A DNA stretch of 64,000 bases from Chryseobacterium gleum (GTDB lineage Bacteria > Bacteroidota > Bacteroidia > Flavobacteriales_D > Sanyastnellaceae), in the NCBI GenBank assembly GCA_945874695.1, contig CAMCHP010000005.1, positions 1 to 64,000 on the forward strand, in the 5' to 3' direction. Positions 1 to 64,000 of the stretch are shown here, piece after piece. The notes beneath the pieces are model-generated. The model did no database searches, had not been told where the DNA came from, and saw only the letters and a list, made by a program, of their open reading frames with translations. The translations under genes and the position numbers were made by a program. How positions within the stretch are numbered: the first letter of the stretch is position 1; every line of letters begins with the position of its first letter.

Positions 1-353
1 ATTTTTCAATATTTCGCACCTTGCAACTGTAATAGCTTGATAAGCAGACCTATAAATTTTAAGCGAACATCAACATAGTAAAAAAAATGAGGCTTATGGG
101 CCGCACTAGACAGTTGTAAGAAATTACAGTTAGCAACCCGAGCCTATAGACTCTCAGTCGAAAGGCTTTATGTTTAAAGTTATGTAGTCCAAGCTTCTCT
201 CGCACAGAGTAAAGCTGCCGAGCATCCAACGTCTCCCATGCGGCGTAATTGCATTGTAAGGCATTCCTTAGTACGACAACAGCGTAAACGCCTAGAACGT
301 AATGAGGTGTGTGTTTTTCGGCATAAATGCCGAGGGTGCAAAATATTGCGCCC
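1..353. other. Intergenic region without recognisable gene
   Basis: I see no convincing reading frame here; the one open frame starting at 238 has no family resemblance and runs into the SCO1-like gene on the other strand. Two small hairpins lie at 319-332 (CGGCAT/ATGCCG) and about 333-354 (AGGG..GCAA / TTGC..CCCT), just beyond the stop of the minus-strand gene at 354. They could help end that transcript, but neither is followed by a clear T-run on the minus strand. Confidence 0.5.
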
Positions 354-1013
354 TTACGGGTTCACATACGACGCTTTCAAGCGGGCGACATCGGCGATGA
401 GGCGATTCATCTCTTGCATGCTGGTGCCGTCGTAGTAACCGCGTAAACGGCCTTCTTTGTCGACTAAAACTACGTTTTCGGTGTGGATGAAATCTTGAAG
501 CCCACCATCGCCTTCGTCTAAAACGGCAAAATAAGAGCGACGCGCAAGTGCGTAAATGTGCGACTTCTCACCCGTCAATAACCACCACCGATCGCTGCGG
601 GCACCAAAACGTTCGGCGTATGCCGCTAATTCTGGAACACTATCCATTTCAGGGGTTACGCTGTGCGTCATGATCAATACCTCATCGTCGTCGATAAAAT
701 GTGTTTGCACTTTGGACATGTTCTCATTCAAGATCGGACAGATGGTGGTGCAGCGCGTAAAGAAGAAGTCGACCAAACGAATCTTGCCTTCAACATCGGC
801 TCCGGTTACGGTGTCGCCGAGTTGATTGATCAAGGTGAAATCGTCGACCCGATGATCGGTGCGGTTGCGTACCGAGGCATCGACCAACGCTGGATTCAAA
901 TCAGCCGGTTGAAAAATCGGCAGCTTATCTTCTGGCTTTAAGATGGTGTACGCGATCAAAACACCAAAAACGATGATGCCCGAGATTAAAAACAGTCCTA
1001 TGCGATTGCCCAT
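354..1013 (-). CDS. SCO1/SenC family copper-binding protein
   Basis: Predicted membrane-anchored thioredoxin-fold protein that delivers copper to the CuA site of cytochrome c oxidase and/or reduces its cysteines. Of 219 residues, an N-terminal hydrophobic segment (about 5-24) anchors the protein with the domain outside the inner membrane. The family's copper ligands are visible: CTTIC at residues 88-92 (CxxxC) and the histidine of IHTENV at 177; the GYYDGT stretch near the end is also typical. Length matches the family. It stands at the downstream end of a minus-strand run and is separated from the amidohydrolase gene by 186 bp containing one of the dispersed palindromes. A role in cytochrome oxidase assembly is inferred from the family; no oxidase genes are in view. 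Confidence 0.93.
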   Translation of the reverse strand: MGNRIGLFLISGIIVFGVLIAYTILKPEDKLPIFQPADLNPALVDASVRNRTDHRVDDFTLINQLGDTVTGADVEGKIRLVDFFFTRCTTICPILNENMSKVQTHFIDDDEVLIMTHSVTPEMDSVPELAAYAERFGARSDRWWLLTGEKSHIYALARRSYFAVLDEGDGGLQDFIHTENVVLVDKEGRLRGYYDGTSMQEMNRLIADVARLKASYVNP

Positions 1014-1170
1014 GTGCTTTACTTATTTATTCGTCATCATTACTTCACAGTGAACGGCTTTGTTCAATTGTGGTTGAGCCAAATCCATCCAAAGGCGCTG
1101 ACGCACCGTAAACAGCCCAAAGTTACGACCAAATGAACAATCCGATTGGTGCGTGCGGTCACACGCTGCG

Positions 1171-1193
1171 CATCCGCCCGTTAGGGCGAAAAC
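1171..1193 (-). repeat. Dispersed 22-bp palindrome, copy 1
   Basis: Intergenic copy of a family found throughout the window. Read on the minus strand it is GTTTTC, then the stem-loop GCCC-TAAC-GGGC, then GGATG. It lies between the SCO1-like gene and the amidohydrolase stop at 1200. The 186-bp gap holds no gene I can support; a frame running through it encodes about 60 residues but lacks a sensible start. Confidence 0.75.
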
Positions 1194-1199
1194 CAAAAA

Positions 1200-2837
1200 C
1201 TACTCTTCAAAAAGGGCCTCACCTTGGATATAGGTCGCCCGCACCTGTGTTTTCAAGATTTCATCTTCTGGGCACGTTAAAAGGTCGCGGTCAAGCACCA
1301 CGAAATTCGCCCATTTACCAACCGACAATGTGCCTTTTTCTTGCTCTTCAAACTGGGCCAAGGCGGCCCACAAAGTCATGCCTGCAAAGGCCTGCTCGCG
1401 CGTGAGGGCGTTGTCAGGATTGAACCCTCCATCGGGGAAGCCCTTCGCATCTTTGCGGACGACGGCGGCATAAAAGGTGTTCAAAGGCGATAAGCCTTCA
1501 ACCGGAAAATCAGTTCCCAAGGCCAGTATGCCGAGTTGTTCGAGCAATTCGCGGTACGCATAGGCACGTTGAATGCGGTTTCGGCCCAAGCGCAAACCAG
1601 CCCAATACATGTCGCTGGTGGCATGGGTTGGCTGCACCGAGGGCAGTACAGAATAGGCCGCAAACAGCGGCAAGTCGCTCTTATGTACGACTTGCGCGTG
1701 CTCGATGCGCCAGCGGTAGTCGTTTGGTTCACGCAAAACGCGTCCGTAAAGTTCGAGGATGGCCCGATTGGCTGAGTCACCGATGCAGTGGGTGTTCATC
1801 TGAAATCCGGCCAAGTGAATGCGCTCGGCACAGGTTTCGAGGTAGTCGATATCACTGAGTAAGAAACCGAGGTGTATTCTCCCCGGCATGTCTGAATAGG
1901 GCTCAAGCAGGCACGCGCCGCGCGAACCTAAGGCACCATCAGCGTAGAACTTGAACGATTTTACGTGCAGGCGGTCGGTTTTAATGGGGCCGCTTTCTAA
2001 GTAATAATCGAGATTTTCTGGAGTGGGCGTGACCATGGCGTAAATGGGCATGCGCAGTTGACCGCTGCGGTGCAGTTCATCAATGAGTTCGATTTCTGCA
2101 CGGTCGAGTCCGGCGTCTGCAACTGAGGTAATGCCTGCGGCTGCACAATCGCGTTCTGCCTCAAGTAAGGCGCGTGTTTGCTCTGCTTTGGTGGGTTTGG
2201 GAAGATGGATTTTCACCAAATCAATGGCGTTATCGATAAGCACCCCGGTGAATCGCTCATCGCGAATGATGCATTCGCCGCCTTCAACCGCCTCGAAACC
2301 CGTTACGCCTGCAATTTCAAGTGCTTTTGAATTGACAAGGGCAGCGTGACCATCGACGCGGGTGATGAAAACGGGCACGTCTGGAAACGCTTCATCCAAG
2401 AGCGCGCGGTCAGGAAAATCGCCCATGCTCCAGGCGTTTTGATCCCAGCCGCGGCCGATGATCCAACTGCTTGGGTACTTGCTGTGGTGACCTTGCAAAC
2501 GAGTAACAACCTCACCAAGCGACGCGCAATCTTTCAAATTCGCTTGTGCTTTGTTCAGTCCGTAACCTAAAAAATGACAATGCGCATCAATGAAACCCGG
2601 ATACACCGTGGCTTTCTGGACATCCACTTTGTTTGCAGACTTGTAGCGATTGAGGATGCGGCGTTCGGCACCTAATTCAATGATTCGTCCGTCTTTCACT
2701 GCGAACGCTTCGGCCTTAGGCATTTCGCTGTCGCCGGTGATGATGTTTCCGTTGTGAACGATCAAATCAACCTCTTGCCTGCTGAATGAGCAAGCGGCAA
2801 GCATGGCCGCGGCAAGAAGGATCAGCAGGTGTTTCAC
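1200..2837 (-). CDS. Amidohydrolase family 3 lipoprotein (YtcJ-like)
   Basis: A metal-dependent hydrolase of the amidohydrolase superfamily, D-aminoacylase/YtcJ branch, predicted to be a lipoprotein. The N-terminus has a lipoprotein signal with the cysteine at residue 16 (MLAAC). The metal-binding HxH is at residues 86-88 (IDAHCHF), the usual position after the first strand of the TIM barrel; later conserved histidines occur in MNTHCIGD and WRIEHAQ, and the distal aspartate in ALGTDFPVE. Its 545 residues are the usual length. The start codon overlaps the stop of the upstream SDR gene by 4 bp, so the two are co-translated. The substrate cannot be read from sequence; YtcJ-like proteins are often annotated as amidases acting on N-acyl compounds. 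Confidence 0.88.
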   Translation of the reverse strand: MKHLLILLAAAMLAACSFSRQEVDLIVHNGNIITGDSEMPKAEAFAVKDGRIIELGAERRILNRYKSANKVDVQKATVYPGFIDAHCHFLGYGLNKAQANLKDCASLGEVVTRLQGHHSKYPSSWIIGRGWDQNAWSMGDFPDRALLDEAFPDVPVFITRVDGHAALVNSKALEIAGVTGFEAVEGGECIIRDERFTGVLIDNAIDLVKIHLPKPTKAEQTRALLEAERDCAAAGITSVADAGLDRAEIELIDELHRSGQLRMPIYAMVTPTPENLDYYLESGPIKTDRLHVKSFKFYADGALGSRGACLLEPYSDMPGRIHLGFLLSDIDYLETCAERIHLAGFQMNTHCIGDSANRAILELYGRVLREPNDYRWRIEHAQVVHKSDLPLFAAYSVLPSVQPTHATSDMYWAGLRLGRNRIQRAYAYRELLEQLGILALGTDFPVEGLSPLNTFYAAVVRKDAKGFPDGGFNPDNALTREQAFAGMTLWAALAQFEEQEKGTLSVGKWANFVVLDRDLLTCPEDEILKTQVRATYIQGEALFEE

Positions 2838-3595
2838 GGAAGGGTTTTATAAATGGTTGTGCTGTTGGCTTGGGCAGCGGGCATAATCACCATGTCGTTG
2901 ATGCACACGTGCGCAGGCCTTGAAATTACGAAGTAAAGGGCTTCGGCTATGTCAACAGCCAACAAGGGTTCAAATCCTTGGTATACTTGATCTGCGGCGG
3001 CGACATCGCCTTTATAACGCACCATGCTGAACTCTGTATTGGCCGCACCAGGAGCAATTTGCGTAACACGAATGTTGTACTTCAAGAACTCAATGCGCAT
3101 GGCTTTGGTCAATGCATCTACGGCGTGTTTCGATGCGCAATACACGCTTCCACCCGCATACACTTCTTTGCCTGCGATGGAGCCGATGTTGACAATGTCG
3201 CGCTGGGCGTTGTGTTTCATGTAAGGAATAAACGCCCGGGTAACGTTGAGCAATCCTTTCACGTTGGTGTCGAGCATCCCATCCCAATCGAGCGGATCGG
3301 CCTCATCAACCGCGTGGCGACCGAGGGCAAGGCCGGCATTGTTCACCAGCACATTGATCGTGCGCCATCCGACCGGCAGGTCGAAAGCCAACTGATTTAC
3401 CTGCTCACGGTCGCGAACATCCATTTCGAGCACTAAAACTTCAGCGCCTAATGCGGTGAGATCATCGGCTACTTGCTCAAGGCGCGCTTTTCGGCGGCCG
3501 GTAATGATCAGGTTGTAACCGTTGCCCGCGAGGTGCCGAGCGATGGCTTCGCCGAAGCCTGAACTGGCTCCCGTAACTAAAGCAATTGGGGTCAT
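2834..3595 (-). CDS. Short-chain dehydrogenase/reductase, YdfG-like
   Basis: Classical SDR oxidoreductase of 253 residues. The NAD(P)-binding glycine motif GASSGFG sits at residues 9-15, NNAG at 85-88, and the catalytic Ser139, Tyr152 and Lys156 (YCASK) are all present. An arginine pair after the second strand (TGRRKARL) suggests NADP preference. Overall it resembles the YdfG group that oxidises 3-hydroxy acids such as serine or malonic semialdehyde derivatives, but substrate assignment is only by resemblance. It overlaps both the downstream amidohydrolase and the upstream RNA methyltransferase genes by 4 bp each, so it belongs to a tightly packed operon. Confidence 0.92.
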   Translation of the reverse strand: MTPIALVTGASSGFGEAIARHLAGNGYNLIITGRRKARLEQVADDLTALGAEVLVLEMDVRDREQVNQLAFDLPVGWRTINVLVNNAGLALGRHAVDEADPLDWDGMLDTNVKGLLNVTRAFIPYMKHNAQRDIVNIGSIAGKEVYAGGSVYCASKHAVDALTKAMRIEFLKYNIRVTQIAPGAANTEFSMVRYKGDVAAADQVYQGFEPLLAVDIAEALYFVISRPAHVCINDMVIMPAAQANSTTIYKTLP

Positions 3596-4761
3596 TCTTC
3601 GGTGATCGATTTAGTTTTGCGGCTGCCTTCGTAGAGGTCAAAGCCGGCATAGCGGCATTCGAGTTGACCGTTGAAGAGGGTGTGCTTGGCAGAAGGACGG
3701 AATCCGAGTTGGATGTAGGCATCGTAGTTGCTGCTGATGATCCACGCTTTGCTGCCTACGTATGACTCTTTGAGTTTCTTGCCGATGTCGCGGTACAGCT
3801 GCTCGATGTTTTCGGGTCGCATGCGCTCGCCATAGGGCGGATTGAGGATAATAACCCCCGGTTCAGCGGGTTTCTCAAGCGCGAAGAAATCAGCTTGTTT
3901 TACGGTCACTTGGTGCTGCCATGAGACCTTCGATAAACTTTCGAGGGTTTGTTTTACGGCGGCCCGATCGATGTCTGATGCGTAAATGCGCGGCACAACT
4001 GGCGTGCGGTTATCCCAGAGTTCTTTGCGCACTTTCATCATGCGCTCTTTGTCGAAGTTGCGCCAGTGCATAAATCCGTAATGGGTGCGGTACCACTGCG
4101 AGGGTAAGCCTGCAGCGCGCATGGCGGCCTCCATCACGAGGGTACCAGAGCCACACATGGGGATGTAGAGGGGCTGATCGGGCGTCCAACCGCTGAATTC
4201 GATCATTGCGGCAGCCAGAATTTCATTGAGCGGAGCTTTAGCGCTCGCTGGGCGGTACCCGCGTCGGTGCAACGAATCACCTGAGCTGTCGAGGGAAACG
4301 CGAAGCACATCGCCTTGAATCATGACATCGATGCGCAGGTTAGGGGCTTCGGTATCGATCGACGGACGGCTGCCCGAACGCTCGCGAAAGCGGTCAACAA
4401 TGGCGTCTTTCACCCGCAAGGCCGTATAATGCGAATGCGTGAAGGCATCAGACTTCGTGGTTGCGTTTACTGCGAAAGTGTCGTCGTTGCCGAGCACCTC
4501 TTGCCAAGGCATGCGTTTAATTTTGTTGTAGAGGTCGTCGGTATCGCGCACGCGATCTTCCCAAAACGGTTCGAGGATGCGAATGGCATAGCGCGAGCCC
4601 ATGTTGGCTTTGATCATGCCTTCATAATCAGCTTCAAATTCAGCGCCGCGTTTGAGCGCAGCTACTTTTTCGAAGCCCATTCCGATGAGTTCATTGACGA
4701 GCAATGGTTCGAGTCCGGCCAAAGTTTTGGCCACGTACATTTTTGAAGAATTGCCGGTCAT
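3592..4761 (-). CDS. THUMP-domain class I RNA methyltransferase (RlmL/YpsC-like)
   Basis: Predicted SAM-dependent methyltransferase that modifies guanine in 23S rRNA; the N-terminal part matches the RlmL family (m2G2445). Of 389 residues, roughly 8-160 form the RNA-binding ferredoxin-like/THUMP region and the rest a Rossmann methyltransferase. The SAM-binding motif PMCGSGTLVMEA is at 201-212 and the catalytic NPPY at 307-310, typical of N-methyltransferases acting on exocyclic amines of bases. Start chosen because its ATG overlaps the TGA of the upstream gene (ATGA); an alternative start is Met8. It lacks the second (RlmK) methyltransferase half found in the fused enterobacterial protein, as is usual in this phylum. 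Confidence 0.9.
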   Translation of the reverse strand: MTGNSSKMYVAKTLAGLEPLLVNELIGMGFEKVAALKRGAEFEADYEGMIKANMGSRYAIRILEPFWEDRVRDTDDLYNKIKRMPWQEVLGNDDTFAVNATTKSDAFTHSHYTALRVKDAIVDRFRERSGSRPSIDTEAPNLRIDVMIQGDVLRVSLDSSGDSLHRRGYRPASAKAPLNEILAAAMIEFSGWTPDQPLYIPMCGSGTLVMEAAMRAAGLPSQWYRTHYGFMHWRNFDKERMMKVRKELWDNRTPVVPRIYASDIDRAAVKQTLESLSKVSWQHQVTVKQADFFALEKPAEPGVIILNPPYGERMRPENIEQLYRDIGKKLKESYVGSKAWIISSNYDAYIQLGFRPSAKHTLFNGQLECRYAGFDLYEGSRKTKSITEE

Positions 4762-5105
4762 CCGCCTTTGCGTTTTACTTTGTAGCCTGCTGCCTCGAGG
4801 GCTGGGATCACCTTTTCGCGGTGTTCACCTTGCAGAATTATTTGTTGATCTTTCACTGCCCCTCCTACCCCGCACTTCGTTTTGAGGGTTTTACCAAGCG
4901 CTTCGAGGTCGTCTTCTGTGCCAACGAAGCCTTCGACGAGGGTTACCGTTTTCCCTTTTCGCATTTTTTTATCGTGCGAAACATAAAGCGTTTGCTGCGC
5001 TGGGGGCAAAGTTTCTTGCGTTTCTGACGCGGTATCATCGTCGAAAGCAAAATTCGGATTGGTGCTGTAAACCATTCCCGATGCGTTGCGTTGTTTCTTT
5101 GCCAT
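4758..5105 (-). CDS. SUI1/YciH-family translation initiation factor-like protein
   Basis: Small 115-residue protein with a C-terminal SUI1/eIF1 domain, which in eukaryotes and archaea monitors start-codon selection; bacterial YciH homologues are thought to bind the small ribosomal subunit. The domain is recognisable from KTLKTKCGVGGAVKDQQI and the QGEHREKVIPALEAAGYKV tail. The start at 5105 (MAKKQRN) is preferred over a longer upstream frame because a -7 promoter box TACCTTTG lies at 5121-5128, inside that longer frame, and because the family begins near here. Its stop overlaps the ATG of the RNA methyltransferase gene by 4 bp, a plausible functional coupling between two ribosome-related genes. 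Confidence 0.9.
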   Translation of the reverse strand: MAKKQRNASGMVYSTNPNFAFDDDTASETQETLPPAQQTLYVSHDKKMRKGKTVTLVEGFVGTEDDLEALGKTLKTKCGVGGAVKDQQIILQGEHREKVIPALEAAGYKVKRKGG

Positions 5106-5120
5106 GGCGGTCGCTTTGTG

Positions 5121-5128
5121 CAAAGGTA
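5121..5128 (-). promoter_or_regulatory. Bacteroidota -7 box for the YciH-led operon
   Basis: TACCTTTG on the minus strand, a full match to the Bacteroidota -7 consensus TAnnTTTG, 15 bp upstream of the ATG at 5105. No good -33 TTG is visible at the expected distance. It fixes the start of the SUI1-like gene and probably drives the run down to the amidohydrolase. Confidence 0.6.
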
Positions 5129-5148
5129 CGCAGCCGCAATGAATGATG

Positions 5149-5829
5149 CTATTCAGTGCGTGGCACATCTTCAGACTCTTCCGACGGGTCGTGTTCTTTC
5201 GGCATCGGTCGACTTTCAAATTCGCTCAGGGTAACGTTGGGGTTGAATGGCTCATCGGGCGCAATAGGCTTGCGCAAGTCGGCGAGTAACACAATGTCGA
5301 TCACGGTATGGGCTGCTACGGCTGACCAAATGCCGATCTCTTCAGTTATGATACCTAAACCAACAATTACTACCGTCATGTATATCCCGTAAACGCTGAT
5401 GCGCCAATCGCGTGGATTCAGGTAACCGTGAATCAGTACAAACAAGATGGAGGTGAGTACAATGCCTAATAAAGGTTGCAATACGCCGCGAAAGAGGAGT
5501 TCTTCACCAACCCCTGCACACAAGGATATAAATATGATTTCACTCCAATTCAAACGGAGGTTGCGAAACATGCGTTCGTACCGCAGGCGTACACCCGTCA
5601 TAAAATTACGCGATACGATGAACTGCGCGATGAGCGCGGCCACCACGCCGACCGGTATCCCCCATGCCAACTGAATACCAATGTGCTTGGGGCCCGTCCA
5701 TCGGGTCATCAAGTCAATGTCTTCGGTAAACTGCACAATGATCCACGCCAACAGCGGCATGCCCAACAATGTTGCAGCAGCCATGCCTGTAAGCATGCGA
5801 TTTTGAAGCGGAACAGGTCGATTCACCAT
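5149..5829 (-). CDS. CPBP-family intramembrane metalloprotease
   Basis: Integral membrane protein of 226 residues with about six hydrophobic segments and the CPBP/Abi (CAAX protease and bacteriocin-processing) signature: the glutamate pair and arginine in GEELLFRG and the histidine in FVLIHGYLN, which together form the predicted catalytic site. Substrate unknown. The start MVNRP at 5829 is chosen over an upstream Met because that one has no family support; however a -7 box (TACTTTTG, 5831-5838) abuts this ATG, so the message may be leaderless or translation may begin at the internal Met near 5796. The C-terminal tail after the last membrane segment is acidic and probably cytoplasmic. Confidence 0.88.
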   Translation of the reverse strand: MVNRPVPLQNRMLTGMAAATLLGMPLLAWIIVQFTEDIDLMTRWTGPKHIGIQLAWGIPVGVVAALIAQFIVSRNFMTGVRLRYERMFRNLRLNWSEIIFISLCAGVGEELLFRGVLQPLLGIVLTSILFVLIHGYLNPRDWRISVYGIYMTVVIVGLGIITEEIGIWSAVAAHTVIDIVLLADLRKPIAPDEPFNPNVTLSEFESRPMPKEHDPSEESEDVPRTE

Positions 5830-5941
5830 GCAAAAGTACAACCTTCTGATTGACTCATTCAATCGAACTAAACAACGCATTCGTCGAGCATTTTCAACGA
5901 AAAAAACCTATATTCACGGCCTCAACCGAAATACATCACCT

Positions 5942-6829
5942 ATGAAAACTATTTACACATTGCTTACTGTTTGCGTAATCCTTGCGCTAGGAAGCTTTCA
6001 AAACGCGCAAGCGCAAGGCGCATGTACACAAACAGACCTTTTCTACATTGGAGATAACCTCGAATTTGTGCAGTCTGTGGCCGCTTCATGCGGACAAGAG
6101 TGTTTGTTTGCTGCAGACCCCGAAGCGTGTTTTCAAGCGTGCATGAGCGCACAAGTGGAGCTCACTGAAGGCTGCGTTTCGTGCTTTTCAGCCCAAACAA
6201 GCTGTGCCGTTGACCAATGCTTTTTCCCCTGTGTATTCGGATCAGAAGCCAATTGCGCAGCGTGCATCGAAGCGAATTGTTTGGCTGATTTTGAAGTTTG
6301 CGCAGGCATCGTTGATTTAGACAACGATGGCTCATCAACGCTCTTCGATTGCGACGACAACAATCCGTTGGTGTTCCCAGGTGCACCAGGCAACAACTCC
6401 GGCATCGACAACAACTGCGACGGTGTGATTGATGCAACCGAGTGCATTCCAAGTATTTGGTACGCCGATGCTGACAACGACGGCTTTGGTGATGAGGCCG
6501 TAACCCTTAGCGCTTGCGATCAACCTGCCGGCTATGTGGCTGTTGCTGGAGATTGCGACGACAGCAATGCCACGGTTTACGTGGGCGCCAGTGGTACCGG
6601 TGAGAACATCGACAACGATTGCAACGGGATCATCGAAGGCGACGAAGCCCCCGCAGGTTGTCCGGGTGATTTTAACGATGACAACGCAGTGAATATCGCT
6701 GACCTCTTGGTTTTTCTACCGAATTTCAGCTGTACGCAAGAGTGCTTCGCTGATCTCGACAACAACGACGTGGTGAATTCAGCTGATTTGCTCACATTCT
6801 TGACCGTGTTTGGAATTACGTGTGATTGA
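5942..6829 (+). CDS. Secreted cysteine-rich protein with MopE-type repeats and dockerin-like C-terminus
   Basis: Exported protein of 295 residues. The start at 5942 gives a clean signal peptide (MKTIYTLLTV.. ending in AQAQ). Residues about 25-120 are a cysteine-rich region with about a dozen Cys. Two Asp-rich MopE-like putative metal-binding motifs follow (DLDNDG...DCDDNN...GIDNNCDG and DADNDG...DCDDSN...NIDNDCNG). The last about 55 residues contain two dockerin/EF-hand-like loops, DFNDDNAVNIADLL and DLDNNDVVNSADLL, each followed by an FLxxF-like helix. No T9SS A/B sorting domain is seen; the same ending occurs in the secreted protein at 23031-24986. Function is not known; calcium binding and surface or extracellular location are inferred. 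A longer frame starting at 5828 is rejected since it buries the signal peptide. Confidence 0.85.
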   Translation: MKTIYTLLTVCVILALGSFQNAQAQGACTQTDLFYIGDNLEFVQSVAASCGQECLFAADPEACFQACMSAQVELTEGCVSCFSAQTSCAVDQCFFPCVFGSEANCAACIEANCLADFEVCAGIVDLDNDGSSTLFDCDDNNPLVFPGAPGNNSGIDNNCDGVIDATECIPSIWYADADNDGFGDEAVTLSACDQPAGYVAVAGDCDDSNATVYVGASGTGENIDNDCNGIIEGDEAPAGCPGDFNDDNAVNIADLLVFLPNFSCTQECFADLDNNDVVNSADLLTFLTVFGITCD

Positions 6830-7473
6830 TGGATTTTCTGCCTGAAAAAATCTCGAGCTACGTTGACGCACACAGCGATGCTGAGCCTGACCTCTTATAC
6901 CGCCTGCACCGTGAAACATGGCAAAAAGTGGTTATGCCACGCATGCTCTCGGGTCATTTTCAAGGCCGTTTTTTGGCCTTTTTGAGCCGCATTTTGCAGC
7001 CTGAGCGCATACTTGAAATTGGCTCATACACGGGGTACTCGGCCATTTGCTTGTGTGAAGGTTTAAGGCCTAACGGCCGGATGGATGCTGTCGAAATCAA
7101 CCCAGAGCTCAATAGCATTCAAGACAAGTATTGGACTGAGGCAGGCATCCGTGACAAAATCACCCGCTACAACGGTAAGGCTGCCGAAATACTCCCTACG
7201 TTGGATGGTGGGTATGACCTCATCTTCTTAGATGCTGACAAAGAAAACTATCCGCTCTACTATGAAGCATGCTTGAACTTGCTGCGCACAGGTGGGGTAT
7301 TACTGATCGACAACGTATTGTGGACCGGAAAAGTGGTTGAGCCCGTTACCAAGCACGACCCAGAGACTAAGGCCTTGCAATCCTTGAACGACACAATCGC
7401 CCAGGATGCACGTGTGAGTAAGCTCATGCTCCCCATACGCGACGGCGTATTTGCCATTATGAAGAATGCGTAG
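6829..7473 (+). CDS. O-methyltransferase (caffeoyl-CoA/COMT-like family 3)
   Basis: SAM-dependent O-methyltransferase of 214 residues in the bacterial catechol/caffeoyl-CoA OMT family. Motif I is visible in RILEIGSYTGYSAICL, and the metal-ligand region in YDLIFLDADKENYPLYYE, with the later LIDNVLW typical of the family, so a divalent-metal-dependent enzyme. The ATG at 6829 overlaps the stop of the preceding gene (TGATG), hence translational coupling; a TTG three bases earlier is an alternative start. The Leu-Arg-Pro-Asn-Gly-Arg-Met segment is encoded by one of the dispersed palindromes (7064-7084). Substrate unknown. Confidence 0.9.
   Translation: MDFLPEKISSYVDAHSDAEPDLLYRLHRETWQKVVMPRMLSGHFQGRFLAFLSRILQPERILEIGSYTGYSAICLCEGLRPNGRMDAVEINPELNSIQDKYWTEAGIRDKITRYNGKAAEILPTLDGGYDLIFLDADKENYPLYYEACLNLLRTGGVLLIDNVLWTGKVVEPVTKHDPETKALQSLNDTIAQDARVSKLMLPIRDGVFAIMKNA
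7064..7084 (+). repeat. Dispersed palindrome, copy 2 (inside O-methyltransferase gene)
   Basis: Core GGCC-TAAC-GGCC followed by GGATG, preceded by GTTTAA. It encodes the NGRM part of the methyltransferase between strand 1 and strand 2 of the Rossmann fold, where length variation is tolerated. Same reading phase as the copies in the lolD-like and E1 genes. Confidence 0.55.
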
Positions 7474-7575
7474 TCGCTGTGTTTTCGCTGCTTCGAAACA
7501 CCGACAAACTCGCCGAAATCAGCGCCAAGTGCAGGATTCTAAGTATCTTCATGCCCTCTTAGCCCCTATTCGAGC

Positions 7576-8763
7576 ATGACCGGAGCCGTTATCATCACCT
7601 TTTGTACCATTCTCTTACTGGCGTATATCTTTGATCTTACGGCAGCTAAGACGAAAATCCCATCCGTGCTCTTGCTCTTGGGTATGGGTTGGGCCTTGCG
7701 ACAAGGCACCAACTTCATGGGCATCGAATTGCCCGAGCTTTCGGGCGTGCTCTCGCTTTTTGGCACTGTCGGCCTCATCTTAATTGTACTTGAGGGCGCC
7801 TTGGAGCTCGAGTTGAACCGCTCAAAAATAGGCCTATTGAAACGGTCATTTTTGGGTGCTACCCTGACTTTGTTCGTCATGAGTTTTGCCTTAGCCGCAG
7901 GTTTAAGTTACTACGGCGGTTACAGCTTAAAGGTGAGCTTAGCCAACGCCATCCCCTTGGCTGTGATCAGCAGTGCGATTGCTATTCCTACTGCTCGGTC
8001 CTTTGCCAAGCGCGACCGTGAATTTGTGACTTATGAAAGCAGCCTGTCAGATATTATTGGCGTGCTCTTCTTCAACTTCATTGCGTTAAACCCCATCATC
8101 GGCACCTTAGCGTTTGGCAACCTCTTTCTGAACATCATCCTCATTTTCATTGTGTCGTTTGTCGCTACCATTGCGCTCGCATTTTTGCTGAGTCGCATTG
8201 AGCACCACATCAAGTTCATGCCGATCATTCTTTTGGTGATTTTGGTTTACACTGTTGCGAAAGAATTTCACTTGCCGGCCTTGATCTTGATTCTAGTTTT
8301 CGGGCTGTTTCTTGGCAATTTGGACGAGCTCAAACACATTCGCTGGATTCAAAAATTGCAGCCCGATGTGCTCAATGCAGAGGCACAACGCTTTAAAAAA
8401 CTCACCAGCGAAGCTACATTTCTCGTCCGCTCGCTTTTCTTCATCCTCTTCGGATACCTCATCGACACCGCAGAATTGATCAACACTGAGAACATCATGT
8501 GGTCAGGCCTGACCATTGTGCTCATTTACGGCTTGCGCTTTATTCAGCTCAAGGTTTCAGGTTATCGCTTGCGAAATTTGCTCTTCATCGCACCGCGGGG
8601 GTTGATCACCATTTTGCTCTACCTCTCCATTCTACCTGAAGACAAAATTCCTTTGGTGAATAAGCCCGTGATTATACAGGTGATCATAGCCACTAGCATT
8701 CTCATGATGCCTGGTGTAATTAGCAGTGGCGAGAAAATCAAGAATACCATTCAGGGCAAATAA
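7576..8763 (+). CDS. Cation:proton antiporter (CPA family)
   Basis: Polytopic membrane protein of 395 residues with about 11-12 hydrophobic segments, resembling Na+/H+ or K+/H+ exchangers of the CPA superfamily. The N-terminal part PSVLLLLGMGWALRQG and the ILIVLEGALELE segment match the antiporter core; a conserved pair of polar residues in the SSAIAIPTARSF and YESSLSDIIGVLFF segments lies where the ion-binding unwound helices are expected. There is no C-terminal TrkA-N or cytoplasmic regulatory domain. A strong terminator follows directly. Ion specificity cannot be deduced; pH or Na+ homeostasis is the likely role in a marine organism. Confidence 0.85.
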   Translation: MTGAVIITFCTILLLAYIFDLTAAKTKIPSVLLLLGMGWALRQGTNFMGIELPELSGVLSLFGTVGLILIVLEGALELELNRSKIGLLKRSFLGATLTLFVMSFALAAGLSYYGGYSLKVSLANAIPLAVISSAIAIPTARSFAKRDREFVTYESSLSDIIGVLFFNFIALNPIIGTLAFGNLFLNIILIFIVSFVATIALAFLLSRIEHHIKFMPIILLVILVYTVAKEFHLPALILILVFGLFLGNLDELKHIRWIQKLQPDVLNAEAQRFKKLTSEATFLVRSLFFILFGYLIDTAELINTENIMWSGLTIVLIYGLRFIQLKVSGYRLRNLLFIAPRGLITILLYLSILPEDKIPLVNKPVIIQVIIATSILMMPGVISSGEKIKNTIQGK

Positions 8764-8793
8764 AAAACGGGCACCTTTGAGATGCCCGTTTTC
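8764..8793. terminator. Bidirectional rho-independent terminator
   Basis: Stem ACGGGCA..TGCCCGT flanked by A-run on the left and T-run on the right, placed between two convergent genes (antiporter on plus, sucC on minus), so it can serve both. Confidence 0.85.
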
Positions 8794-8813
8794 AGTATCA
8801 TATCCTGTTTCGG

Positions 8814-10028
8814 TTATACCGCGAGGACTTCTTTCACTTTATCAGCAGCTTCTTGCAACAGAATTACGCTGTGCACTTGCAAACCTGATGCTTCAATCAG
8901 CTGTTTGGCTTCTGTTGCATTGGTCCCTTGCAAACGCACGATGATCGGAACAGGAATGTTACCGATGTTGCGGTAAGCATCAACAATGCCTTGGGCCACG
9001 CGATCGCAACGTACGATGCCACCGAAAATGTTCACCAAAATGGCCTTTACTTCAGGATCTTTCAAAATAATGCGGAACGCTTTCTCTACGCGCGCAGCAT
9101 CTGCTGTACCGCCCACGTCGAGGAAGTTCGCAGGAGCACCACCGCTGAGTTTAATAATATCCATGGTAGCCATTGCTAGGCCCGCACCGTTCACCATGCA
9201 ACCCACATTTCCGTCGAGTTTGACATAGTTTAGCCCGGCCTCTCCAGCCTGCACTTCAGTCGGATCTTCTTCAGCCGTATCGCGCATTGCTGCATAATCA
9301 CTGTGACGGTAGAGCGCATTGCCGTCGAGTGTAACCTTTGCATCAACTGCAATGATGCGATCATCGGAAGTTTTAAGCACAGGGTTGATTTCGAAGAGCG
9401 ATGCATCGCAACCGATGTACGCACGGTAGAGGTTGGTTACGAACTGGCCCATTTCTTTAAATGCTTTACCTGACAAACCCAAGTTAAAGGCAATGCGGCG
9501 CACTTGAAATCCTTGGATACCAAGTAGCGGATCAATTTCTTCTTTAAAAATGCGCTCTGGTGTTTTCTCAGCCACTGCTTCAATATCCATACCACCATCT
9601 GGTGAGTACATGATCACGTGCTTTCCTTTAGCACGGTCGAGCAGAACCGACATGTAGTACTCGGCTGGCTCACTTTCACCGGGGTAGTAAACGTCTTGTG
9701 CGATGAGCACTTTGCTTACTTTTTTCCCTGCATCGCCCGTTTGTGCTGTGACAAGGGTTCCTCCGAGAATACCTGCGGCTTTCTCAGCCACTTCGCCCAA
9801 GCCTTTCGCAAGAACTACGCCGCGTGAACCCGTTTCTTGAACGGTTCCTTTGCCACGACCACCCGCATGGATCTGGGCTTTCACCACAAACCAGCCGGTA
9901 CCGGTTTCTTCTTGCAATTGTTTCGCCACTTGGTTGGCTTCCTCAGCGGTTGCTGCCACCCGACCTTCCTGTATTGCTACACCGAAGGTTTTGAGGATGG
10001 ATTTCCCTTGATATTCGTGAATGTTCAT
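8814..10028 (-). CDS. sucC: Succinyl-CoA synthetase (ADP-forming) beta subunit
   Basis: Beta subunit of succinate-CoA ligase, the TCA-cycle enzyme that makes ATP (or GTP) from succinyl-CoA with the alpha subunit SucD. The 404-residue protein begins MNIHEYQGK, the classical SucC N-terminus, so the start at 10028 is firm although the frame is open much further upstream. The ATP-grasp domain covers about residues 1-240 (VKAQIHAGGRGKG for nucleotide binding; EINP and VDAKVTLD metal/phosphate contacts) and the CoA-ligase domain the rest, with NIFGGIVRCD matching the power-helix region. sucD is not adjacent. A promoter with both -7 and -33 elements precedes it. Confidence 0.97.
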   Translation of the reverse strand: MNIHEYQGKSILKTFGVAIQEGRVAATAEEANQVAKQLQEETGTGWFVVKAQIHAGGRGKGTVQETGSRGVVLAKGLGEVAEKAAGILGGTLVTAQTGDAGKKVSKVLIAQDVYYPGESEPAEYYMSVLLDRAKGKHVIMYSPDGGMDIEAVAEKTPERIFKEEIDPLLGIQGFQVRRIAFNLGLSGKAFKEMGQFVTNLYRAYIGCDASLFEINPVLKTSDDRIIAVDAKVTLDGNALYRHSDYAAMRDTAEEDPTEVQAGEAGLNYVKLDGNVGCMVNGAGLAMATMDIIKLSGGAPANFLDVGGTADAARVEKAFRIILKDPEVKAILVNIFGGIVRCDRVAQGIVDAYRNIGNIPVPIIVRLQGTNATEAKQLIEASGLQVHSVILLQEAADKVKEVLAV

Positions 10029-10046
10029 GCCTTTCGAATTTGGCGT

Positions 10047-10076
10047 CAAAAGTAGCCCGAAAAGAAGGTAAATCAA
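10047..10076 (-). promoter_or_regulatory. Promoter of sucC
   Basis: On the minus strand a -33 TTG (10074-10076) and a -7 box TACTTTTG (10047-10054) are separated by 19 bp, matching the Bacteroidota consensus. The -7 box is 18 bp from the ATG, giving a short leader. Confidence 0.65.
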
Positions 10077-10098
10077 AACATGAAATGAGGAGTTCTTC

Positions 10099-10120
10099 CA
10101 TCCTGCCGACAGGCAGAAAG
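10099..10120 (-). repeat. Dispersed palindrome, copy 3
   Basis: Intergenic copy between the divergently transcribed sucC and lolD-like genes. Read on the minus strand: CTTTC, stem TGCC-TGTC-GGCA, then GGATG. It lies just upstream of the sucC -33 element. Confidence 0.7.
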
Positions 10121-10193
10121 AAAAAAGCCTAAAAATCAAGGAAACACAACGAAATTGGACAAACATTCGCCACAATTTGGTAATCTTGTTGCG

Positions 10194-10850
10194 ATGATAC
10201 AGGTACAAGATATTCGCAAGCGTTACGGCACCTTGGAGGTTCTCAAAGGCATTGATTTAGAGATCAAAAAAAGCGAGGTGATTTCAATTGTAGGCGCCAG
10301 TGGTGCCGGAAAAACGACGCTTTTACAAATTCTAGGCACTTTAGATCAGGCTGATTCAGGCCATTTGTTGTTCGATGGCGAAGATGTGACGCGCTTGAAG
10401 TCAAATGAACTCGCTGCTTTTCGCAACCAAAAAATCGGCTTCATTTTTCAGTTTCATCAATTGTTACCTGAATTTACAGCCCTTGAAAACGTGTGCATTC
10501 CAGGGTTAATCGCCAAGCGGCCTTATGCCGAGGTTGAGGCGCGTGCCAAATCTTTGCTTGATCTTCTCGGCCTAAACGGCCGGATGGATCACAAGCCCTC
10601 AGCCCTTTCGGGCGGTGAACAACAGCGGGTGGCTGTAGCTCGATCGCTTATCAATGCGCCGCTGGTTGTTTTTGCCGATGAGCCAAGTGGAAATCTTGAC
10701 AGCAAGAATGCCTCAGAATTGCATGCGCTATTCTTCAAATTACGCGACGAATTGGGGCAAACCTTTGTGATCGTGACCCACAACGAAGCATTGGCCGATA
10801 TGGCCGATCGCAAAATCAGAATCACCGACGGCCGCGTCGCAACACCTTAA
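10194..10850 (+). CDS. lolD: ABC transporter ATP-binding protein, LolD-like
   Basis: ATPase subunit of an MacB/LolCDE-type ABC transporter, probably lipoprotein release from the inner membrane or a related export function. 218 residues with Walker [10 protein letters not shown], signature [15 protein letters not shown], Walker [13 protein letters not shown] and the H-loop VTHNE. The [20 protein letters not shown] segment is characteristic of the LolD group. Start at 10194 (MIQVQDI) matches the family; a longer frame from 10155 is less likely. No permease gene is adjacent; bioF begins 4 bp downstream, so it appears to lead the biotin genes. A dispersed palindrome lies within it at 10569-10587. 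Confidence 0.9.
10569..10587 (+). repeat. Dispersed palindrome, copy 4 (inside lolD-like gene)
   Basis: GGCC-TAAAC-GGCC followed by GGATG, encoding LNGRM in the helical domain upstream of the ABC signature. Same phase as copies 2 and 5. Confidence 0.5.
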
Positions 10851-10854
10851 ATCG

Positions 10855-11931
10855 ATGTTCGACCGCATTCGCGAGCAGCTCGATGAACGTGCGAAGCAGC
10901 ATCGTTTGCGTGCTGTGCATAAGCCGGTAGCCGGCATTGACTTTTGTTCAAACGACTACTTGGGCTTTGGCGCCGAGCCGCTTCAATTGCCCCCCTTACC
11001 TTCAGGTTCAGGCGCATCGCGTTTGATCTCGGGCTACAGCGACGGGCTTGCGCAGCTCGAGCAAACCTTGGCACAAACTTACCGGGGTGAAACAGCAACC
11101 TTTTTCTCATCGGGCTATGAGGCCAATTCTGGTGTGGTACAAATGTTACACACGATGGGCATTCGCTTGCTTTATGATGCCCACATTCATGCCAGCATGC
11201 GCAGTGCTTTGCACGGGGGCGGCCTTGCCGCTTGGAAATACAAGCACCTCGATATGGCCGATTTAGAAGCCAAGTTAAAGCGCAGTACCGAACCGGTTGT
11301 AGTGCTTACCGAAGGATTGTTTTCAATGGATGGTGATCAAGGCAAGCTCGCCGAGTTTGCGGCATTGAAGGCGAAATACAACTTTGCGTTGGTTGTCGAC
11401 GAAGCACATTCTACTGGAACTGTTGGAGAAGGCTTGCTAGGTTGGAGTGGTACATCGGGCGACCTTGCCGACGTTCGCATCCATACTTTTGGGAAGGCGC
11501 TCGGCATTCAAGGCGCGGTGGTTGTTGCTTCGCGGTTGTTTCAGCAGGCCGTGCACAATTTTTGCCGACCATTAATCTACAGCACCGCACCGAGTCCGCT
11601 GCTTGTCGCGGGCGTTCAATTGGCTCACGACCGTTTCATGCAACATGGAGCAGCGCGTCGATTGGCTTTGACCGCCGCTATAAATACCTATGTGACTGCT
11701 CAAAAAAATAGTACTAATTTTAGCGCACAGCCCGGCCCAATTCAATGGTTTGGCGCGGCAAAGGGCACTTTGCACATGCAAGAACAGGTTGCCCAACTGC
11801 GCAAAGCAGGTTTTGCAGTATATGGTATTCAAGCACCAACGGTGCCTGAAGGCGCTGAACGCATTCGCATTTGTTTGCACAGTTTCAATACTTCGACTGA
11901 AATCGATCAATTGTGCGCATATTTGAAGTGA
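10855..11931 (+). CDS. bioF: 8-amino-7-oxononanoate synthase (pyridoxal phosphate enzyme)
   Basis: Condenses pimeloyl-ACP/CoA with alanine in biotin synthesis. 358 residues of the alpha-oxoamine synthase fold. Visible landmarks are SNDYLG near the N-terminus, GSGASRLISGY, the PLP aspartate region VVDEAHSTG, and the Schiff-base lysine in HTFGKALG. Somewhat shorter than E. coli BioF (384), which is common in this phylum. It starts 4 bp after the lolD-like gene and is followed 42 bp later by bioD; bioA and bioB are not in the window. Serine palmitoyltransferase or KBL relatives are alternatives, but the bioD neighbour favours BioF. Confidence 0.92.
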   Translation: MFDRIREQLDERAKQHRLRAVHKPVAGIDFCSNDYLGFGAEPLQLPPLPSGSGASRLISGYSDGLAQLEQTLAQTYRGETATFFSSGYEANSGVVQMLHTMGIRLLYDAHIHASMRSALHGGGLAAWKYKHLDMADLEAKLKRSTEPVVVLTEGLFSMDGDQGKLAEFAALKAKYNFALVVDEAHSTGTVGEGLLGWSGTSGDLADVRIHTFGKALGIQGAVVVASRLFQQAVHNFCRPLIYSTAPSPLLVAGVQLAHDRFMQHGAARRLALTAAINTYVTAQKNSTNFSAQPGPIQWFGAAKGTLHMQEQVAQLRKAGFAVYGIQAPTVPEGAERIRICLHSFNTSTEIDQLCAYLK

Positions 11932-11973
11932 AAAACGTATATTTCCTCTCTGGAAAACAGGCCCGAATCAACT

Positions 11974-12651
11974 ATGGAATATTTTGTGACTGGCATTGGC
12001 ACCGACGTGGGTAAAACCGTGGTGTCGGCTCTGCTCTGTGAAATTCTTGGTGCCGACTATTGGAAACCGATTCAATCAGGAGCTCAAAGTGGTACCGACA
12101 GTGAAACGCTTGCAACTTTATTAGGGAGCGATGAACGCATTTGGCCAGAGGCCTATTGCTTGAAAGAACCTATTTCACCCCACGCCGCTGCATATTTGGA
12201 AGGAATCGAAATTGAAGCCGCGAAATTGCGGTTTCCGATAACACGCCGTCCGCTGATTGTTGAAGGGGCCGGTGGCGTGCACGTTCCTGTGAACAACCAT
12301 CAGACTTTTCTCGACCTTTTGCAGGTGTGGGACATTCCTGTGATTATCGTTAGCCGTAACTACTTGGGCTCAATCAATCACACCTTGCTCACCATTGAAG
12401 TGCTCCAGCAGCGCGGTATTCCAATTGCAGGTTTGATCTTCAATGGAGCAGCTACACCGCTCTCTGAAAAAGTCATTGCCTCATATTCTCATCTCACGGT
12501 ATTGGGGCATGTGCCCGAAGCTTCATGTGTTGATCGGCAGTTTATTCAGCAACAAGCTGCTGAATTAGGCCCCGAATTGCTCATGAAGCTGCGTGAGCGA
12601 CACCCCTTAAATGTTGAAATTGAATTGGCTCGCCGGCTGATTATCGGATAA
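11974..12651 (+). CDS. bioD: Dethiobiotin synthase
   Basis: Closes the ureido ring from 7,8-diaminopelargonic acid, CO2 and ATP in biotin synthesis. 225 residues; the P-loop GIGTDVGKTVVS at the N-terminus, the substrate lysine in YWKPIQSG, and the EGAGGVHVP motif are all diagnostic of BioD. Length is usual. The second gene of the bioF-bioD pair; a strong terminator follows immediately after the stop. Confidence 0.96.
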   Translation: MEYFVTGIGTDVGKTVVSALLCEILGADYWKPIQSGAQSGTDSETLATLLGSDERIWPEAYCLKEPISPHAAAYLEGIEIEAAKLRFPITRRPLIVEGAGGVHVPVNNHQTFLDLLQVWDIPVIIVSRNYLGSINHTLLTIEVLQQRGIPIAGLIFNGAATPLSEKVIASYSHLTVLGHVPEASCVDRQFIQQQAAELGPELLMKLRERHPLNVEIELARRLIIG

Positions 12652-12654
12652 AAA

Positions 12655-12682
12655 AAGCCACCCCGAGGGGTGGCTTTTTTTA
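12655..12682. terminator. Bidirectional rho-independent terminator
   Basis: Perfect 10-bp stem AAGCCACCCC/GGGGTGGCTT with a two-base loop, A-run before and T-run after, between convergent bioD and the T9SS protein gene. Confidence 0.9.
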
Positions 12683-12701
12683 TGCTTTATACTTCGCAGC
12701 A

Positions 12702-14201
12702 TTACTTCTTCATGAAGCGTTGCGTGAACGATTGCTTACCGTTGGTAACTCGAACAAAGTATACACCTACAGGAAGGTTTGATACGTTCAATTCAAAACG
12801 GGTTGCACGTGGCGTAAAGTCTTCAATACGCTTTCCGAAGCTATCCATCACCTCTACGCGATCAATGTTGAACTCAGCCTGAAGGGTGAGTGCGTTATTC
12901 GCAGGGTTTGGGTATGCTGAGAATGCTAATTGTTGAGCCTCTTCTACATTGTCAGGAAGGTTGCCACATGGGTTATTTGGCAATGCAAGGGCACATGCCA
13001 AACGCGTTGCCGAGTAACCTTGAATGGTATCAATGAAGGTGCGACCTTTCTCAGCAGACATGTCAGTATTGGTTAATAAACCTGCTGCGTTGTTTGGGTT
13101 GCTTGATGCCCACCACTCCCAAGGTGCAGAATCAACTTCTTGACCCGCGGGGCGATTGAGTGGGTATAAACCATCGAAACCATCGTTCATCGCATTCGCA
13201 GCTTGTGACCACTCGTCACTAAGGTTTGAAGCTGCCCAGCTTGCGTTGTTACCGTTAAGGTTGCACTTCTCTTGAACTAAGTAAGCACCCATTACTTCAA
13301 CAACAGGAAGGTTAACACCTGGAACGATAAGAACTGCTGCTTCATATGGCGCGAAAGGATCAGTAGGTGTTTGGAACGAAATGAACGGACCATCGCCTGC
13401 ATCAAGCCAAGAGATATCACCCAAAGCACCGCCCATGTTCACACACACATCGAAGTCTGAGCTGAAGCCTACGTGGTTAGGGTAGCACAAGGTGTCGCCA
13501 TCAAGTGGATTAACACCAACGGATGTACCGAAGATATCTCCGTTTACGAATTCGATAACCATCGGCAGAAGGTCTGAACCTGTGAACTTAGGAAGGAGGA
13601 TGTCGGCGTATGCATCGATCGTTGACGCTGCCAACGAGATGTAACCACCTGTACCCTGACCCCAAATCACAATGCGATCGGTATCGATGCCAAACTCGTT
13701 GCCTTGTTCAGCAGCATTGCGACGGAAGAAACGAGCAGCTGTGCGCGCATCTTGAACACCGCGGTAAGCAGCGTTAATGAGGGTGTTCACACGCTCTTCT
13801 TGTGTTTCAGCGATGGGGTTCCATCCAAGGCGGTAGGTGCAGCTCGCAACTACATAGCCCATCCGAGCGAAGCGAGAACAAATCTCAACCGTAGCTGAGT
13901 CAGTTTTCAATCCGCTTGGTGATTGATTTTCTGGGTGTGGGAGAAAGTTACCGGTGTGGAAATAAAGCATCAGTGGACGTTCAGTTTCAGTGTCTCCGGT
14001 TGGCTCGTAAATGTCCATCGTTAACGGCTGAGGAACGGCTTCTCCTAAAAGCGAGTAAAGTAATACGGTAGCATTAACACCGTAAGTTACATCAGAGGTT
14101 ACAGTAACCTCATCGAATACCTCTTCGAGGTAACGTTGAGCTGATGCCGGCATGGCACTAGCAAAGATCGCGGCAAGCGCAAGCGTGTAGATTTTTTTCA
14201 T
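12702..14201 (-). CDS. T9SS-secreted alpha/beta-hydrolase-fold protein
   Basis: Exported protein of 499 residues: signal peptide (1-22, ending SAQ), a carboxylesterase/lipase-like alpha/beta-hydrolase domain (about 40-420), and a C-terminal type-A sorting domain of about 80 residues (AYPNPANNALTLQ ... GVYFVRVTNG ... FMKK) that directs T9SS export and surface anchoring. The oxyanion region LYFHTGNF and nucleophile elbow VIWGQGTGGYI are in the right order, but the residue where esterases carry the catalytic serine (GxSxG) is threonine (codon ACA), so catalysis is uncertain. It lies 30 bp downstream of the TonB receptor gene on the same strand and may be co-expressed. Substrate unknown. Confidence 0.85.
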   Translation of the reverse strand: MKKIYTLALAAIFASAMPASAQRYLEEVFDEVTVTSDVTYGVNATVLLYSLLGEAVPQPLTMDIYEPTGDTETERPLMLYFHTGNFLPHPENQSPSGLKTDSATVEICSRFARMGYVVASCTYRLGWNPIAETQEERVNTLINAAYRGVQDARTAARFFRRNAAEQGNEFGIDTDRIVIWGQGTGGYISLAASTIDAYADILLPKFTGSDLLPMVIEFVNGDIFGTSVGVNPLDGDTLCYPNHVGFSSDFDVCVNMGGALGDISWLDAGDGPFISFQTPTDPFAPYEAAVLIVPGVNLPVVEVMGAYLVQEKCNLNGNNASWAASNLSDEWSQAANAMNDGFDGLYPLNRPAGQEVDSAPWEWWASSNPNNAAGLLTNTDMSAEKGRTFIDTIQGYSATRLACALALPNNPCGNLPDNVEEAQQLAFSAYPNPANNALTLQAEFNIDRVEVMDSFGKRIEDFTPRATRFELNVSNLPVGVYFVRVTNGKQSFTQRFMKK

Positions 14202-14231
14202 GTTGACTAAATTTGGTTGACTGTGGTAAAG

Positions 14232-17039
14232 TTACTGTACTTTTCCCAATTCATACAAAATTGAGAAATATGCTAGGCGTCCAATGCGCGGACCGCCATA
14301 AGTTTGAAACTGCATGTTGTTCAATACATTCGAAGCCCCTATTTTAAAGGTGGTATTGAGCGACTTAGCAAAGAAATTTACTTGCGCATCAACCAAATCA
14401 TAGGTAGGTACGAATCCTGTGAACTGGGGAGAACCTTCAAAAACGAAGCCTTGAATCCATTTGTAATTTACACTGTAGCCCCAAGTATTGCCCTTTCCGA
14501 GGGTTGATTTGAGGTCACGCGCACTAAACGACAAGTTGAATTTATGCTCGGGTGTGTTGAATGCTGGAATGATCGGATCGTCTTCGTCGGTTTTCGTGAG
14601 CTTGTTCCACGAATAATTCCCAGCAATGCTGTAGTTGTCTGACAAGAAGTAATTCAAGCCGATGCTGAAGCCTTGGGTTTGTACTTCGTTCAATGAGTTT
14701 GCCGAGTAACGAAAGGCTTGGATATCAGTGGGCAACCCATTCTCGCCAAATTCTGCATCAATACCGATATTGAAACCAATGAAGTTGGTATATGTGCTGA
14801 AGTAGTAGCCTGCGTCAACATACATCTTGTTCCACAAGGTGGTGCGGTAGCCCACTTCAAAGGTGCGCACCTGTTCAGGACGAATGGGGTTGATGTCAAA
14901 ATACCGCAGGGTGTCGGTATCTAAAGTGTTGCGGTAATCGCCGAAACTTTCAAGCGTGATCAAGTTTGATACGCCTTGGAGGTTGCCACTTAATATAGCG
15001 GGTCCCACATCTAAAAACAGGTACTGATCAGCGAGTGTTGGGTTTCGCAACGCGCTTGAGAACGATGCTCTGAAATAATCGAACTCACGCGGTTTCCATA
15101 CGACCGATAACGCTGGAGAAACCACCATGTCGAAGTTTTGGTTCTTATCAACCCGAACCGTACCGCTGACGATGTAGCGATCTTGCTTCAATTTTTGTTC
15201 GACACCCAAGTAGGCGCCAAACTCGTGGTTGGTGATGCGAGTGCCTGCTGTATCAGAGAAAATGGTTCCGTCAGAAAACGGACGGTACAAGCGTCCGTTG
15301 CCACCAACTTTGATTTGATCAACGAAGCTTGGCGTAAAGGTGTATTCGCCATGCACATGGTAAAGGGCCGATTGATCAAAGAAGCGGGTTCCTCCTTGTT
15401 CAGTGTTATTTTTTGAGCGGACGAAGCGATTGAACATGGCTTCGAACTCAGGCGTGCCAGGTGCAAGATAGCCAGTACCACTAATACCAGGGATGTTGGC
15501 GTTGCCATTGTTTGTCCACTGTTCGGCCAAGGCATGAAAATCAGCGAGCGTAGCGTTGTTGTCGGCGAGCCATGCATCCATGGCATCAAAGTCAAATGTA
15601 AATGGCTGCAGCGGATCACCCGTGAACTCAAGCTGCGGGAAACCCAAATCAAAAAGTTGGTCAGCAATGCTATCACTCCAATACTTGACATACACCTGTG
15701 CCCAACTGTTTGGATCGCGTGTTTCTTCAAGCATGCGCAATGCCGTTGCGTATGGATCATATGAGTTGCCCGCATCTTCTTTGGTCATGTATGCCCGGAT
15801 GAAGTATTTATCGGTTTTACGGTACTCCAGTCGGTTCTGCCAAAACACAATATCGCGGAGGCTGAATCGGTTATCGCCTTGGTAAACTGTTGTGCCATTT
15901 CCGATGTTGAATGAATACACCAATTCGGGTGAGTCATAGTTAAGCTCAGGACGCGTTCGGAGGTGCACTGCAAGGTTGGCCTTCAAATTCTCGGTATTGT
16001 AATCGACTAAATCGCGTTCGCGATAACCCGTACGATAGAAATTACCTAAACCAGGATAGTTCCATGGCGCTGAGGTCGAAAAGTCCATTGCTGGATAATA
16101 CTCATCGCCATAAATATTCACGGCATCAAAACGTCCCGGGTTATTTGCTGGCACATCTGACCCATCAACCGGGTCGTAGTTCTCTGCTTCCCAGTCGCGG
16201 GCTTGCATTGAATAAAAGTTGATCTTAAAAGCTACAAAATCTTGCTTTTGTTTGTTTTGAAATACCTCTGCATACCGCACGGCATGCTCAAACAACTGCC
16301 GTTCGCCCGCGCGGAATGAAAGGGTCAACCCCGGAAAAAAGAAAGGGTTTTTGGTTTCCATGTTGATGACCCCATTGAAGGCGCCAGGACCAAAAAACGC
16401 CGAACTCGCTCCAGCAACAATGTCTACCGATTTTACATCAATGTCACTTGCACCCAAGAAATTACCCAGTGAAAAGTTCAATCCAGGCGATTGGTTATCG
16501 ACTCCATCGATGAGTTGAAGCGATCGCACCGGCGACGTCGAATTGAATCCGCGCGTGTTAATCACCTTGAAACCCAACGACGCAGAAGTCATGTCGACGC
16601 CCTTGAGGTTACCCAAACCTTCATAAAAACTGCCTGAGGCCGCTTCTTTAATGGCAATAATATCCATTGTTTCAACCGTAAGCGGAGCCTGCTTTTGCTT
16701 ATCAGAGACACGCTCTCCAACAACCCGTGCTTCTTCAAGCATGACTTGGCTTGCAGTGAGTTTTACATCGAGCTTATCGGTAGAGCCAGCAAGGGTGACT
16801 TCTTTGGCAGTGTAGCCAATGAAACTAATTTGCAATACAGCAGGAAAGCTTTCGATTTTAAGGCGGAATTCGCCATCGAAGTCGGTGGTAACACCTGTGG
16901 TTGTGCCTTTGATGATGACATTGGCACTGAAAATGGCTTCCCCGTTTTCGGCGTCGCGTACTCTTCCTTTGACATTCGTCTGCGCAAACGCAGATAACGC
17001 AGTGCACAAAAGACAGAAGGTGAAGAAAATTCTACCCAT
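14232..17039 (-). CDS. TonB-dependent outer-membrane receptor with CarboxypepD_reg-like domain
   Basis: Predicted outer-membrane beta-barrel transporter, 935 residues. Signal peptide 1-19 (ending AFAQ), then a carboxypeptidase-regulatory-like domain (about 22-105; GRVRDAENGEAIFSANV, GVTTDFDGEF), a plug domain (about 115-235; VKSVDIVAGASSAFFGPGAFNGVIN), and a long barrel rich in alternating aromatic strands. SusC-length proteins are longer and followed by susD; no SusD is present, so this is the non-SusC type. The ligand is not predictable. The secreted hydrolase-like protein immediately downstream may act on or release its ligand (inference). A possible -7 box TATCTTTA lies at 17067-17074. 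Confidence 0.93.
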   Translation of the reverse strand: MGRIFFTFCLLCTALSAFAQTNVKGRVRDAENGEAIFSANVIIKGTTTGVTTDFDGEFRLKIESFPAVLQISFIGYTAKEVTLAGSTDKLDVKLTASQVMLEEARVVGERVSDKQKQAPLTVETMDIIAIKEAASGSFYEGLGNLKGVDMTSASLGFKVINTRGFNSTSPVRSLQLIDGVDNQSPGLNFSLGNFLGASDIDVKSVDIVAGASSAFFGPGAFNGVINMETKNPFFFPGLTLSFRAGERQLFEHAVRYAEVFQNKQKQDFVAFKINFYSMQARDWEAENYDPVDGSDVPANNPGRFDAVNIYGDEYYPAMDFSTSAPWNYPGLGNFYRTGYRERDLVDYNTENLKANLAVHLRTRPELNYDSPELVYSFNIGNGTTVYQGDNRFSLRDIVFWQNRLEYRKTDKYFIRAYMTKEDAGNSYDPYATALRMLEETRDPNSWAQVYVKYWSDSIADQLFDLGFPQLEFTGDPLQPFTFDFDAMDAWLADNNATLADFHALAEQWTNNGNANIPGISGTGYLAPGTPEFEAMFNRFVRSKNNTEQGGTRFFDQSALYHVHGEYTFTPSFVDQIKVGGNGRLYRPFSDGTIFSDTAGTRITNHEFGAYLGVEQKLKQDRYIVSGTVRVDKNQNFDMVVSPALSVVWKPREFDYFRASFSSALRNPTLADQYLFLDVGPAILSGNLQGVSNLITLESFGDYRNTLDTDTLRYFDINPIRPEQVRTFEVGYRTTLWNKMYVDAGYYFSTYTNFIGFNIGIDAEFGENGLPTDIQAFRYSANSLNEVQTQGFSIGLNYFLSDNYSIAGNYSWNKLTKTDEDDPIIPAFNTPEHKFNLSFSARDLKSTLGKGNTWGYSVNYKWIQGFVFEGSPQFTGFVPTYDLVDAQVNFFAKSLNTTFKIGASNVLNNMQFQTYGGPRIGRLAYFSILYELGKVQ

Positions 17040-17129
17040 AATTCTAACATAAGGCCGACGCCAAGGTAAAGATAAGGTGAAATGTGAAACAAAGAAGCGA
17101 TAAAAAATTGGGCAGTGAAATGGGCGGTA

Positions 17130-17336
17130 TCAAATAACTGTCAACTTCATGCCCTCGAAGGTCACAATGTCGCCTTTTCTTAGTTTTCTGCGCTTGCGGT
17201 GCTCCACCTCATTGTTTACTTTGACCAAGCCTTCATCAACAACGACCTTCGCCATGCCGCCTGACTCAACCCAATTCTTATGTTTGAGCAAGCGAATAAG
17301 TTCGATGTATTCGTCTTTTAGTTCAAATTGTTCCAT
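17130..17336 (-). CDS. Small S4-domain RNA-binding protein
   Basis: 68-residue protein consisting of a single S4 domain, as in YbcJ/YaaA-like proteins: LIRLLKHKNWVESGGMAKVV followed by VKVNNEVEHRKRRKLRKGD. It likely binds structured RNA (tRNA or rRNA). Its ATG overlaps the TAA stop of the E1 gene by one base (TAATG), so the two are translationally coupled. Function beyond RNA binding is unknown. Confidence 0.88.
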   Translation of the reverse strand: MEQFELKDEYIELIRLLKHKNWVESGGMAKVVVDEGLVKVNNEVEHRKRRKLRKGDIVTFEGMKLTVI

Positions 17337-19750
17337 TAGTAAATGGCTGGGTATTTCGAAGGGTTTGACTCTGCCATGATGCTGTAAACCTCGTCAACAA
17401 TGTCTCCTACGCTTGGTTTTGAAAAGTAATCACCATCGGTGCCATAAGCTGGCAAATGGGGTTTGGCAGACAAGGTACGCGGCTGGCTGTCGAGCAACGC
17501 AAAAGCGCCTTGTTTGTTAATGACCTCATCAAGCATAAACGCTGAAGCACCGCCTGGCACGTCTTCATCGACGAACAAAACCCGGTTGGTTTTGACCAGT
17601 GATGCCGAAATGCGGTGATCGACATCAAAGGGGAGCAAGGTTTGAACATCAACCAACTCAACCGAAATACCCAATGCTTCGAGCTCTTCAGCTGCTTGCA
17701 CACACAAATTGAAAGTTGAGCCGTAAGATACCACAGTAATATCTGCTCCTTCACGCACAACTTCGGGCTGCCCTAGAGCAATGCGGTACTCGCCGATGTT
17801 GGTCGGCAAGGCTTCTTTGGAACGGTAGCCGTTGAGGCATTCAATCACCAAAGCGGGCTCGTCAGATAATAACAGGGTGTTGTACATACCCGCTGCTTGC
17901 ACCATGTTCCGAGGAACGCAAACATGCATACCACGCACACTGTGAATGATCGAACCCATGGGCGAGCCACTGTGCCATACCCCTTCTAAGCGGTGACCGC
18001 GGGTGCGGATGATTACGGGTGCCTTCTGACCGCCGTAGGTTCGGTATTGAACCGAAGCCAGGTCGTCGCGCATAATTTGCAAGGCGTAAAACAAGTAGTC
18101 GAGGTATTGAATCTCAGCGATCGGACGTAAACCACGCATCGCCATACCAATGCCCTGCCCCAAAATTGTGCATTCGCGAATGCCGGTATCTGACACTCGA
18201 AGGCTACCGAATTTCTCCTGCATGCCTTCCATGGCTTGATTTACACCGCCAATTTTGCCGGTGTCTTCACCAAAGGTCAGCACCTCGGGGTATTTTTTAA
18301 AAATGGCTTCAAAATTGCGGTTTAAGACAATGCGTCCGTCAACCAATTCTGCGTTGGCATCGTATTGGGGTGCGATAGGTGCGATGTTCAAGGCGCGTTT
18401 CGCACTGTGGCTGTATAGCCGTCCGCTGTAGCGCTCGTTGAGTGCATTCAAGCGTACGTTGTACCAATCAATCAAGGCTTTGCGTTCAGCACTCACAACA
18501 CCGCGGGTTAACCGCAAGCACTTGCGTACTGTTTCAAAAATATCCTTGCGGATGGGCTCAATGGCCTGCGCCAATTGGGTGCGCGCCGCGTCAATTTCGG
18601 CGTTGCCACTTGATGCGTCGACCATCCGGCCGATTAGGCCGAGCGCTGTACTCAAGTCTTGATCAACACTGGCGCGAAAAGCAGACCAAGCGGCCTTTTG
18701 CTCGTTGCGAACTTGCTTCTTGGCTTCGTTGCGAATTTGATCAAGCTCTTCAGCACTTGCAATGCCCGTATTTTGAATAAAAAGCGCAAACTGACGCAAA
18801 CAGTCGTATTCTTCAGTCCACTCAAGCTGTTCTTTGGTTTTATACCGCTCGTGCGAACCTGAAGTTGAGTGCCCCTGCGGTTGTGTAACCTCCTCTACGT
18901 GGATGAGCACAGGAACGTGCTGTTCACGTGCGTAGGCCACTGCCGTTTCATAGGTTGCCAACAACTCAGCGTACTGCCAGCCTTTGACGTTGAAAATGCG
19001 AATGCCGTTTGACTCTCCTTCTTTCTCAAAACCGCGCAAAGCCCTGCTGATGCTCTCTTTTACCGTTTGGTACTTCTTGGGCACCGAGATGCCGAAGCCA
19101 TCGTCCCAAACGCTCATCACCAATGGTACTTCAAGCACCGCCGCGGCATTCATGGTTTCCCAGAACATGCCTTCGCTCGTTGATGCGTCACCAATGGTGC
19201 CAAATGCGACCTCATTTCCTTCATTTGAAAATTGGCTCATGTGGCGCAACTCAGGGTTGTTGCGGTACACTTTACTGGCCTGCGCCAAACCCAACAAACG
19301 CGGCATCTGCCCCGCTGTCGGAGAAATGTCAGCTGAGCTGTTGTATTGTGCCATGAGGTTCTTCCACTCCCCGTGTTCATCAAGGCTGCGCGTGGCGTAA
19401 TGCCCGCCCATTTGCCGACCACCTGACGCGGGCTCTTGCTCCACATCAGGGTGCGCATACAACGCAGCAAAATACTGCTGCACGGTAAGTTCACCGATGG
19501 CCATCATGAAGGTTTGATCGCGGTAATAGCCCGATCTAAAATCGCCCTTTTCAAATTGACGCGCCATGGCCACTTGGGCCAACTCTTTGCCGTCTCCGAA
19601 AATGCCAAACTTGGCTTTACCAGTGAGCACTTCTTTACGTCCCAACAACGAAGCTTCGCGACTCAAACACACCAATCGGTAATCTTCAAGCAGTTGCGTT
19701 TTTACTTCGTTTTCGGTGATGGTACTTTCAGTCATTGCTTCTTTCGACAT
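17336..19750 (-). CDS. Fused E1 alpha/beta 2-oxoacid dehydrogenase (branched-chain/pyruvate type)
   Basis: Thiamine-diphosphate E1 component in which alpha and beta subunits are one polypeptide of 804 residues, as is common in Bacteroidota. The alpha half (about 20-370) carries the ThDP motif GDASTSEGMFWETMN and GFGISVP; the beta half (about 470-800) has FGEDTGKIGGVNQAMEGMQ, EIQYLDY and the C-terminal VDVQTLLPFD...LFVDEDVPGGASAFMLDE region. It would decarboxylate a 2-oxoacid and acetylate the lipoyl E2; lpdA (E3) lies 12 kb away. Start at 19750 (MSKEAMTES) is preferred: a promoter with -7 and -33 boxes lies at 19779-19806 and the longer frame overlaps psuG. Annotated relatives are usually 2-oxoisovalerate dehydrogenase; exact substrate is unproven. 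Confidence 0.92.
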   Translation of the reverse strand: MSKEAMTESTITENEVKTQLLEDYRLVCLSREASLLGRKEVLTGKAKFGIFGDGKELAQVAMARQFEKGDFRSGYYRDQTFMMAIGELTVQQYFAALYAHPDVEQEPASGGRQMGGHYATRSLDEHGEWKNLMAQYNSSADISPTAGQMPRLLGLAQASKVYRNNPELRHMSQFSNEGNEVAFGTIGDASTSEGMFWETMNAAAVLEVPLVMSVWDDGFGISVPKKYQTVKESISRALRGFEKEGESNGIRIFNVKGWQYAELLATYETAVAYAREQHVPVLIHVEEVTQPQGHSTSGSHERYKTKEQLEWTEEYDCLRQFALFIQNTGIASAEELDQIRNEAKKQVRNEQKAAWSAFRASVDQDLSTALGLIGRMVDASSGNAEIDAARTQLAQAIEPIRKDIFETVRKCLRLTRGVVSAERKALIDWYNVRLNALNERYSGRLYSHSAKRALNIAPIAPQYDANAELVDGRIVLNRNFEAIFKKYPEVLTFGEDTGKIGGVNQAMEGMQEKFGSLRVSDTGIRECTILGQGIGMAMRGLRPIAEIQYLDYLFYALQIMRDDLASVQYRTYGGQKAPVIIRTRGHRLEGVWHSGSPMGSIIHSVRGMHVCVPRNMVQAAGMYNTLLLSDEPALVIECLNGYRSKEALPTNIGEYRIALGQPEVVREGADITVVSYGSTFNLCVQAAEELEALGISVELVDVQTLLPFDVDHRISASLVKTNRVLFVDEDVPGGASAFMLDEVINKQGAFALLDSQPRTLSAKPHLPAYGTDGDYFSKPSVGDIVDEVYSIMAESNPSKYPAIY
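18623..18643 (-). repeat. Dispersed palindrome, copy 5 (inside E1 gene)
   Basis: On the minus strand GGCC-TAATC-GGCC then GGATG, encoding LIGRM in the linker between the alpha and beta halves of the E1 protein, a region expected to tolerate insertions. Confidence 0.5.
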
Positions 19751-19778
19751 GGGACTATATATTGAGCCTCTTGGCGCA

Positions 19779-19806
19779 CAAAAATAGGGCTTTGTTCTGA
19801 AATCAA
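19779..19806 (-). promoter_or_regulatory. Promoter of the E1 gene
   Basis: Minus-strand -33 TTG (19804-19806) and -7 TATTTTTG (19779-19786), 17 bp apart, 28 bp upstream of the ATG at 19750. The -33 element lies in the stop-codon region of psuG, so the E1 gene has its own promoter although it follows psuG closely. Confidence 0.55.
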
Positions 19807-20729
19807 CCGCGTGCCTTTTGCGCAGCGAGCGCAACAGCAATTTCAGCAGCAACGCGGGCATTGTTCGCGACCAAGGCTATGTTGGCGGCCAAACTTTGTC
19901 CTTGTGTTCGCTGCCTTACCTGATCCAGTAAAAAGGGTGTCAATCGCTTTCCGGTGATCTGGTGTTCACGCGCCACCGCCAAAGCAGCTTCTATGTGCAC
20001 CTCCATCTGCTCGAATGCAATTTCGTGCGCTTCAGGAATTGGATTTGCAATCAGCACTCCGCCGGTGCTTGCGAGCTCTTGGCGGGTGAAAATAAATTGC
20101 GCAAGCTCCGCTGCCGAATGGGCGTGCAATTCAAGCGGCAAATGCGCAGTACGCGAATAAAAGGCGGGCAACTCATTGGTTTGATACCCCACCACAGGCA
20201 CACCAAGCGTTTCAAGGTATTCAAGGGTTGCGGGTAAATCGAGAATGGCTTTCGGTCCGGCTGAAACAACATTGACTGGGGTGCGGGCCAGTTCAACCAA
20301 ATCGGCTGAAACATCCCAGTTCAGCTCTGCTCCGCGATGCACACCGCCAATACCACCGGTTGCAAAGAGGTCTATTTCAGCGTCTGCGGCGATCATCATC
20401 GTTGCGGCCACCGTAGTTGCTCCCGATTTTTTGTGTGCCACCGCCCATGCCAAATCACGGCGCGAAAGCTTCATTACATCTCGCGCGGTTGCCAAGATGC
20501 CCAGTTCGTCATCGCTTAAACCCACCATGATGTTGCCGTTGAGTACGGCAAGGGTTGCAGGAACGGCGCCCGCTTCACGAACCACCGCCTCCAAGCGGCG
20601 TGCGGTGGCAATGTTCTCTGGAAAGGGCATTCCATGTGCTATAATGGTGCTTTCCAAGGCCACAATGGCGCGCTGCTCGTGCCATGCGGTCTCAACTTCT
20701 TCGCTGATTTTAAAATACCTTCGTTTCAT
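19803..20729 (-). CDS. psuG: Pseudouridine-5'-phosphate glycosidase
   Basis: Splits pseudouridine 5'-phosphate to uracil and ribose 5-phosphate (physiological direction), recycling pseudouridine from RNA. 308 residues, the usual length; diagnostic stretches are ALESTIIAHGMPFPEN at the N-terminus, LSRRDLAWA, KKSGATTVAATM and FATGGIGGVHRGAE. The kinase partner psuK is not adjacent, so either it lies elsewhere or a PfkB kinase substitutes. Transcribed toward E1. Confidence 0.95.
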   Translation of the reverse strand: MKRRYFKISEEVETAWHEQRAIVALESTIIAHGMPFPENIATARRLEAVVREAGAVPATLAVLNGNIMVGLSDDELGILATARDVMKLSRRDLAWAVAHKKSGATTVAATMMIAADAEIDLFATGGIGGVHRGAELNWDVSADLVELARTPVNVVSAGPKAILDLPATLEYLETLGVPVVGYQTNELPAFYSRTAHLPLELHAHSAAELAQFIFTRQELASTGGVLIANPIPEAHEIAFEQMEVHIEAALAVAREHQITGKRLTPFLLDQVRQRTQGQSLAANIALVANNARVAAEIAVALAAQKARG

Positions 20730-20785
20730 GTGAACGATTTACGGTTTTTTCCGTTAATTCAGATGAATGAATCTTTAATTATCGC

Positions 20786-21331
20786 ATGACCGCGCAGCTT
20801 ATTATTTTTTTTCTTCTCGCCCTAACGGGCGGATGCAGCCCCCATCCGGCCGTTCAGGCCGAAGAAATTATATGGGACCAAAACCGGCGGCTCTCATGGG
20901 ATGATTTTACCAAGCGCACAGGCCATGCGGGGGTATTCAAGGCCTACACCACAGCAGGAATGCGCTACACGATTGACGCGCCTGATGGCGAAATCCTGAT
21001 CCAGGTTGAAGCCTATTTTTTACCGAAAGAATCGTGGGTTCATATCGACTTTCAAGAAGATGATTTGCTGGCTCACGAACAAGCACATTTCGATATTGCG
21101 GCAATCTACGCACGAAAACTCGCGAGTGATTTGGCTGAGCTGCAAGTTGATACAGAAACCTTTATCGCGCGTGACTATGGCCAACGCGCGGGTGAAATCT
21201 TTGACCGCCTGTACGATGAATTGCAGGCTACGCAAACGCGCTACGATAAAGAAACTGAACACAGCACCCGAAAAGAAGAACAACAAAAATGGGAAGTTTG
21301 GATTGCCGATCAACTCGGCCTACCCAATTAG
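20786..21331 (+). CDS. DUF922-like putative zinc-protease lipoprotein
   Basis: Predicted periplasmic lipoprotein of 181 residues. A signal peptide ends in LTGGC with the lipid-accepting Cys17. The mature part begins [14 protein letters not shown], typical of DUF922 proteins in Bacteroidota, and holds a putative metal site HEQAH (His97, Glu98, His101). C-terminal 45 residues are charged and helical. The lipobox and the following residues are encoded by two head-to-head copies of the dispersed palindrome (20816-20864). Its stop overlaps that of convergent obgE by 4 bp. Proteolytic activity is inferred only from the HExxH-type motif. Confidence 0.78.
20816..20864. repeat. Dispersed palindrome, copies 6 and 7, head to head
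   Basis: Copy 6 (20816-20835, plus orientation): CGCCC-TAAC-GGGCG then GGATG. Copy 7 (20843-20864, minus orientation): CTTC, GGCC-TGAAC-GGCC, GGATG. The two GGATG ends face each other with 7 bp between. Both lie in the signal-peptide region of the DUF922-like gene and supply its lipobox glycines and cysteine. Confidence 0.7.
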
Positions 21332-22332
21332 TACTCCTCTGTTTTGTTAAGGGTCGCCCAAATCAAGTCTTTCAACGCCAGAATGCCTTTGCCCGAAACC
21401 GACGAGATGAAAAGCGTCGGAATGCCCGGTGGCAGTGTTGATTTCATTTCGGCTTCGAGCTCATCATCAATCAAATCTGATTTGGTAATGGCCAATAAAC
21501 GGTCTTTGAACAAGAGTTCAGGATTGTAGAGCTCAAGCTCTCGCAGTAAGATATTGTACTCCTTGGTAATGTCAGCGGTATCTGCAGGAACCATAAAGAG
21601 CAAGGCCGAATTGCGCTCAATGTGGCGCAAAAACCGATGTCCGAGTCCTTTCCCTTCGTGCGCACCTTCAATAATTCCGGGGATATCAGCCATCACAAAC
21701 GAACGGTCGTCGCGATACGATACAATGCCCAAGTTCGGTTTCAGCGTAGTAAATGGATAATCTGCAATCTCAGGTTTTGCTGCCGAAACCACCGATAGCA
21801 AGGTTGATTTACCCGCATTGGGGAAACCGACTAAACCAATGTCGGCGAGGAGCTTCAACTCCAGAATCATCCATTCTTCACGCCCTTCCTCGCCCGGTTG
21901 GGCATAGCGCGGTGTTTGATTGGTTGACGACTTAAAGTTGTTATTCCCTAAGCCACCCCGCCCCCCAGGTACAAGAATGATCTCTTGGCCATCTTCGCTA
22001 ATTTCACAGCGAAACTCACCCGTTTCGGCATCCTTTGCGATAGTACCTAGCGGAACATCGACAATAATGTCTTCGCCTTGCGAACCGGTTTTCAATCCAC
22101 CTGTGCCTGATTTGCCTTGATCAGCGATGATGTGCTTGCGGTACTTCAAGTGAAGCAAGGTCCACGTGTTGCGATTCCCGCGCAAAATAATGTGGCCGCC
22201 TCGTCCACCGTCGCCCCCATCCGGACCGCCTTTAGCGGTTGTACGGTCGCGGTGAAAATGCACAGAACCCGCGCCACCTTTGCCTGAGCGGCAGCACACT
22301 TTTACGTAATCAACGAAGTTTTCAGAAGCCAT
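21328..22332 (-). CDS. obgE: GTPase ObgE/CgtA
   Basis: Essential ribosome-associated GTPase acting in 50S assembly and stress control. 334 residues: glycine-rich Obg fold (1-158; [24 protein letters not shown]) and G domain (about 159-330) with G1 [10 protein letters not shown]3 [16 protein letters not shown] and the TKSD G4 motif. It lacks the OCT domain of Gram-positive homologues. Adk lies 12 bp upstream on the same strand, a common arrangement in Bacteroidota, so they form an operon. Confidence 0.97.
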
Positions 22333-22344
22333 AAGAGGGGTCGA

Positions 22345-22920
22345 TCAAACGTGAGCGTCGATCGCGTTATACAAGCGTTCAGCAATGTCTTGAATGTCTC
22401 CAAGCCCATTGATGCCGAAGTATTTATCGTGTTGTTTGTAATAATCAGCTACCGGCGAAGTTTCGCGGTGGTAAGTTGCAATGCGGTTGGCGATGATTAT
22501 TGGGTCTGCATCATCGGTACGACCACTGGTTTCAGCGCGTGACTTCAAGCGATCGCGCAATTCATGCTCTGGCACCTCAAGTGCTAACATGCAGGTAACT
22601 TCAGTGCCCAATTCATCCAAAAAGGCTTCGAGTGCCTCAGCTTGGGCCGTTGTCCGCGGAAATCCGTCAAAAATAAAGCCCTTGGCATTGGGCAGTTTAA
22701 CCACCTCCGTACGGAGCATGCCAATGGTCACCTCATCAGGAACAAGCGCACCCTGATCGATAAACTGCTTGGCCATCATTCCCAGTTCAGTTCCCCCTTT
22801 GATGTTAGAACGAAAGATATCACCTGTGCTGAGGTGTACCAAATCGTAACGCTTGATCAAGTTCTCTGACTGCGTTCCTTTTCCAGCACCGGGAGGGCCA
22901 AACAAAACGATATTCAACAT
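22345..22920 (-). CDS. adk: Adenylate kinase
   Basis: Interconverts ATP+AMP and 2 ADP. 191 residues, i.e. the short type without the long zinc-binding LID insertion, as usual in Bacteroidota. P-loop GPPGAGKGTQ at 8-17, AMP-binding HLSTGDIFR and FDGFPRTTAQAE, and the LKSRAETSGRTDDA lid with conserved arginines. A -7 box TATCTTTG lies upstream at 22952-22959. Co-transcribed with obgE. Confidence 0.97.
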   Translation of the reverse strand: MLNIVLFGPPGAGKGTQSENLIKRYDLVHLSTGDIFRSNIKGGTELGMMAKQFIDQGALVPDEVTIGMLRTEVVKLPNAKGFIFDGFPRTTAQAEALEAFLDELGTEVTCMLALEVPEHELRDRLKSRAETSGRTDDADPIIIANRIATYHRETSPVADYYKQHDKYFGINGLGDIQDIAERLYNAIDAHV

Positions 22921-22951
22921 GCCTGTAAGCTTTAAATCAAAATAGAAGCCG

Positions 22952-22959
22952 CAAAGATA
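22952..22959 (-). promoter_or_regulatory. -7 box of the adk-obgE operon
   Basis: TATCTTTG on the minus strand, a full match to TAnnTTTG, 31 bp upstream of the adk ATG. It follows directly after the terminator-like hairpin of the upstream gene. Confidence 0.55.
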
Positions 22960-22960
22960 C

Positions 22961-22996
22961 GAAAGCGCACCGAGGTAATCACCTCAGCGCGCTTTC
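22961..22996 (-). terminator. Hairpin after the four-repeat secreted protein gene
   Basis: Long stem GAAAGCGC / GCGCTTTC with inner pairing GAGGT / ACCTC. It lies downstream of the minus-strand gene ending at 23031 and before the adk promoter. The T-run is weak, so this is terminator-like rather than canonical. Confidence 0.55.
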
Positions 22997-23007
22997 ATGG
23001 GCTAACC

Positions 23008-23029
23008 CATCCCGCCGTTAGGCGGAAAC
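23008..23029 (-). repeat. Dispersed palindrome, copy 8
   Basis: On the minus strand GTTTC, stem CCGCC-TAA-CGGCGG, then GATG. It starts one base after the stop codon of the secreted protein gene at 23031. Confidence 0.7.
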
Positions 23030-23030
23030 C

Positions 23031-24986
23031 TCATTCACAAAATGTACCAAACTCACTCAAAAAGAGCAACAAATCGCTTGTATTCACGAGGTAATCTCCG
23101 TTCAAATCGGCTGCACAGTCAGGCGACTCAATGCACACTTGAAGGCTCGCATCCCACACGGTGCCAAAGCCGCAATACTGCTCAGGATACACGCACAAGC
23201 CATCGTTGAGGTTGTAAAGTGGTGCGTAGTTGATGGCCAGCGGATCAGTGCAGCCTTGGAACAAACAGGTGCCGTCGTCAATCGTCGCATCAGCATTGTA
23301 ATTCACAGCCAAAGCATAGGTGCAGCCTTGAATGCCATCGCATGTGATGCAATCGACACAGCTTCCGAAGCAATGCACCGGAACCGCGCTCGGCTCAGCA
23401 GGCACGAGGTATTCGCGCTGAAAACCGTTGAAGCCATCTGCAAAGCCGCAATCAAAGGGCACCGATTCAGCCTGACTCCAGTCGTTGCCGTTGATGTATT
23501 TGAACTGCGCCGTGTAACCCGCCGGAAGCGAAACGGTGTAAGTGAACAAGCCGCTTCCAGCCGCAGTCATCGGTGTTGTGCCCGCTTGAAAATCTTGAAA
23601 ATTCGCGCCGATATGGATGCCATTCGGCGACACGTCAATCGAGCCCATGTTTACGATAAAGGTAACCTCGAACAGGCACGACCCATCTTCGTTGTTGGCT
23701 TGCGGATTGTAATTGCTTGCTAAAAAGTTCGTGCAGCCGTTAATCACAACCTGATGGCATGGCACGCAAAATCCGTAACAATGTGCGGCAATCGATGCAT
23801 CGCTTGCTGTGGTGGTGTAGGTGCGGTTAAAACCACCGAACCCATTGTCTACACCACAGGCCGCGGGTACGTTTTCGTCTTGACCGAAGACATTTCCATT
23901 GATGTACTTGAATTCTAGCACTTGACCAGCAACGAAAGGCAAGGTGATTGACCACAAACCACCACCGATGTCGGTAAGTGGTGTTGCTTCTGAATCAAAG
24001 CCTTGGAAATTCCCAACCAAATGCACGCCAGCGGCATCAACAGTTTGTTGCGTCATGTCAACAGTGAAGGTGAGGTTGTAGGTACATGAACCGTCGTCTT
24101 GGGTCGCAGCGGGGTTATAATTGATCGCATTGCCATCGGTACATCCCTCGACTACCGGGGGCAAGCAGGCTTCGCAAGTACCAAAACACACCACATCGAG
24201 CACGGTAGAGGTTGACGGAATGGTTAAAAAACGATTGCCAAAAACACTGCATGCTCCGGGAACATTTTCTGCATCGGGCCAATCAACCCCATTGATAAAT
24301 TTATATTCAATGTAGGTACCTGGAATCAGGTCTACCGTGTAACCCCAAATACCTGCACCCAAATCGAGCATGGGTGTCGCACCGGGGAACCAGCCTTGAA
24401 AGCTTCCGGCGATGTGCACACCAGAAAGACTCACAGCTTGTGCTGACAAATCAACTTGAAATGTAATCGAAACGGGGTCAGGATTGCACGCCAAACAGGC
24501 TGCAAAACACTGCGTGGGCAGCGTTGTTGCTTCGGATGATGCAATGATCTGACGGTTAAATCCACCAAATCCATTGTCAACTCCACACGCGCCAGGCACG
24601 TTTTCGTCTTGCCCCCACGCGTTTCCGTTGACATATTTGTAGGTGACCACTTGCCCCGCTGAAAAATTAGCGGTGTGCGACCAAATGCCATTGCCGAGGT
24701 CGAACATCGGCGTACTCCCCGGATTCCATCCTTGAAAATCGCCTACAATGTGCACGCCATTCACGTCTACTGCGGTATTGGAGAGGTCAACCAAAAACGT
24801 GTGCGCATATACGCATGAACCATCATCACTATCGGCCAGGGCATTGTAATTGGCGGCATCCGCATCGGTGCAACCCGGGACCGCACGCGCCACACAAGGT
24901 GAGAAAAGTACTAAAACGATGACCATGCACGGGGCATGGAAATAACGAGACGTTAATTTAACCAATTGATTGAGAGCTGTTTTCAT
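23031..24986 (-). CDS. Secreted protein with four carbohydrate-binding-like repeats and dockerin-like C-terminus
   Basis: Large exported protein of 651 residues. Signal peptide about 1-36 (ending ARA/VPG). It contains four repeats of roughly 95-105 residues starting near 60, 175, 305 and 438, each with the pattern VDLS...GVHIxGxFQGW...TPM...YKYINGN.W..xEnVP.AC, reminiscent of glycogen/starch-binding beta-sandwich modules (CBM20/48-like). Linkers carry GCTD..A.NYN..A..DDGSC motifs, Cys-containing Asp-rich units common in this phylum. The end is a dockerin/EF-hand-like DLNGDYLVNTSDLLLFLSEF with a final Cys, as in the protein at 5942-6829; no A/B sorting domain is evident. Repeats 1 and 3 are most alike (FGQDENVP, GVDNGFGGFNR). 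Role unknown; polysaccharide adhesion is a guess. Confidence 0.82.
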   Translation of the reverse strand: MKTALNQLVKLTSRYFHAPCMVIVLVLFSPCVARAVPGCTDADAANYNALADSDDGSCVYAHTFLVDLSNTAVDVNGVHIVGDFQGWNPGSTPMFDLGNGIWSHTANFSAGQVVTYKYVNGNAWGQDENVPGACGVDNGFGGFNRQIIASSEATTLPTQCFAACLACNPDPVSITFQVDLSAQAVSLSGVHIAGSFQGWFPGATPMLDLGAGIWGYTVDLIPGTYIEYKFINGVDWPDAENVPGACSVFGNRFLTIPSTSTVLDVVCFGTCEACLPPVVEGCTDGNAINYNPAATQDDGSCTYNLTFTVDMTQQTVDAAGVHLVGNFQGFDSEATPLTDIGGGLWSITLPFVAGQVLEFKYINGNVFGQDENVPAACGVDNGFGGFNRTYTTTASDASIAAHCYGFCVPCHQVVINGCTNFLASNYNPQANNEDGSCLFEVTFIVNMGSIDVSPNGIHIGANFQDFQAGTTPMTAAGSGLFTYTVSLPAGYTAQFKYINGNDWSQAESVPFDCGFADGFNGFQREYLVPAEPSAVPVHCFGSCVDCITCDGIQGCTYALAVNYNADATIDDGTCLFQGCTDPLAINYAPLYNLNDGLCVYPEQYCGFGTVWDASLQVCIESPDCAADLNGDYLVNTSDLLLFLSEFGTFCE

Positions 24987-25001
24987 CGCAGAAAGGTTTT
25001 G

Positions 25002-25023
25002 GTTTCGGCCTAACGGCCGGATG
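25002..25023 (+). repeat. Dispersed palindrome, copy 9
   Basis: GTTTC, stem GGCC-TAAC-GGCC, then GGATG, in the gap between the four-repeat protein start (24986) and the terminator of the PKD protein gene. Confidence 0.75.
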
Positions 25024-25095
25024 TGTACAATTTACACCAATCCCACGAAATTCGCACAACGCGTCATCGAAAAACGCCTGCATCCACCCCAAAAA

Positions 25096-25127
25096 AAAGC
25101 CCCGATGCAAGGATGCACCGGGGCTTT
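25096..25127 (-). terminator. Rho-independent terminator of the giant PKD protein gene
   Basis: Stem AAAGCCCCG/CGGGGCTTT with a 13-base loop, followed on the minus strand by eight T residues. It lies 22 bp beyond the stop codon at 25150. Confidence 0.88.
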
Positions 25128-25149
25128 AAATCGATCGTTTCGCTTGAAC

Positions 25150-28100
25150 TTAGTACGCGATCAAGATACGCTTGGTCATTACCACATCTCCCAATCGAAC
25201 TTTAACAAAGTATACACCTTGAGCACTCTTCAAGTCAAGCTGGGTTGTTGTTTGCATTGACTTCGTTGAACTCTGAGGAAGGATGAAAGCATCTACCGGA
25301 CGACTCTGGTAGTCATAAACTGTAATCTCGACTTCAACTTGCTCAGGATTATCGATTACAAGATTGACCAAACCATCGCTAGGATTAGGGTAAGCATTAA
25401 AATCGCCCATACCATTCAACCCAACTGATATCATTTGACAGTAGGTTTCAACGCAAACCACTCCATTCTCATCCGTTCGCACGACACGGAAACATATGTT
25501 ATAATTTCCAGGGCCAGGGAAGGTATGAATAACTGTTGTGAACGGGGAAACCACACCCGTAGAACCTGTGCCTCCAAAAGACCAGCGAACAAGATCACAA
25601 TCAGAAAACGCCGACATAGCAGCAAGTGAAAAACTCACGGTAAGGCTATTGGCTGAGAAATTGAAGCCTTGTGCTACCGCTTGGGTAAACGGTTCTCCGC
25701 ACAAGCAGGCAGCTGTGAAATCACATTCTGGCAGGGTAATGCAATGCACGAAATTGCAGCAACTGAGGTACAAACCATCAGCATTAACTTCATGGAGGGT
25801 TACCGTGAAGCAAATCTCATCGCCGGCCTGTGCAGGGAATCCGATTGGGAAAGAAACCGGCCCAAACACACCGCCAGGCATCAAGTTGCCCAAAGCAATG
25901 GTTTGATTGTAGCTGTCTAAACCTGATGCTGAAGAGAAGCTGATCACAGCTTCTGATACCGTATAGTTCGCTGTGTTCTTGATCATTCCTGAGAACATCC
26001 ATTGGTTGTTCTCAAGGTCACACTCAATGACCTCATCGAAAATGTAGCCGCAATCAGGTTCACAGAATACTTCGAAGCTATCTTCACACAGTACGATGCC
26101 GTTTTGCATCCATTGAATAGTGAACACCTGATAGGGCGCAACCTGCGTTTGCACACACATCTCAGGAAGTGTGAATGAACCGAAAGGCACTGAGTTCGCC
26201 AACAATGCACCGGGTATAAAGCTTACCGAAGTGCCGTTGTACCCCGATGCAAACCAACCTGAGTTTGGAGGGTTATTCAAAGTAAAAGTTGTTAACGGCG
26301 ACTGAGAAATGACCCTTATTTCATCGAAGAAACTGGGCGCAAAGCCATTGTTCAATGTAACCGAATAACAACACTCATTATTTACTTGGTCAACAAATTC
26401 AATGCTCACATCTGTGCATGGGTCACACTGAGGAATATCAATGCAATGCTCCTGATCAAGCGAACAACACAAAGCAGCTGGGTCGTTTGCTGGGTTCGTC
26501 ACGTGTCCGACCATGCGGTAACACAATACCTGGCCGCCGATTCCTGAGCCACTCAACTGAACTAAGAATGTCGCACAATCACCCGGTGCCAACTCGTTAC
26601 CTGTAAGATCAAAAGTTGATGGAAGCATCGTCAGGCCAGCAGGAGCAGATGGGATAAGCTCAATAAATCCGACCGACCAATTTTGGCTATATGGATTACA
26701 AACCGTCAACTCATAGTAGGTTTGCCCGCCTTCACAAAAGATGTTATCATCAGCCAAATACAAACAAGGAGGCTCCACAGGGCAGCTGAACATAATGCTA
26801 TCTGTACATACCACTGCCCCATCCTCATCTAACCAGTTCACGTAAACGGTTTGCGGATCAACGGTCGGGTTCGACACACACAAGGTCATAAAGTTGCTTA
26901 ATCCTCCTTGAGGCAGGGCCGTATTTACCATTGAATGGGTTAACCGAATCTCACTAAAGCTATTGGACTGCGCAGCAAAGCTAGGGTCTAGACTTGCCAA
27001 ATCGAAGACTAAATTCGCATCTGCCGATAAGAATTGGATGCTGTAAATATTGGTATTGGCGAGGTTATAACTCACGTCAACACAACATGGATTCTCGCCA
27101 TTTGCGCCATTTGAGACAGGTGCATAACTCAATTCAATATTGTCACATGGTATTACATCGCCGCATGGGACAATCGTAATATCAAGATCAGCCGATGTAT
27201 CAGAGCAACCTGTAAAAGAAACTATGGTCAATGAGTAGGTGCCATCTGCCAGAAAGATGTAGCACGGGTCGTTTGCTCCAAGAATAGGGTTTCCGTTCAG
27301 ATTCCACTGATAGCTCCCTAGCCCAGGCAATGCACAAACTTTGGTTGAATCACAAGCATCATAGCACCCAACTGGCACGCTGCACAAATCAGGTAATGGG
27401 TTAATTGTGGTTGAAGCCGTTGATGAGCAACCCGTGTTGAGATCAGTAGCCGTTACAGAATAAAATCCAGCCGAATAAGTCGAGATCATTTGCCCTGATG
27501 CCCCTGTGTTCCAAGTGTAAGACAACGCTGGATCAAATGGAGTTGCCTCAAGGGTGTTCAACTCACCCGCACACAAACTACCCGTAACATTAATTGATAC
27601 CGCCGGGGATGTCGCTAGCTGCACCGTAAAGGTTGGTGACGCCAATTTGCACCCGTTCAAATCGGTCACCACCACATACAAGTCGAGGGGTGCTTCATAG
27701 TCACAAACAGTGGCTACATGACCAAAATAAGGCAAGGAATTACCCCCCGCATCATACCAACTATACGTGTATGTCGGATCAAAGTACGCGCTCAAATCAG
27801 TGCACCCTGCATCACAGATGAATGCATCACCATTGATTGTAGCTATCGGCATTGCATTCTCTTGAACCAATACCGGCCCGACTGTTCTTGAGCAACCGTT
27901 GACATCAGTTACTGTAACAGCATAGCTTCCGGCACCAACTGTAATATCTTGAGTCGTTGCACCATTTGACCACAAATAATCATAGCCTGCTGGGGCACTC
28001 AAGGTTGTGAGTTCTCCTTGACAAACAATTAAACCTCCAATAATTGAGAACGGGGGTATCTCAGGATATATAGTAATCGGAAGATTCACGGCATCTGTAC

Positions 28101-31100
28101 AACCATTTGCGTCAACCGCTGTTAACTGAACCACATAGTTTCCAGGTTGCGTGTAGCTAAACTGAGGACTTTGCCCAACAAATACTGACCCTTCGCCAAA
28201 GTTCCATATATAGGTAACTGCATTGGCTGCAAAGCCTGAGAAACTGATCGGATCACCAACACAAGAAGAACTTGCAGTAGCTGAAATACTTGGTACGCCC
28301 ACTGCACCGATTGTAACATTTTTCGTTATCGAGGCTTCACAGCTTCCATTACTCACTGTCAAAGTCACTGGGAAAACACCTGCATTGGGGAAAGTAACTC
28401 CTGTTGGGTTTGCATTCGTCAAGGTGGTGAACCCGAAATTCCATGTCCAGCTAGTAATTGCCGGTTCACTTGCCAGCCATGTTGAAAGATCTATGAAATC
28501 AACATCGCGGCATGCTGACGGCACACATTCAAAATTTGCCGCGAGTGGAACACATACGCTTATGTTATCCGTTACCACACAATCGCCTATGGTTGTGCTT
28601 GGCACAGTTCCGATTACAGTCACATTATAGCACGCTGCGTTCAGATAAGTATGAGTTGGCGTGCTTGAATACGAATTATTTCCGTCGCCAAAATACCATT
28701 CAGAGACCGTGAAGTTACTTGAGTTAGCATTGAACAATACCTGGTTGCAGTTAGGAACCAAAATTGTTCCTGTTGGCGCTAAGGTATAAGGTTGTGGCGT
28801 ACACGAACCTCCCCCAATGCACAGTTCTTCGTAAACGGTAATGGGAAGCGAAGTGTTTGTGCAACCCGAAATAATATCCTCAACTACAATATAATACGAG
28901 TATACACCAGGCACTCCCTGAAAAACGTGTGAATAGGTTCCTTGAGCACTCGGCCCTTGAACCTGAATGCCATTGCAAAACCAAGTAAACTCATAACTCG
29001 GAGCTGTTTGAGCAACAAAATTTACAGGGCTCGGACTGTCAATACAGATGGTGACTGGGTCTCCGGTTGAAATCTGTGCAACAGGTAGTGGTGATTGCAG
29101 TGCATTATAAATCGCAGTTGCCTCACAACCTGAACCATCTACGGTAGTCACATTGTAAGTGCCCGGGGCCGAAATAACAGTGGTTGAAGATGTGCTACCC
29201 GTGCTCCAATTGTAACTCACGAATGGCTGTGTTGTTTCCAATTGAGCTATACCACCGGGGCACAAATAGCCCGTTTGAACTACAATTGGCTGCACTGGAA
29301 CCGCCACAAAAACATTCAAATCATGCTGCAAGGTTTGCCCGCATAAAGAAACAGTAGCGCGAACAGTTGCTTGACCGCCTGGATTGTTCCATTGAATTGT
29401 GGCGTTGGCAGTACCTTGACCACTCACAACCGAACCCATCAATGGTTGTATAACCTCCCAAGTAATCACCGCATCGGGGTGCTGCATCGGGTTCAAACTA
29501 AAGTTGGCCGTCGCATTAGTGCAAGAGGGCGAACCAGTAATACTAAGTGGACCTAAAATCTCCTTTTCGCTTACATTAATCGTAATGGCTGGTGAAATAC
29601 AGAAGGGCGAACCACTCAATTGTTGTTGCACCGAAACAGCGTACGGTGGAGTACCAACCCAATTCACCTGTATCGACGGCCCGCTCAAATTACTGGCAAC
29701 ACCGCCTTGAACCGTCCAAATAAAAGAAACCCCAGGCTGGCTAGCAACGGCAGTGTAGACGCTCAAATCGCCCAAGCACATGTCGATTGGGCCATTTATA
29801 CCTAAAGCGGGCAAAGCCTCAAAAACTTGCACTGTTGTTGTTTGAATTGAGTTGCAATAGGTATTCGGATCATTGGATTGAGCCGTTATAGTATAAAAGC
29901 CTGAAGCAACCGACCAGTCGATCTCAATATAACCACCTAAGTCGTTATATGGAACAGCTGGGGTAATTGTCCAGGTGTAATTCACCGAGGGAAAGTTCGT
30001 GGCGTAGACATAAGACACGTCGCCCGAACACACTTTCGGCGAAGAATTAAAAAGCTGAAATTCAGGTAAAATATCAACCACTAAATCAGCACTTCCCATG
30101 CAGAGGTTGTTCTCGTGGCCTGGCAAAGCCGCCAAGAACAAGGAAACGTAATCGACATGTATCGTTCCTATTGGGCCTGGCCCCCATTCGATACTCACCA
30201 CATGACCCGAGCTGTCTCCAACAATTTGTCCGCCTGAAACTGTCCATGTATAGGTTGTATTCAGCCATTTAGGAACTGAGTAAACATGAGTTGTATTGGA
30301 ACAAACTACAATCGGACCGCTCACTTCGGCTTGCGCTGGAATTATATCAACGATTACTGTGGTTGGCGCTGAACAATATAAATCATCACAGCCGCTTACT
30401 TCGAGCGTAATTGAACCATAGGCAATTGCGTCTCCATTCGGACCTCCGCCCCAATCTACGGTAATAGAATTCGTATTTGCTCCTGTGAACGGAACAGGAT
30501 TTCCATCCGGATCAAGAACGGTCCAAATATAGCTACCACAATTCGCTGCATCGGTGGTATAGGTCGCCTCATCGCCTGCGCACAGGGTTGAAAGACACGA
30601 GATTTGAGGCCCTGGCAAATCATCAACTACAACCTGCATCTGCATTACTGCAGTGCAGCAACACAGCGCCTCTCCAGCTGAACCATAAACAGGTAGTGTT
30701 GCCGTCAACGTTACGGTGTATGTTCCTGGAGCAGTGTAGGTATGCTGCACAAATTGTCCATCTTCATTGACAATCACCGAATCCCCAAAATCCCATGTGT
30801 AAGATGCCGCATAAGGAAACAAGTTCTCAAAGGTCATTGGTGCGTCTAAACACGCATAACCTGACGTCGTGAAAGACGCCTGAGGCCCCGCAAGAATGTC
30901 AACACATATATTATACGTCGTGCTGAAGCCTGAGGCATCAATGATTTCGAGCAAGATGTACGAAGAACCTGCCACTCCGTAATCAACAATAATTTCGGCA
31001 GGATTGGCTCCAACTGAAATGCCCTCGGGCAAAATCCAATTGTAAGAAAAGAGTGGATTGTACGTAACATACAACGTCGGCTTGCTGTTCTCACAAACTG

Positions 31101-31563
31101 ACACACACCTTTCTTGGGGCTCTTGACCATCTCCAAAGCCTTGACCCGCTGAACCCACGATATACTGATCCAAATTGATTAGCCCACAATCAGGCTTACC
31201 ACACTTGATTTCAACAACCAGCAATGCCCCGCCCAAGTAATTACCCTCTGGGTCAAAAACCATGTAAAAGGCCTCCCTCAGCCCACAACAATCTTCATTC
31301 GCTGCATCGGTCCAAATCAACTTACCCGTTATAGAGTCGAGATTAAAGCATGAGTAATTGCCCTCCAGAATTACGGTCGACCCGGCAGGAATGTTCTGGT
31401 CGTTATCCAACACAGAAACACCTGTCGGTACATTCAGCGTGACACTGAATTGATCAGGATTAATAACCGCGTCCTGGGCTGCAATTTGCACATGAAAACA
31501 GAGAGAGATTAGGAGCATGCATACCGCGGGCAGCACACCCTTAGCGGGGTGTAGAATAGTCAT
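25150..31563 (-). CDS. Giant PKD-repeat surface protein with T9SS type-A sorting domain
   Basis: Exported protein of 2137 residues when started at 31563 (MTILHPAKG), which gives a signal peptide ending at VQIAAQ; a longer open frame upstream has no support. The body holds many Ig-like/PKD units, e.g. YTWDFGDS..., SWTWNFG..., YIWNFGEG..., EWYFGDGNNSYSSTPTHTY, WSFGGTGS, alternating with SprB-like Cys-containing segments (CSGDVSYVY, CLGDLSVYT). The last about 85 residues (YPNPSDGLVNLVI ... GVYFVKVRLGDVVMTKRILIAY) are a type-A T9SS sorting domain. Likely an adhesin or gliding-related surface filament; function is inferred from architecture only. It is transcribed divergently from lpdA. Base composition is more AT-rich than in the neighbouring enzymes. 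Confidence 0.9.
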   Translation of the reverse strand: MTILHPAKGVLPAVCMLLISLCFHVQIAAQDAVINPDQFSVTLNVPTGVSVLDNDQNIPAGSTVILEGNYSCFNLDSITGKLIWTDAANEDCCGLREAFYMVFDPEGNYLGGALLVVEIKCGKPDCGLINLDQYIVGSAGQGFGDGQEPQERCVSVCENSKPTLYVTYNPLFSYNWILPEGISVGANPAEIIVDYGVAGSSYILLEIIDASGFSTTYNICVDILAGPQASFTTSGYACLDAPMTFENLFPYAASYTWDFGDSVIVNEDGQFVQHTYTAPGTYTVTLTATLPVYGSAGEALCCCTAVMQMQVVVDDLPGPQISCLSTLCAGDEATYTTDAANCGSYIWTVLDPDGNPVPFTGANTNSITVDWGGGPNGDAIAYGSITLEVSGCDDLYCSAPTTVIVDIIPAQAEVSGPIVVCSNTTHVYSVPKWLNTTYTWTVSGGQIVGDSSGHVVSIEWGPGPIGTIHVDYVSLFLAALPGHENNLCMGSADLVVDILPEFQLFNSSPKVCSGDVSYVYATNFPSVNYTWTITPAVPYNDLGGYIEIDWSVASGFYTITAQSNDPNTYCNSIQTTTVQVFEALPALGINGPIDMCLGDLSVYTAVASQPGVSFIWTVQGGVASNLSGPSIQVNWVGTPPYAVSVQQQLSGSPFCISPAITINVSEKEILGPLSITGSPSCTNATANFSLNPMQHPDAVITWEVIQPLMGSVVSGQGTANATIQWNNPGGQATVRATVSLCGQTLQHDLNVFVAVPVQPIVVQTGYLCPGGIAQLETTQPFVSYNWSTGSTSSTTVISAPGTYNVTTVDGSGCEATAIYNALQSPLPVAQISTGDPVTICIDSPSPVNFVAQTAPSYEFTWFCNGIQVQGPSAQGTYSHVFQGVPGVYSYYIVVEDIISGCTNTSLPITVYEELCIGGGSCTPQPYTLAPTGTILVPNCNQVLFNANSSNFTVSEWYFGDGNNSYSSTPTHTYLNAACYNVTVIGTVPSTTIGDCVVTDNISVCVPLAANFECVPSACRDVDFIDLSTWLASEPAITSWTWNFGFTTLTNANPTGVTFPNAGVFPVTLTVSNGSCEASITKNVTIGAVGVPSISATASSSCVGDPISFSGFAANAVTYIWNFGEGSVFVGQSPQFSYTQPGNYVVQLTAVDANGCTDAVNLPITIYPEIPPFSIIGGLIVCQGELTTLSAPAGYDYLWSNGATTQDITVGAGSYAVTVTDVNGCSRTVGPVLVQENAMPIATINGDAFICDAGCTDLSAYFDPTYTYSWYDAGGNSLPYFGHVATVCDYEAPLDLYVVVTDLNGCKLASPTFTVQLATSPAVSINVTGSLCAGELNTLEATPFDPALSYTWNTGASGQMISTYSAGFYSVTATDLNTGCSSTASTTINPLPDLCSVPVGCYDACDSTKVCALPGLGSYQWNLNGNPILGANDPCYIFLADGTYSLTIVSFTGCSDTSADLDITIVPCGDVIPCDNIELSYAPVSNGANGENPCCVDVSYNLANTNIYSIQFLSADANLVFDLASLDPSFAAQSNSFSEIRLTHSMVNTALPQGGLSNFMTLCVSNPTVDPQTVYVNWLDEDGAVVCTDSIMFSCPVEPPCLYLADDNIFCEGGQTYYELTVCNPYSQNWSVGFIELIPSAPAGLTMLPSTFDLTGNELAPGDCATFLVQLSGSGIGGQVLCYRMVGHVTNPANDPAALCCSLDQEHCIDIPQCDPCTDVSIEFVDQVNNECCYSVTLNNGFAPSFFDEIRVISQSPLTTFTLNNPPNSGWFASGYNGTSVSFIPGALLANSVPFGSFTLPEMCVQTQVAPYQVFTIQWMQNGIVLCEDSFEVFCEPDCGYIFDEVIECDLENNQWMFSGMIKNTANYTVSEAVISFSSASGLDSYNQTIALGNLMPGGVFGPVSFPIGFPAQAGDEICFTVTLHEVNADGLYLSCCNFVHCITLPECDFTAACLCGEPFTQAVAQGFNFSANSLTVSFSLAAMSAFSDCDLVRWSFGGTGSTGVVSPFTTVIHTFPGPGNYNICFRVVRTDENGVVCVETYCQMISVGLNGMGDFNAYPNPSDGLVNLVIDNPEQVEVEITVYDYQSRPVDAFILPQSSTKSMQTTTQLDLKSAQGVYFVKVRLGDVVMTKRILIAY

Positions 31564-31720
31564 GTAGGTTAAGATTAAAAGTTTCAAGTCTAAAATACAC
31601 CATTTTCTCTTCTGATGATGCGCGCAACAAAAAAATAATATTTCGCACAATTTGCCCCAACAGCACCTTGATCGATAGCCGTTGAATCGTCAACCTCCAA
31701 ACATTCTAATTCGCTTTTTG

Positions 31721-31728
31721 TACCTTTG
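31721..31728 (+). promoter_or_regulatory. -7 box of lpdA
   Basis: TACCTTTG, a full match to the Bacteroidota -7 consensus, 26 bp upstream of the ATG at 31754. No clear -33 TTG. Supports the shorter lpdA start over a longer frame from 31682. Confidence 0.6.
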
Positions 31729-31753
31729 CACTACCGTTTTTGAATACACCCAT

Positions 31754-33142
31754 ATGAAATACGACGTTATCGTTCTAGGCAGCGGGCCTGGCGGATATGT
31801 AACCGCCATTCGCGCCTCTCAATTAGGATTGAAAACCGCAGTTGTAGAGCGTGAATCGCTCGGCGGCATTTGCCTCAACTGGGGATGCATCCCAACCAAA
31901 GCCCTTCTTAAAAGTGCGACGGTGTTTGATTACATCAACCACGCAAAAGACTACGGCATTACCGTTGGTGCACCACAGGTTGACTTTACAGGCATGGTGT
32001 CACGCAGCCGCGACGTGGCTGACGGCATGAGCAAAGGAGTTACCTTCCTCATGAAAAAGAACAAAATCGACGTCATCATGGGCGAAGGCAAATTGGCGCC
32101 CGGTAAAAAAATCGAGGTGAAAGACGCTGAAGGCAAAAGCACCACCTACGAGGCTGATCACGTGATCATCGCCACAGGTGCACGCTCACGCACCTTGCCT
32201 AACCTGCCGCAAGACGGCAAAAAAATCATCGGATACCGCGAAGCCATGACCCTCAAAACACAACCTAAGAAAATGGTTGTGGTAGGTTCAGGTGCCATCG
32301 GTTCTGAATTCGCATACTTCTACAACGCCATCGGCACCGAAGTAACCATCGTTGAATACCTCCCGAACATCGTTCCGCTTGAAGACGAAGAAGTAAGCAA
32401 GCAGCTCGAGCGCTCGTATAAAAAGCAAGGCATTAACATCATGACCAATGCCGAAGTCACCAAGGTTGATACCTCGGGCAGCGGCTGCAAAGTGCATGTG
32501 AAAACCAAAAAAGGCGAAGAAATTATCGAAGCGGATATCGTGCTCAGCGCCGTTGGTGTTGTTGCCAACATCGAAAATATCGGCCTTGAAAACATCGGCA
32601 TCGCAACCGACAAAGGCAAAATTGTTGTCAACGGTTTCTATCAAACCAACATCCCTGGCTACTACGCCATCGGCGATTGCGTTCCCGGGCCAGCTTTGGC
32701 ACACGTGGCCAGCGCTGAAGGCATCATCTGCGTCGAAAAAATTAAAGGCATGCACGTTGAGCCGCTCGACTACGGAAACATCCCCGGGTGCACTTACAGC
32801 TTCCCTGAAATTGCGAGCGTGGGCATGACCGAAAAGGCAGCGCGCGAAGCAGGCTACGAGATCAAAGTAGGCAAATTCCCATTCTCGGCGAGTGGTAAAG
32901 CTAGCGCAGCCGGACATAAAGACGGCTTCGTGAAGTTGATTTTCGACGCGAAATACGGTGAATTGCTCGGCGGCCACATGATCGGCGCCAACGTTACCGA
33001 AATGATCGCTGAAATTGTTGCTGTGCGCAAACTCGAGACCACCGGTCACGAGCTCATTAAAACGGTTCACCCGCACCCAACCATGAGTGAAGCGGTGATG
33101 GAAGCAGCAGCTGCAGCCTACGACGAGGTCATTCACATCTAA
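31754..33142 (+). CDS. lpdA: Dihydrolipoyl dehydrogenase (E3)
   Basis: FAD-dependent E3 component that reoxidises dihydrolipoamide of the 2-oxoacid dehydrogenase complexes (partner of the E1 at 17336-19750) and possibly glycine cleavage. 462 residues; FAD motif GSGPGG near the N-terminus, redox-active cysteines in GGICLNWGCIPTK, NAD-binding GSGAIGSEFAYF, FAD-phosphate aspartate region YYAIGDC, and the catalytic HPHPTMSEA at the C-terminus. Start at 31754 (MKYDVIVLG) matches the family and follows the -7 box. The PAP2 gene begins 6 bp after the stop. Confidence 0.97.
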   Translation: MKYDVIVLGSGPGGYVTAIRASQLGLKTAVVERESLGGICLNWGCIPTKALLKSATVFDYINHAKDYGITVGAPQVDFTGMVSRSRDVADGMSKGVTFLMKKNKIDVIMGEGKLAPGKKIEVKDAEGKSTTYEADHVIIATGARSRTLPNLPQDGKKIIGYREAMTLKTQPKKMVVVGSGAIGSEFAYFYNAIGTEVTIVEYLPNIVPLEDEEVSKQLERSYKKQGINIMTNAEVTKVDTSGSGCKVHVKTKKGEEIIEADIVLSAVGVVANIENIGLENIGIATDKGKIVVNGFYQTNIPGYYAIGDCVPGPALAHVASAEGIICVEKIKGMHVEPLDYGNIPGCTYSFPEIASVGMTEKAAREAGYEIKVGKFPFSASGKASAAGHKDGFVKLIFDAKYGELLGGHMIGANVTEMIAEIVAVRKLETTGHELIKTVHPHPTMSEAVMEAAAAAYDEVIHI

Positions 33143-33148
33143 GCGATC

Positions 33149-33907
33149 GTGAATTTGCGGCTTTTTTTTCGCTGCCTAACGGCAGGATGCATGGTTTGTG
33201 TATTCACAACCGTTGCTCAAGCTCAACTGCAGCATAACGCCCGCACAACCTCCCAAACTTGGATAGCAACCTCCGGCAGTTTCGCGCTCGCCGGAGGTTC
33301 TTTTTTCCTCCAACAACGCGTGCAACCGCTGTCGATCGACCAAATCACAGCCCTCCAAACACGCTCGTTCAGCGGAATTGCAGCCTATCCCACCTCCCGA
33401 TTCGATCGCAGCGCCGCACGAACCTCCGATGTGCTTACCCTCGCTACCGCCGTACTACCCGCAACAATCCTCCTCTTCGAAGGCGGACGTAACGAGGTCG
33501 GCAGAGGATTGCACATGTACATGCAAACCGCTTTTCTGAATTTTGCAGTTACCAATTTCACCAAAACTGCGGTCCGTCGAAACCGGCCCTTTGTCTACAA
33601 CCCGAATGTGCCCATGCACCTCAAGCATGAACGCGATGCACGCTTGAGTTTTTTCAGTGGACATACCAGCACGGCCGCCAGCTTTTGCTTCTTCACCGCT
33701 TCGATGGTGCAAGCCTACAGCTCAAACCGCACGGTAAAAACCATCACTTGGATTGGCGCAGCCGTTGTGCCAGCCATCACTGGCTACCTCCGCATGCGTG
33801 CCGGAAAACACTTCTTTTCTGATGTCGTGGTAGGTTATGCCGCAGGTGCAGCGATCGGACTTGGCGTTCCACTTGCGCACCGCAAACGCACTGCAACACC
33901 ACGCTAA
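33149..33907 (+). CDS. PAP2-superfamily phosphatase, exported
   Basis: Membrane-associated acid phosphatase of the PAP2 type, 252 residues, probably acting on lipid phosphates at the periplasmic face. The three signature motifs are present: KTAVRRNRP, FSGHTS, and RMRAGKHFFSDVVVG. A GTG start at 33149 gives a signal peptide ending VAQAQ; a later ATG at 33191 would shorten it. A dispersed palindrome forms its 5' end and encodes CLTAGC in the signal peptide. Substrate (undecaprenyl pyrophosphate, phosphatidate or other) cannot be assigned. Probably co-transcribed with lpdA. Confidence 0.87.
   Translation: MNLRLFFRCLTAGCMVCVFTTVAQAQLQHNARTTSQTWIATSGSFALAGGSFFLQQRVQPLSIDQITALQTRSFSGIAAYPTSRFDRSAARTSDVLTLATAVLPATILLFEGGRNEVGRGLHMYMQTAFLNFAVTNFTKTAVRRNRPFVYNPNVPMHLKHERDARLSFFSGHTSTAASFCFFTASMVQAYSSNRTVKTITWIGAAVVPAITGYLRMRAGKHFFSDVVVGYAAGAAIGLGVPLAHRKRTATPR
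33162..33188 (+). repeat. Dispersed palindrome, copy 10 (5' end of PAP2 gene)
   Basis: T-run, TTTTC, GCTGCC-TAAC-GGCAGG, ATG. It lies within the first codons of the PAP2 gene, in the same phase as copy 6 in the DUF922-like lipoprotein gene (LTxGC). Alternatively it could be the intergenic end of lpdA if translation starts at 33191. Confidence 0.65.
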
Positions 33908-34049
33908 ATCAGCAACGGCTCTTTTGTTCAAATTGAGCACGTATTTCTGCAAAAAGGCAATCTATACCTGAATACCGCAGCCTGTAACCAGCCTGCTGCG
34001 CTCCATCTAACATCCGCGGTCGGAATGTGTTCTCTCTCAAAAGCTGAAC

Positions 34050-35249
34050 ATGCCTGCAGACCAAAATCAACACTTCGACATCGTGCTTGTTGGCGCTGGC
34101 CTGTCGAGTTGGTTGCTTTTGGAGGCGCTGGCTAAAAACCCCAACTTTCATGCTGTGCAAATCGCTGTACTCAGCGATGGACAAGCCATTGAGCGCTCGT
34201 GGTGCTTTTGGGACGAAGCCCTTCCCCATCCTTTCGATGGCATGATCGAGCGCAGTTGGTCGAACCTCGCGTTTCGGTCTGATCAATTCGAACAAAGCAC
34301 ACGACTCCATTCACAGCAATACCACTACATTCCGGGCACCAAGCTCTTCAATTACTTCACCACAACCTTTCTCGCGCAACACCCGAACATTCGCGTGTTC
34401 GAAGACAAAGTACACGCCATCCACAGCGAATCGGGGCGTTTTCTCGTTGCAGCACAGCAGCACAACTACAGGGCGAACCAGGTGTACAACAGCGCCTTCC
34501 TCGGCCAAAAACCTAACATTGAAGTGTGGCAACATTTCAGCGGTTGGTTCATCGAAACCAAAAACCCCTGTTTTGCGCCTGATCAAGCCGAGTTGATGGA
34601 CTTCAACGTTCCGCAAACGCACGGATGCAGCTTCATGTACCTCCTGCCCCTTTCTGAAACCCGCGCCTTGGTCGAACTCACCTTCTTCAGTCCGCAGGTG
34701 CTCGATGCAGCAACCTACGAGGCCACACTCGAAAACTACATCGGTGCGCGTTTCGGCAACGACTATGTAATTACTGCTCGCGAGCGCGGACAAATCCCAA
34801 TGCAGCAAGGTGTGTTTCACCACCGCGGCGCGAGCGGCGAAATCAACATCGGCACCTTGGCAGGTATGGTTAAACCCAGCACAGGGTATGCCTTTCAGCG
34901 CATCCGTGAAGACAGCGCCACCTTGGCCGCTGCCTATTTCAAAACCAACGCCCCAAAGCGAAGCAGCGAGCGCAGCCGCTTCGCCTTCTATGACGCCCTG
35001 TTACTCTGGATCCTTCGCAATCACCCTGAAGCAGGAAAACCAATATTCACGCAGCTTTTCAAGCATTGCAAAACTGAACGCATCCTTCGTTTCATGGATC
35101 AGCGTACCACGATTTGGGAAGAAATCGCCATCTTCATGCGCCTCCCCATTCCAATTTTCTTGAAAGCCCTGCTGTTTCATATCTTGCCGGTGAATGCAGG
35201 CAGTCAACCATCCACCCAAACCATTCACATTGCCGCAAAACGCGCCTAA
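34050..35249 (+). CDS. crtY: Lycopene beta-cyclase (CrtY type)
   Basis: Cyclises lycopene to beta-carotene. FAD-dependent membrane-associated enzyme of 399 residues. The N-terminal dinucleotide motif DIVLVGAGLSSW, the RSWCFWDE segment and YHYIPGTKLFNYF match the CrtY/CrtL-b group; the STGYAFQRI motif in the C-terminal third is also typical. It is followed directly by a Blh-type beta-carotene oxygenase, so the product is probably turned into retinal. No phytoene synthase or desaturase is in the window. The 142-bp gap from the PAP2 gene shows no clear promoter. Confidence 0.93.
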   Translation: MPADQNQHFDIVLVGAGLSSWLLLEALAKNPNFHAVQIAVLSDGQAIERSWCFWDEALPHPFDGMIERSWSNLAFRSDQFEQSTRLHSQQYHYIPGTKLFNYFTTTFLAQHPNIRVFEDKVHAIHSESGRFLVAAQQHNYRANQVYNSAFLGQKPNIEVWQHFSGWFIETKNPCFAPDQAELMDFNVPQTHGCSFMYLLPLSETRALVELTFFSPQVLDAATYEATLENYIGARFGNDYVITARERGQIPMQQGVFHHRGASGEINIGTLAGMVKPSTGYAFQRIREDSATLAAAYFKTNAPKRSSERSRFAFYDALLLWILRNHPEAGKPIFTQLFKHCKTERILRFMDQRTTIWEEIAIFMRLPIPIFLKALLFHILPVNAGSQPSTQTIHIAAKRA

Positions 35250-35283
35250 GACCTTGAAGTCAAGCTTGAATCTGCGCGCAGCA

Positions 35284-36177
35284 ATGCTCACGGTGGGCTG
35301 CGCACTTGCTGCCGCGCATCAGCTGTTCACGGTTCCCGCCCTGGTTGACTACAGCTTCTTTGGTATTTTGCTGCTCACCCTCGGCATTCCGCACGGAGCC
35401 GTTGATCATGCCGTTGCCCAGCAGCTCGCCGTCGCAAAAGCTCAGCCATTCTCTTTACGGCGCTTCATCGCGCAATACCTCATGCAAATGGCACTTTATG
35501 CCGCACTTTGGTACTTCTTCCCGACCCTGAGCCTGCTGCTCTTCTTGGTGCTTTCAGCTTGGCACTTCGGCGAATCAGATGTGCAGCCAGCCCCGCGTCA
35601 TCTGGCTTGGAAAACGACGCAGTTCACGCTGGGCAGCTTATTGCTCTACTTCATTTTGATGCGGCAACCGGAGCTTACGGGCGGCATCTTGCAAAGCATC
35701 ACCCAAGGCCATGCACAGGCGGTTGCCGTATGGTCGTGGTTGAGTACCCATTCGCTGGTCGTGTATGGGGTTTTGCTCGCTGCGCTCGGATGCGCAATTT
35801 GGAGCGCACAACGGCTTGCTCCAATGGCTATTCCACTCAAGCGCTGGGGGTATTTGACCGCTTTGCTCATGATAATGTACTTCTTGCCCTTGCTCCCCGC
35901 ATTCGCCCTATACTTCGGCGGATGGCATGCGTTGAATACCTTTCACCACATGGCCAATTTCATGGGGCATACCGCGGGCATCGCCAAACTTTGGAAGGCG
36001 GCGCTGCCCTTCACGCTGTTGGCCTTTGTGTTTTTGATACTCACCGGCGTGGTGTGGTTTACGACACTCGCGCACCACGACCCCATACCCGTGTTGTTCA
36101 TTTTCATCGCCCTCATTACACTGCCGCATTTGGTGGTGATGAACCAGATGTTTCGGGGAGCGTATGCGCGACACTGA
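35284..36177 (+). CDS. blh: Brp/Blh-family beta-carotene 15,15'-dioxygenase
   Basis: Integral membrane non-haem iron enzyme that splits beta-carotene into two retinal molecules, the chromophore of microbial rhodopsins. 297 residues from the ATG at 35284, with about 8 hydrophobic segments and the conserved histidines GIPHGAVDH, WHFGES, FGGWHALNTFHH and the late LPHLVVM. An alternative ATG at 35194 would overlap crtY by 56 bp and add 30 residues without family support. The pair crtY-blh strongly suggests a proteorhodopsin elsewhere in the genome; none is seen here. Confidence 0.9.
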   Translation: MLTVGCALAAAHQLFTVPALVDYSFFGILLLTLGIPHGAVDHAVAQQLAVAKAQPFSLRRFIAQYLMQMALYAALWYFFPTLSLLLFLVLSAWHFGESDVQPAPRHLAWKTTQFTLGSLLLYFILMRQPELTGGILQSITQGHAQAVAVWSWLSTHSLVVYGVLLAALGCAIWSAQRLAPMAIPLKRWGYLTALLMIMYFLPLLPAFALYFGGWHALNTFHHMANFMGHTAGIAKLWKAALPFTLLAFVFLILTGVVWFTTLAHHDPIPVLFIFIALITLPHLVVMNQMFRGAYARH

Positions 36178-36215
36178 TCTACAGACCCCTGCCGCGATGG
36201 CGTTAACAGCTTCGC

Positions 36216-36461
36216 TTACTTGCCTTCAATGTGCTGGTTGTAGATCAGTTGGCACACCTTATCCATGGCTTTGAAAATTGCAGGGTCAAAATTGGGCGAT
36301 TGGGTTATTCGCGTTAATGTAGTTACTGCATCGAAAAGCAAATCATTCGTATTGCGATGAATGCGCTCAATAAACTCGACTTTATTACTTCCTTTTTGCG
36401 ATTCAGAAACAATCACTTCTTCGGTATTGCTGTCGATCGCAAATAAGCGGGTTGCTTTCAT
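36216..36461 (-). CDS. Small hypothetical protein downstream of HNH gene
   Basis: 81 residues from the ATG at 36461 (MKATRLFAID); a longer frame to 36533 overlaps the upstream gene. Mostly helical and charged, with no signal peptide, no cysteine-rich motif and no family I recognise. It lies 23 bp downstream of the exported HNH protein on the same strand, so the two are likely co-transcribed, and the pairing hints at a functional link (for instance effector plus immunity protein). No direct evidence for any function. Confidence 0.55.
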   Translation of the reverse strand: MKATRLFAIDSNTEEVIVSESQKGSNKVEFIERIHRNTNDLLFDAVTTLTRITQSPNFDPAIFKAMDKVCQLIYNQHIEGK

Positions 36462-36484
36462 GGTTAATTCAGGGTTTAATGCGT

Positions 36485-36934
36485 TCAGTGGTGATGACAA
36501 CGTCCATTCGGATTGGTTGTTCTGTTTCTGCAACGCGCGCCTTTTTTAGTCGTACCTGTGCATTGCGTTGCCGCGCCGGGTGATTTATTCGTGGTGGCTT
36601 TATCGCAGCAGTTTGTTCCAACGCGCCGATTGTGAATTTTACAGGTACAGCTATTCGACTTACTTCGGTTGCACTTTTGGCAGAGCAGTTGAATGTTAGA
36701 CACATCATTGCCTCCGCCGCACGAGAACGGAGTGATGTGATCAAACTCTAGGTTAAGAGCACTTCCGCAGCATTTACAAACGCCGCCATCCCTTGCAAAT
36801 ACAATTTTCTTTGTGGTTTCAGAAACATGTCGACTTTGCGCGATGCAAGAAACACTGATGAAGAGCAACGCGAGAAAAAAAAGTATTTTTCGCGTTGCAC
36901 GATTAACTGCGCCAAATTTCAAAATGCTGCCCAT
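36485..36934 (-). CDS. HNH endonuclease-domain protein with signal peptide
   Basis: 149 residues from the ATG at 36934. The N-terminus contains a hydrophobic stretch ending SCIAQS that reads as a signal peptide or membrane anchor, unusual for an HNH nuclease. The HNH core is clear: RDGGVCKCCGS, LEFDHITPFSCGG, NIQLLCQKCNRSKSN, with two CxxC zinc pairs. The C-terminal tail TGTTKKGARCRNRTTNPNGRCHHH matches a short Cys/His motif (DUF5763-like) seen in HNH-associated and phage proteins. It may act on extracellular or incoming DNA, or the N-terminal segment may be retained in the membrane. A further upstream Met at 36961 exists. Confidence 0.8.
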   Translation of the reverse strand: MGSILKFGAVNRATRKILFFLALLFISVSCIAQSRHVSETTKKIVFARDGGVCKCCGSALNLEFDHITPFSCGGGNDVSNIQLLCQKCNRSKSNSCTCKIHNRRVGTNCCDKATTNKSPGAATQCTGTTKKGARCRNRTTNPNGRCHHH

Positions 36935-37214
36935 GTGTTCTTTGCTTTTTGCACGTTTCAATTGACCAAACCAAACACATAGCCCAGCTTCAGCGGGCAG
37001 GACATCGACCTCAAAAAATCGAATGGATGAACTGCTGGAGCTCTAAAGCACACTTCGTTAGATTGTGATGGTAATCTCGCGCTAAAACTCAAATATAATA
37101 AATTACCAGAACATTATCAATCAAATCTGGGTGTAGACCAACTGCAATCAGGTGATGCAAAACGCTGACGAATTATTGATTTTCATGATTTCGGGGCATT
37201 TCAAGTAATTGGAT

Positions 37215-37244
37215 TCAATCGACGCCGTCGAGAAATAACTGCAT
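37215..37244 (-). pseudogene. Possible remnant of a PIN-domain toxin start
   Basis: Directly after the antitoxin-like gene an ATG overlaps its stop (TGATG) and encodes MQLFLDGVD before a stop. This resembles the first residues of PIN-domain toxins (M..LFLDxNVxxD), which normally follow DUF6364-type antitoxins. The toxin would thus be truncated to nine residues. The following 250 bp contain no recognisable PIN residues in any frame. Confidence 0.3.
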
Positions 37245-37468
37245 CACCGCAGGTGTTTGCGCTCAAGGCCTGTTCGCAATTCTTCTTCATTCAAATCTTC
37301 GGGAAGTTGCACCGATCCAACCAATTTCTTAAGTCTCGGAGATAGGTCTGTATCATGATCTTCTTGCGTAATGTTCTCAAGATAGCTCTCAATCAATTCA
37401 GAAAGACTTCGTCCTGTTCGCTTCGCGTAAGATTTAGCGCGATCTATGATTGCCTTTTCGACCGTCAA
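37244..37468 (-). CDS. Antitoxin-like protein (DUF6364/ribbon-helix-helix type)
   Basis: 74 residues as started from a TTG at 37468 (TVEKAIIDRAKSYAKRTGRSLSELIESYL), resembling the DNA-binding half of VapB-like antitoxins of the DUF6364 group. Family members begin a few residues earlier with a TTKLTL strand, and exactly that (R-T-T-K-L-T-L) is encoded upstream in frame, up to an ATT at 37487-37489; an in-frame TAA lies just before and no ATG or GTG exists in that frame. So either ATT is used, or an ATG (out of frame in ACATGT) was uncoupled by an indel. The expected downstream PIN toxin is not intact. Possibly a decaying toxin-antitoxin locus. Confidence 0.6.
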   Translation of the reverse strand: MTVEKAIIDRAKSYAKRTGRSLSELIESYLENITQEDHDTDLSPRLKKLVGSVQLPEDLNEEELRTGLERKHLR

Positions 37469-37498
37469 TGTGAGTTTGGTTGTCCTAATACATGTTTA

Positions 37499-37904
37499 TT
37501 TTTTAATATTACATATTTCCCACCGATTTACAAATTCGCAGAATAGGCTTAAGTAAAGCAACTTAACGCGAACTGACGGCGCTCAAGGTTATAATGTTTT
37601 CTGCCTATCGGCAGGATGGGTGCGTGCGCCGCTAAGCCCCACGCGCTACTAACCATGCCAGTCCCCGGGTTTTATGCCTTTCAAATGAAGTGCGGCTGAC
37701 GCCAGAGAATAAAGGTAGGGGTACCGCAACCCGTACTGGCTTATGAACGATCCGTATGGAGGTACACTTAAAAATCGGTTGTGCGCGACCCAATTCTTCA
37801 AGCCTAAACGCTCAAGTCAGATCATCTAAAAAATCAAATAGCACTGCTGTTCAAACAAGCAATGCCGCAGTTTTTCTCCATCCTTTACACAAATAAAAAC
37901 GAGA
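37499..37904. other. Gene-free region with one palindrome and unexplained hairpins
   Basis: About 400 bp with no supported reading frame. It contains dispersed palindrome copy 11 (37596-37619) and further inverted repeats, such as GGGT..GCAACCC around 37716-37735 with GTAC ends. It could hold a small RNA, but I recognise no known class. Confidence 0.35.
37596..37619 (+). repeat. Dispersed palindrome, copy 11
   Basis: GTTTTC, stem TGCC-TATC-GGCA, GGATG: a clean match to the family with a TATC loop in place of TAAC. Confidence 0.75.
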
Positions 37905-37937
37905 AGGGCAAGGCAGATCTATCTTCTACCTTGCCCT
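37905..37937 (-). terminator. Terminator of the lipoprotein gene at 37966
   Basis: Stem AGGGCAAGG/CCTTGCCCT with a 15-base loop; a short T-run (GTTTTTATTT) follows on the minus strand. It lies 29 bp after the stop codon. Confidence 0.75.
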
Positions 37938-37965
37938 CACGCGACAAACACACAAACGAGTTTAA

Positions 37966-38883
37966 CTATTTTCGCACGAAACTTCCAACAGGTATTGAGC
38001 CAAGGTTTTGGTTCATCGAAAGGGCACTGTGAACCCCCGCATCAAGAGCAGGCATGTGAACAAGCGGTTTCAAAAGGAAAGGCGCAGCGCTATTGTCAGG
38101 CACCGGTTCAACACTGATGACCACATTGCCACCGCGAACATCAACAGGAAAACTTAGGCCCGCAGGTGCATTCTCCAGAAAGTCTTCACCAGGAAACGGA
38201 GGTGCCCCGTTGTTTCCACTAAAGCCTGAGAAGCTATCAGCGCCCATGGCTTGGCTGAAGGTACCGGTGCTCACCGCAACCCCATCAATAACCACCCAAC
38301 CTTCGTAAACCCAAGCCGCTGGAAGCTGAGGCAAACTGAGTCCGGCCATCGGAGTACCCGATGAGTTATCGAGAAACCACACGCCACTGTACTCATCATC
38401 CATTGCATCGTTGGTAGGCGTAGCAATGATGTATGTTCCTGCAACTGAAGCGAAATTTGTACCGATGGCTCTGGCATCAGCTGTAGTCATGGCACCTGAA
38501 TTGCCTGAAAAATCACCCGCCAAAATGTGCACGTCGCTCGGGGCAGGGTCATCACCGATCGCCGGCTCAATGGTAAGAATAAAGGCTGTTGCGGCACTGA
38601 GTTGCTCTCCCGACAGCGCGAAATTGGTTCGCGACAGGTTGCCCATGGCATCAACAGAAAAGCGACCCGTTGTTATCGGGGCACCGTTGACCATCATCCA
38701 ACCCTCGTATTCATAATCAGGCCCCAAATCTTCCAAGCCTGAAATGTTTAACTCAAGCGTAGATGTTGGCAGAATCACCTCTTCATCATCTTTGCAACCT
38801 ATTGCAAGCAGCGACACAAAAAACAAAGCAGGAAGCATCTGCCGCCACCTCACCTTATTGTTACTTGAAATCGTTGTATTCAT
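37966..38883 (-). CDS. Putative surface lipoprotein with duplicated domain
   Basis: 305 residues from the ATG at 38883 (MNTTISSNN). A lipoprotein signal ends LLAIGC and the cysteine is followed by KDDEE, which fits the K-(D/E)2 lipoprotein export signal described for surface lipoproteins of Capnocytophaga and relatives; so outer-surface exposure is likely. The mature part contains two similar halves: YEYEGWMMVNGAPITTGRFS (about 65-85 in) and WVYEGWVVIDGVAVSTGTFS, resembling the extracellular part of anti-sigma-K-factor-like proteins. No enzymatic motif. An earlier Met (38961) is possible but would put about 26 extra polar residues before the signal. An AraC-type regulator lies upstream on the same strand. 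Confidence 0.75.
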   Translation of the reverse strand: MNTTISSNNKVRWRQMLPALFFVSLLAIGCKDDEEVILPTSTLELNISGLEDLGPDYEYEGWMMVNGAPITTGRFSVDAMGNLSRTNFALSGEQLSAATAFILTIEPAIGDDPAPSDVHILAGDFSGNSGAMTTADARAIGTNFASVAGTYIIATPTNDAMDDEYSGVWFLDNSSGTPMAGLSLPQLPAAWVYEGWVVIDGVAVSTGTFSQAMGADSFSGFSGNNGAPPFPGEDFLENAPAGLSFPVDVRGGNVVISVEPVPDNSAAPFLLKPLVHMPALDAGVHSALSMNQNLGSIPVGSFVRK

Positions 38884-39023
38884 TTGACATGAGCCCTTGG
38901 GGGCGTCAACCTCATTGCCCGACACGAGTCCGCGGGCTGGAGTATTCATTTTTGACATCATTCAAAATTTTAAGGTAAAAGATTTTGTTTGACACAAAGA
39001 TGAACACGACCCTCCGGCTAGGG

Positions 39024-39884
39024 TTAGGCTGATATTCCCGAAAAGTTGGCAAAACTTCCTACCACCTGCTTTTTGAATTCGGTCGGACTAATCCCTTCAA
39101 GTTTTTTGAAGAACCTGCTGAAGGTTTGCACGTCTTCAAAGCCCACCTCATAGGCGATTTCAGAAACGATTTTCGAAGAGTAGCGGAGCAAGCGACGAGC
39201 TTCTACGTGCTTGCGCTCATGAATGATTTGCAGGGGTGTTTTGCCCGCCAAATTGAAGAATACATTGGAGAGGGTTTTGGGCGATTTATTCAACAAATCT
39301 GCATATTCTTTCACTGAATGCTTTGTTCTGAAATGCTGCTCAACCAAAAAATTGAACTCCCTGACAAGTTCAACATCGGTGTTCTCAAGCTCAAGAAATT
39401 GGTGCTGCGCCTTGTATACGCGCGTCGCCAAAATGATGAATCGCTTCAGCAGCATTTGAAGCATCTCAAGCTGCAAGGCATCGGGCGAGGCCATTTCAGA
39501 CTTAAACACCTCCCACAAGAGCTCAAATTTAGCGAGCATCACGTCGTTGACCCTGAAAACAGGCAATTGATTTGCTCCATAGAACAAGATGCCCTTGCAA
39601 CTCACCTCACTGTCGTGATTGAGTACGCAGTAGAATTCAGGATTGAACCTCACAATGCGCGCACTTCCCAGGCACTTGAAGGAAAGGGTGTGAAAAAAGG
39701 AAAGGCACACGATGGTATTCTCGCTCAGGTGAACATCAGCACCCTCATAATTCAGAATAGCATCTTCCCCGCGAATCCAAACAAAGAGCAAAGAATTGGG
39801 CAATTCATGTCCAATGGTGATGGGATCTGATTGCGTGACTTCGTTCAGTTCGAGGTGCTCAGCATTTGGTCCACGGAAAATCAT
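39024..39884 (-). CDS. AraC-family transcriptional regulator
   Basis: 286 residues with an N-terminal cupin-like sensing region (about 1-170) and a C-terminal AraC/XylS DNA-binding domain (about 190-280) with two helix-turn-helix motifs: SVKEYADLLNKSPKTLSNVF and IVSEIAYEVGFEDVQTFSRFFKK, ending SPTEFKKQ. The sensed ligand is unknown. It is upstream of and on the same strand as the surface lipoprotein gene, which is a natural regulatory candidate, 140 bp away. Confidence 0.92.
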   Translation of the reverse strand: MIFRGPNAEHLELNEVTQSDPITIGHELPNSLLFVWIRGEDAILNYEGADVHLSENTIVCLSFFHTLSFKCLGSARIVRFNPEFYCVLNHDSEVSCKGILFYGANQLPVFRVNDVMLAKFELLWEVFKSEMASPDALQLEMLQMLLKRFIILATRVYKAQHQFLELENTDVELVREFNFLVEQHFRTKHSVKEYADLLNKSPKTLSNVFFNLAGKTPLQIIHERKHVEARRLLRYSSKIVSEIAYEVGFEDVQTFSRFFKKLEGISPTEFKKQVVGSFANFSGISA

Positions 39885-40110
39885 AGGTTAAGGCCAATTT
39901 TCATGCAGTTGATACGTTACGCCGACCGCGACTCAATTTTGATCATTGCACAATGACTGCGCAGTTAATACAATCCCGATAGCAATAACCCTAAGCAAGT
40001 AAATACGCTCCTCAATTTTAAGCAGCTAAAAAGGGCAAGGCATAAAATGCCCGAAAGTCTCAAGGTTTGAGCAAGGCTATAGTGATGAATGAAGATTCTA
40101 TACAATGGCC

Positions 40111-40118
40111 TATCTTTG
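40111..40118 (+). promoter_or_regulatory. -7 box of the small membrane protein gene
   Basis: TATCTTTG, a full match to TAnnTTTG, 28 bp upstream of the ATG at 40146. Supports that the short reading frame is expressed. Confidence 0.55.
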
Positions 40119-40145
40119 ACTTAGAACGGCATTAAGAAACACAAC

Positions 40146-40325
40146 ATGAAACGTGCAGCCTTTCTATTTTTTGCCAGCGTGTTCGGAACCACAGTCGGTG
40201 CCTTCTTGAGAATGCAAGGCCACGATACCGCAGGGCTGGTTGTACTCTCCTTAAGTGGTGTAGCGTTGATCACTGTTTTTCTGCTGCTCATCGCGAGCGT
40301 TGTACGCGGCAATCAAACCGCTTGA
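40146..40325 (+). CDS. Small two-helix membrane protein (59 residues)
   Basis: A short reading frame of 59 codons, ATG at 40146 to TGA at 40325. The translated protein begins MKRAAFLFFASVFGTTVGAF and has two predicted membrane segments (about 4-20 and 30-51: GLVVLSLSGVALITVFLLL) joined by a short polar loop FLRMQGHDTA. It is preceded by a good -7 box and sits between an AraC gene and a convergent giant T9SS gene. No family assignment; it resembles small inner-membrane proteins often missed by gene callers because of length. Confidence 0.65.
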   Translation: MKRAAFLFFASVFGTTVGAFLRMQGHDTAGLVVLSLSGVALITVFLLLIASVVRGNQTA

Positions 40326-40368
40326 ACTAGCGCCATTTTTTTTTACCGGCGAGAAAGCGCACTGCCGC

Positions 40369-43300
40369 TTAACGTTTGACGTAAACCACACCCGTTTGGG
40401 TGTGCTCACCATCCATAGGCACATGACTGCTGAGGACAATGAAGTAAACACCGTCTTCCACCTGATCGCCATTCGAGGATTTGCCATTCCAAACGAAGGG
40501 CTCATCGATAAGTTCACGCACGAGCTGCCCCCATCGGTTGTAGATGCGCACAACTTCAATGCTGTACGACCAGCTCTTAAAGTCATATGTGTCGTTGGTG
40601 CCGTCGTTGTTTGGTGTGAAAATATTCGCTTGCTCTCCCGTACAAACGATGCTTTCAACGAAAATCGGAGCGCTCTCACCTACACACCCCGCATCACTGA
40701 CGAAATGGTAAGTTGTAGCCAGATCCGAAGCCAGCATTGTGAAGGTCCATGCAGGAGCAGTTAGCGTTGTTTGCGAGCTGGGGTTATACCACATGGTAAG
40801 CCCTGCATAGTCTGAAAACAAGGTGATTTCGCTGCCCAAACAAGCCAAGGTATCGATCGCCGGCGGGGCGGGCGGCAAAGGAGCTACCGCAAGCGTTAGT
40901 GCGACGGCAGGCGTTTGGCAGAGGTTTTCAGCGTATGCGGCTGTGTAAACACCTGTCCATTCAGGGTCTGCTGCTCCAAGGTTCCAAGGGTTGCCCGTGA
41001 AGCTGCCAGCTGGTCCGCTCCAGTTCAATTCACCAGATGGCGATCCAAGCACCACCTCATCTCCTTCACAGAAACTATCGAAATCTTCAATTTCAATCGC
41101 TTCTGCTGATGGGTGAACTTCCACTGCAACGAAGACGGGTTCGCTTTCGCAGGCATCTACGGTGCTGCTGACGCCTATCACAACCACCTCATCGCCCATG
41201 GTGAACTCAAAACTACCGCCTGTGGCCGTTGGTTCTTCGTCGCCCAACAGGTACCACGCAAAGTCGCCTGTACCTAGCGCTTCAAGCACGAGCTCATCTC
41301 CCGGACAGGCAGCGGCAGGTGCTGAATTCACGGTAGCCGTGGCCACGGTAAACGCGATTTCCACCGATTCAGCAAAGCCCAAACACCCCTGTGCATCAGC
41401 CGTTGTGAGGTTGTAAGTACCCGCTTCCGTCACCGCAATTTGCTGTCCCGCATACCCCCCCGGATTCCAATTGTAGAGGTTCATACCAGGGTTTGCAATT
41501 AGAAAAACGGTATCACCCAAACAGGCCGGCAATTCCGATATAACCGAAATTTCCGCTTCAACTTCTGTCATCACGATGGTAATGTCGAGTGACGTAGTGA
41601 TGTCACAGAGTGTCGATTGGACCGTGTAGGTTCCCGGTTGGTCGATAAACTGCTGCAAGCCGTTGCCGCTGAGCGGATCAATCCACAACACTTCGGCCTC
41701 CTCATTGGTCGCCAGCGTCAATTGCACTTCGCCACTCACGCAAAGGTCGGTGCCTGGGAAGGCCTCCAGAAACGGAGAGCTATACGCCTTCACTTCAAGG
41801 AAATTGGTTTCTAAAGCGCAAAAAGCGGCATCGACCACTTGGCAATGATAAAGTCCGGGAACGGAGGCCCACTGTGTTTGTTCGGTCCCCAAGAGTTCGC
41901 CCATCGGACCAATCCACTGATAGCTCATGTATGATTCTTCGGTGAAGAGCATCACCGAATCAAAAGGACAAACGATGCCGTTTTCGGGCAGCATGCCTGC
42001 AAAAGCAGCCTTCGCAGTTACCTCGTGGGTGGAGATGTCGTACGCGGAGCAACCGAATTCATTCACTGCACTGTGGTTGATGGTATAAACCCCCGGGGCA
42101 AATACCGCGATGGTGTTTGGTGTGATGACTTCAAAACTGGGGCCACTCCATTCAAACGCATCTGCGCCAAACGCGGCGAGTACCACGCTCTCACCCGGAC
42201 ATAACTCGCTTGGTCCTGCGAGGTTAATGTCGAGCTCGGGTTCGGGGTAGAAAATTACGTAAACGGAATCGGTTTGCAGGGGGTAGGTCTGTACCGGTTC
42301 ATCACAAAACATCTCGGTGTAGCTGGCATGCACGGTATGCCATCCATCTTGTCCGTCTTGAAAGGCAAAGGGTTCACTTGAAGGCAGCACAGATTGATTG
42401 ACGAGGTTACCTTCGTGGTAGTGCGTCCAGAGCACATCACCATAATGGAACATGACGCCGGGGTTTACATCCAAGCTATCCAACAATTGGAAAAGAACCC
42501 CGTCGTTCGGGCATAGCCCTACGCTGTCAATCCCCAATGGCATCCCCCCAAAAAAAGAAGCGATGTAAGGTGCAACCGTGTCAGGAACAAGGGCGAACTG
42601 AATGTGGATGCTCGTTTGGCTGCTGCAACCGAACGCATTGGTTTGCTCGAACACATAGGTACCGCCTAAGGAGGTGGTGAACTGGTTTTGTAAGGGCAAT
42701 TCAGGGATAACCCAGCCAAAATCAGGCTCGGTGATACCCGAAGCGCTCAGGGTGATTGGCTGAACCTCGCAGAGGATCAGGTCTTCGCAACTTGTGCATT
42801 CGGTATTGATGACCACATCATCGGTGAGTAGCGGTTGAGTTGGAAAGGGATGGATGAGCGTGTATACCGAGTCGTTTGCTGCGTAACAGCCGTCGAGGCG
42901 GTCAATCGCAACTTGCACCCATTGACTCGTGTGCGATGTTGCCAAATAGGGCTCACTTGGATTGAGTAGTGTGACATCACCCGTCCAGGTTACCTCCACT
43001 TCAGGACCTCCGGCGTTCATCAATTGGGTGAAAAGAACGAGTGGCACTTCTGTCACGCCGCAACCGGCCAAGGTATCAGGGCAGGCCGAAGAACCCAAGC
43101 AGCCTTCGATGAAGTTACGTGTACAACCGCTTTGGCCGTTGCGCAAGAACCAATCAAAAGGCTGCACATCGGTGAGCACGGCACGCGCCATGAATACATC
43201 GAGTGCGCCAACGGATTCGATGGCCTGCACTTGCCCATAGTTGGCATCGTCGCAATAATCAACAGTGTAACTCCACCCGGGAACGCTTGCGCTATCGCCA

Positions 43301-44652
43301 AAGCCAAAGCCGACGCCATCGGGGAACTGCATAATGTTTCCGTATGAACCAAAAAACAAGGGATCGTTCGAGGCTCCGAATTCTACTGCCGCACAGAAAT
43401 CGTCTTTCGGACTGCCGTAGTTGCGTTCCCAAACCCGAGAACCATCGGCGTTGTAACGCGCCACGAAGATGTCGCGGTAACCCAAGCTGTAGAAAACACC
43501 TTCGCCATAGGGCGCACTGAAATCACTGAAGCGGCACTTGAAGGTTCCGGCGACGTACCACTCGCCGTTGTCGCCTTCGCAAAGCGATTTAGATGAAACT
43601 TCGTTGGCTGAGCCCGCGTTGCTGAGCCATACCGCTTCGCCGTTGAGGTCGAATTTCGCGAGGAAGATGTTGTACTCACCGCTTCCAGGGAACAGTTGTG
43701 TGCCGTTTTCACTCAACACCGCCATTTGACCGATGTGGTCGCCGGTGAGGTAAAGGTGATTGTCGCTGCCGAATTCAAGTTCATTGATCAGGGTTTGGGT
43801 CGTGGCCAAACGGGTGAGCCACGCCTCATTTCCGTCGGTGTCGATCTTCATGAGAAAACCGGCATTAAAGACCGTGTTGGGATAATTCGAATTGCCGAAT
43901 TGAAGGGTATCGGATGATTGTCCGGCGAGGTAAACGTTACCGAGCGGGTCATTGCACAAGCTCAAGCCGCGGTCGTCTCCGCTGGCAGCGCCTTGCTTTG
44001 CCCAAAGGACCTCACCGTTCGGGGCGATTTTAACCACAAAAATATCGTGCGAGGGTGTGTTCGTTTGCGGATTGAGCGCACTGGTTAACAGAAAAGGGCC
44101 GATTTGGGCCACCCCTTTGAACTGACCGGTGCAATAAACGTTTCCACCGGCATCGATGGAGACGCCGTAGCCTGTATCGGCGTCTTGTCCGCCGATGGCG
44201 AGGGTCCATTCCGGAATCCCTTGTGCATTGCAGAGCATAACAAAGGCGTCTTGCGAACCGGCATTGGTCGCGATGGATTGGCCGTTCACCGCTGCATTGC
44301 CTGTGATGTAGCCCGTTACGGCCACCTTGCCGTTGGCATGAGCGGCGACGTCTAGAATGCGATCAGCGCCTGTTCCACCGATGGTGCATACCCAATCGAC
44401 GTCGCCTTGGCCATTGAGTTTGGTGAGAAAACCGTCGCTGAAACCGTTGCTTTGTAGGCTTGTGGCCCCCATTTGGGCGCCTTGACTGAAGTACCCACCG
44501 ACGTAATAGTTGTTGCCGATGGCATCGCTGCAGAGGGCTTCATCTTGCCCGAGCGAACCGTAAGAGTTGATCCATTTCGCTTGTCCGTATGCAGCAAAGC
44601 CCCCTAAAAGGGAGAGCCCAACAAGAAAAAGACGAAAGCCGATTGAATTCAT
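40369..44652 (-). CDS. Giant gliding-associated protein with T9SS type-B sorting domain
   Basis: 1427 residues from the ATG at 44652 (MNSIGFRLFLVG), which gives a signal peptide ending AYGQA; a start 21 bp upstream is less apt. Residues about 25-500 are SBBP-like beta-propeller repeats (GxDxGYGVSIDAGGNVYCTG, DPLGNVYLAGQ, GDNGEWYVAGTF). The middle consists of Ig-like domains rich in Cys and aromatic residues. The C-terminus (ANIFTPNNDGTNDTYDF ... VRIYNRWGQLV ... WNGKSSNGDQVEDGVYFIV) is a CHU_C/gliding-associated type-B sorting domain. Predicted to be secreted by T9SS and displayed at or released from the cell surface. Function unknown; adhesion is a reasonable guess. Confidence 0.9.
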   Translation of the reverse strand: MNSIGFRLFLVGLSLLGGFAAYGQAKWINSYGSLGQDEALCSDAIGNNYYVGGYFSQGAQMGATSLQSNGFSDGFLTKLNGQGDVDWVCTIGGTGADRILDVAAHANGKVAVTGYITGNAAVNGQSIATNAGSQDAFVMLCNAQGIPEWTLAIGGQDADTGYGVSIDAGGNVYCTGQFKGVAQIGPFLLTSALNPQTNTPSHDIFVVKIAPNGEVLWAKQGAASGDDRGLSLCNDPLGNVYLAGQSSDTLQFGNSNYPNTVFNAGFLMKIDTDGNEAWLTRLATTQTLINELEFGSDNHLYLTGDHIGQMAVLSENGTQLFPGSGEYNIFLAKFDLNGEAVWLSNAGSANEVSSKSLCEGDNGEWYVAGTFKCRFSDFSAPYGEGVFYSLGYRDIFVARYNADGSRVWERNYGSPKDDFCAAVEFGASNDPLFFGSYGNIMQFPDGVGFGFGDSASVPGWSYTVDYCDDANYGQVQAIESVGALDVFMARAVLTDVQPFDWFLRNGQSGCTRNFIEGCLGSSACPDTLAGCGVTEVPLVLFTQLMNAGGPEVEVTWTGDVTLLNPSEPYLATSHTSQWVQVAIDRLDGCYAANDSVYTLIHPFPTQPLLTDDVVINTECTSCEDLILCEVQPITLSASGITEPDFGWVIPELPLQNQFTTSLGGTYVFEQTNAFGCSSQTSIHIQFALVPDTVAPYIASFFGGMPLGIDSVGLCPNDGVLFQLLDSLDVNPGVMFHYGDVLWTHYHEGNLVNQSVLPSSEPFAFQDGQDGWHTVHASYTEMFCDEPVQTYPLQTDSVYVIFYPEPELDINLAGPSELCPGESVVLAAFGADAFEWSGPSFEVITPNTIAVFAPGVYTINHSAVNEFGCSAYDISTHEVTAKAAFAGMLPENGIVCPFDSVMLFTEESYMSYQWIGPMGELLGTEQTQWASVPGLYHCQVVDAAFCALETNFLEVKAYSSPFLEAFPGTDLCVSGEVQLTLATNEEAEVLWIDPLSGNGLQQFIDQPGTYTVQSTLCDITTSLDITIVMTEVEAEISVISELPACLGDTVFLIANPGMNLYNWNPGGYAGQQIAVTEAGTYNLTTADAQGCLGFAESVEIAFTVATATVNSAPAAACPGDELVLEALGTGDFAWYLLGDEEPTATGGSFEFTMGDEVVVIGVSSTVDACESEPVFVAVEVHPSAEAIEIEDFDSFCEGDEVVLGSPSGELNWSGPAGSFTGNPWNLGAADPEWTGVYTAAYAENLCQTPAVALTLAVAPLPPAPPAIDTLACLGSEITLFSDYAGLTMWYNPSSQTTLTAPAWTFTMLASDLATTYHFVSDAGCVGESAPIFVESIVCTGEQANIFTPNNDGTNDTYDFKSWSYSIEVVRIYNRWGQLVRELIDEPFVWNGKSSNGDQVEDGVYFIVLSSHVPMDGEHTQTGVVYVKR

Positions 44653-44767
44653 GATCGCTTGGACAAGGTACAAAAGAAATACAAACGTAGTTGTAGATAC
44701 CCTACTTGCGCGATGAAATCAGCGTGTACTGATGACATGATCGTAGACAAAAATACCCCGAAAGCCA

Positions 44768-44830
44768 GCACGTCATTCGAGCTGTTTTGGTGTGCTTAGC
44801 TGTTACTTGGCCAGATGCTAGTAACGAGCT
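44768..44830. repeat. Cassette-junction inverted repeat A (diverged)
   Basis: Lies just beyond the stop of the minus-strand gene at 44833. It contains AGCAC/GTGCT and GTTACT/AGTAAC inverted pairs, and GCTGTTACTTGGCCAG, which resembles GCTGTTATAGCCAGTG of junctions C and D. It also shares GTCATTCG with junction B. Probably the last, degenerate member of the junction series. Confidence 0.4.
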
Positions 44831-44832
44831 TT

Positions 44833-45441
44833 CTAATTGTTCTCTCTAATTCGTCCATTCGAATCAATGCTATATTTTGTAACGCTAGTTGTTACTTTAT
44901 CACGCATATCACCAAAGTCAGAATTGCGAGGCAACAGAGAAAAAGATGTGATTGAATCAACTACCAAAATTGTATGGTTTTTATTAATTGTTAAATACGA
45001 CCTGGTTACGGATACGGTATAGTGCCCAAAAACGCTGCTGGTTTGTTGATAAGGCACTAATGAATCAATCTTATTTCCTTGTTTATCGTAAGTTGTCAAG
45101 AAAGGGCCAATGCCCAATTGCTCAATCGAAAAGTCAAGCAATGTAACAGTATTGCTGTCGCTAAATAAAATCCCTAAAGGCTGGTTTGCCCCCTGGTGTT
45201 TATATCGCTCAAAAGCTACCTTGTCGTAGTGCTTTGAAAGTGGTTCAAATGGTTCAAATGAATTGTGTGAAAACGGCAAAGGAATCTGATTGAGGGTATT
45301 GAGGTATTTCTCAAAATCACTTGCGGAGTTGTCTTGCAGTGCATGTTCTGCAGTTGCAGTTTCAGTGCTGGTTGTGGTTTCTGTCGAACAACTTGTAACC
45401 AAGCATAAAATGAATGCCAAAATAGATATTGTGTGTTTCAT
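44833..45441 (-). CDS. Hypothetical lipoprotein (cassette gene 1)
   Basis: 202 residues. Lipoprotein signal with VTSC (Cys at about 18) followed by a Thr/Ser/Glu-rich linker, then a beta-rich domain with no family I recognise (PLGILFSDSNTVTLLDFSIE; HTILVVDSITSF). AT-rich compared with the giant gene downstream. It is the last of four minus-strand genes separated by long inverted repeats. Likely exported to the cell envelope; function unknown. Confidence 0.7.
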   Translation of the reverse strand: MKHTISILAFILCLVTSCSTETTTSTETATAEHALQDNSASDFEKYLNTLNQIPLPFSHNSFEPFEPLSKHYDKVAFERYKHQGANQPLGILFSDSNTVTLLDFSIEQLGIGPFLTTYDKQGNKIDSLVPYQQTSSVFGHYTVSVTRSYLTINKNHTILVVDSITSFSLLPRNSDFGDMRDKVTTSVTKYSIDSNGRIRENN

Positions 45442-45466
45442 AATGGTCTGTCACTGGTCCGGATTG

Positions 45467-45540
45467 GCACGAACGATTAGCATAAACCTCGTTGCAATTT
45501 CACGAACAATGATCGCTTATAAATTGGTAGTCATTCGTGC
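45467..45540. repeat. Cassette-junction inverted repeat B
   Basis: 74-bp imperfect inverted repeat with arms GCACGAACGA (45467-45476) and TCATTCGTGC (45531-45540), 9 of 10 positions paired. It fills the gap between two array genes and has the same layout as junctions C and D but a different core sequence. Confidence 0.5.
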
Positions 45541-45548
45541 TTTACTTC

Positions 45549-46625
45549 TTAGAATATTTTGTCAAATGTTTCTCCGTTGAATTTATAAACGCCACCTTCT
45601 GCCATTCCAAATAGCAGGTTATTGTTTTTGTCTAGGTAAATGTCCCAAGCCGTTTGAACGTTCAATTTCGGGTCAATCCTATAGTTTGTTAGCGTTTCAC
45701 CATCATATCTCCAAGCTCCAGAATCTCGATCTCCAAACCAAATATTTCCTTGACTATCTTCTGCAATCGCAAAAACAGATTGCAGGCCTGTGTTCTTAGC
45801 AAACTGTTCACTTTGAATGTTTGCTTCAAATTCACTATTCGGAATGAGTTTTCCTTTTTCCTTCGAGAAGTGTGTGATTGCGTCGCCATTTTTAAGGATT
45901 ACGCCAATTCCATTGTTCCCTATCCAAAGTCGGCCTTGAGCGTCCTCCAAAATGCTTCGAACGTGAATTTTTTCAGATTCTTCTGAAAGTCCTAGTGTTT
46001 CATCATTAATCGTTACAAACTGCTTTCCATCATAGCCGAAAACACCTGCATACGTACCAAACCATACCCGCTCATTTTTTCCTTTCGAGATGCCTGTTAC
46101 CGCATATAAATTACCTGTTCGAGTGTCTCTGGGGTTCGGAAAAGCTAAATAGTTCAATTGCTGTCCGTCATATCTATAAACTCCTTGGTTTGTTCCCGCA
46201 TTAAACCACAAGTCTTTGTCGGTTTTCGTCCACTCGGTTTCTGAATTTCGATTTACAAGATGATTTTTAATACTTCGCCCATCGTAACTGCTCACCCCAT
46301 TTGCAGTTTCAAACCAAATCATTCCGTTTTCGTCTTCCTGAATTCCACGAACTTGATTGTCTGCCAATCCTTCATTGGTTGTAAAGTATGTAAATGCATT
46401 TCCATCATATACACTTACCCCTTCATTATGGCTTCCAAACCAATAATTGCCTTTACTGTCTTGGAAGATTGCTCGTATAGCCGAGGAAAACTTTAAAGTG
46501 TCAGCATTTGAAGTGGCAACTAATTCAGGTTGATTTATTTCCTTTTCTGCTGATCTCTTTTCAGCACAAGCAAAGATTAGCGTCAATGGAAGTATGAGGT
46601 AAATCAATGCTGTTTTTTGGTTCAT
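45549..46625 (-). CDS. Two-component-regulator-propeller lipoprotein (cassette gene 2)
   Basis: 358 residues with a lipoprotein-type signal (LIFAC at about 20) and a beta-propeller of Reg_prop repeats: IFQDSKGNYWFGSHNEGVSVYDG, IQEDENGMIWFETANGVSSYDG, ILEDAQGRLWIGNNGIG, IAEDSQGNIWFGDRDSGAWRYDG and IYLDKNNNLLFGMAEGGVYKFNG. Such propellers are the sensor part of hybrid two-component systems; here no kinase follows, so this is a free-standing periplasmic or surface propeller. AT-rich. Second gene of the junction-separated array. Confidence 0.85.
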   Translation of the reverse strand: MNQKTALIYLILPLTLIFACAEKRSAEKEINQPELVATSNADTLKFSSAIRAIFQDSKGNYWFGSHNEGVSVYDGNAFTYFTTNEGLADNQVRGIQEDENGMIWFETANGVSSYDGRSIKNHLVNRNSETEWTKTDKDLWFNAGTNQGVYRYDGQQLNYLAFPNPRDTRTGNLYAVTGISKGKNERVWFGTYAGVFGYDGKQFVTINDETLGLSEESEKIHVRSILEDAQGRLWIGNNGIGVILKNGDAITHFSKEKGKLIPNSEFEANIQSEQFAKNTGLQSVFAIAEDSQGNIWFGDRDSGAWRYDGETLTNYRIDPKLNVQTAWDIYLDKNNNLLFGMAEGGVYKFNGETFDKIF

Positions 46626-46650
46626 TTCGGTTATAATCTATGTGAGGGAA

Positions 46651-46784
46651 AACGGTTTGCAGATTTGCAATGGGCGGGATTTTTACCACTGAACTTTATG
46701 CGGAGCACGAAACTTTTGGCTACCACAAAACTGTTGTCGGAGCACGAAACCCCGCCTATTGCAAATGTGCTGTTATAGCCAGTG
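46651..46784. repeat. Cassette-junction inverted repeat C
   Basis: 134-bp element. Inner arms 46659-46678 and 46751-46770 are complementary at about 18 of 20 positions. It starts with AACGGTTT (shared with junction D) and ends with GCTGTTATAGCCAGTG, 16 bp identical to the right end of junction D. Read along the genes, it runs CTGGCTATAACAGC ... AAACCGTT, then diverges, as expected when each cassette contributes its own sequence after the crossover. Confidence 0.6.
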
Positions 46785-46788
46785 GTTC

Positions 46789-47781
46789 TCATTCGCAGCC
46801 CAATATTGGTTCTTTATCAACCCACTTTCCATTTTCTAGTACACTAACAGAACAGTCTTTTTTCTCTGAATGTGGAAAAGCCTGGACACATACTACTACT
46901 CTAACCAATGTTACCACTCCACCAATATATTCATAGTTGTCCATCTGTGTGGTTAAAGTATCAATTCTTGATGTCTTTAAACCAACAAATGTATTCTTGT
47001 TAAAATCAAAGTAACAATCATCCAAACTGCTTAATAGCGTGTCTAAAACAAAACCTGTAACAGTATCTTTATAAATGAAATAATTCCATTTTGTCGAATC
47101 ATTCATTTGGTGTTCTCTGTAGTCTTTTTGTCCGTCAAAGTTAAAGTCGGCAACTTCCAATCTAAGATTCCCGATTCTTCTTGGGTTTCTAAAATTTGGG
47201 TCGTCTTCTGGAATAACTGGTTCTGCTAAAAGCTGTTGTTTGGCAAACTGAACAGAAATGAAATAATCTACTTCTTGTTTTCGATTATCGACCTGAAATA
47301 CGTCCCAGATGACTGGTGAAATGTCATATACAATTTGCTCAGTTTTAATTGTTTTAAAAGGCAAAGTGTTATAGTTCCATTTATGCAGATTTCCGTCATT
47401 AACCCATAATTTGAAATTTCCTTTTTGAAATGGAATATTCAGAAAGTAAACATTGTAAGCATTTAAAATTTCAATGTTCATCGTATCCTTTTTATTCTTC
47501 ACTATCTGAATATGGTGGTCATCTGTCATCAGTGTTTTATGCAAGTATTCTGCCATTGGATAATACTCAAAACCTGTCTGGTTATCACTAATATCTTTTA
47601 GTTCATAAGTTTTGTAAGTAAGACTTGTTTTCCATCCTTGTTCACCTTTTTTAAAGCAATTTTCAAAATGTAAAATATCACCATTGTCTGTTATTTCCAA
47701 GAAGATTTTTGAATGTCCCGTTGGTTGTGCTAAACAATGAACCGATAAACAGATTAGTATTAATTGAAGTATCCTTTGCAT
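46789..47781 (-). CDS. Hypothetical exported protein (cassette gene 3)
   Basis: 330 residues with a signal peptide ending HCLAQP. Central part contains LEVADFNFDGQKDYREHQM, an Asp-rich FG-GAP/EF-hand-like motif as in XAC2610-type periplasmic proteins. Otherwise beta-rich with no family assignment. Clearly AT-rich. It lies between junctions C and D, giving a repeat-to-repeat unit of 1173 bp. Confidence 0.7.
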   Translation of the reverse strand: MQRILQLILICLSVHCLAQPTGHSKIFLEITDNGDILHFENCFKKGEQGWKTSLTYKTYELKDISDNQTGFEYYPMAEYLHKTLMTDDHHIQIVKNKKDTMNIEILNAYNVYFLNIPFQKGNFKLWVNDGNLHKWNYNTLPFKTIKTEQIVYDISPVIWDVFQVDNRKQEVDYFISVQFAKQQLLAEPVIPEDDPNFRNPRRIGNLRLEVADFNFDGQKDYREHQMNDSTKWNYFIYKDTVTGFVLDTLLSSLDDCYFDFNKNTFVGLKTSRIDTLTTQMDNYEYIGGVVTLVRVVVCVQAFPHSEKKDCSVSVLENGKWVDKEPILGCE

Positions 47782-47815
47782 AATTGATTTCTTTTATGGA
47801 TTGGTCGTCTTACTA

Positions 47816-47957
47816 TTGGCTATAACGGTTTCGGGCTTAGCGTTCGGGCTGGTTTTGGAGCACAAAACTGTCAAGCAGCACTGAACTTGCATAGAAGCAC
47901 TAAGCTTCATTTAAACACTGAATCGGCAATTTCTTGTAGTTGCTGTTATAGCCAGTG
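47816..47957. repeat. Cassette-junction inverted repeat D
   Basis: 142-bp element with perfect 10-bp outer arms TGGCTATAAC (47817-47826) and GTTATAGCCA (47945-47954) and weaker inner pairing (GCTTAGCG.. / ..CTAAGC). The outer arms have the AAC/GTT ends of integron attC sites though the core bases differ. Its right arm overlaps the end of the next gene and supplies its stop codon (CTA TAA). Confidence 0.65.
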
Positions 47958-48365
47958 TTTCTTTTCATGTTTCATTTTTAGTAAAGTCAGTCCAGCAAGC
48001 CCAAGTGTCACTCCTGCCATTATAATACCTCTTGTCGTCAGCCCTTTTGAAATTATCAAAATGGGTGGATAAGTCGCTACTATGAATGTGGTCAAGGCTA
48101 ATTGGTTAAATAGTTTTTTGTTCTTTTTAATTCTTGAATATATAGTCAAGGTCAATAATGCTGCGGTAATTATTGTCCAGAAAGTTAACAGAATAAAACC
48201 ATTATTTACGTCTCTTTTGAAGTCAGCTCCTTCAGGATAGTCAGGGTGTTGCAAATAATATTCTTGTGAACCAAAACCAATTAGGTTTGTAATCTTTGCA
48301 AGTAAAGCGAAAGAAAGCCAAACGATTACTATGGTCGCTAGTATTTTGTCTACTTTAAGCATCAT
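47946..48365 (-). CDS. Small membrane protein (cassette gene 4)
   Basis: 139 residues from the ATG at 48365 (MMLKVDKI); a longer frame extends into the group II intron remnant and is rejected. Four hydrophobic segments (about 8-25, 52-72, 85-103, 108-124) joined by short loops: a polytopic inner-membrane protein of unknown function. The last residues HWL and the TAA stop are encoded by the TGGCTATAAC arm of junction D, so recombination at the junction would alter the C-terminus. AT-rich. Confidence 0.7.
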   Translation of the reverse strand: MMLKVDKILATIVIVWLSFALLAKITNLIGFGSQEYYLQHPDYPEGADFKRDVNNGFILLTFWTIITAALLTLTIYSRIKKNKKLFNQLALTTFIVATYPPILIISKGLTTRGIIMAGVTLGLAGLTLLKMKHEKKHWL

Positions 48366-48381
48366 ATTAACATTGGCTATA

Positions 48382-48548
48382 ATCGGGTCATGCAGGCGAA
48401 TCTCACCCCTTCCTTCCCACAACTTGTAACGACTGTTCGGGAGAACCGTATCCCAATCATCGGGAGAAGCTGTGAAAACTTGCTTCCTTCGGTCGTGAGG
48501 CCGCTTCGCTCAATTCCCTTCATACGGCTCTTCAAGTTCTTTGTACGT
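48382..48548 (-). mobile_element. Remnant of the 3' end of a group II intron
   Basis: On the minus strand, 48548-48510 encodes TYKELEEPYEGN and a stop, the sequence usually found where intron maturase frames run into domain V, and contains GAGCCGTATG (48521-48530), the 5' strand of domain V. The matching 3' strand ATACGGTTCT is at 48442-48451, about 70 bp away instead of about 14, so domain V is expanded or scrambled. A domain-VI-like stem (GGGGT.../...ACCC) ends CCCGA at 48383, where TTATAGCC of the cassette junction resumes. No reverse transcriptase gene remains. The rest of the gap (48549-48700) shows no gene. Confidence 0.55.
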
Positions 48549-48700
48549 GCTCGATCGCGCTATTTCAATGGCTATTTGCAATATTATTGCCCCCCCTTGT
48601 GAACACTCTATGAAGAAAATCAATTCATGAGCGTTATTTTTAGCTTTCTTGGAACGATATTGATTATACGCTATGCCTAAGGTGTTTTTTCAAGGTAGAG

Positions 48701-50113
48701 TCAGAAAAAAACTTTACTCTGCCGCAGAGATTGCATGCACGCTTTGAGATTAAAAGCTTGCGCAGATCCCAATAAATTATCAACCAGTTTCTGGCGTTCT
48801 GCTTCACTCAACACATGCGACATGCACGACAAAAATTTATCGGCAATCACGTTTTCGTTTACGGCAGAATTCCAATGACCTAGCCAGGTATTGCTTGTGG
48901 CATTGCGCCCATCCGACAACATGATTCGCACTTCCATTCTGGTAAAATCAGCGGGAATTCGGTTATCAAAACTAAGTCGGGTTTTAGCCAGCATGCGTTG
49001 AATATCGCTACGCTGAAGCTGTGATTCGGAAAAACTCTGCGCATTAACTTCTCCATCGAGCATTGCCTGAACAACATTAAACTGAAAACTAAAGCGGCAT
49101 TCGTCGGTACTTTGCGGATTAGGGCGATTGCAATACGGGAAAACCGGTGTTTCGATCACGACATCACCATCAAATTTCAGGTCGCGCTGATGCAATTGCA
49201 ATGCTGCATCGATTGCGACCTGCATGGCGGTATGCGCAGGCCAGCGTTTAAATGCAAATCCGGGACGCATAAAACAGCGCATCGATTCCATACCCTCAAT
49301 CAGATAATTTGCATCGAATGCATCACCGCCAAAGACTTCGCCCCAGCCGCCTGGCTCGGCAAATGTATCGCGTGAGGCCGTGAATCCGTTCTTAACAAGC
49401 AGTGCACATTCAAGGCCTGCCCGGGCAGCATTTCCACTGTGCGTAGCTTTTGTTGCGGTGCCAATATTTGCAGCAATTCCACCGGCCCTACTGGCGGCCA
49501 TTCCCAAGGCCATACAGGCTTCATCTTCACTTAAACCAAGCAAGATTGCCGATACCAGTGCACTTCCCATAACACCCACGGTTCCGGGCGGATGGAATCC
49601 CTGTTTTTGAAACGGGAAAAATTTCTGTTCCAGCTTTGCCGAATCATCAGCAACACGGGACGCTTCACGCAACTCGGCCTGCAATGCAATGCCAGCTGCA
49701 AATGCGCGCAGAAAAACTTCGCCGCAGCCTGTATGCAAATCAGAATCCCTCGAAGCAAGTGCAAAAATAGCTCCTAGAACCGGCGATACAGCATGCGTCG
49801 GCGGATCAAACATAGGTTCAAAATCCAAAACATGCGTGGATGTTCCATACACAAATGCCGCATCGGTTACAGGTAGTTCTAATCCCAATCCAGGAAAGGT
49901 AGCACCTGCGTGCGTATGCTGCATCCGGAAGTGCTGCATGAGTTTTTGAATCGTTGGATGCTCCATACCCATAAATAGAACCCCAATACCATCGCAAAGT
50001 AGGAATTGAATCTGCTGACGGGTCATTGCCGGCAATTCAGCATAGTTGAAACGATACGCGGCATCAACAAGGGCACGAGTCGGATTTACGGAAACCGAAT
50101 TATTCATTTTCAT
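48701..50113 (-). CDS. MmgE/PrpD-family protein
   Basis: 470 residues of the 2-methylcitrate dehydratase/cis-aconitate decarboxylase superfamily. Typical stretches are the N-terminal DAAYRFNYAELPAMT, the GTSTHVLDFEPMFDPPTHAVSPVLGA active-site region (Asp and His), ATKATHSGNAARAG, and the RCFMRPGFAFKRWPAHTAMQ segment. Substrate is uncertain: family members dehydrate 2-methylcitrate, decarboxylate cis-aconitate or epimerise iminodisuccinate. No other methylcitrate-cycle gene is adjacent. Start overlaps the stop of the YrdC-like gene by 4 bp, so both form an operon next to mobile-element remains. Confidence 0.85.
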   Translation of the reverse strand: MKMNNSVSVNPTRALVDAAYRFNYAELPAMTRQQIQFLLCDGIGVLFMGMEHPTIQKLMQHFRMQHTHAGATFPGLGLELPVTDAAFVYGTSTHVLDFEPMFDPPTHAVSPVLGAIFALASRDSDLHTGCGEVFLRAFAAGIALQAELREASRVADDSAKLEQKFFPFQKQGFHPPGTVGVMGSALVSAILLGLSEDEACMALGMAASRAGGIAANIGTATKATHSGNAARAGLECALLVKNGFTASRDTFAEPGGWGEVFGGDAFDANYLIEGMESMRCFMRPGFAFKRWPAHTAMQVAIDAALQLHQRDLKFDGDVVIETPVFPYCNRPNPQSTDECRFSFQFNVVQAMLDGEVNAQSFSESQLQRSDIQRMLAKTRLSFDNRIPADFTRMEVRIMLSDGRNATSNTWLGHWNSAVNENVIADKFLSCMSHVLSEAERQKLVDNLLGSAQAFNLKACMQSLRQSKVFF

Positions 50114-50826
50114 GGATTTAGCCGTGTAAAATGTCCTGAAATCATGCTTAATATACTCGCTAAACCCGGTCCATCGCGCTCAACCCGAACCGTAGCGTCA
50201 TCGAAGGCCAAAACCGGATACGAGCCTTTCTCTCCTTGGTTCTCTTCCGCATGGATCATAAGGGGAATTTGCATCGAAACAGCAAAATCGCGCGCCCGCA
50301 ATTCATCGACGATCGAACCTCCCAGATCGCCACTGATGTTGGCGCTTGTACATAATGATGCTGTATAGTTTTTGCCCGGAAAGAGGGAGCGGTCATCGAG
50401 CGATTCACCCCATGCTTCGAGTGTACGAAACAAATCGCGCAAGACACCATCGGGCAAGAGCAATCCTTGGTGAGTTCCGGCGTTGACCGCAGCTGTTTCT
50501 GTTTGGGCGTCATGTGTTTTAATGCGAATAAAACACGACTCAAGGCTTTTGAGCATGGATTCATTCTTCAGAAACTTCTCTGAAATATGCTTGTCCCAAG
50601 CCATCGAAAAAAACGATTCGGCAGAACCAATGGCAGATCCGTAAAACTTCCCCGGAAGCCTGTTCTTTCCTTTACTCAATGCCAAAGCACCGAGCAAAGT
50701 AGGCGGCGCCATTAAGGCAAACACGCGAGGATATCGAATCAGGAACACCGGATTATCGGAATAGTAAACCTCCCGAAGTGCATCAAGCAATGTGCTATCG
50801 TGAATTGAAATTTCTTTTAATCTCAT
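50110..50826 (-). CDS. Sua5/YciO/YrdC-like protein, divergent
   Basis: 238 residues. The segment FLIRYPRVFALMAPPTLLGALALSKGKNR aligns by eye to the beginning of YrdC domains (P-T...GL...KgR), and TSANISGD is the family's (S/T)xAN.SG motif; the end ILSMISGHFTR is also compatible. YrdC proteins make threonylcarbamoyl-AMP for tRNA t6A or act in hydrogenase maturation (HypF), but this copy is divergent and its operon with an MmgE/PrpD protein suggests another small-molecule role. Assignment rests on short motifs only. Confidence 0.55.
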   Translation of the reverse strand: MRLKEISIHDSTLLDALREVYYSDNPVFLIRYPRVFALMAPPTLLGALALSKGKNRLPGKFYGSAIGSAESFFSMAWDKHISEKFLKNESMLKSLESCFIRIKTHDAQTETAAVNAGTHQGLLLPDGVLRDLFRTLEAWGESLDDRSLFPGKNYTASLCTSANISGDLGGSIVDELRARDFAVSMQIPLMIHAEENQGEKGSYPVLAFDDATVRVERDGPGLASILSMISGHFTRLNP

Positions 50827-50984
50827 TTTTTCATGTATGTACCTTTCGGTAATCTTTTAGATGCTAATTGCTTTTCACTGTTGCTTTCACCAACCGTTTT
50901 CATTTGAATTATACAATGCATGTACGCATGTTTGTAGAACGTAAATTGATTACTTAGTAAGGTCAGAGATTCGCTGAAAATACG

Positions 50985-51920
50985 ATGAATATGACAGCGA
51001 AAGACTTCTTTCAACAGTTCCCTGATGAAGCAGCGTGCGTCCGCCACATGAAAACAGAGCGCGAGAAGAACGGCCTCGTTTGCCGAAAATGTACTTCGAA
51101 GCAATTGAGTTGGGTCAGTACGATTGACCGTTGGGAATGCATGGATTGCCGTGCAAAAACAACCATCAGAAGCGGCACTATCATGATGCACAGTAAGCTG
51201 CCGCTTCACACTTGGTACTGCTGCATGTTCTTGATGATGAGCACCACCAAGGCCGTTTCGGCAAAAGACATGCAGCAGCGATTGGGAATGAAGCGGTATG
51301 AGACGGTTTGGTACATGATGCAAAAGATTCGATTGGCTATGGGCAAGGCGAATGAGTCTGTCAAACTTGATGGAACAGTAGAGTTCGACGATGGCTTTTT
51401 TCGCGCCGACAAGAAAGAGAAGGATCCTCAGCAGCACCTTTTCAATCGCGGCAGAGGAAGCGAGCGAACCCCGCCCGTTCTGGTTGCCGTTCAACGCGGA
51501 ACGCGCTCTTAGCGCAAAACGCGAAACGACATCGAACAGAACACTCGAGCGGGACGTCTGCGCATGGAGCACTTGCCCGATTTTAGCGGCAAGACCTACG
51601 GCGCGCCTGACAAACGGCTGCTCACCAAGAAAACCTCCGCTATCAGTGATGCCAACCCAAGCTACAACGCTATTAAACCCCATGTTGAGCGTCATCAACC
51701 TAGTAAAACTGAGCCCAAAAAGGCAGCCAAAGCTCTGCCCTAGGTGCATATTGTCATCAGCAATGCCAAACGTTTGTTTCTCGGAACATACCATTCGATA
51801 TCAAATTGTTGGTTGCAATGCTACCTGAACGAGTTCTGCTTCAAATTCAACCGGCGGTTTGAACGCCATATATCAGTTAACCAGTTGATTACAGTCATAG
51901 CAACGAACCAACTACACTAA
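50985..51920 (+). pseudogene. IS1595-family (ISXO2-like) transposase, inactivated by two stop codons
   Basis: A single reading frame of 312 codons interrupted by two in-frame TAG codons (51510 and 51741) but no frameshift. The N-terminal zinc-ribbon CRKC..C..C and WECMDCRAKTTIRSGTIM are typical of IS1595 transposases; the middle has RRLGMKRY-like and FDDGFF segments; after the first stop come MEHLPDFSGKTYG and NPSYNAIKPHVERH; after the second YLNEFCFKFNRRFE, the conserved family C-terminus. TAG is used as a normal stop by other genes here (e.g. the O-methyltransferase), so the element is dead. Terminal inverted repeats were not recognised. Confidence 0.8.
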
Positions 51921-52247
51921 AGCGAACATACATTGTAACCCAAGCGAAGATACACAATTTCAATGGTCGTCGAATGGTGAGCGATACGGCATGTGTCAAG
52001 CATCTACACAACAGCGCGACATGAACACATGCCTAAACATGCTCAACACACATGAAACCCTAAATCGCACGCCTTACTCAATTTCTGCTCACAGGGCGCG
52101 GCATTGCGAAGCAACGGCGCTGGGTATTCACAACAAACATAACAATGCACGGCTGAGCCGATCATCGCGCCCCCGCATCTTTCCGCGTGAATTAGAATTT
52201 TACGTACATTTCATCGAGCGTGTCGCTCCCCCTGAAGTACCTCCGCT
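51921..52247. other. Intergenic region after the transposase remnant
   Basis: No supported gene. The left part may contain the outer end of the insertion sequence, but I could not pair it with the region before 50985. Upstream of the small gene at 52248 a sequence TACATTTC (about 52204) partly resembles a -7 box. Confidence 0.35.
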
Positions 52248-52466
52248 ATGCGTAAATCGACATCTTCTGTGCGCTTTGTAAGTATCGCGTTCCTAACGCT
52301 CTTCCTCGCTATCGGACTACTGCAATGCACCAAAACCGACCGCGGAACGGCATGCATCCCAGCACAAAATGAAGACGAATGCCGCGTGTGCTGCGATGAT
52401 ATGGGACTCAGCTTTAAAGAATGGTTTCAGCGCGAAATCGATCGCGGTGATTGCTTTTGCGAATAA
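52248..52466 (+). CDS. Small cysteine-rich exported protein
   Basis: 72 residues: hydrophobic signal (about 9-27, ...LFLAIGLLQC) followed by a short mature domain with seven Cys (ACIPAQNEDECRVCCDD...DCFCE), about 45 residues. Could be a lipoprotein, though Gln before the Cys is not the usual lipobox residue. The spacing of the cysteines suggests disulphide bonds or metal binding. Family and function are unknown. Confidence 0.6.
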   Translation: MRKSTSSVRFVSIAFLTLFLAIGLLQCTKTDRGTACIPAQNEDECRVCCDDMGLSFKEWFQREIDRGDCFCE

Positions 52467-52478
52467 CGCAGTGCTCGA

Positions 52479-52925
52479 CTAGTTGTCGCGCTCTTCGAGG
52501 CGCTTAGAAAGCTCTTGCCCGATCTTCATGCCCCACGCCTGCCCCACTTGCATCGACTCTTCCATAATGGCCGGGGTGCTCGTTATAAACTTCTTGCCCA
52601 AAGGCGTTTCATAAAACTCAACCAAGCCGCGCAAATCTTCAATGGTCATGTGCTTTTGGTAAACAGGCACCAACATCAAAACCAAGTCATCCATCGAAGT
52701 GCGCAAAAACTCTTGCTGCAACTCATCCCAGTAACCCGCTGGGGCGCCAGGCATCTGCGTCTTGTACATGTCAACCATTTGAATGATGGCGGTACGGTAC
52801 GTTTCTTCAACACCCGAAGCGATGAACATTTCTTTCAAGGCCTTATAATACGGATCGGTGCTTTGACCAAAGCTGCTCGTTAAACTCACAAGCATCAATG
52901 CCATTGCGCATACTGCTGTTTTCAT
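52479..52925 (-). CDS. DUF2059-domain exported protein
   Basis: 148 residues from the ATG at 52925 (MKTAVCAMALM), giving a signal peptide ending SFGQS; an upstream Met at 52994 is rejected. The C-terminal region VPVYQKHMTIEDLRGLVEFYETPLGKKFI is the DUF2059 signature, a helical domain found in many periplasmic proteins of Bacteroidota and Proteobacteria without known biochemistry. Ends tail to tail with the small Cys-rich gene, 12 bp apart. Confidence 0.88.
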   Translation of the reverse strand: MKTAVCAMALMLVSLTSSFGQSTDPYYKALKEMFIASGVEETYRTAIIQMVDMYKTQMPGAPAGYWDELQQEFLRTSMDDLVLMLVPVYQKHMTIEDLRGLVEFYETPLGKKFITSTPAIMEESMQVGQAWGMKIGQELSKRLEERDN

Positions 52926-53023
52926 TTCTTTATGGGTTTTGGGTAAAGGTATGCGCTCCGTTTGAATGTTCCGAAGCTCAGCATCAAAAAACAACCCAAA
53001 AAAGAATCCAATTTCACTGGAGG

Positions 53024-53860
53024 TTACGGATTACAAAAATCACAATACATCGGATCCTGCGTGGTTTGTCCGCTAGGGAAGTCGACTTCGTGACTGAATG
53101 CGCAATGGGTACATGTATAAACATGACTGCGCACGGTGGCCGTGGGCATGCCACACAAACCACACGGCAAGCCCTTTTTGGCTTGGGTGACGCTGTAGCC
53201 GGGGGTTTGGCATTGCGGACATAAACTGCCGAGCTTGTCGAGCAGGTTCAGGGTCGCCTCTTCGATCACCTTCATTCGGGTCGGATTGAGGTGCGCGCGC
53301 ATGTCGGTTTCAACGTACACCCGCCCGTTTTGGCTCATGAGGCGGTTGAAGCCGTCACGCAAGTCATGTGCGCTGGTGACGCCTTTGATGATGCCCTCAA
53401 AAGATGTTTGCGAACGTCGCAAGATCAAGCCGTGCGCAGGAAAGCCAACCTCCTGTGCGAAGGCCATGAGCTCATTTTCGTCGGCTACGTCGCGGCCATT
53501 GAAATTCGTTGCCGTACTTAACGCACGGGCTGCAATTTGAAGCTGGTGTTTGCGATCAACCAAAACCAGCATTTCATCATCGGCGCTCACAAAATACAAG
53601 GCAGGATGCGGACCAAATGAACCCTCGCTGGCGACGGCCAAATCGCATCCGGTTTGATCCATGGCCATTTCGCATTTCAACACCGCCGCGGCCAGGGGAT
53701 CGAGCTCACGCTGCACTTCACCTGAAAATGTACCGAGCTGATCGGTGTCTAAATCGGATGCGACAAAACACGATACACCAAGGGCGCGCTCGAGGTGAGG
53801 CGCGATGACGCGCTCTTTGCTGTGCTTGGTGGCAATCACCAATTTTCGTCCTGCAAACAT
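53024..53860 (-). CDS. Uncharacterised protein with C-terminal zinc ribbons (DUF6671-like)
   Basis: 278 residues, cytoplasmic. The N-terminal about 200 residues (GRKLVIATKHSKERVIAPHLE; CDLAVASEGSFGPHP; ADDEMLVLVDRKH) match, as far as I recall, the DUF6671 family; the last about 70 residues contain four CxxC pairs (LCPQCQTPG, PCGLCG, TCTHCAF, YCDFC) forming two zinc ribbons. The name of the family is from memory. It lies 5 bp downstream of the dihydroorotase gene and is likely co-transcribed. Function is unknown. Confidence 0.7.
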   Translation of the reverse strand: MFAGRKLVIATKHSKERVIAPHLERALGVSCFVASDLDTDQLGTFSGEVQRELDPLAAAVLKCEMAMDQTGCDLAVASEGSFGPHPALYFVSADDEMLVLVDRKHQLQIAARALSTATNFNGRDVADENELMAFAQEVGFPAHGLILRRSQTSFEGIIKGVTSAHDLRDGFNRLMSQNGRVYVETDMRAHLNPTRMKVIEEATLNLLDKLGSLCPQCQTPGYSVTQAKKGLPCGLCGMPTATVRSHVYTCTHCAFSHEVDFPSGQTTQDPMYCDFCNP

Positions 53861-53865
53861 CGCTT

Positions 53866-55227
53866 TTACCTTTCGTGGGTGCGCGCTTTCCCAGGCAGCA
53901 AGGCTTGTCCGCGGCTGCTTTCATCGAATCGCCCCGCGTCGTAAACAACATTCCCGTTCACCAGCGTTGTACACACGCGCGCGCTGAAGGTTGTGCCCTC
54001 CAGCGGTGACCAGCCACATTTGTACAGGAGGTTGGTTTTGTCAACCGTCCATGGTGCGTGCAAATCAACCAGCACCAAATCGGCAAAGTAGCCTTCGCGA
54101 ATGAAGCCGCGCTTTTCGATGTTGTAAAGAATGGCCGGATTGTGGCACATTTTCTCGACGATTTTGGGCAGGCTGATGCGTTGTTGGGCATGAAACTCGA
54201 GCATGCAAACAAGGGCATGTTGCACCATGGGCGCACCTGACATGGCTTGGAAATAAGACTTCTGCTTCTCGTCGAGGGTGTGTGGCGCGTGATCGGTGGT
54301 GATTAAGTCGATGCGATCGTCAAGTAAAGCGTCAAAAAGGCCCTGCCGATCTTGTGCGGTTTTGATGGCAGGATTCCACTTGATCAAGGTGCCCAAGCGT
54401 TCATAATCTTCATCTGAAAACCACAAATGATGCACACACACTTCGGTGGTTATGCGCTTTTCAATCAGGGGTATATCGTTGCGAAACAGTTTGGTTTCAG
54501 CCGCTGTGGTGAGGTGCAAAATGTGCAGACGTGCGTTGTGCTTTCGGGCGAGTTCGAGTGCGCGCGCGGTGGCTTCATAGCAGGCTTGCTCACTGCGAAT
54601 CAAGGGGTGAAACTTTACAGGAACATCCTCGCCGTAACGTTCCCTATAAGCGGCTTCGTTGGCTTCAACCACCGCTTCTTTTTCAGAATGGATGGCAATG
54701 ATGGATTTGCAACTTGCGAAGAGTTTCTCCATCACGGCAGGATTATCAGCCAAGAGGTTACCTTTCTTCGTGAAGTAGAGCCCATCATCAGAAACACCGA
54801 GCAAAATGGGCAATTCAGCCTGATTCACAGCATCTATATTTTCACTGTTCACCCCAAGAAAAAACGAATAATTCGCCAGCGATTTCGTTGCCGCGAGGGC
54901 ATATTTTTCAAGGAGCAATTCAGGCGTGAGCACATTCGGCACGGTGTTCGGCATGTCGATGAAAGAGGTTGTACCACCGGCAACGGCCGCTTTGCTCTCG
55001 CTGTATAAATCGGCTTTGTGCGTTAGTCCGGGATCACGAAAGTGCACCTGACCATCGATGACGCCGGGAAGCAGGTGCTTTCCAGTGCCATCGATGCAAT
55101 GGTAATTGGGTTGGGGTTCGATGGCACCAATGCGTGCAATGTGGGCATTGTGAATGAGGACATCGGCCTGAAAAACAGCACCTTCATTGACGAGGGTGGC
55201 ACCTTGAATGAGAATAAAACGATCCAT
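53866..55227 (-). CDS. pyrC: Dihydroorotase (class I type)
   Basis: Cyclises N-carbamoyl-aspartate to dihydroorotate in pyrimidine synthesis. 453 residues of the amidohydrolase superfamily: metal site DGQVHFRDPG, substrate segment DMPNTVPN, later histidines in IIAIHSE and LHILHLTT, and the catalytic aspartate region TTDHAPHTLDEK. Full catalytic residues suggest an active enzyme rather than an inactive PyrC homologue. No other pyrimidine gene is adjacent. Confidence 0.92.
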   Translation of the reverse strand: MDRFILIQGATLVNEGAVFQADVLIHNAHIARIGAIEPQPNYHCIDGTGKHLLPGVIDGQVHFRDPGLTHKADLYSESKAAVAGGTTSFIDMPNTVPNVLTPELLLEKYALAATKSLANYSFFLGVNSENIDAVNQAELPILLGVSDDGLYFTKKGNLLADNPAVMEKLFASCKSIIAIHSEKEAVVEANEAAYRERYGEDVPVKFHPLIRSEQACYEATARALELARKHNARLHILHLTTAAETKLFRNDIPLIEKRITTEVCVHHLWFSDEDYERLGTLIKWNPAIKTAQDRQGLFDALLDDRIDLITTDHAPHTLDEKQKSYFQAMSGAPMVQHALVCMLEFHAQQRISLPKIVEKMCHNPAILYNIEKRGFIREGYFADLVLVDLHAPWTVDKTNLLYKCGWSPLEGTTFSARVCTTLVNGNVVYDAGRFDESSRGQALLPGKARTHER

Positions 55228-55260
55228 TTTGGGGGTATATCGATTCAGCGCGGTTTTTTT

Positions 55261-55333
55261 GTTTTCTGCTTCGCAGGATGCAAAAGTAAGCTCAAAAGGA
55301 ATGCGCTTCCCATCCGCCCGTTAGGGCGAAAAC
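55261..55333. repeat. Dispersed palindromes, copies 12 and 13, head to head
   Basis: Copy 12 (55261-55280, plus): GTTTTC, short stem TGC-TTC-GCA, GGATG. Copy 13 (55311-55333, minus): GTTTTC, GCCC-TAAC-GGGC, GGATG. The GGATG ends face each other, 30 bp apart, upstream of the dihydroorotase gene. Copy 13 matches copy 1 exactly over 23 bp. Confidence 0.75.
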
Positions 55334-55433
55334 GAAAGCCAACGCGCATGCAGAGCTGGCGTTGGACTTTGTACTAAACTTCACTTTTTAAACCCTGAGC
55401 CGAACCTGAATCGATCACCTGCACGAGATCAAT

Positions 55434-55462
55434 AAAAAAGCGTCAAGTTAGTTGACGCTTTT
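55434..55462 (-). terminator. Rho-independent terminator of the 93-residue protein gene
   Basis: Stem AAGCGTCAA/TTGACGCTT with a 5-base loop and six T residues on the minus strand, about 60 bp after the stop at 55521. Confidence 0.85.
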
Positions 55463-55520
55463 CATGCGCTCGAAAAATTTTCTACCGCATGACATGTGAA
55501 TTTATGAAATGCTTATTTAA

Positions 55521-55802
55521 TCAAATAATATTGACTATGCGTTTTGCAGGAATAATCAAGCCCTGCTTCAAGATGACCGACTCGTCGGTTACGCCCCAAA
55601 TGGTTGTGTCGACAAAAAACTTGGTTTGCAAATCTTCGAAGTAGACCTTGAATTTGATGCGTTCGAGGTTACCCAGGGCCATTGCACGTTCGAGTGCTGA
55701 ACGGCGAAGCTTGCGGTCATTTTCGTTAGTTAGTACATCTTCATTGGGAAAGCGTAAACTTCCAACTTCTTCTTTTGCTATTTCATTGTATGCGGTACTC
55801 AT
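55521..55802 (-). CDS. Hypothetical 93-residue protein, paralogue 1
   Basis: 93 residues, no signal peptide. Charged helical N-terminal half and a beta-rich C-terminal half ending VDTTIWGVTDESVILKQGLIIPAKRIVNII. It has a close paralogue of equal length at 56439-56720, with near identity in the last 40 residues (TTIWGVTDESVILK). The conserved C-terminal part may be a small beta-barrel. Family unknown to me. Followed by its own terminator. Confidence 0.75.
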   Translation of the reverse strand: MSTAYNEIAKEEVGSLRFPNEDVLTNENDRKLRRSALERAMALGNLERIKFKVYFEDLQTKFFVDTTIWGVTDESVILKQGLIIPAKRIVNII

Positions 55803-55907
55803 AGTAATTAGGTTATTGAGTATCCATGTACGGAAAGCGATAAGATTGGTTCGCTCGATTCACATTTTTTTTAAAATTAAAAGTTGGGGTTTCGACCTGC
55901 AAAAAAA

Positions 55908-55934
55908 AAGCCGCTGCACAATGTACAGCGGCTT
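55908..55934 (-). terminator. Rho-independent terminator of the 86-residue protein gene
   Basis: Stem AAGCCGCTG/CAGCGGCTT with a 9-base loop and nine T residues on the minus strand, 18 bp after the stop at 55952. Confidence 0.88.
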
Positions 55935-55951
55935 AAAAGCTATGGCTCAAA

Positions 55952-56212
55952 TTACTTGGTAGCTGCCCATTTGCGAATCTCAGTGCGGAACCACTCGTCG
56001 GCAGCTTCGGTCCACTTGAAGTTTTCGCGAAGGTACTTCACCGTGTCTTTTTCGGTGTCGGTGTATGAATCACCGTCCATAACCGCTTCGAGCAGCTGCT
56101 CAGCATCTGCTTGAGAAATACGGCCGTCACCAGCACCTGAAGTAAGTTTCTCGGCGAGCTCGAGCAGTTCTGCATCGTAGCGCACACCGTCAATAGTTTT
56201 GTAGTAACCCAT
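55952..56212 (-). CDS. Small conserved hypothetical protein (86 residues)
   Basis: 86 residues from the ATG at 56212 (MGYYKTIDGVRYDAELLELA). The segment SGAGDGRISQADAEQLLEAVMDG reads as one EF-hand-like loop and TDTEKDTVKYLRENFKWTEAADEWFRTEIRKWAA as a helical tail; very similar small proteins occur across many bacteria without assigned function. Cytoplasmic. It has its own strong terminator and lies between the two paralogous 93-residue protein genes. Confidence 0.8.
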   Translation of the reverse strand: MGYYKTIDGVRYDAELLELAEKLTSGAGDGRISQADAEQLLEAVMDGDSYTDTEKDTVKYLRENFKWTEAADEWFRTEIRKWAATK

Positions 56213-56438
56213 GGAATTAAGTTTCAAAAATGAAAGAGATTTGATTAACGTCGTTAAAAATAAAGTCTCCCTTTAGAAAAGACAAACGGATTGACGTTAA
56301 ATCTTACGTTAAATCTCAATGCGCAGTGTACAACCCTTGCTATTGCTTGCTGTCAGACGCATGCGTGTCTTTGAAGACACCCATCGACTTTGAAGAACCT
56401 CGCGTTTTTCTGCTCCCTGCTGGTGTATGAACGATTGG

Positions 56439-56720
56439 TTAAATGATGCTCACAATGCGCTTGGCTGGGATTGTTAAACCGCGTTTCAAAATCACGCTTT
56501 CATCGGTTACGCCCCAAATGGTGGTATCAACGAAGAGCTTTGATTGCGCATCTTCGAAGTAAATCTTAAACTTGATTTGTTCTAAATTGCCAAGTGTCAT
56601 GGCACGTTCAAGGGCTGTTCTTCGCTGTTTGCGATCGCTGTCAGAGGCTAAGACGTCTTGGTCAGGAAAATCTAATTCACCAACCTTCTCTTTCGCAATT
56701 TCAATGTAAGCTGTAGTCAT
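56439..56720 (-). CDS. Hypothetical 93-residue protein, paralogue 2
   Basis: From the ATG at 56720 the protein is 93 residues, the same length as paralogue 1 at 55521-55802, which is why the longer frame to 56819 is rejected. It begins MTTAYIEIAKEKVG and ends TTIWGVTDESVILKRGLTIPAKRIVSII. Divergence is concentrated in the first 50 residues. The two copies bracket the 86-residue protein gene, consistent with duplication of a unit and retention of both. The 211-bp gap to 56228 holds no gene I can support. Confidence 0.72.
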   Translation of the reverse strand: MTTAYIEIAKEKVGELDFPDQDVLASDSDRKQRRTALERAMTLGNLEQIKFKIYFEDAQSKLFVDTTIWGVTDESVILKRGLTIPAKRIVSII

Positions 56721-56940
56721 AGCAAGCACGTTTTCGATTTCGATTGGCAGTGGGTCTCGGCTGTTCAAACCGCCGACAAAAATGACCATTGCCCACCTTT
56801 CATCCTTAAAGATACACAAATCGCGATGCGGCTGGCAACCAAAAAATAGTTAAGAGTCATGCATACCCGAACACTTTGATTCGGGGAGCATCCCGCGGAG
56901 CGGTAAAAAACAAAAAGCTTTCACGAACTTGCGCGGGTTT

Positions 56941-57390
56941 ATGATCACGAAACAACAGGTACATCAGGCATGCCTCCACGTAATGGAGGAGAAAATCACC
57001 GCCTTGCAGAAAGCGCTTGACGAACTGTCAGCTGGTGCCGATAGCGAGTCAAAAAGTACCGCTGGCGATAAGCACGAAACCGGTCGGGCCATGGTTCAAA
57101 TTGAACAAGCGCGCCTCGGCAAACAGTTGAGTGAACTGGTGTTGCAGCAGCAGGCATTGCGCAGCATCGATCCTGAGCACACCTGCGACCGAGTGATGCA
57201 AGGCTGTTTAGTGCGTGTAGCGCAAGGTTTGTTTTATGTGAGCATTGCGATGGGTCGCGTTGCGGTTGGCGACCAATCGGTGATGACGCTTTCAACGGCG
57301 TCGCCGCTGGGTGCGGTTTGGCTCGGTGCCAAGGTTGGTGAGGTGCGTCACTTTAATGGTGTGGCTTACGCTATGCTCGAGGTGGCCTAA
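56941..57390 (+). CDS. GreA/GreB-like C-terminal domain protein
   Basis: 149 residues from the ATG at 56941 (MITKQQVHQ). The N-terminal half is a helical hairpin with ALQKALDELS and AGDKHETGRAMVQIEQARLGKQL, and the end LSTASPLGAVWLGAKVGEVRHFNG resembles the SPLG-containing FKBP-like C-terminus of GreA/GreB transcript cleavage factors. Homologues in Bacteroidota are often mislabelled 3-oxoacyl-ACP synthase. It may act at the RNA polymerase secondary channel, but this is by resemblance. Confidence 0.72.
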   Translation: MITKQQVHQACLHVMEEKITALQKALDELSAGADSESKSTAGDKHETGRAMVQIEQARLGKQLSELVLQQQALRSIDPEHTCDRVMQGCLVRVAQGLFYVSIAMGRVAVGDQSVMTLSTASPLGAVWLGAKVGEVRHFNGVAYAMLEVA

Positions 57391-57404
57391 GGTTCTACTC
57401 CCCT

Positions 57405-57710
57405 TTAATACCAACCAACTGATCTAGAAACTTTCAGAACTTCGGTGTGGGGTACATGGTCATGGCGTGCACGGTAATCGACTTGCGCATCTTCCATCTT
57501 CTTACCGAGGTCTTTCACGGAGCTGGTAGTCCCCATTTGCTGCGGGAGTTGACCGAGGCGAATTTCAAGTACAAAACTGCCGTTCTTAAATTCGTTTTCA
57601 TCAATGTGCGCGCTGTCTTAAAACATCACCGCCAATACGCCCCACTGGGTTTCGACACTTTTATATTGTGCAATCTGAACTTCGTTCTTTTCCATTTTGC
57701 AGTGGGTCAT
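57405..57710 (-). pseudogene. Probable broken small gene
   Basis: On the minus strand a 102-codon frame starts MTHCKMEKNEVQIAQYKSVE, meets a TAA at codon 31 (57618-57620), and continues as coding-like sequence (DSAHIDENEFKNGSFVLEIR ... HTEVLKVSRSVGWY) to a stop at 57405. Composition and periodicity look coding on both sides of the stop, and the plus-strand frame in the same place does not look like a protein. Family unknown. Tail to tail with the Gre-like gene. Could also be two short genes. Confidence 0.4.
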
Positions 57711-57991
57711 TAAGCCTTGATCGAATTGATAATCACATGACAAAGGTGAGCACAGTGCAAACGGACACCGTTATACAATTCCCTCAATTTGTTACATAAT
57801 TCGTAGGAACAACGCCAACGAAGGGTTCTTAGCGCCCTTATTGACCGATTCACTGGCTGCTCGCGACTTAAGCCAAAAAGAGCCGCAGTGCAAACGCACT
57901 TCGATACAGCGAAAAAACCGAGTGGCGTATTCGCTCACGCTGATTTAGTAAAGAAAAAGAAGTGCTTTCCGAATGACGCAGACGATTATTT

Positions 57992-58108
57992 ACTTCCCAT
58001 AAACACTCATTTAAATAACTTACGGGAAGTGAATAAAAGAATAATCACTCGAGAAAATTAATTAATTGCTTCCCACAACTCATAATTATTGCTACTTTTG
58101 GGAAGCAA
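57992..58108 (+). promoter_or_regulatory. Doubled inverted repeat with promoter upstream of AAA ATPase gene
   Basis: Two inverted repeats in the otherwise gene-free stretch 57711-58122. First: ACTTCCC (57992-57998) and GGGAAGT (58024-58030). Second: TTGCTTCCCA (58066-58075) and TGGGAAGCAA (58099-58108), a perfect 10-bp pair whose right arm overlaps the -7 box TACTTTTG (58093-58100). This arrangement suggests an operator bound by a dimeric repressor, with autoregulation possible. Confidence 0.5.
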
Positions 58109-58122
58109 ATATTGGATGTCTG

Positions 58123-59538
58123 ATGATCGGAAGAAATTATGAAACCGCAAGACTGCGTGAAAGCTTGAAGTCTCAAAAATCGGAGCTTATAGCTGTTTAT
58201 GGCAGACGCAGAGTAGGCAAGACTTATCTAATACGCAAAGTCTATGAGAAACATATCAAGTTTGAGGTAACAGGGCTATATGGCGGCAACCAAGGAAAAC
58301 AACTTGACATCTTTTTTGATGAGCTGAAAAGAGTGTCTAAAAAAATAAAAGATGAAGATCGGCCCAAAGACTGGAAAGGTGCGTTTGAACTTTTGAAGGC
58401 CTATATCGATGGCCTAAGGAGCACAAATAAAAAAGTAATCTTTATAGATGAAATGCCTTGGCTTGACACACATAAGTCTGACTTTAGAATGTACTTCGGT
58501 CATTTCTGGAATACATATTGTGAAAAGCGAAATGATATTATAATTGTATTATGTGGTTCAGCCGCATCATATATGGTTAAGAATATCATATCAAATCAAG
58601 GCAGTTTACACGCACGACTAACTTATAAGATTCAAGTAAATCCTTTTACATTATTTGAAACTAAAGAATTTTTAAAAAGCAAAAATATAAGCTGGGGACA
58701 CTATCATATACTCCATTTATATATTGCAATAGGAGGAGTTCCACACTATTTAGATAAAGTGAGAAAGGGTGAGAGCGTTGTACAATCCATACAGAGACTC
58801 TGCTTTGACACGAATGGGGATTTGGCAAATGAATTCGATGAGATTTTCGAATCGTTATTTAGCCACTCCTCATCACACATTTCAATTGTACGAGCACTCG
58901 GAAACCTAGGCAAAGGAATTTCAAGGGATGAATTAATATCAAAATCTAAACATGCCGGTGGAGGAGCTTTCACACGAGCTCTTGAAGAGCTTATAGCGTC
59001 TGGGTTTGTGTCAAAATATCCCGCATTTGATAAAAAAGTTCGGAAAATGCTGTATCGCTTGTCTGATGAATATTCGAAATTCTACCTTAAGTATATAGAG
59101 CCGAATAAGAATCAAGGAGAGCACTTTTGGAAATCTATGTTTCAACAGCGAACGTACATAACCTGGGCTGGATTTAATTTTGAAACAATATGTCTCAAGC
59201 ATGTGCATCAGATAAAAAAAGCGCTCAAAATAGAGGGCATACACTCGACGAATTCAAGTTGGTCGATGAAAGACGCACAAGTCGACTTAGTTATAAAAAG
59301 AGCAGACAATTGGGTAAACCTATGTGAAATGAAATTCTACAGTACTCCTTTTAAAATAGGCAAGAATGAACTCATTGACCTGAGGAATAAAGTGTCAAAA
59401 TTTAAGGCTGACACAGGAACAAAAGATGCCGTGGTAGTAACAATGATTTCAACTTATGGCGTTGTTGAAAACGACAATTACCATGAGATCGTAGAAAACT
59501 CTTTCGAAATGGATATTCTATTTGAAGACATTCAATGA
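58123..59538 (+). CDS. AAA ATPase with C-terminal DUF234 nuclease-like domain
   Basis: 471 residues from the ATG at 58123 (MIGRNYETARL). Walker A YGRRRVGKTYLI at about 25-36, Walker B KKVIFIDEMPWLD, sensor-like IIIVLCGSAASYM; then a winged-helix region and a C-terminal DUF234/PD-(D/E)xK-like domain (DAQVDLVIKRADNWVNLCEMKF), in which D...CEMKF resembles the nuclease motif. Such ATPases are widespread in archaea and Bacteroidetes; their role is unclear and links to mobile DNA or defence are suspected. Strongly AT-rich compared with neighbours, suggesting transfer. The upstream inverted repeats and -7 box fix the start; a longer frame from 58066 lies in the promoter. Confidence 0.85.
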   Translation: MIGRNYETARLRESLKSQKSELIAVYGRRRVGKTYLIRKVYEKHIKFEVTGLYGGNQGKQLDIFFDELKRVSKKIKDEDRPKDWKGAFELLKAYIDGLRSTNKKVIFIDEMPWLDTHKSDFRMYFGHFWNTYCEKRNDIIIVLCGSAASYMVKNIISNQGSLHARLTYKIQVNPFTLFETKEFLKSKNISWGHYHILHLYIAIGGVPHYLDKVRKGESVVQSIQRLCFDTNGDLANEFDEIFESLFSHSSSHISIVRALGNLGKGISRDELISKSKHAGGGAFTRALEELIASGFVSKYPAFDKKVRKMLYRLSDEYSKFYLKYIEPNKNQGEHFWKSMFQQRTYITWAGFNFETICLKHVHQIKKALKIEGIHSTNSSWSMKDAQVDLVIKRADNWVNLCEMKFYSTPFKIGKNELIDLRNKVSKFKADTGTKDAVVVTMISTYGVVENDNYHEIVENSFEMDILFEDIQ

Positions 59539-59624
59539 ACCAAATCTCGAACCGTGATTTTCTTTATTGAATGGGTTTGTAACAGCGACACGCCGTTACA
59601 GTACGCTGTGAGGAGTCTCGAAAA

Positions 59625-59656
59625 AAGCCCTGTAACTTAGCGTTACAGGGCTTTTT
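59625..59656. terminator. Bidirectional terminator next to tRNA-Leu
   Basis: Stem AAGCCCTGTAAC/GTTACAGGGCTT with a 5-base loop, A-run on the left and T-run on the right. It ends the tRNA transcript on the minus strand and may also stop transcription from the AAA ATPase gene. Confidence 0.9.
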
Positions 59657-59657
59657 G

Positions 59658-59743
59658 TACCCGGAGCGGGACTTGAACCCGCACGGCCATTGCTGGCCAA
59701 AGGATTTTAAGTCCTTCGTGTCTACCAATTCCACCATCCAGGC
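59658..59743 (-). tRNA. tRNA-Leu (anticodon TAA)
   Basis: 86-nt class II tRNA with a long variable arm (TTGGCCAGCAATGGCC). Acceptor 5' GCCTGGA pairs with TCCGGGT with two wobble pairs, then discriminator A. The anticodon loop ACTTAAAAT flanked by AAGG/CCTT gives anticodon TAA, reading UUA/UUG. D-loop TGGTAGAC and T-loop GGTTCAAGTCC are present. CCA is not encoded. A -7 box TAACTTTG lies at 59765-59772 upstream. Confidence 0.95.
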
Positions 59744-59831
59744 ATTTCCCTGTGGAAAGGGACGCAAAGTTAATCAGTTTGCGCAATTATCATAGAAAAA
59801 ATGCTGGCTGAGTATTCCGTTCAAAATTAAT

Positions 59832-60704
59832 CTATTCAGGCAGGGGCACATAGCTTGCATCACCCTCCACGGTTGGAAAGCGGTGTAGGCGCCAATCGGC
59901 TTTCGCTTGCTCCAAACGTTCTTTTGAACTCGAAACAAAGTTCCAAAACATGTGCCGTTCTTCAGGCAAGGGCTGCCCTCCAAAAAGCAACAAATGGCTA
60001 CCCGCCTGAACCCTTACGGCGCACTGGTCTTCAGTTTGTGACACCACCATATTCCCAGTTCCGATGGTTTCGCCATCAACCACGACACTTCCTGCTACGA
60101 TGCAAATGCCTATTTCTCCACGTAACGCGCCGGCGACATTCAATTCAAAATCCGCTTCACACTTCACTTCGACCATGAAGAGCTCACTGAATGTTTTCAC
60201 GGGAGACACCTTTCCATAGGCCGAACCTGCAACGAGGGTAAAGGTTGCTGCCCCGTCATGCCAGCGCGGCAACTGGGCCGCCGCTACGTGCTGAAACTCG
60301 GGCTCCATTTCTTCATAGGCTTTGGGGAGTGCAATCCAGATTTGATACCCGTGCATTAAAAACCTTGCTCCATCGCGCAGGTCTACGGGCGTGCGCTCTG
60401 TATGAGTCACACCTTTTCCTGCAACCATGAGGTTAACCGAGCCTGGGGTGATGCGTTGTGCTGTACCCAAACTGTCGCAGTGCATAACCTCACCTGCCAA
60501 TAAATAGGTGAGCGTCGCCAAACCAATGTGCGGATGATTGTCGACATCCATGTACTGACCCGGCCCTAAAGTCTCGGGCCCCATGTGATCAATAAATATG
60601 AAAGGACCTACCGAACGCTTTTTTCGAAAGGGTAACAGACGACCGACCATGAACGCGCCAATATCTCGGCTGCGCTCTTCGATGATTAAAGCAGTATTCG
60701 ACAT
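59832..60704 (-). CDS. Pirin-family protein
   Basis: 290-residue cupin protein of the pirin family (YhhW-like quercetinase or redox-dependent regulator). The N-terminal cupin holds DHMGPETLGPGQ and DVDNHPHIGLATLTYLLAGEVMHCDSLG, with the metal-binding HPH and later HTERTP; the C-terminal half contains VAGSAYGKVSPV and GEIGICIVAGSV. Biochemical role is uncertain. A -7 box TACCTTTG at 60709-60716 ends 4 bp before the ATG, so the transcript should have almost no leader. Confidence 0.92.
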   Translation of the reverse strand: MSNTALIIEERSRDIGAFMVGRLLPFRKKRSVGPFIFIDHMGPETLGPGQYMDVDNHPHIGLATLTYLLAGEVMHCDSLGTAQRITPGSVNLMVAGKGVTHTERTPVDLRDGARFLMHGYQIWIALPKAYEEMEPEFQHVAAAQLPRWHDGAATFTLVAGSAYGKVSPVKTFSELFMVEVKCEADFELNVAGALRGEIGICIVAGSVVVDGETIGTGNMVVSQTEDQCAVRVQAGSHLLLFGGQPLPEERHMFWNFVSSSKERLEQAKADWRLHRFPTVEGDASYVPLPE

Positions 60705-60750
60705 GACTCAAAGGTAAGAACTCAAGAAGTGACGATTTGCTTTCGCTTTA

Positions 60751-62127
60751 TTACCATTCAAAGAAAACCACAGGAAGAGCCAAAAACACCATTGAAGCCA
60801 CTATAAGAGCAATAAATAATGGCATAATCCAACGCAGCCAGCGGCCAAAAGGAATCTTGGCAATCGACAAAACCCCCATCGTAACCCCGCTTGTCGGAAT
60901 GATCAAATTAAACAATCCATCACCAAACTGGTAGGCTAGGACCGCTGTTTGCCGACTGATTCCCATCAAATCGGCCAGTGGAGCCATGATCGGAATGGTA
61001 ATTGCTGCCTGACCTGAGCCACTCGGAATAAAAAAGTTAATCGCCCCTTGTACGAAAAACATGATTTGTACGGCCACGACCTGAGGCAGTCCGTCGGTGA
61101 CCGAAACCATGGCGTGAAGTACCGTATCGATGATTTGTCCGTCGGTAGCAATCAACAACACACTCTTCGACAATCCGATGATGAGTGCCGCAGGCAGCAT
61201 CTCGCGTGCACCACTGTAAAACGCGGCCATGGCATTGGGGAGGTTGACTTTACACAGGAGCACTGCAAAAATCCCCAAGCCGATAAACAACCCGCTGATC
61301 TCAGCAAGGTACCAACCGCTGTAAACAGCTCCGAGAATTACGCCCGCAAGTGACGCGGCAAAAGCGAGCAAAACCACCTTACGACGACCGGTTAGCGGTG
61401 TTTCATCCAAAGTTGCCGCGCCATCCAAATCAGGAATAAAACGGAGGTTCGAATTGGCTTCGATGCGGTGTGCGTATCGCATCACGTATCCGGCCGTTAA
61501 GGCCGTAAAAACAATCGTAATAATGGTTCGGTAACCGGCGCCGCTGAACAAGGGCAGCTCAGCGATGCCATGCGCAATGCCCACGGTGAATGGATTGAAG
61601 GCTGCGCCCGCAAAGCCCACCGCGGCACCCACAAAGGGTATGGCAATGCCCACCACGTTGTCGTAGCCCATTGATCGCGCTAAGGGCAATGTGATCAGCA
61701 CGAACACCAGTGTTTCTTCACTCATCCCGAACGAGTAACCGCACAAGGCAAACGCCCCAATGAGCAGCGGAATCACCAAACGTTTGCGGGTTTTGCTTTT
61801 TTCTGCTGAACGCAGGATGCGGAAGAGTCCTGCATCGATCGCGCCTGTGCGCATCAACAGGCCGAAGGCTCCGCCGACGAGCAATACAAAGGCAATGATG
61901 CTCGCCGCCGATTGGATGCCGCGCAAGGGTGCCGTGAAGATGGATAAAACCGATTGAGGCGACGGCTCGACGGTGTGATAGGTGCCTGGCACAACCACCT
62001 CCATTTCATGGCCATCAACCGTTTGCATGCGGCGATCATACACCCCGGCAGGAATAACCCAGGTGAGTGCCATGATCACAATTAAGATTGCGGCCACAAT
62101 GGCTAGTGCGTCGGGTGCTTTGAACAT
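60751..62127 (-). CDS. YfcC-family (DcuC/ArcD-like) membrane transporter
   Basis: 458 residues from the ATG at 62127 (MFKAPDALAIVAA); the longer frame to 62307 overlaps the mgtE 5' end and is rejected. About 12 hydrophobic segments. Characteristic stretches are ITWVIPAGVYDRR-like near the N-terminus, FGMSEETLVFVLI, GFAGAAFNPFTVGIAHGIAELP, and the C-terminal INFFIPSGSGQAAITIPIMAPLADLMG that forms a re-entrant loop in this superfamily. The family carries basic amino acids or C4-dicarboxylates; substrate unknown. Divergent from mgtE. A dispersed palindrome lies inside at 61799-61820. Confidence 0.88.
   Translation of the reverse strand: MFKAPDALAIVAAILIVIMALTWVIPAGVYDRRMQTVDGHEMEVVVPGTYHTVEPSPQSVLSIFTAPLRGIQSAASIIAFVLLVGGAFGLLMRTGAIDAGLFRILRSAEKSKTRKRLVIPLLIGAFALCGYSFGMSEETLVFVLITLPLARSMGYDNVVGIAIPFVGAAVGFAGAAFNPFTVGIAHGIAELPLFSGAGYRTIITIVFTALTAGYVMRYAHRIEANSNLRFIPDLDGAATLDETPLTGRRKVVLLAFAASLAGVILGAVYSGWYLAEISGLFIGLGIFAVLLCKVNLPNAMAAFYSGAREMLPAALIIGLSKSVLLIATDGQIIDTVLHAMVSVTDGLPQVVAVQIMFFVQGAINFFIPSGSGQAAITIPIMAPLADLMGISRQTAVLAYQFGDGLFNLIIPTSGVTMGVLSIAKIPFGRWLRWIMPLFIALIVASMVFLALPVVFFEW
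61799..61820 (+). repeat. Dispersed palindrome, copy 14 (inside YfcC gene, antisense)
   Basis: TTTTC, stem CTGC-TGAAC-GCAG, GATG on the plus strand, i.e. opposite to the gene. It encodes part of a cytoplasmic loop between membrane segments (SAEKSKTRKR). A weaker relative is at 61497-61514 (GGCC-TTAAC-GGCC, then GGATA). Confidence 0.5.
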
Positions 62128-62183
62128 AGGTGCAAAATACGTAAGTCCGTGCAACGAAGTTGAACGACCCCGAATGAAAGTTG

Positions 62184-62191
62184 TACCTTTA
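62184..62191 (+). promoter_or_regulatory. -7 box of mgtE
   Basis: TACCTTTA, one mismatch to TAnnTTTG, 20 bp upstream of the ATG at 62212. Supports the ATG start; a TTG at 62206 is an alternative. Confidence 0.45.
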
Positions 62192-62211
62192 CCTCGCGAG
62201 TTCAATTGGCC

Positions 62212-63570
62212 ATGCTGGAGATTACCAAAGAGTACATCGAAATCTTGCGCGAACACATCCAAGCTGGGCGTGACAGCGCAATACGGGAGCGTCTCAGTGA
62301 CCTCCACCCGGCAGATATTGCCGAAGTTTTCGAAGAGCTCAAATCAGCTGAAACCGTTTACGTTTACCGCTTGCTCGACAAAGACACGGCGGCCGACGTA
62401 CTTGTTGAACTCGACGAAACCGTTCAAGAAAAGCTACTTTCATCGCTTACGAGCCGTGAAATTGCACAAGAGGTTCTCGATCGCATCGACTCTGACGATG
62501 CCGCCGACATGATCTCTGATCTTCCTGATGAAAAAATCGAGGAGATTATCTCGCACATCGAAGATCAAGAGCAAGCGAGCGATCTGATTGACCTCCTCAA
62601 CTACGAAGATGGCACTGCGGGTGCACTCATGGCGAAAGAATTGGTTCGTGTGAACCAAAACTGGAACATTACCCAGTGCATTCGCCAAATGCGACGCCAA
62701 GCCGAAGACCTCGAAAATGTGTACAGCATTTACGTAATTGATGATCAACAACGGCTGCTCGGCACCTTATCGCTTAAGAAATTGCTTTTCAGCGCAACCT
62801 CCACGCGCACGCTTGTAAAAGAACTTTACAACCCCAAAGAGCTGCAAACGGTACTCCCAACCGATGACGTTGACACGGTAGTACGAATCATGGAGAAATA
62901 CGACCTCGCGGCATTGCCCGTTGTGAGTGAAAGCGGTCAGCTTCTCGGACGCATCACCTTCGACGACGCGATGGACGTCTTACGCGAAGAGTCAGGAAAA
63001 GACTACCAGCTCGCATCAGGTATCTCTGAAGACGTTGAATCGAGCGATAGCGTGTTTACCTTGACCCGTGCGCGCTTGCCTTGGTTGTTGATAGGTATGG
63101 CTGGAGGTTTAACTGGCGCGCACATTATCGGTGTATTTGACATTCAGCACAACCCGGGAATGGCCATGTTCATTCCGTTGATTGCTGCGATGGGCGGCAA
63201 CGTTGGGGTGCAATCGGCTGCGATTGTCGTGCAAGGTTTGGCCAATAAAACCATCGAAACCAGCGACATGTCTGCACGACTTGTGAAAGAGTTTGGCGTG
63301 GGATTTTTAAACGGACTGATCTGCTCGGCGATCATCATTGCTGCGGCCAGCATCCTTGATTTTGGCCTTGAAATGAGCATTACGGTGGGTATTTCACTGC
63401 TGTGTGTCATCGTTTTCGCCGCGTTGTTTGGCACCTTTGTGCCTTTGATTTTGAATAAGTACAAAATTGACCCTGCGTTGGCAACCGGTCCGTTCATCAC
63501 CACATCGAATGATATCATCGGCCTACTCATCTACTTTTCTGTAGGTCAGGCAATTGCCGGATCACTTTAA
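62212..63570 (+). CDS. mgtE: MgtE-type magnesium transporter
   Basis: 452 residues. Cytoplasmic N domain (about 1-125; RLSDLHPADIAEVFEEL, the MgtE_N helical repeat), two CBS domains (about 130-250), a plug helix, and five membrane segments (about 275-450) with the family's FIPLIAAMGGNVGVQSAAIVV motif that lines the ion pore. Imports Mg2+ and senses cytosolic Mg2+ through the N and CBS domains. Nothing unusual. It is followed 2 bp later by a dehydrogenase gene. Confidence 0.95.
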   Translation: MLEITKEYIEILREHIQAGRDSAIRERLSDLHPADIAEVFEELKSAETVYVYRLLDKDTAADVLVELDETVQEKLLSSLTSREIAQEVLDRIDSDDAADMISDLPDEKIEEIISHIEDQEQASDLIDLLNYEDGTAGALMAKELVRVNQNWNITQCIRQMRRQAEDLENVYSIYVIDDQQRLLGTLSLKKLLFSATSTRTLVKELYNPKELQTVLPTDDVDTVVRIMEKYDLAALPVVSESGQLLGRITFDDAMDVLREESGKDYQLASGISEDVESSDSVFTLTRARLPWLLIGMAGGLTGAHIIGVFDIQHNPGMAMFIPLIAAMGGNVGVQSAAIVVQGLANKTIETSDMSARLVKEFGVGFLNGLICSAIIIAAASILDFGLEMSITVGISLLCVIVFAALFGTFVPLILNKYKIDPALATGPFITTSNDIIGLLIYFSVGQAIAGSL

Positions 63571-63572
63571 CC

Positions 63573-64000
63573 ATGCGTGTACTTTTTATTGATAGCGTTC
63601 ATGCGCACCTCGAACAGCGATTGACTGCGGCAGGTTGGGTTTGTGAACACGACTATACGTCAACCTACGCTCGTATTTGTGAGGTTTTACCGTCTTACGA
63701 CGGGATGGTGATTCGCAGCCGCATACCTGTTGATCGAAACTTACTTGAGGCCGCAACCACGTTGAAGTTTGTCGCGCGAAGCGGGGCAGGATTGGAGAAT
63801 ATTGATTTAGAAGCTGCAGCTGAATTGGGAATTGAGGTTTTCAGTTCACCAGAAGGCAATCGCGACGCGGTGGGCGAGCAATGCGTAGGTATGCTGCTGA
63901 TGGTGCTGAACCACCTTAAGCGCGCCGATGCGGAAGTACGCCAAGGCTTATGGCGGCGTGAAGCCAATCGCGGCCGCGAATTGGGATCCCTCACTGTGGG
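63573..64000 (+). CDS. D-2-hydroxyacid dehydrogenase, partial (phosphoglycerate dehydrogenase-like)
   Basis: Cut by the end of the window; 142 codons seen from the ATG at 63573. It begins MRVLFIDSVHAHLEQRL and contains YDGMVIRSRIPVD and LKFVARSGAGLENIDL, the substrate-domain signature of the D-2-hydroxyacid dehydrogenase family, in particular 3-phosphoglycerate dehydrogenase-like proteins; GNRDAVGEQCVGMLLMVLN starts the NAD-binding domain. The NAD motif lies beyond the window. Starts 2 bp after mgtE. Confidence 0.88.
   Translation, partial: MRVLFIDSVHAHLEQRLTAAGWVCEHDYTSTYARICEVLPSYDGMVIRSRIPVDRNLLEAATTLKFVARSGAGLENIDLEAAAELGIEVFSSPEGNRDAVGEQCVGMLLMVLNHLKRADAEVRQGLWRREANRGRELGSLTV
63684..63706 (+). 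repeat. Possible dispersed palindrome, copy 15 (inside dehydrogenase gene)
   Basis: GTTTTA, stem CCGTC-TTAC-GACGG, GATGG. It fits the family layout but the encoded SYDGMVIRS is a conserved dehydrogenase segment, so this match may be chance. Confidence 0.3.

Follow-up and report, generated by a model that had tools for sequence, protein, structure and literature searches.

Two long imperfect inverted repeats, sites C and D, very probably represent attC-type recombination sites of a Bacteroidota integron system and together form a two-cassette, CALIN-like cluster without an integrase in the window (the whole 64,000-nucleotide stretch of DNA that was analysed). Sites of the same family were detected across Bacteroidota, where they lie in tandem beside tyrosine recombinase genes, and this gene-shuffling system, which appears to work like an integron and to be widespread in the phylum, is apparently undescribed. 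In a literature search with preprints and most subscription papers outside its range, we found no description of this system, and the single complete integron that IntegronFinder 2.0 names for Bacteroidetes is that of Salinibacter (PMC9024848). Integron surveys need the IntI additional domain or the classical attC model, and almost no Bacteroidota integrons have been reported. If functional, the system would constitute a major unseen gene-capture route in a dominant phylum, one that extends to a plasmid and to putative viral contigs.

Sites and cassettes in the window genome

Four minus-strand ORFs lie between 44833 and 48365 of the window. The features of this region are as follows.

44833..45441, minus strand: gene 1, 202 aa, without a family; at most a possible cassette; gap A gave no site match
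45549..46625, minus strand: gene 2, 358 aa, Reg_prop propeller repeats (PF07494); follows site C, own 3' end without a recognisable site
46642..46784, minus strand: site C, attC-like recombination site; 114.9 bits with covariance model R1; 24-bp arms
46653..47825, minus strand: cassette 3; starts with TTATAGCCAATAG..., then gene 3; 3' limit is the G of the site C G^TT
46789..47781, minus strand: gene 3, 330 aa, without a Pfam or PADLOC family
47815..47957, minus strand: site D, attC-like recombination site; 105.3 bits with R1; inverted repeat
47826..48382, minus strand: cassette 4; starts with TTATAGCCAATG, then gene 4; 3' limit is the G of the site D G^TT
47946..48365, minus strand: gene 4, 139 aa, without a family

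Gap C separates genes 3 and 2, gap D separates genes 4 and 3, and the two sites are spaced 1173 bp. Both carry ACTGGCTATAACAGCA (gene strand) on one side and AAACCGTT on the opposite side. The identical 16-bp end seen in the earlier note on this DNA was recovered at 46769-46784 and 47942-47957 of the plus strand, and its perfectly pairing outer arms of site D, TGGCTATAAC/GTTATAGCCA, were confirmed. The R (outer) stem of site D is perfect; its L (inner) stem is broken. Site C has an intact inner stem, and its 24-bp arms show 88% complementarity. The 3' core of site C, GTTTTCCC, is unlike its R'' box, as expected if the next cassette supplies the core. The start of cassette 3 is complementary to R'' of site C at 5/5 positions, and that of cassette 4, which is preceded by GA, not G, is complementary to R'' of site D on direct reading. 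The stop codon of gene 4 falls within R'' of site D. The AT-richness noted earlier was also borne out, with 35% GC at 46640-48380 versus 49% in the remaining window.

The earlier note had placed attC-like repeats in all four gaps, A to D, and this stands for two of them. Short inverted repeats are present in gaps A and B, but neither gap gave a match at E<=10 when 44000-49500 was searched with the covariance model and no filters, indicating that the region holds two sites and two complete cassettes (gene 4 with D, gene 3 with C) rather than four. Genes 1 and 2 could be former cassettes whose sites were lost, or ordinary neighbours. Since R1 was built from C, D and nine Bacteroidota sites of other species, both window sites belong to its training set, and the independent evidence is provided by sites elsewhere.

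A covariance-model search of the window genome, as the earlier note had proposed, gave with R1 three further sites and thus a total of five, two of them in the window.

C78:9481-9622 and C78:10370-10507: extra sites, one cassette apart (R1 search)
C22:9515-9649: extra lone site (R1 search)

Copies of the junctions therefore do occur beside unrelated genes of the same genome. The region C78:8640-10507 is a two-cassette cluster, one cassette of which encodes a DUF2071 protein. It is preceded by GAGAGTTAGCTGCC, a sequence similar to the attI-like motif described below. A further copy of the core, on contig C30, looked like a chance match inside coding sequence and was discarded. Vertical conservation of the gene order, which the earlier note had held to be at odds with cassettes, was not seen: none of the 394 other Bacteroidota genomes sampled yielded a homolog of cassette gene 3 or 4, so the order is not vertically conserved there.

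The earlier note had seen no tyrosine recombinase near the repeats, and at the thresholds used a matching integrase was not found anywhere in the genome; the cassette-integrase profile gave no match at E<=1e-60. The only tyrosine recombinases found in the genome were of XerC type, of XerD type, a 466-aa enzyme of Bacteroidota type and one truncated enzyme. Because sites are present and a matching integrase was not found, the cluster is best described as CALIN-like, as had been suggested, and as a remnant with two complete cassettes. The halves of site D resemble halves of different site subtypes, and D may be a recombinant of two sites, in which the pairing of the inner stem was lost. With its L stem broken, site D may be inactive. 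Given the broken stem and a draft assembly (97% complete) in which no integrase was found, the window cluster could be either a relic or reliant on an integrase supplied from outside. An apparently fragmentary ORF with an IS1595-type transposase zinc ribbon (PF12760) lies near the array at 50985-51512 on the plus strand.

Related sites, arrays and recombinases in Bacteroidota

The core pattern of site D, GGCTATAACAGC...CGTTATAGCC, was found in ten stretches among approximately 85,000 named species genomes. Nine were from Bacteroidota (Limnovirga soli, a Daejeonella MAG, Chitinophagales and others), most of them close to 135 bp in length, and could be aligned with C and D over their entire length; the tenth, a 92 bp stretch from a Chloroflexi MAG, was unrelated. 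With R1, matches were obtained in at least 171 of 395 sampled Bacteroidota genomes (at least 43%), a lower bound since eight candidates per genome were scored, and in 31 of 114 genomes of the window organism's own family. Searched with the same tool, 151 genomes from a control phylum gave no site (0/151). No Rfam family matched the sites. A perfect-palindrome pattern was rejected as a site detector, since variation of the core left it almost without matches in 120 relatives.

Comparison of these sequences establishes a family of sites of about 140 bp and near-constant length, with a conserved R stem and an asymmetric central spacer (1-nt/5-nt). Covariation in the inner (L) stem was 0.346 versus 0.117 after shuffling, with 0 of 500 shuffles as high; compensatory changes were present in 11 of 23 inner-stem pairs, and the signal collapsed once partners were slid by one base. 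The extrahelical bases are not uniform across sites. The earlier note had remarked that the cores do not fit GTTRRRY, which is correct insofar as the strict form occurs in 10/99 cores; GTTA or GTTG was present in 94/99, and the core is better given as G^TTA followed by variable bases.

Arrays of these sites are linked to a tyrosine recombinase gene. At locus L059, 14 co-directional sites spread over 16 kb come after the recombinase gene (339-1466), with one main ORF per interval, and the longest ORF was co-directional in 74 of 81 cassettes. Two sets of loci were compared. The type A set comprised 20 loci that were the top recombinase matches in the phylum, picked irrespective of sites; at least one site was present at 17/20, and 53 of 54 sites were downstream on the same strand. 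The type B set comprised 20 shorter recombinases, five of which had been picked with sites on the contig already known; 12/20 loci had sites, and all 29 sites were upstream on the opposite strand, a divergent arrangement that is the layout of classical integrons. Type A recombinases (about 344-382 aa) have an extra N-terminal domain of about 75 aa, and type B recombinases are mostly about 246-308 aa. Across 395 genomes, sites and recombinase co-occurred with an odds ratio of 13 (p=3e-25). At the strict threshold, 75 of the 171 site-bearing genomes had no integrase match, which could be explained by draft assemblies and CALINs. A type A set is present on the Chryseobacterium plasmid NZ_CP041688.1, and on three putative viral contigs from IMG/VR (L211, L216 and L225) this integrase is accompanied by three to six matched sites, placed as its type predicts, in two type B sets and one type A layout. 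These results agree with the earlier suggestion of a different cassette system typical of Bacteroidota, and such a system has its own integrase. At the head of a long array at L098 (about 5830-6870; G501:C2:150830-151869), a stop codon interrupts the integrase, showing that arrays outlast the loss of their integrase.

The earlier note had asked for an IntI-like integrase with the core at attI, and in other genomes the motif TATAAACRAG^TTR was conserved about 110-150 bp downstream of most of the type A genes inspected. The motif is preceded by an inverted repeat, and past it the sequences diverge; on this pattern we regard it as an attI-like site.

In classical integrons, the core after G^TT is complementary to the inverse core at the 3' end of the same cassette, and each junction in an array pairs the ends of different cassettes. 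The same rule was detected here. Perfect complementarity between the five variable bases that follow GTTN and the next site's R'' box was seen in 57 of 72 intervals (mean over all intervals 4.39/5), whereas same-site complementarity averaged 2.05/5, and 0 of 2000 permutations reached the observed core/inverse-core sum. At held-out type A loci, 20/32 intervals were perfect (0/2000 permutations as high); at held-out type B and viral loci the rule was weak (5/23 perfect, 10/2000 permutations as high). In addition, a cassette of about 790 bp occurs twice in one array, approximately 10 kb apart, with 792 of 794 positions identical, and the homology stops at GTTA cores on both sides. Read from the sequences, the rule and the duplicated cassette place the exchange point at G^TT, with each cassette carrying its own matching core and inverse core, and indicate that a cassette has moved as a unit.

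Inserted elements were found at the R'' end of sites in two arrays.

L100 3673-4920, 6293-7541 and 18801-20000: IS110-type element, three copies, 99.8% identical, with a 324-aa transposase-like ORF
L106 24272-24443 and 29333-29504, minus strand: group II introns (RF02001), one of them carrying ltrA

IS110-type elements lie directly after R'' of sites at L100 and L106, and at least one of the three L100 copies is inserted directly after the R'' box, resembling the IS1111-attC elements of classical integrons, in which elements of the IS1111 group are directed to one end of the attC site (PMC11187229). The introns of L106, the Chryseobacterium plasmid, adjoin the R'' ends of two sites and are encoded against the cassette direction. 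This placement resembles that of the group IIC-attC introns of classical integrons, which insert into the bottom strand at R'' and are oriented against the cassettes (PMC7923331). As for cassette contents, a Por_Secre_tail domain (type IX secretion C-terminal sorting domain) was detected in 5 of 10 cassette proteins tested from L059 6256-16257, and the cassette protein of L059 4217-5095 is an Mrr-type restriction enzyme, suggesting that the cassettes may shuffle secreted proteins and defence genes.

The recombinase, the I2 domain and rival explanations

The additional (I2) domain of IntI, an insert of about 42 aa near patch III, was absent in 47/47 aligned array-type integrases. The spacing from KDR to HxLRH was 58-61 residues where measured, versus 99-101 in IntI1 and three phage IntI, and the catalytic residues R207, K232, H297, R300, H323 and Y332 were invariant. 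For the Daejeonella enzyme, the structure predicted by AlphaFold (pLDDT 86) gave 2a3v, an integron integrase, as the best PDB fold and XerA as the second, and a helix is missing from it where I2 would lie. The integron-integrase model TIGR02249 matched the recombinases in two pieces and never above its cut-off. The best model was NF040815 (XerA-like, 'tyrosine recombinase/integron integrase'), whose cut-off was passed by 2/3 array integrases tested. The array integrases scored under the XerC/XerD orthology cut-offs (TIGR02224 and TIGR02225) and were placed outside the Xer rows in the tree. Some relatives are phage enzymes not known to belong to integrons, such as a Cellulophaga phage integrase. 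Nesting of IntI in an I2-less clade was considered and not adopted: one tree agrees (97/97), whereas a tree of array-proven integrases only groups the I2-less integrases (88/97). In the latter, a grouping of IntI with type B was not rejected (p-AU 0.23).

We propose that a complete system has three parts: a tyrosine recombinase gene related to IntI, an attI-like site, and a row of cassettes that hold one gene apiece and terminate in a site of about 140 bp capable of hairpin folding. The recombinase would excise cassettes as circles and insert them at the attI-like site or at another attC. We infer that it catalyses this exchange and that its substrate is probably one folded site strand, as in classical integrons, with no I2 needed. 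I2 binds the extrahelical bases of folded attC, is seen as the defining innovation and is known from no other protein, and its deletion abolishes IntI1 function (PMC7790495). In classical attC, the extrahelical bases direct strand choice. Since they lack uniformity in the Bacteroidota sites, strand choice could follow another mechanism, or the exchange could be double-stranded.

The latter corresponds to an unlikely, if serious, alternative, namely that these integron-like sites are recombined as double-stranded dif-like palindromes by an Xer/XerA-type enzyme, the hairpin being incidental. The integrases without I2, their best match to the XerA-type model NF040815 and the non-uniform extrahelical bases fit this explanation, and the core/inverse-core rule makes the R stems perfectly palindromic in the circular form. 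However, the L stem covaries although it is far from the exchange point and is not needed by double-strand exchange, array junctions are usually non-palindromic (2.05/5), and group II introns and an IS110-type element occupy the R'' end, as in folded attC. It is very improbable that the arrays are degenerate classical integrons with classical attC sites from Proteobacteria. Their architecture is the same, and among plasmid matches of the integrase outside Bacteroidota, IntI1 (35% identity) is represented best, but no classical IntI scored above the TIGR02249 cut-off in ten genomes tested or stood beside arrays in the loci examined, strict GTTRRRY cores are rare (10/99), and the control phylum was devoid of sites (0/151). 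Scarcely credible is a mobile hairpin family (MITE or REP-like), or terminators lying by chance 3' of genes: the hairpins do follow stop codons and the window holds two copies, but the fixed orientation and position relative to one recombinase family, the core/inverse-core rule across successive sites and the duplicated gene bounded by cores contradict it.

On balance, we lean towards a large parallel or ancestral integron branch in Bacteroidota, whose integrases would recombine folded attC-like sites without I2. In that case cassettes would recombine without any need for I2, and the origin of classical IntI may lie inside this branch or next to it. Direct proof that I2 gave rise to single-strand recombination is not available (PMC7790495), and a natural I2-less cassette system makes this open question testable.

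Comparison with known systems

CALIN, an IntegronFinder term, stands for a cluster of attC sites lacking an integrase and calls for two or more attC sites, spaced under 4 kb, with no integrase nearby. If accepted as attC, C and D qualify, lying 1173 bp apart in a genome in which an integrase was not found; unlike those of known CALINs, they belong to a non-classical site family.

Xer proteins act on dif sites. With XerA and XerCD, the Bacteroidota integrases share a catalytic fold without I2, and 2/3 array integrases tested passed the NF040815 cut-off. In contrast to Xer proteins, they adjoin cassette arrays, have an IntI-like SPLD/SPFD tail and fall outside the Xer rows of the tree.

Folded classical attC sites of 57-142 nt consist of an R stem, an L stem, an unpaired central spacer, extrahelical bases and a variable terminal structure (PMC2727003). 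The Bacteroidota sites are long and of near-constant length with a 1-nt/5-nt central spacer, and their cores are G^TTA plus variable bases, not RYYYAAC / GTTRRRY. The integrases also differ from IntI in lacking I2 (47/47) and, in type A, in the extra N-terminal domain of about 75 aa and in being co-directional with the cassettes. What is shared with integrons is a tyrosine recombinase gene beside an attI-like site, with intact catalytic residues in the array-adjacent enzyme (in other genomes, not the window genome), tandem single-gene cassettes with imperfect hairpin sites at their 3' ends, a G^TT exchange point with the core/inverse-core rule, a plasmid-borne example (NZ_CP041688.1) and CALIN-like clusters.
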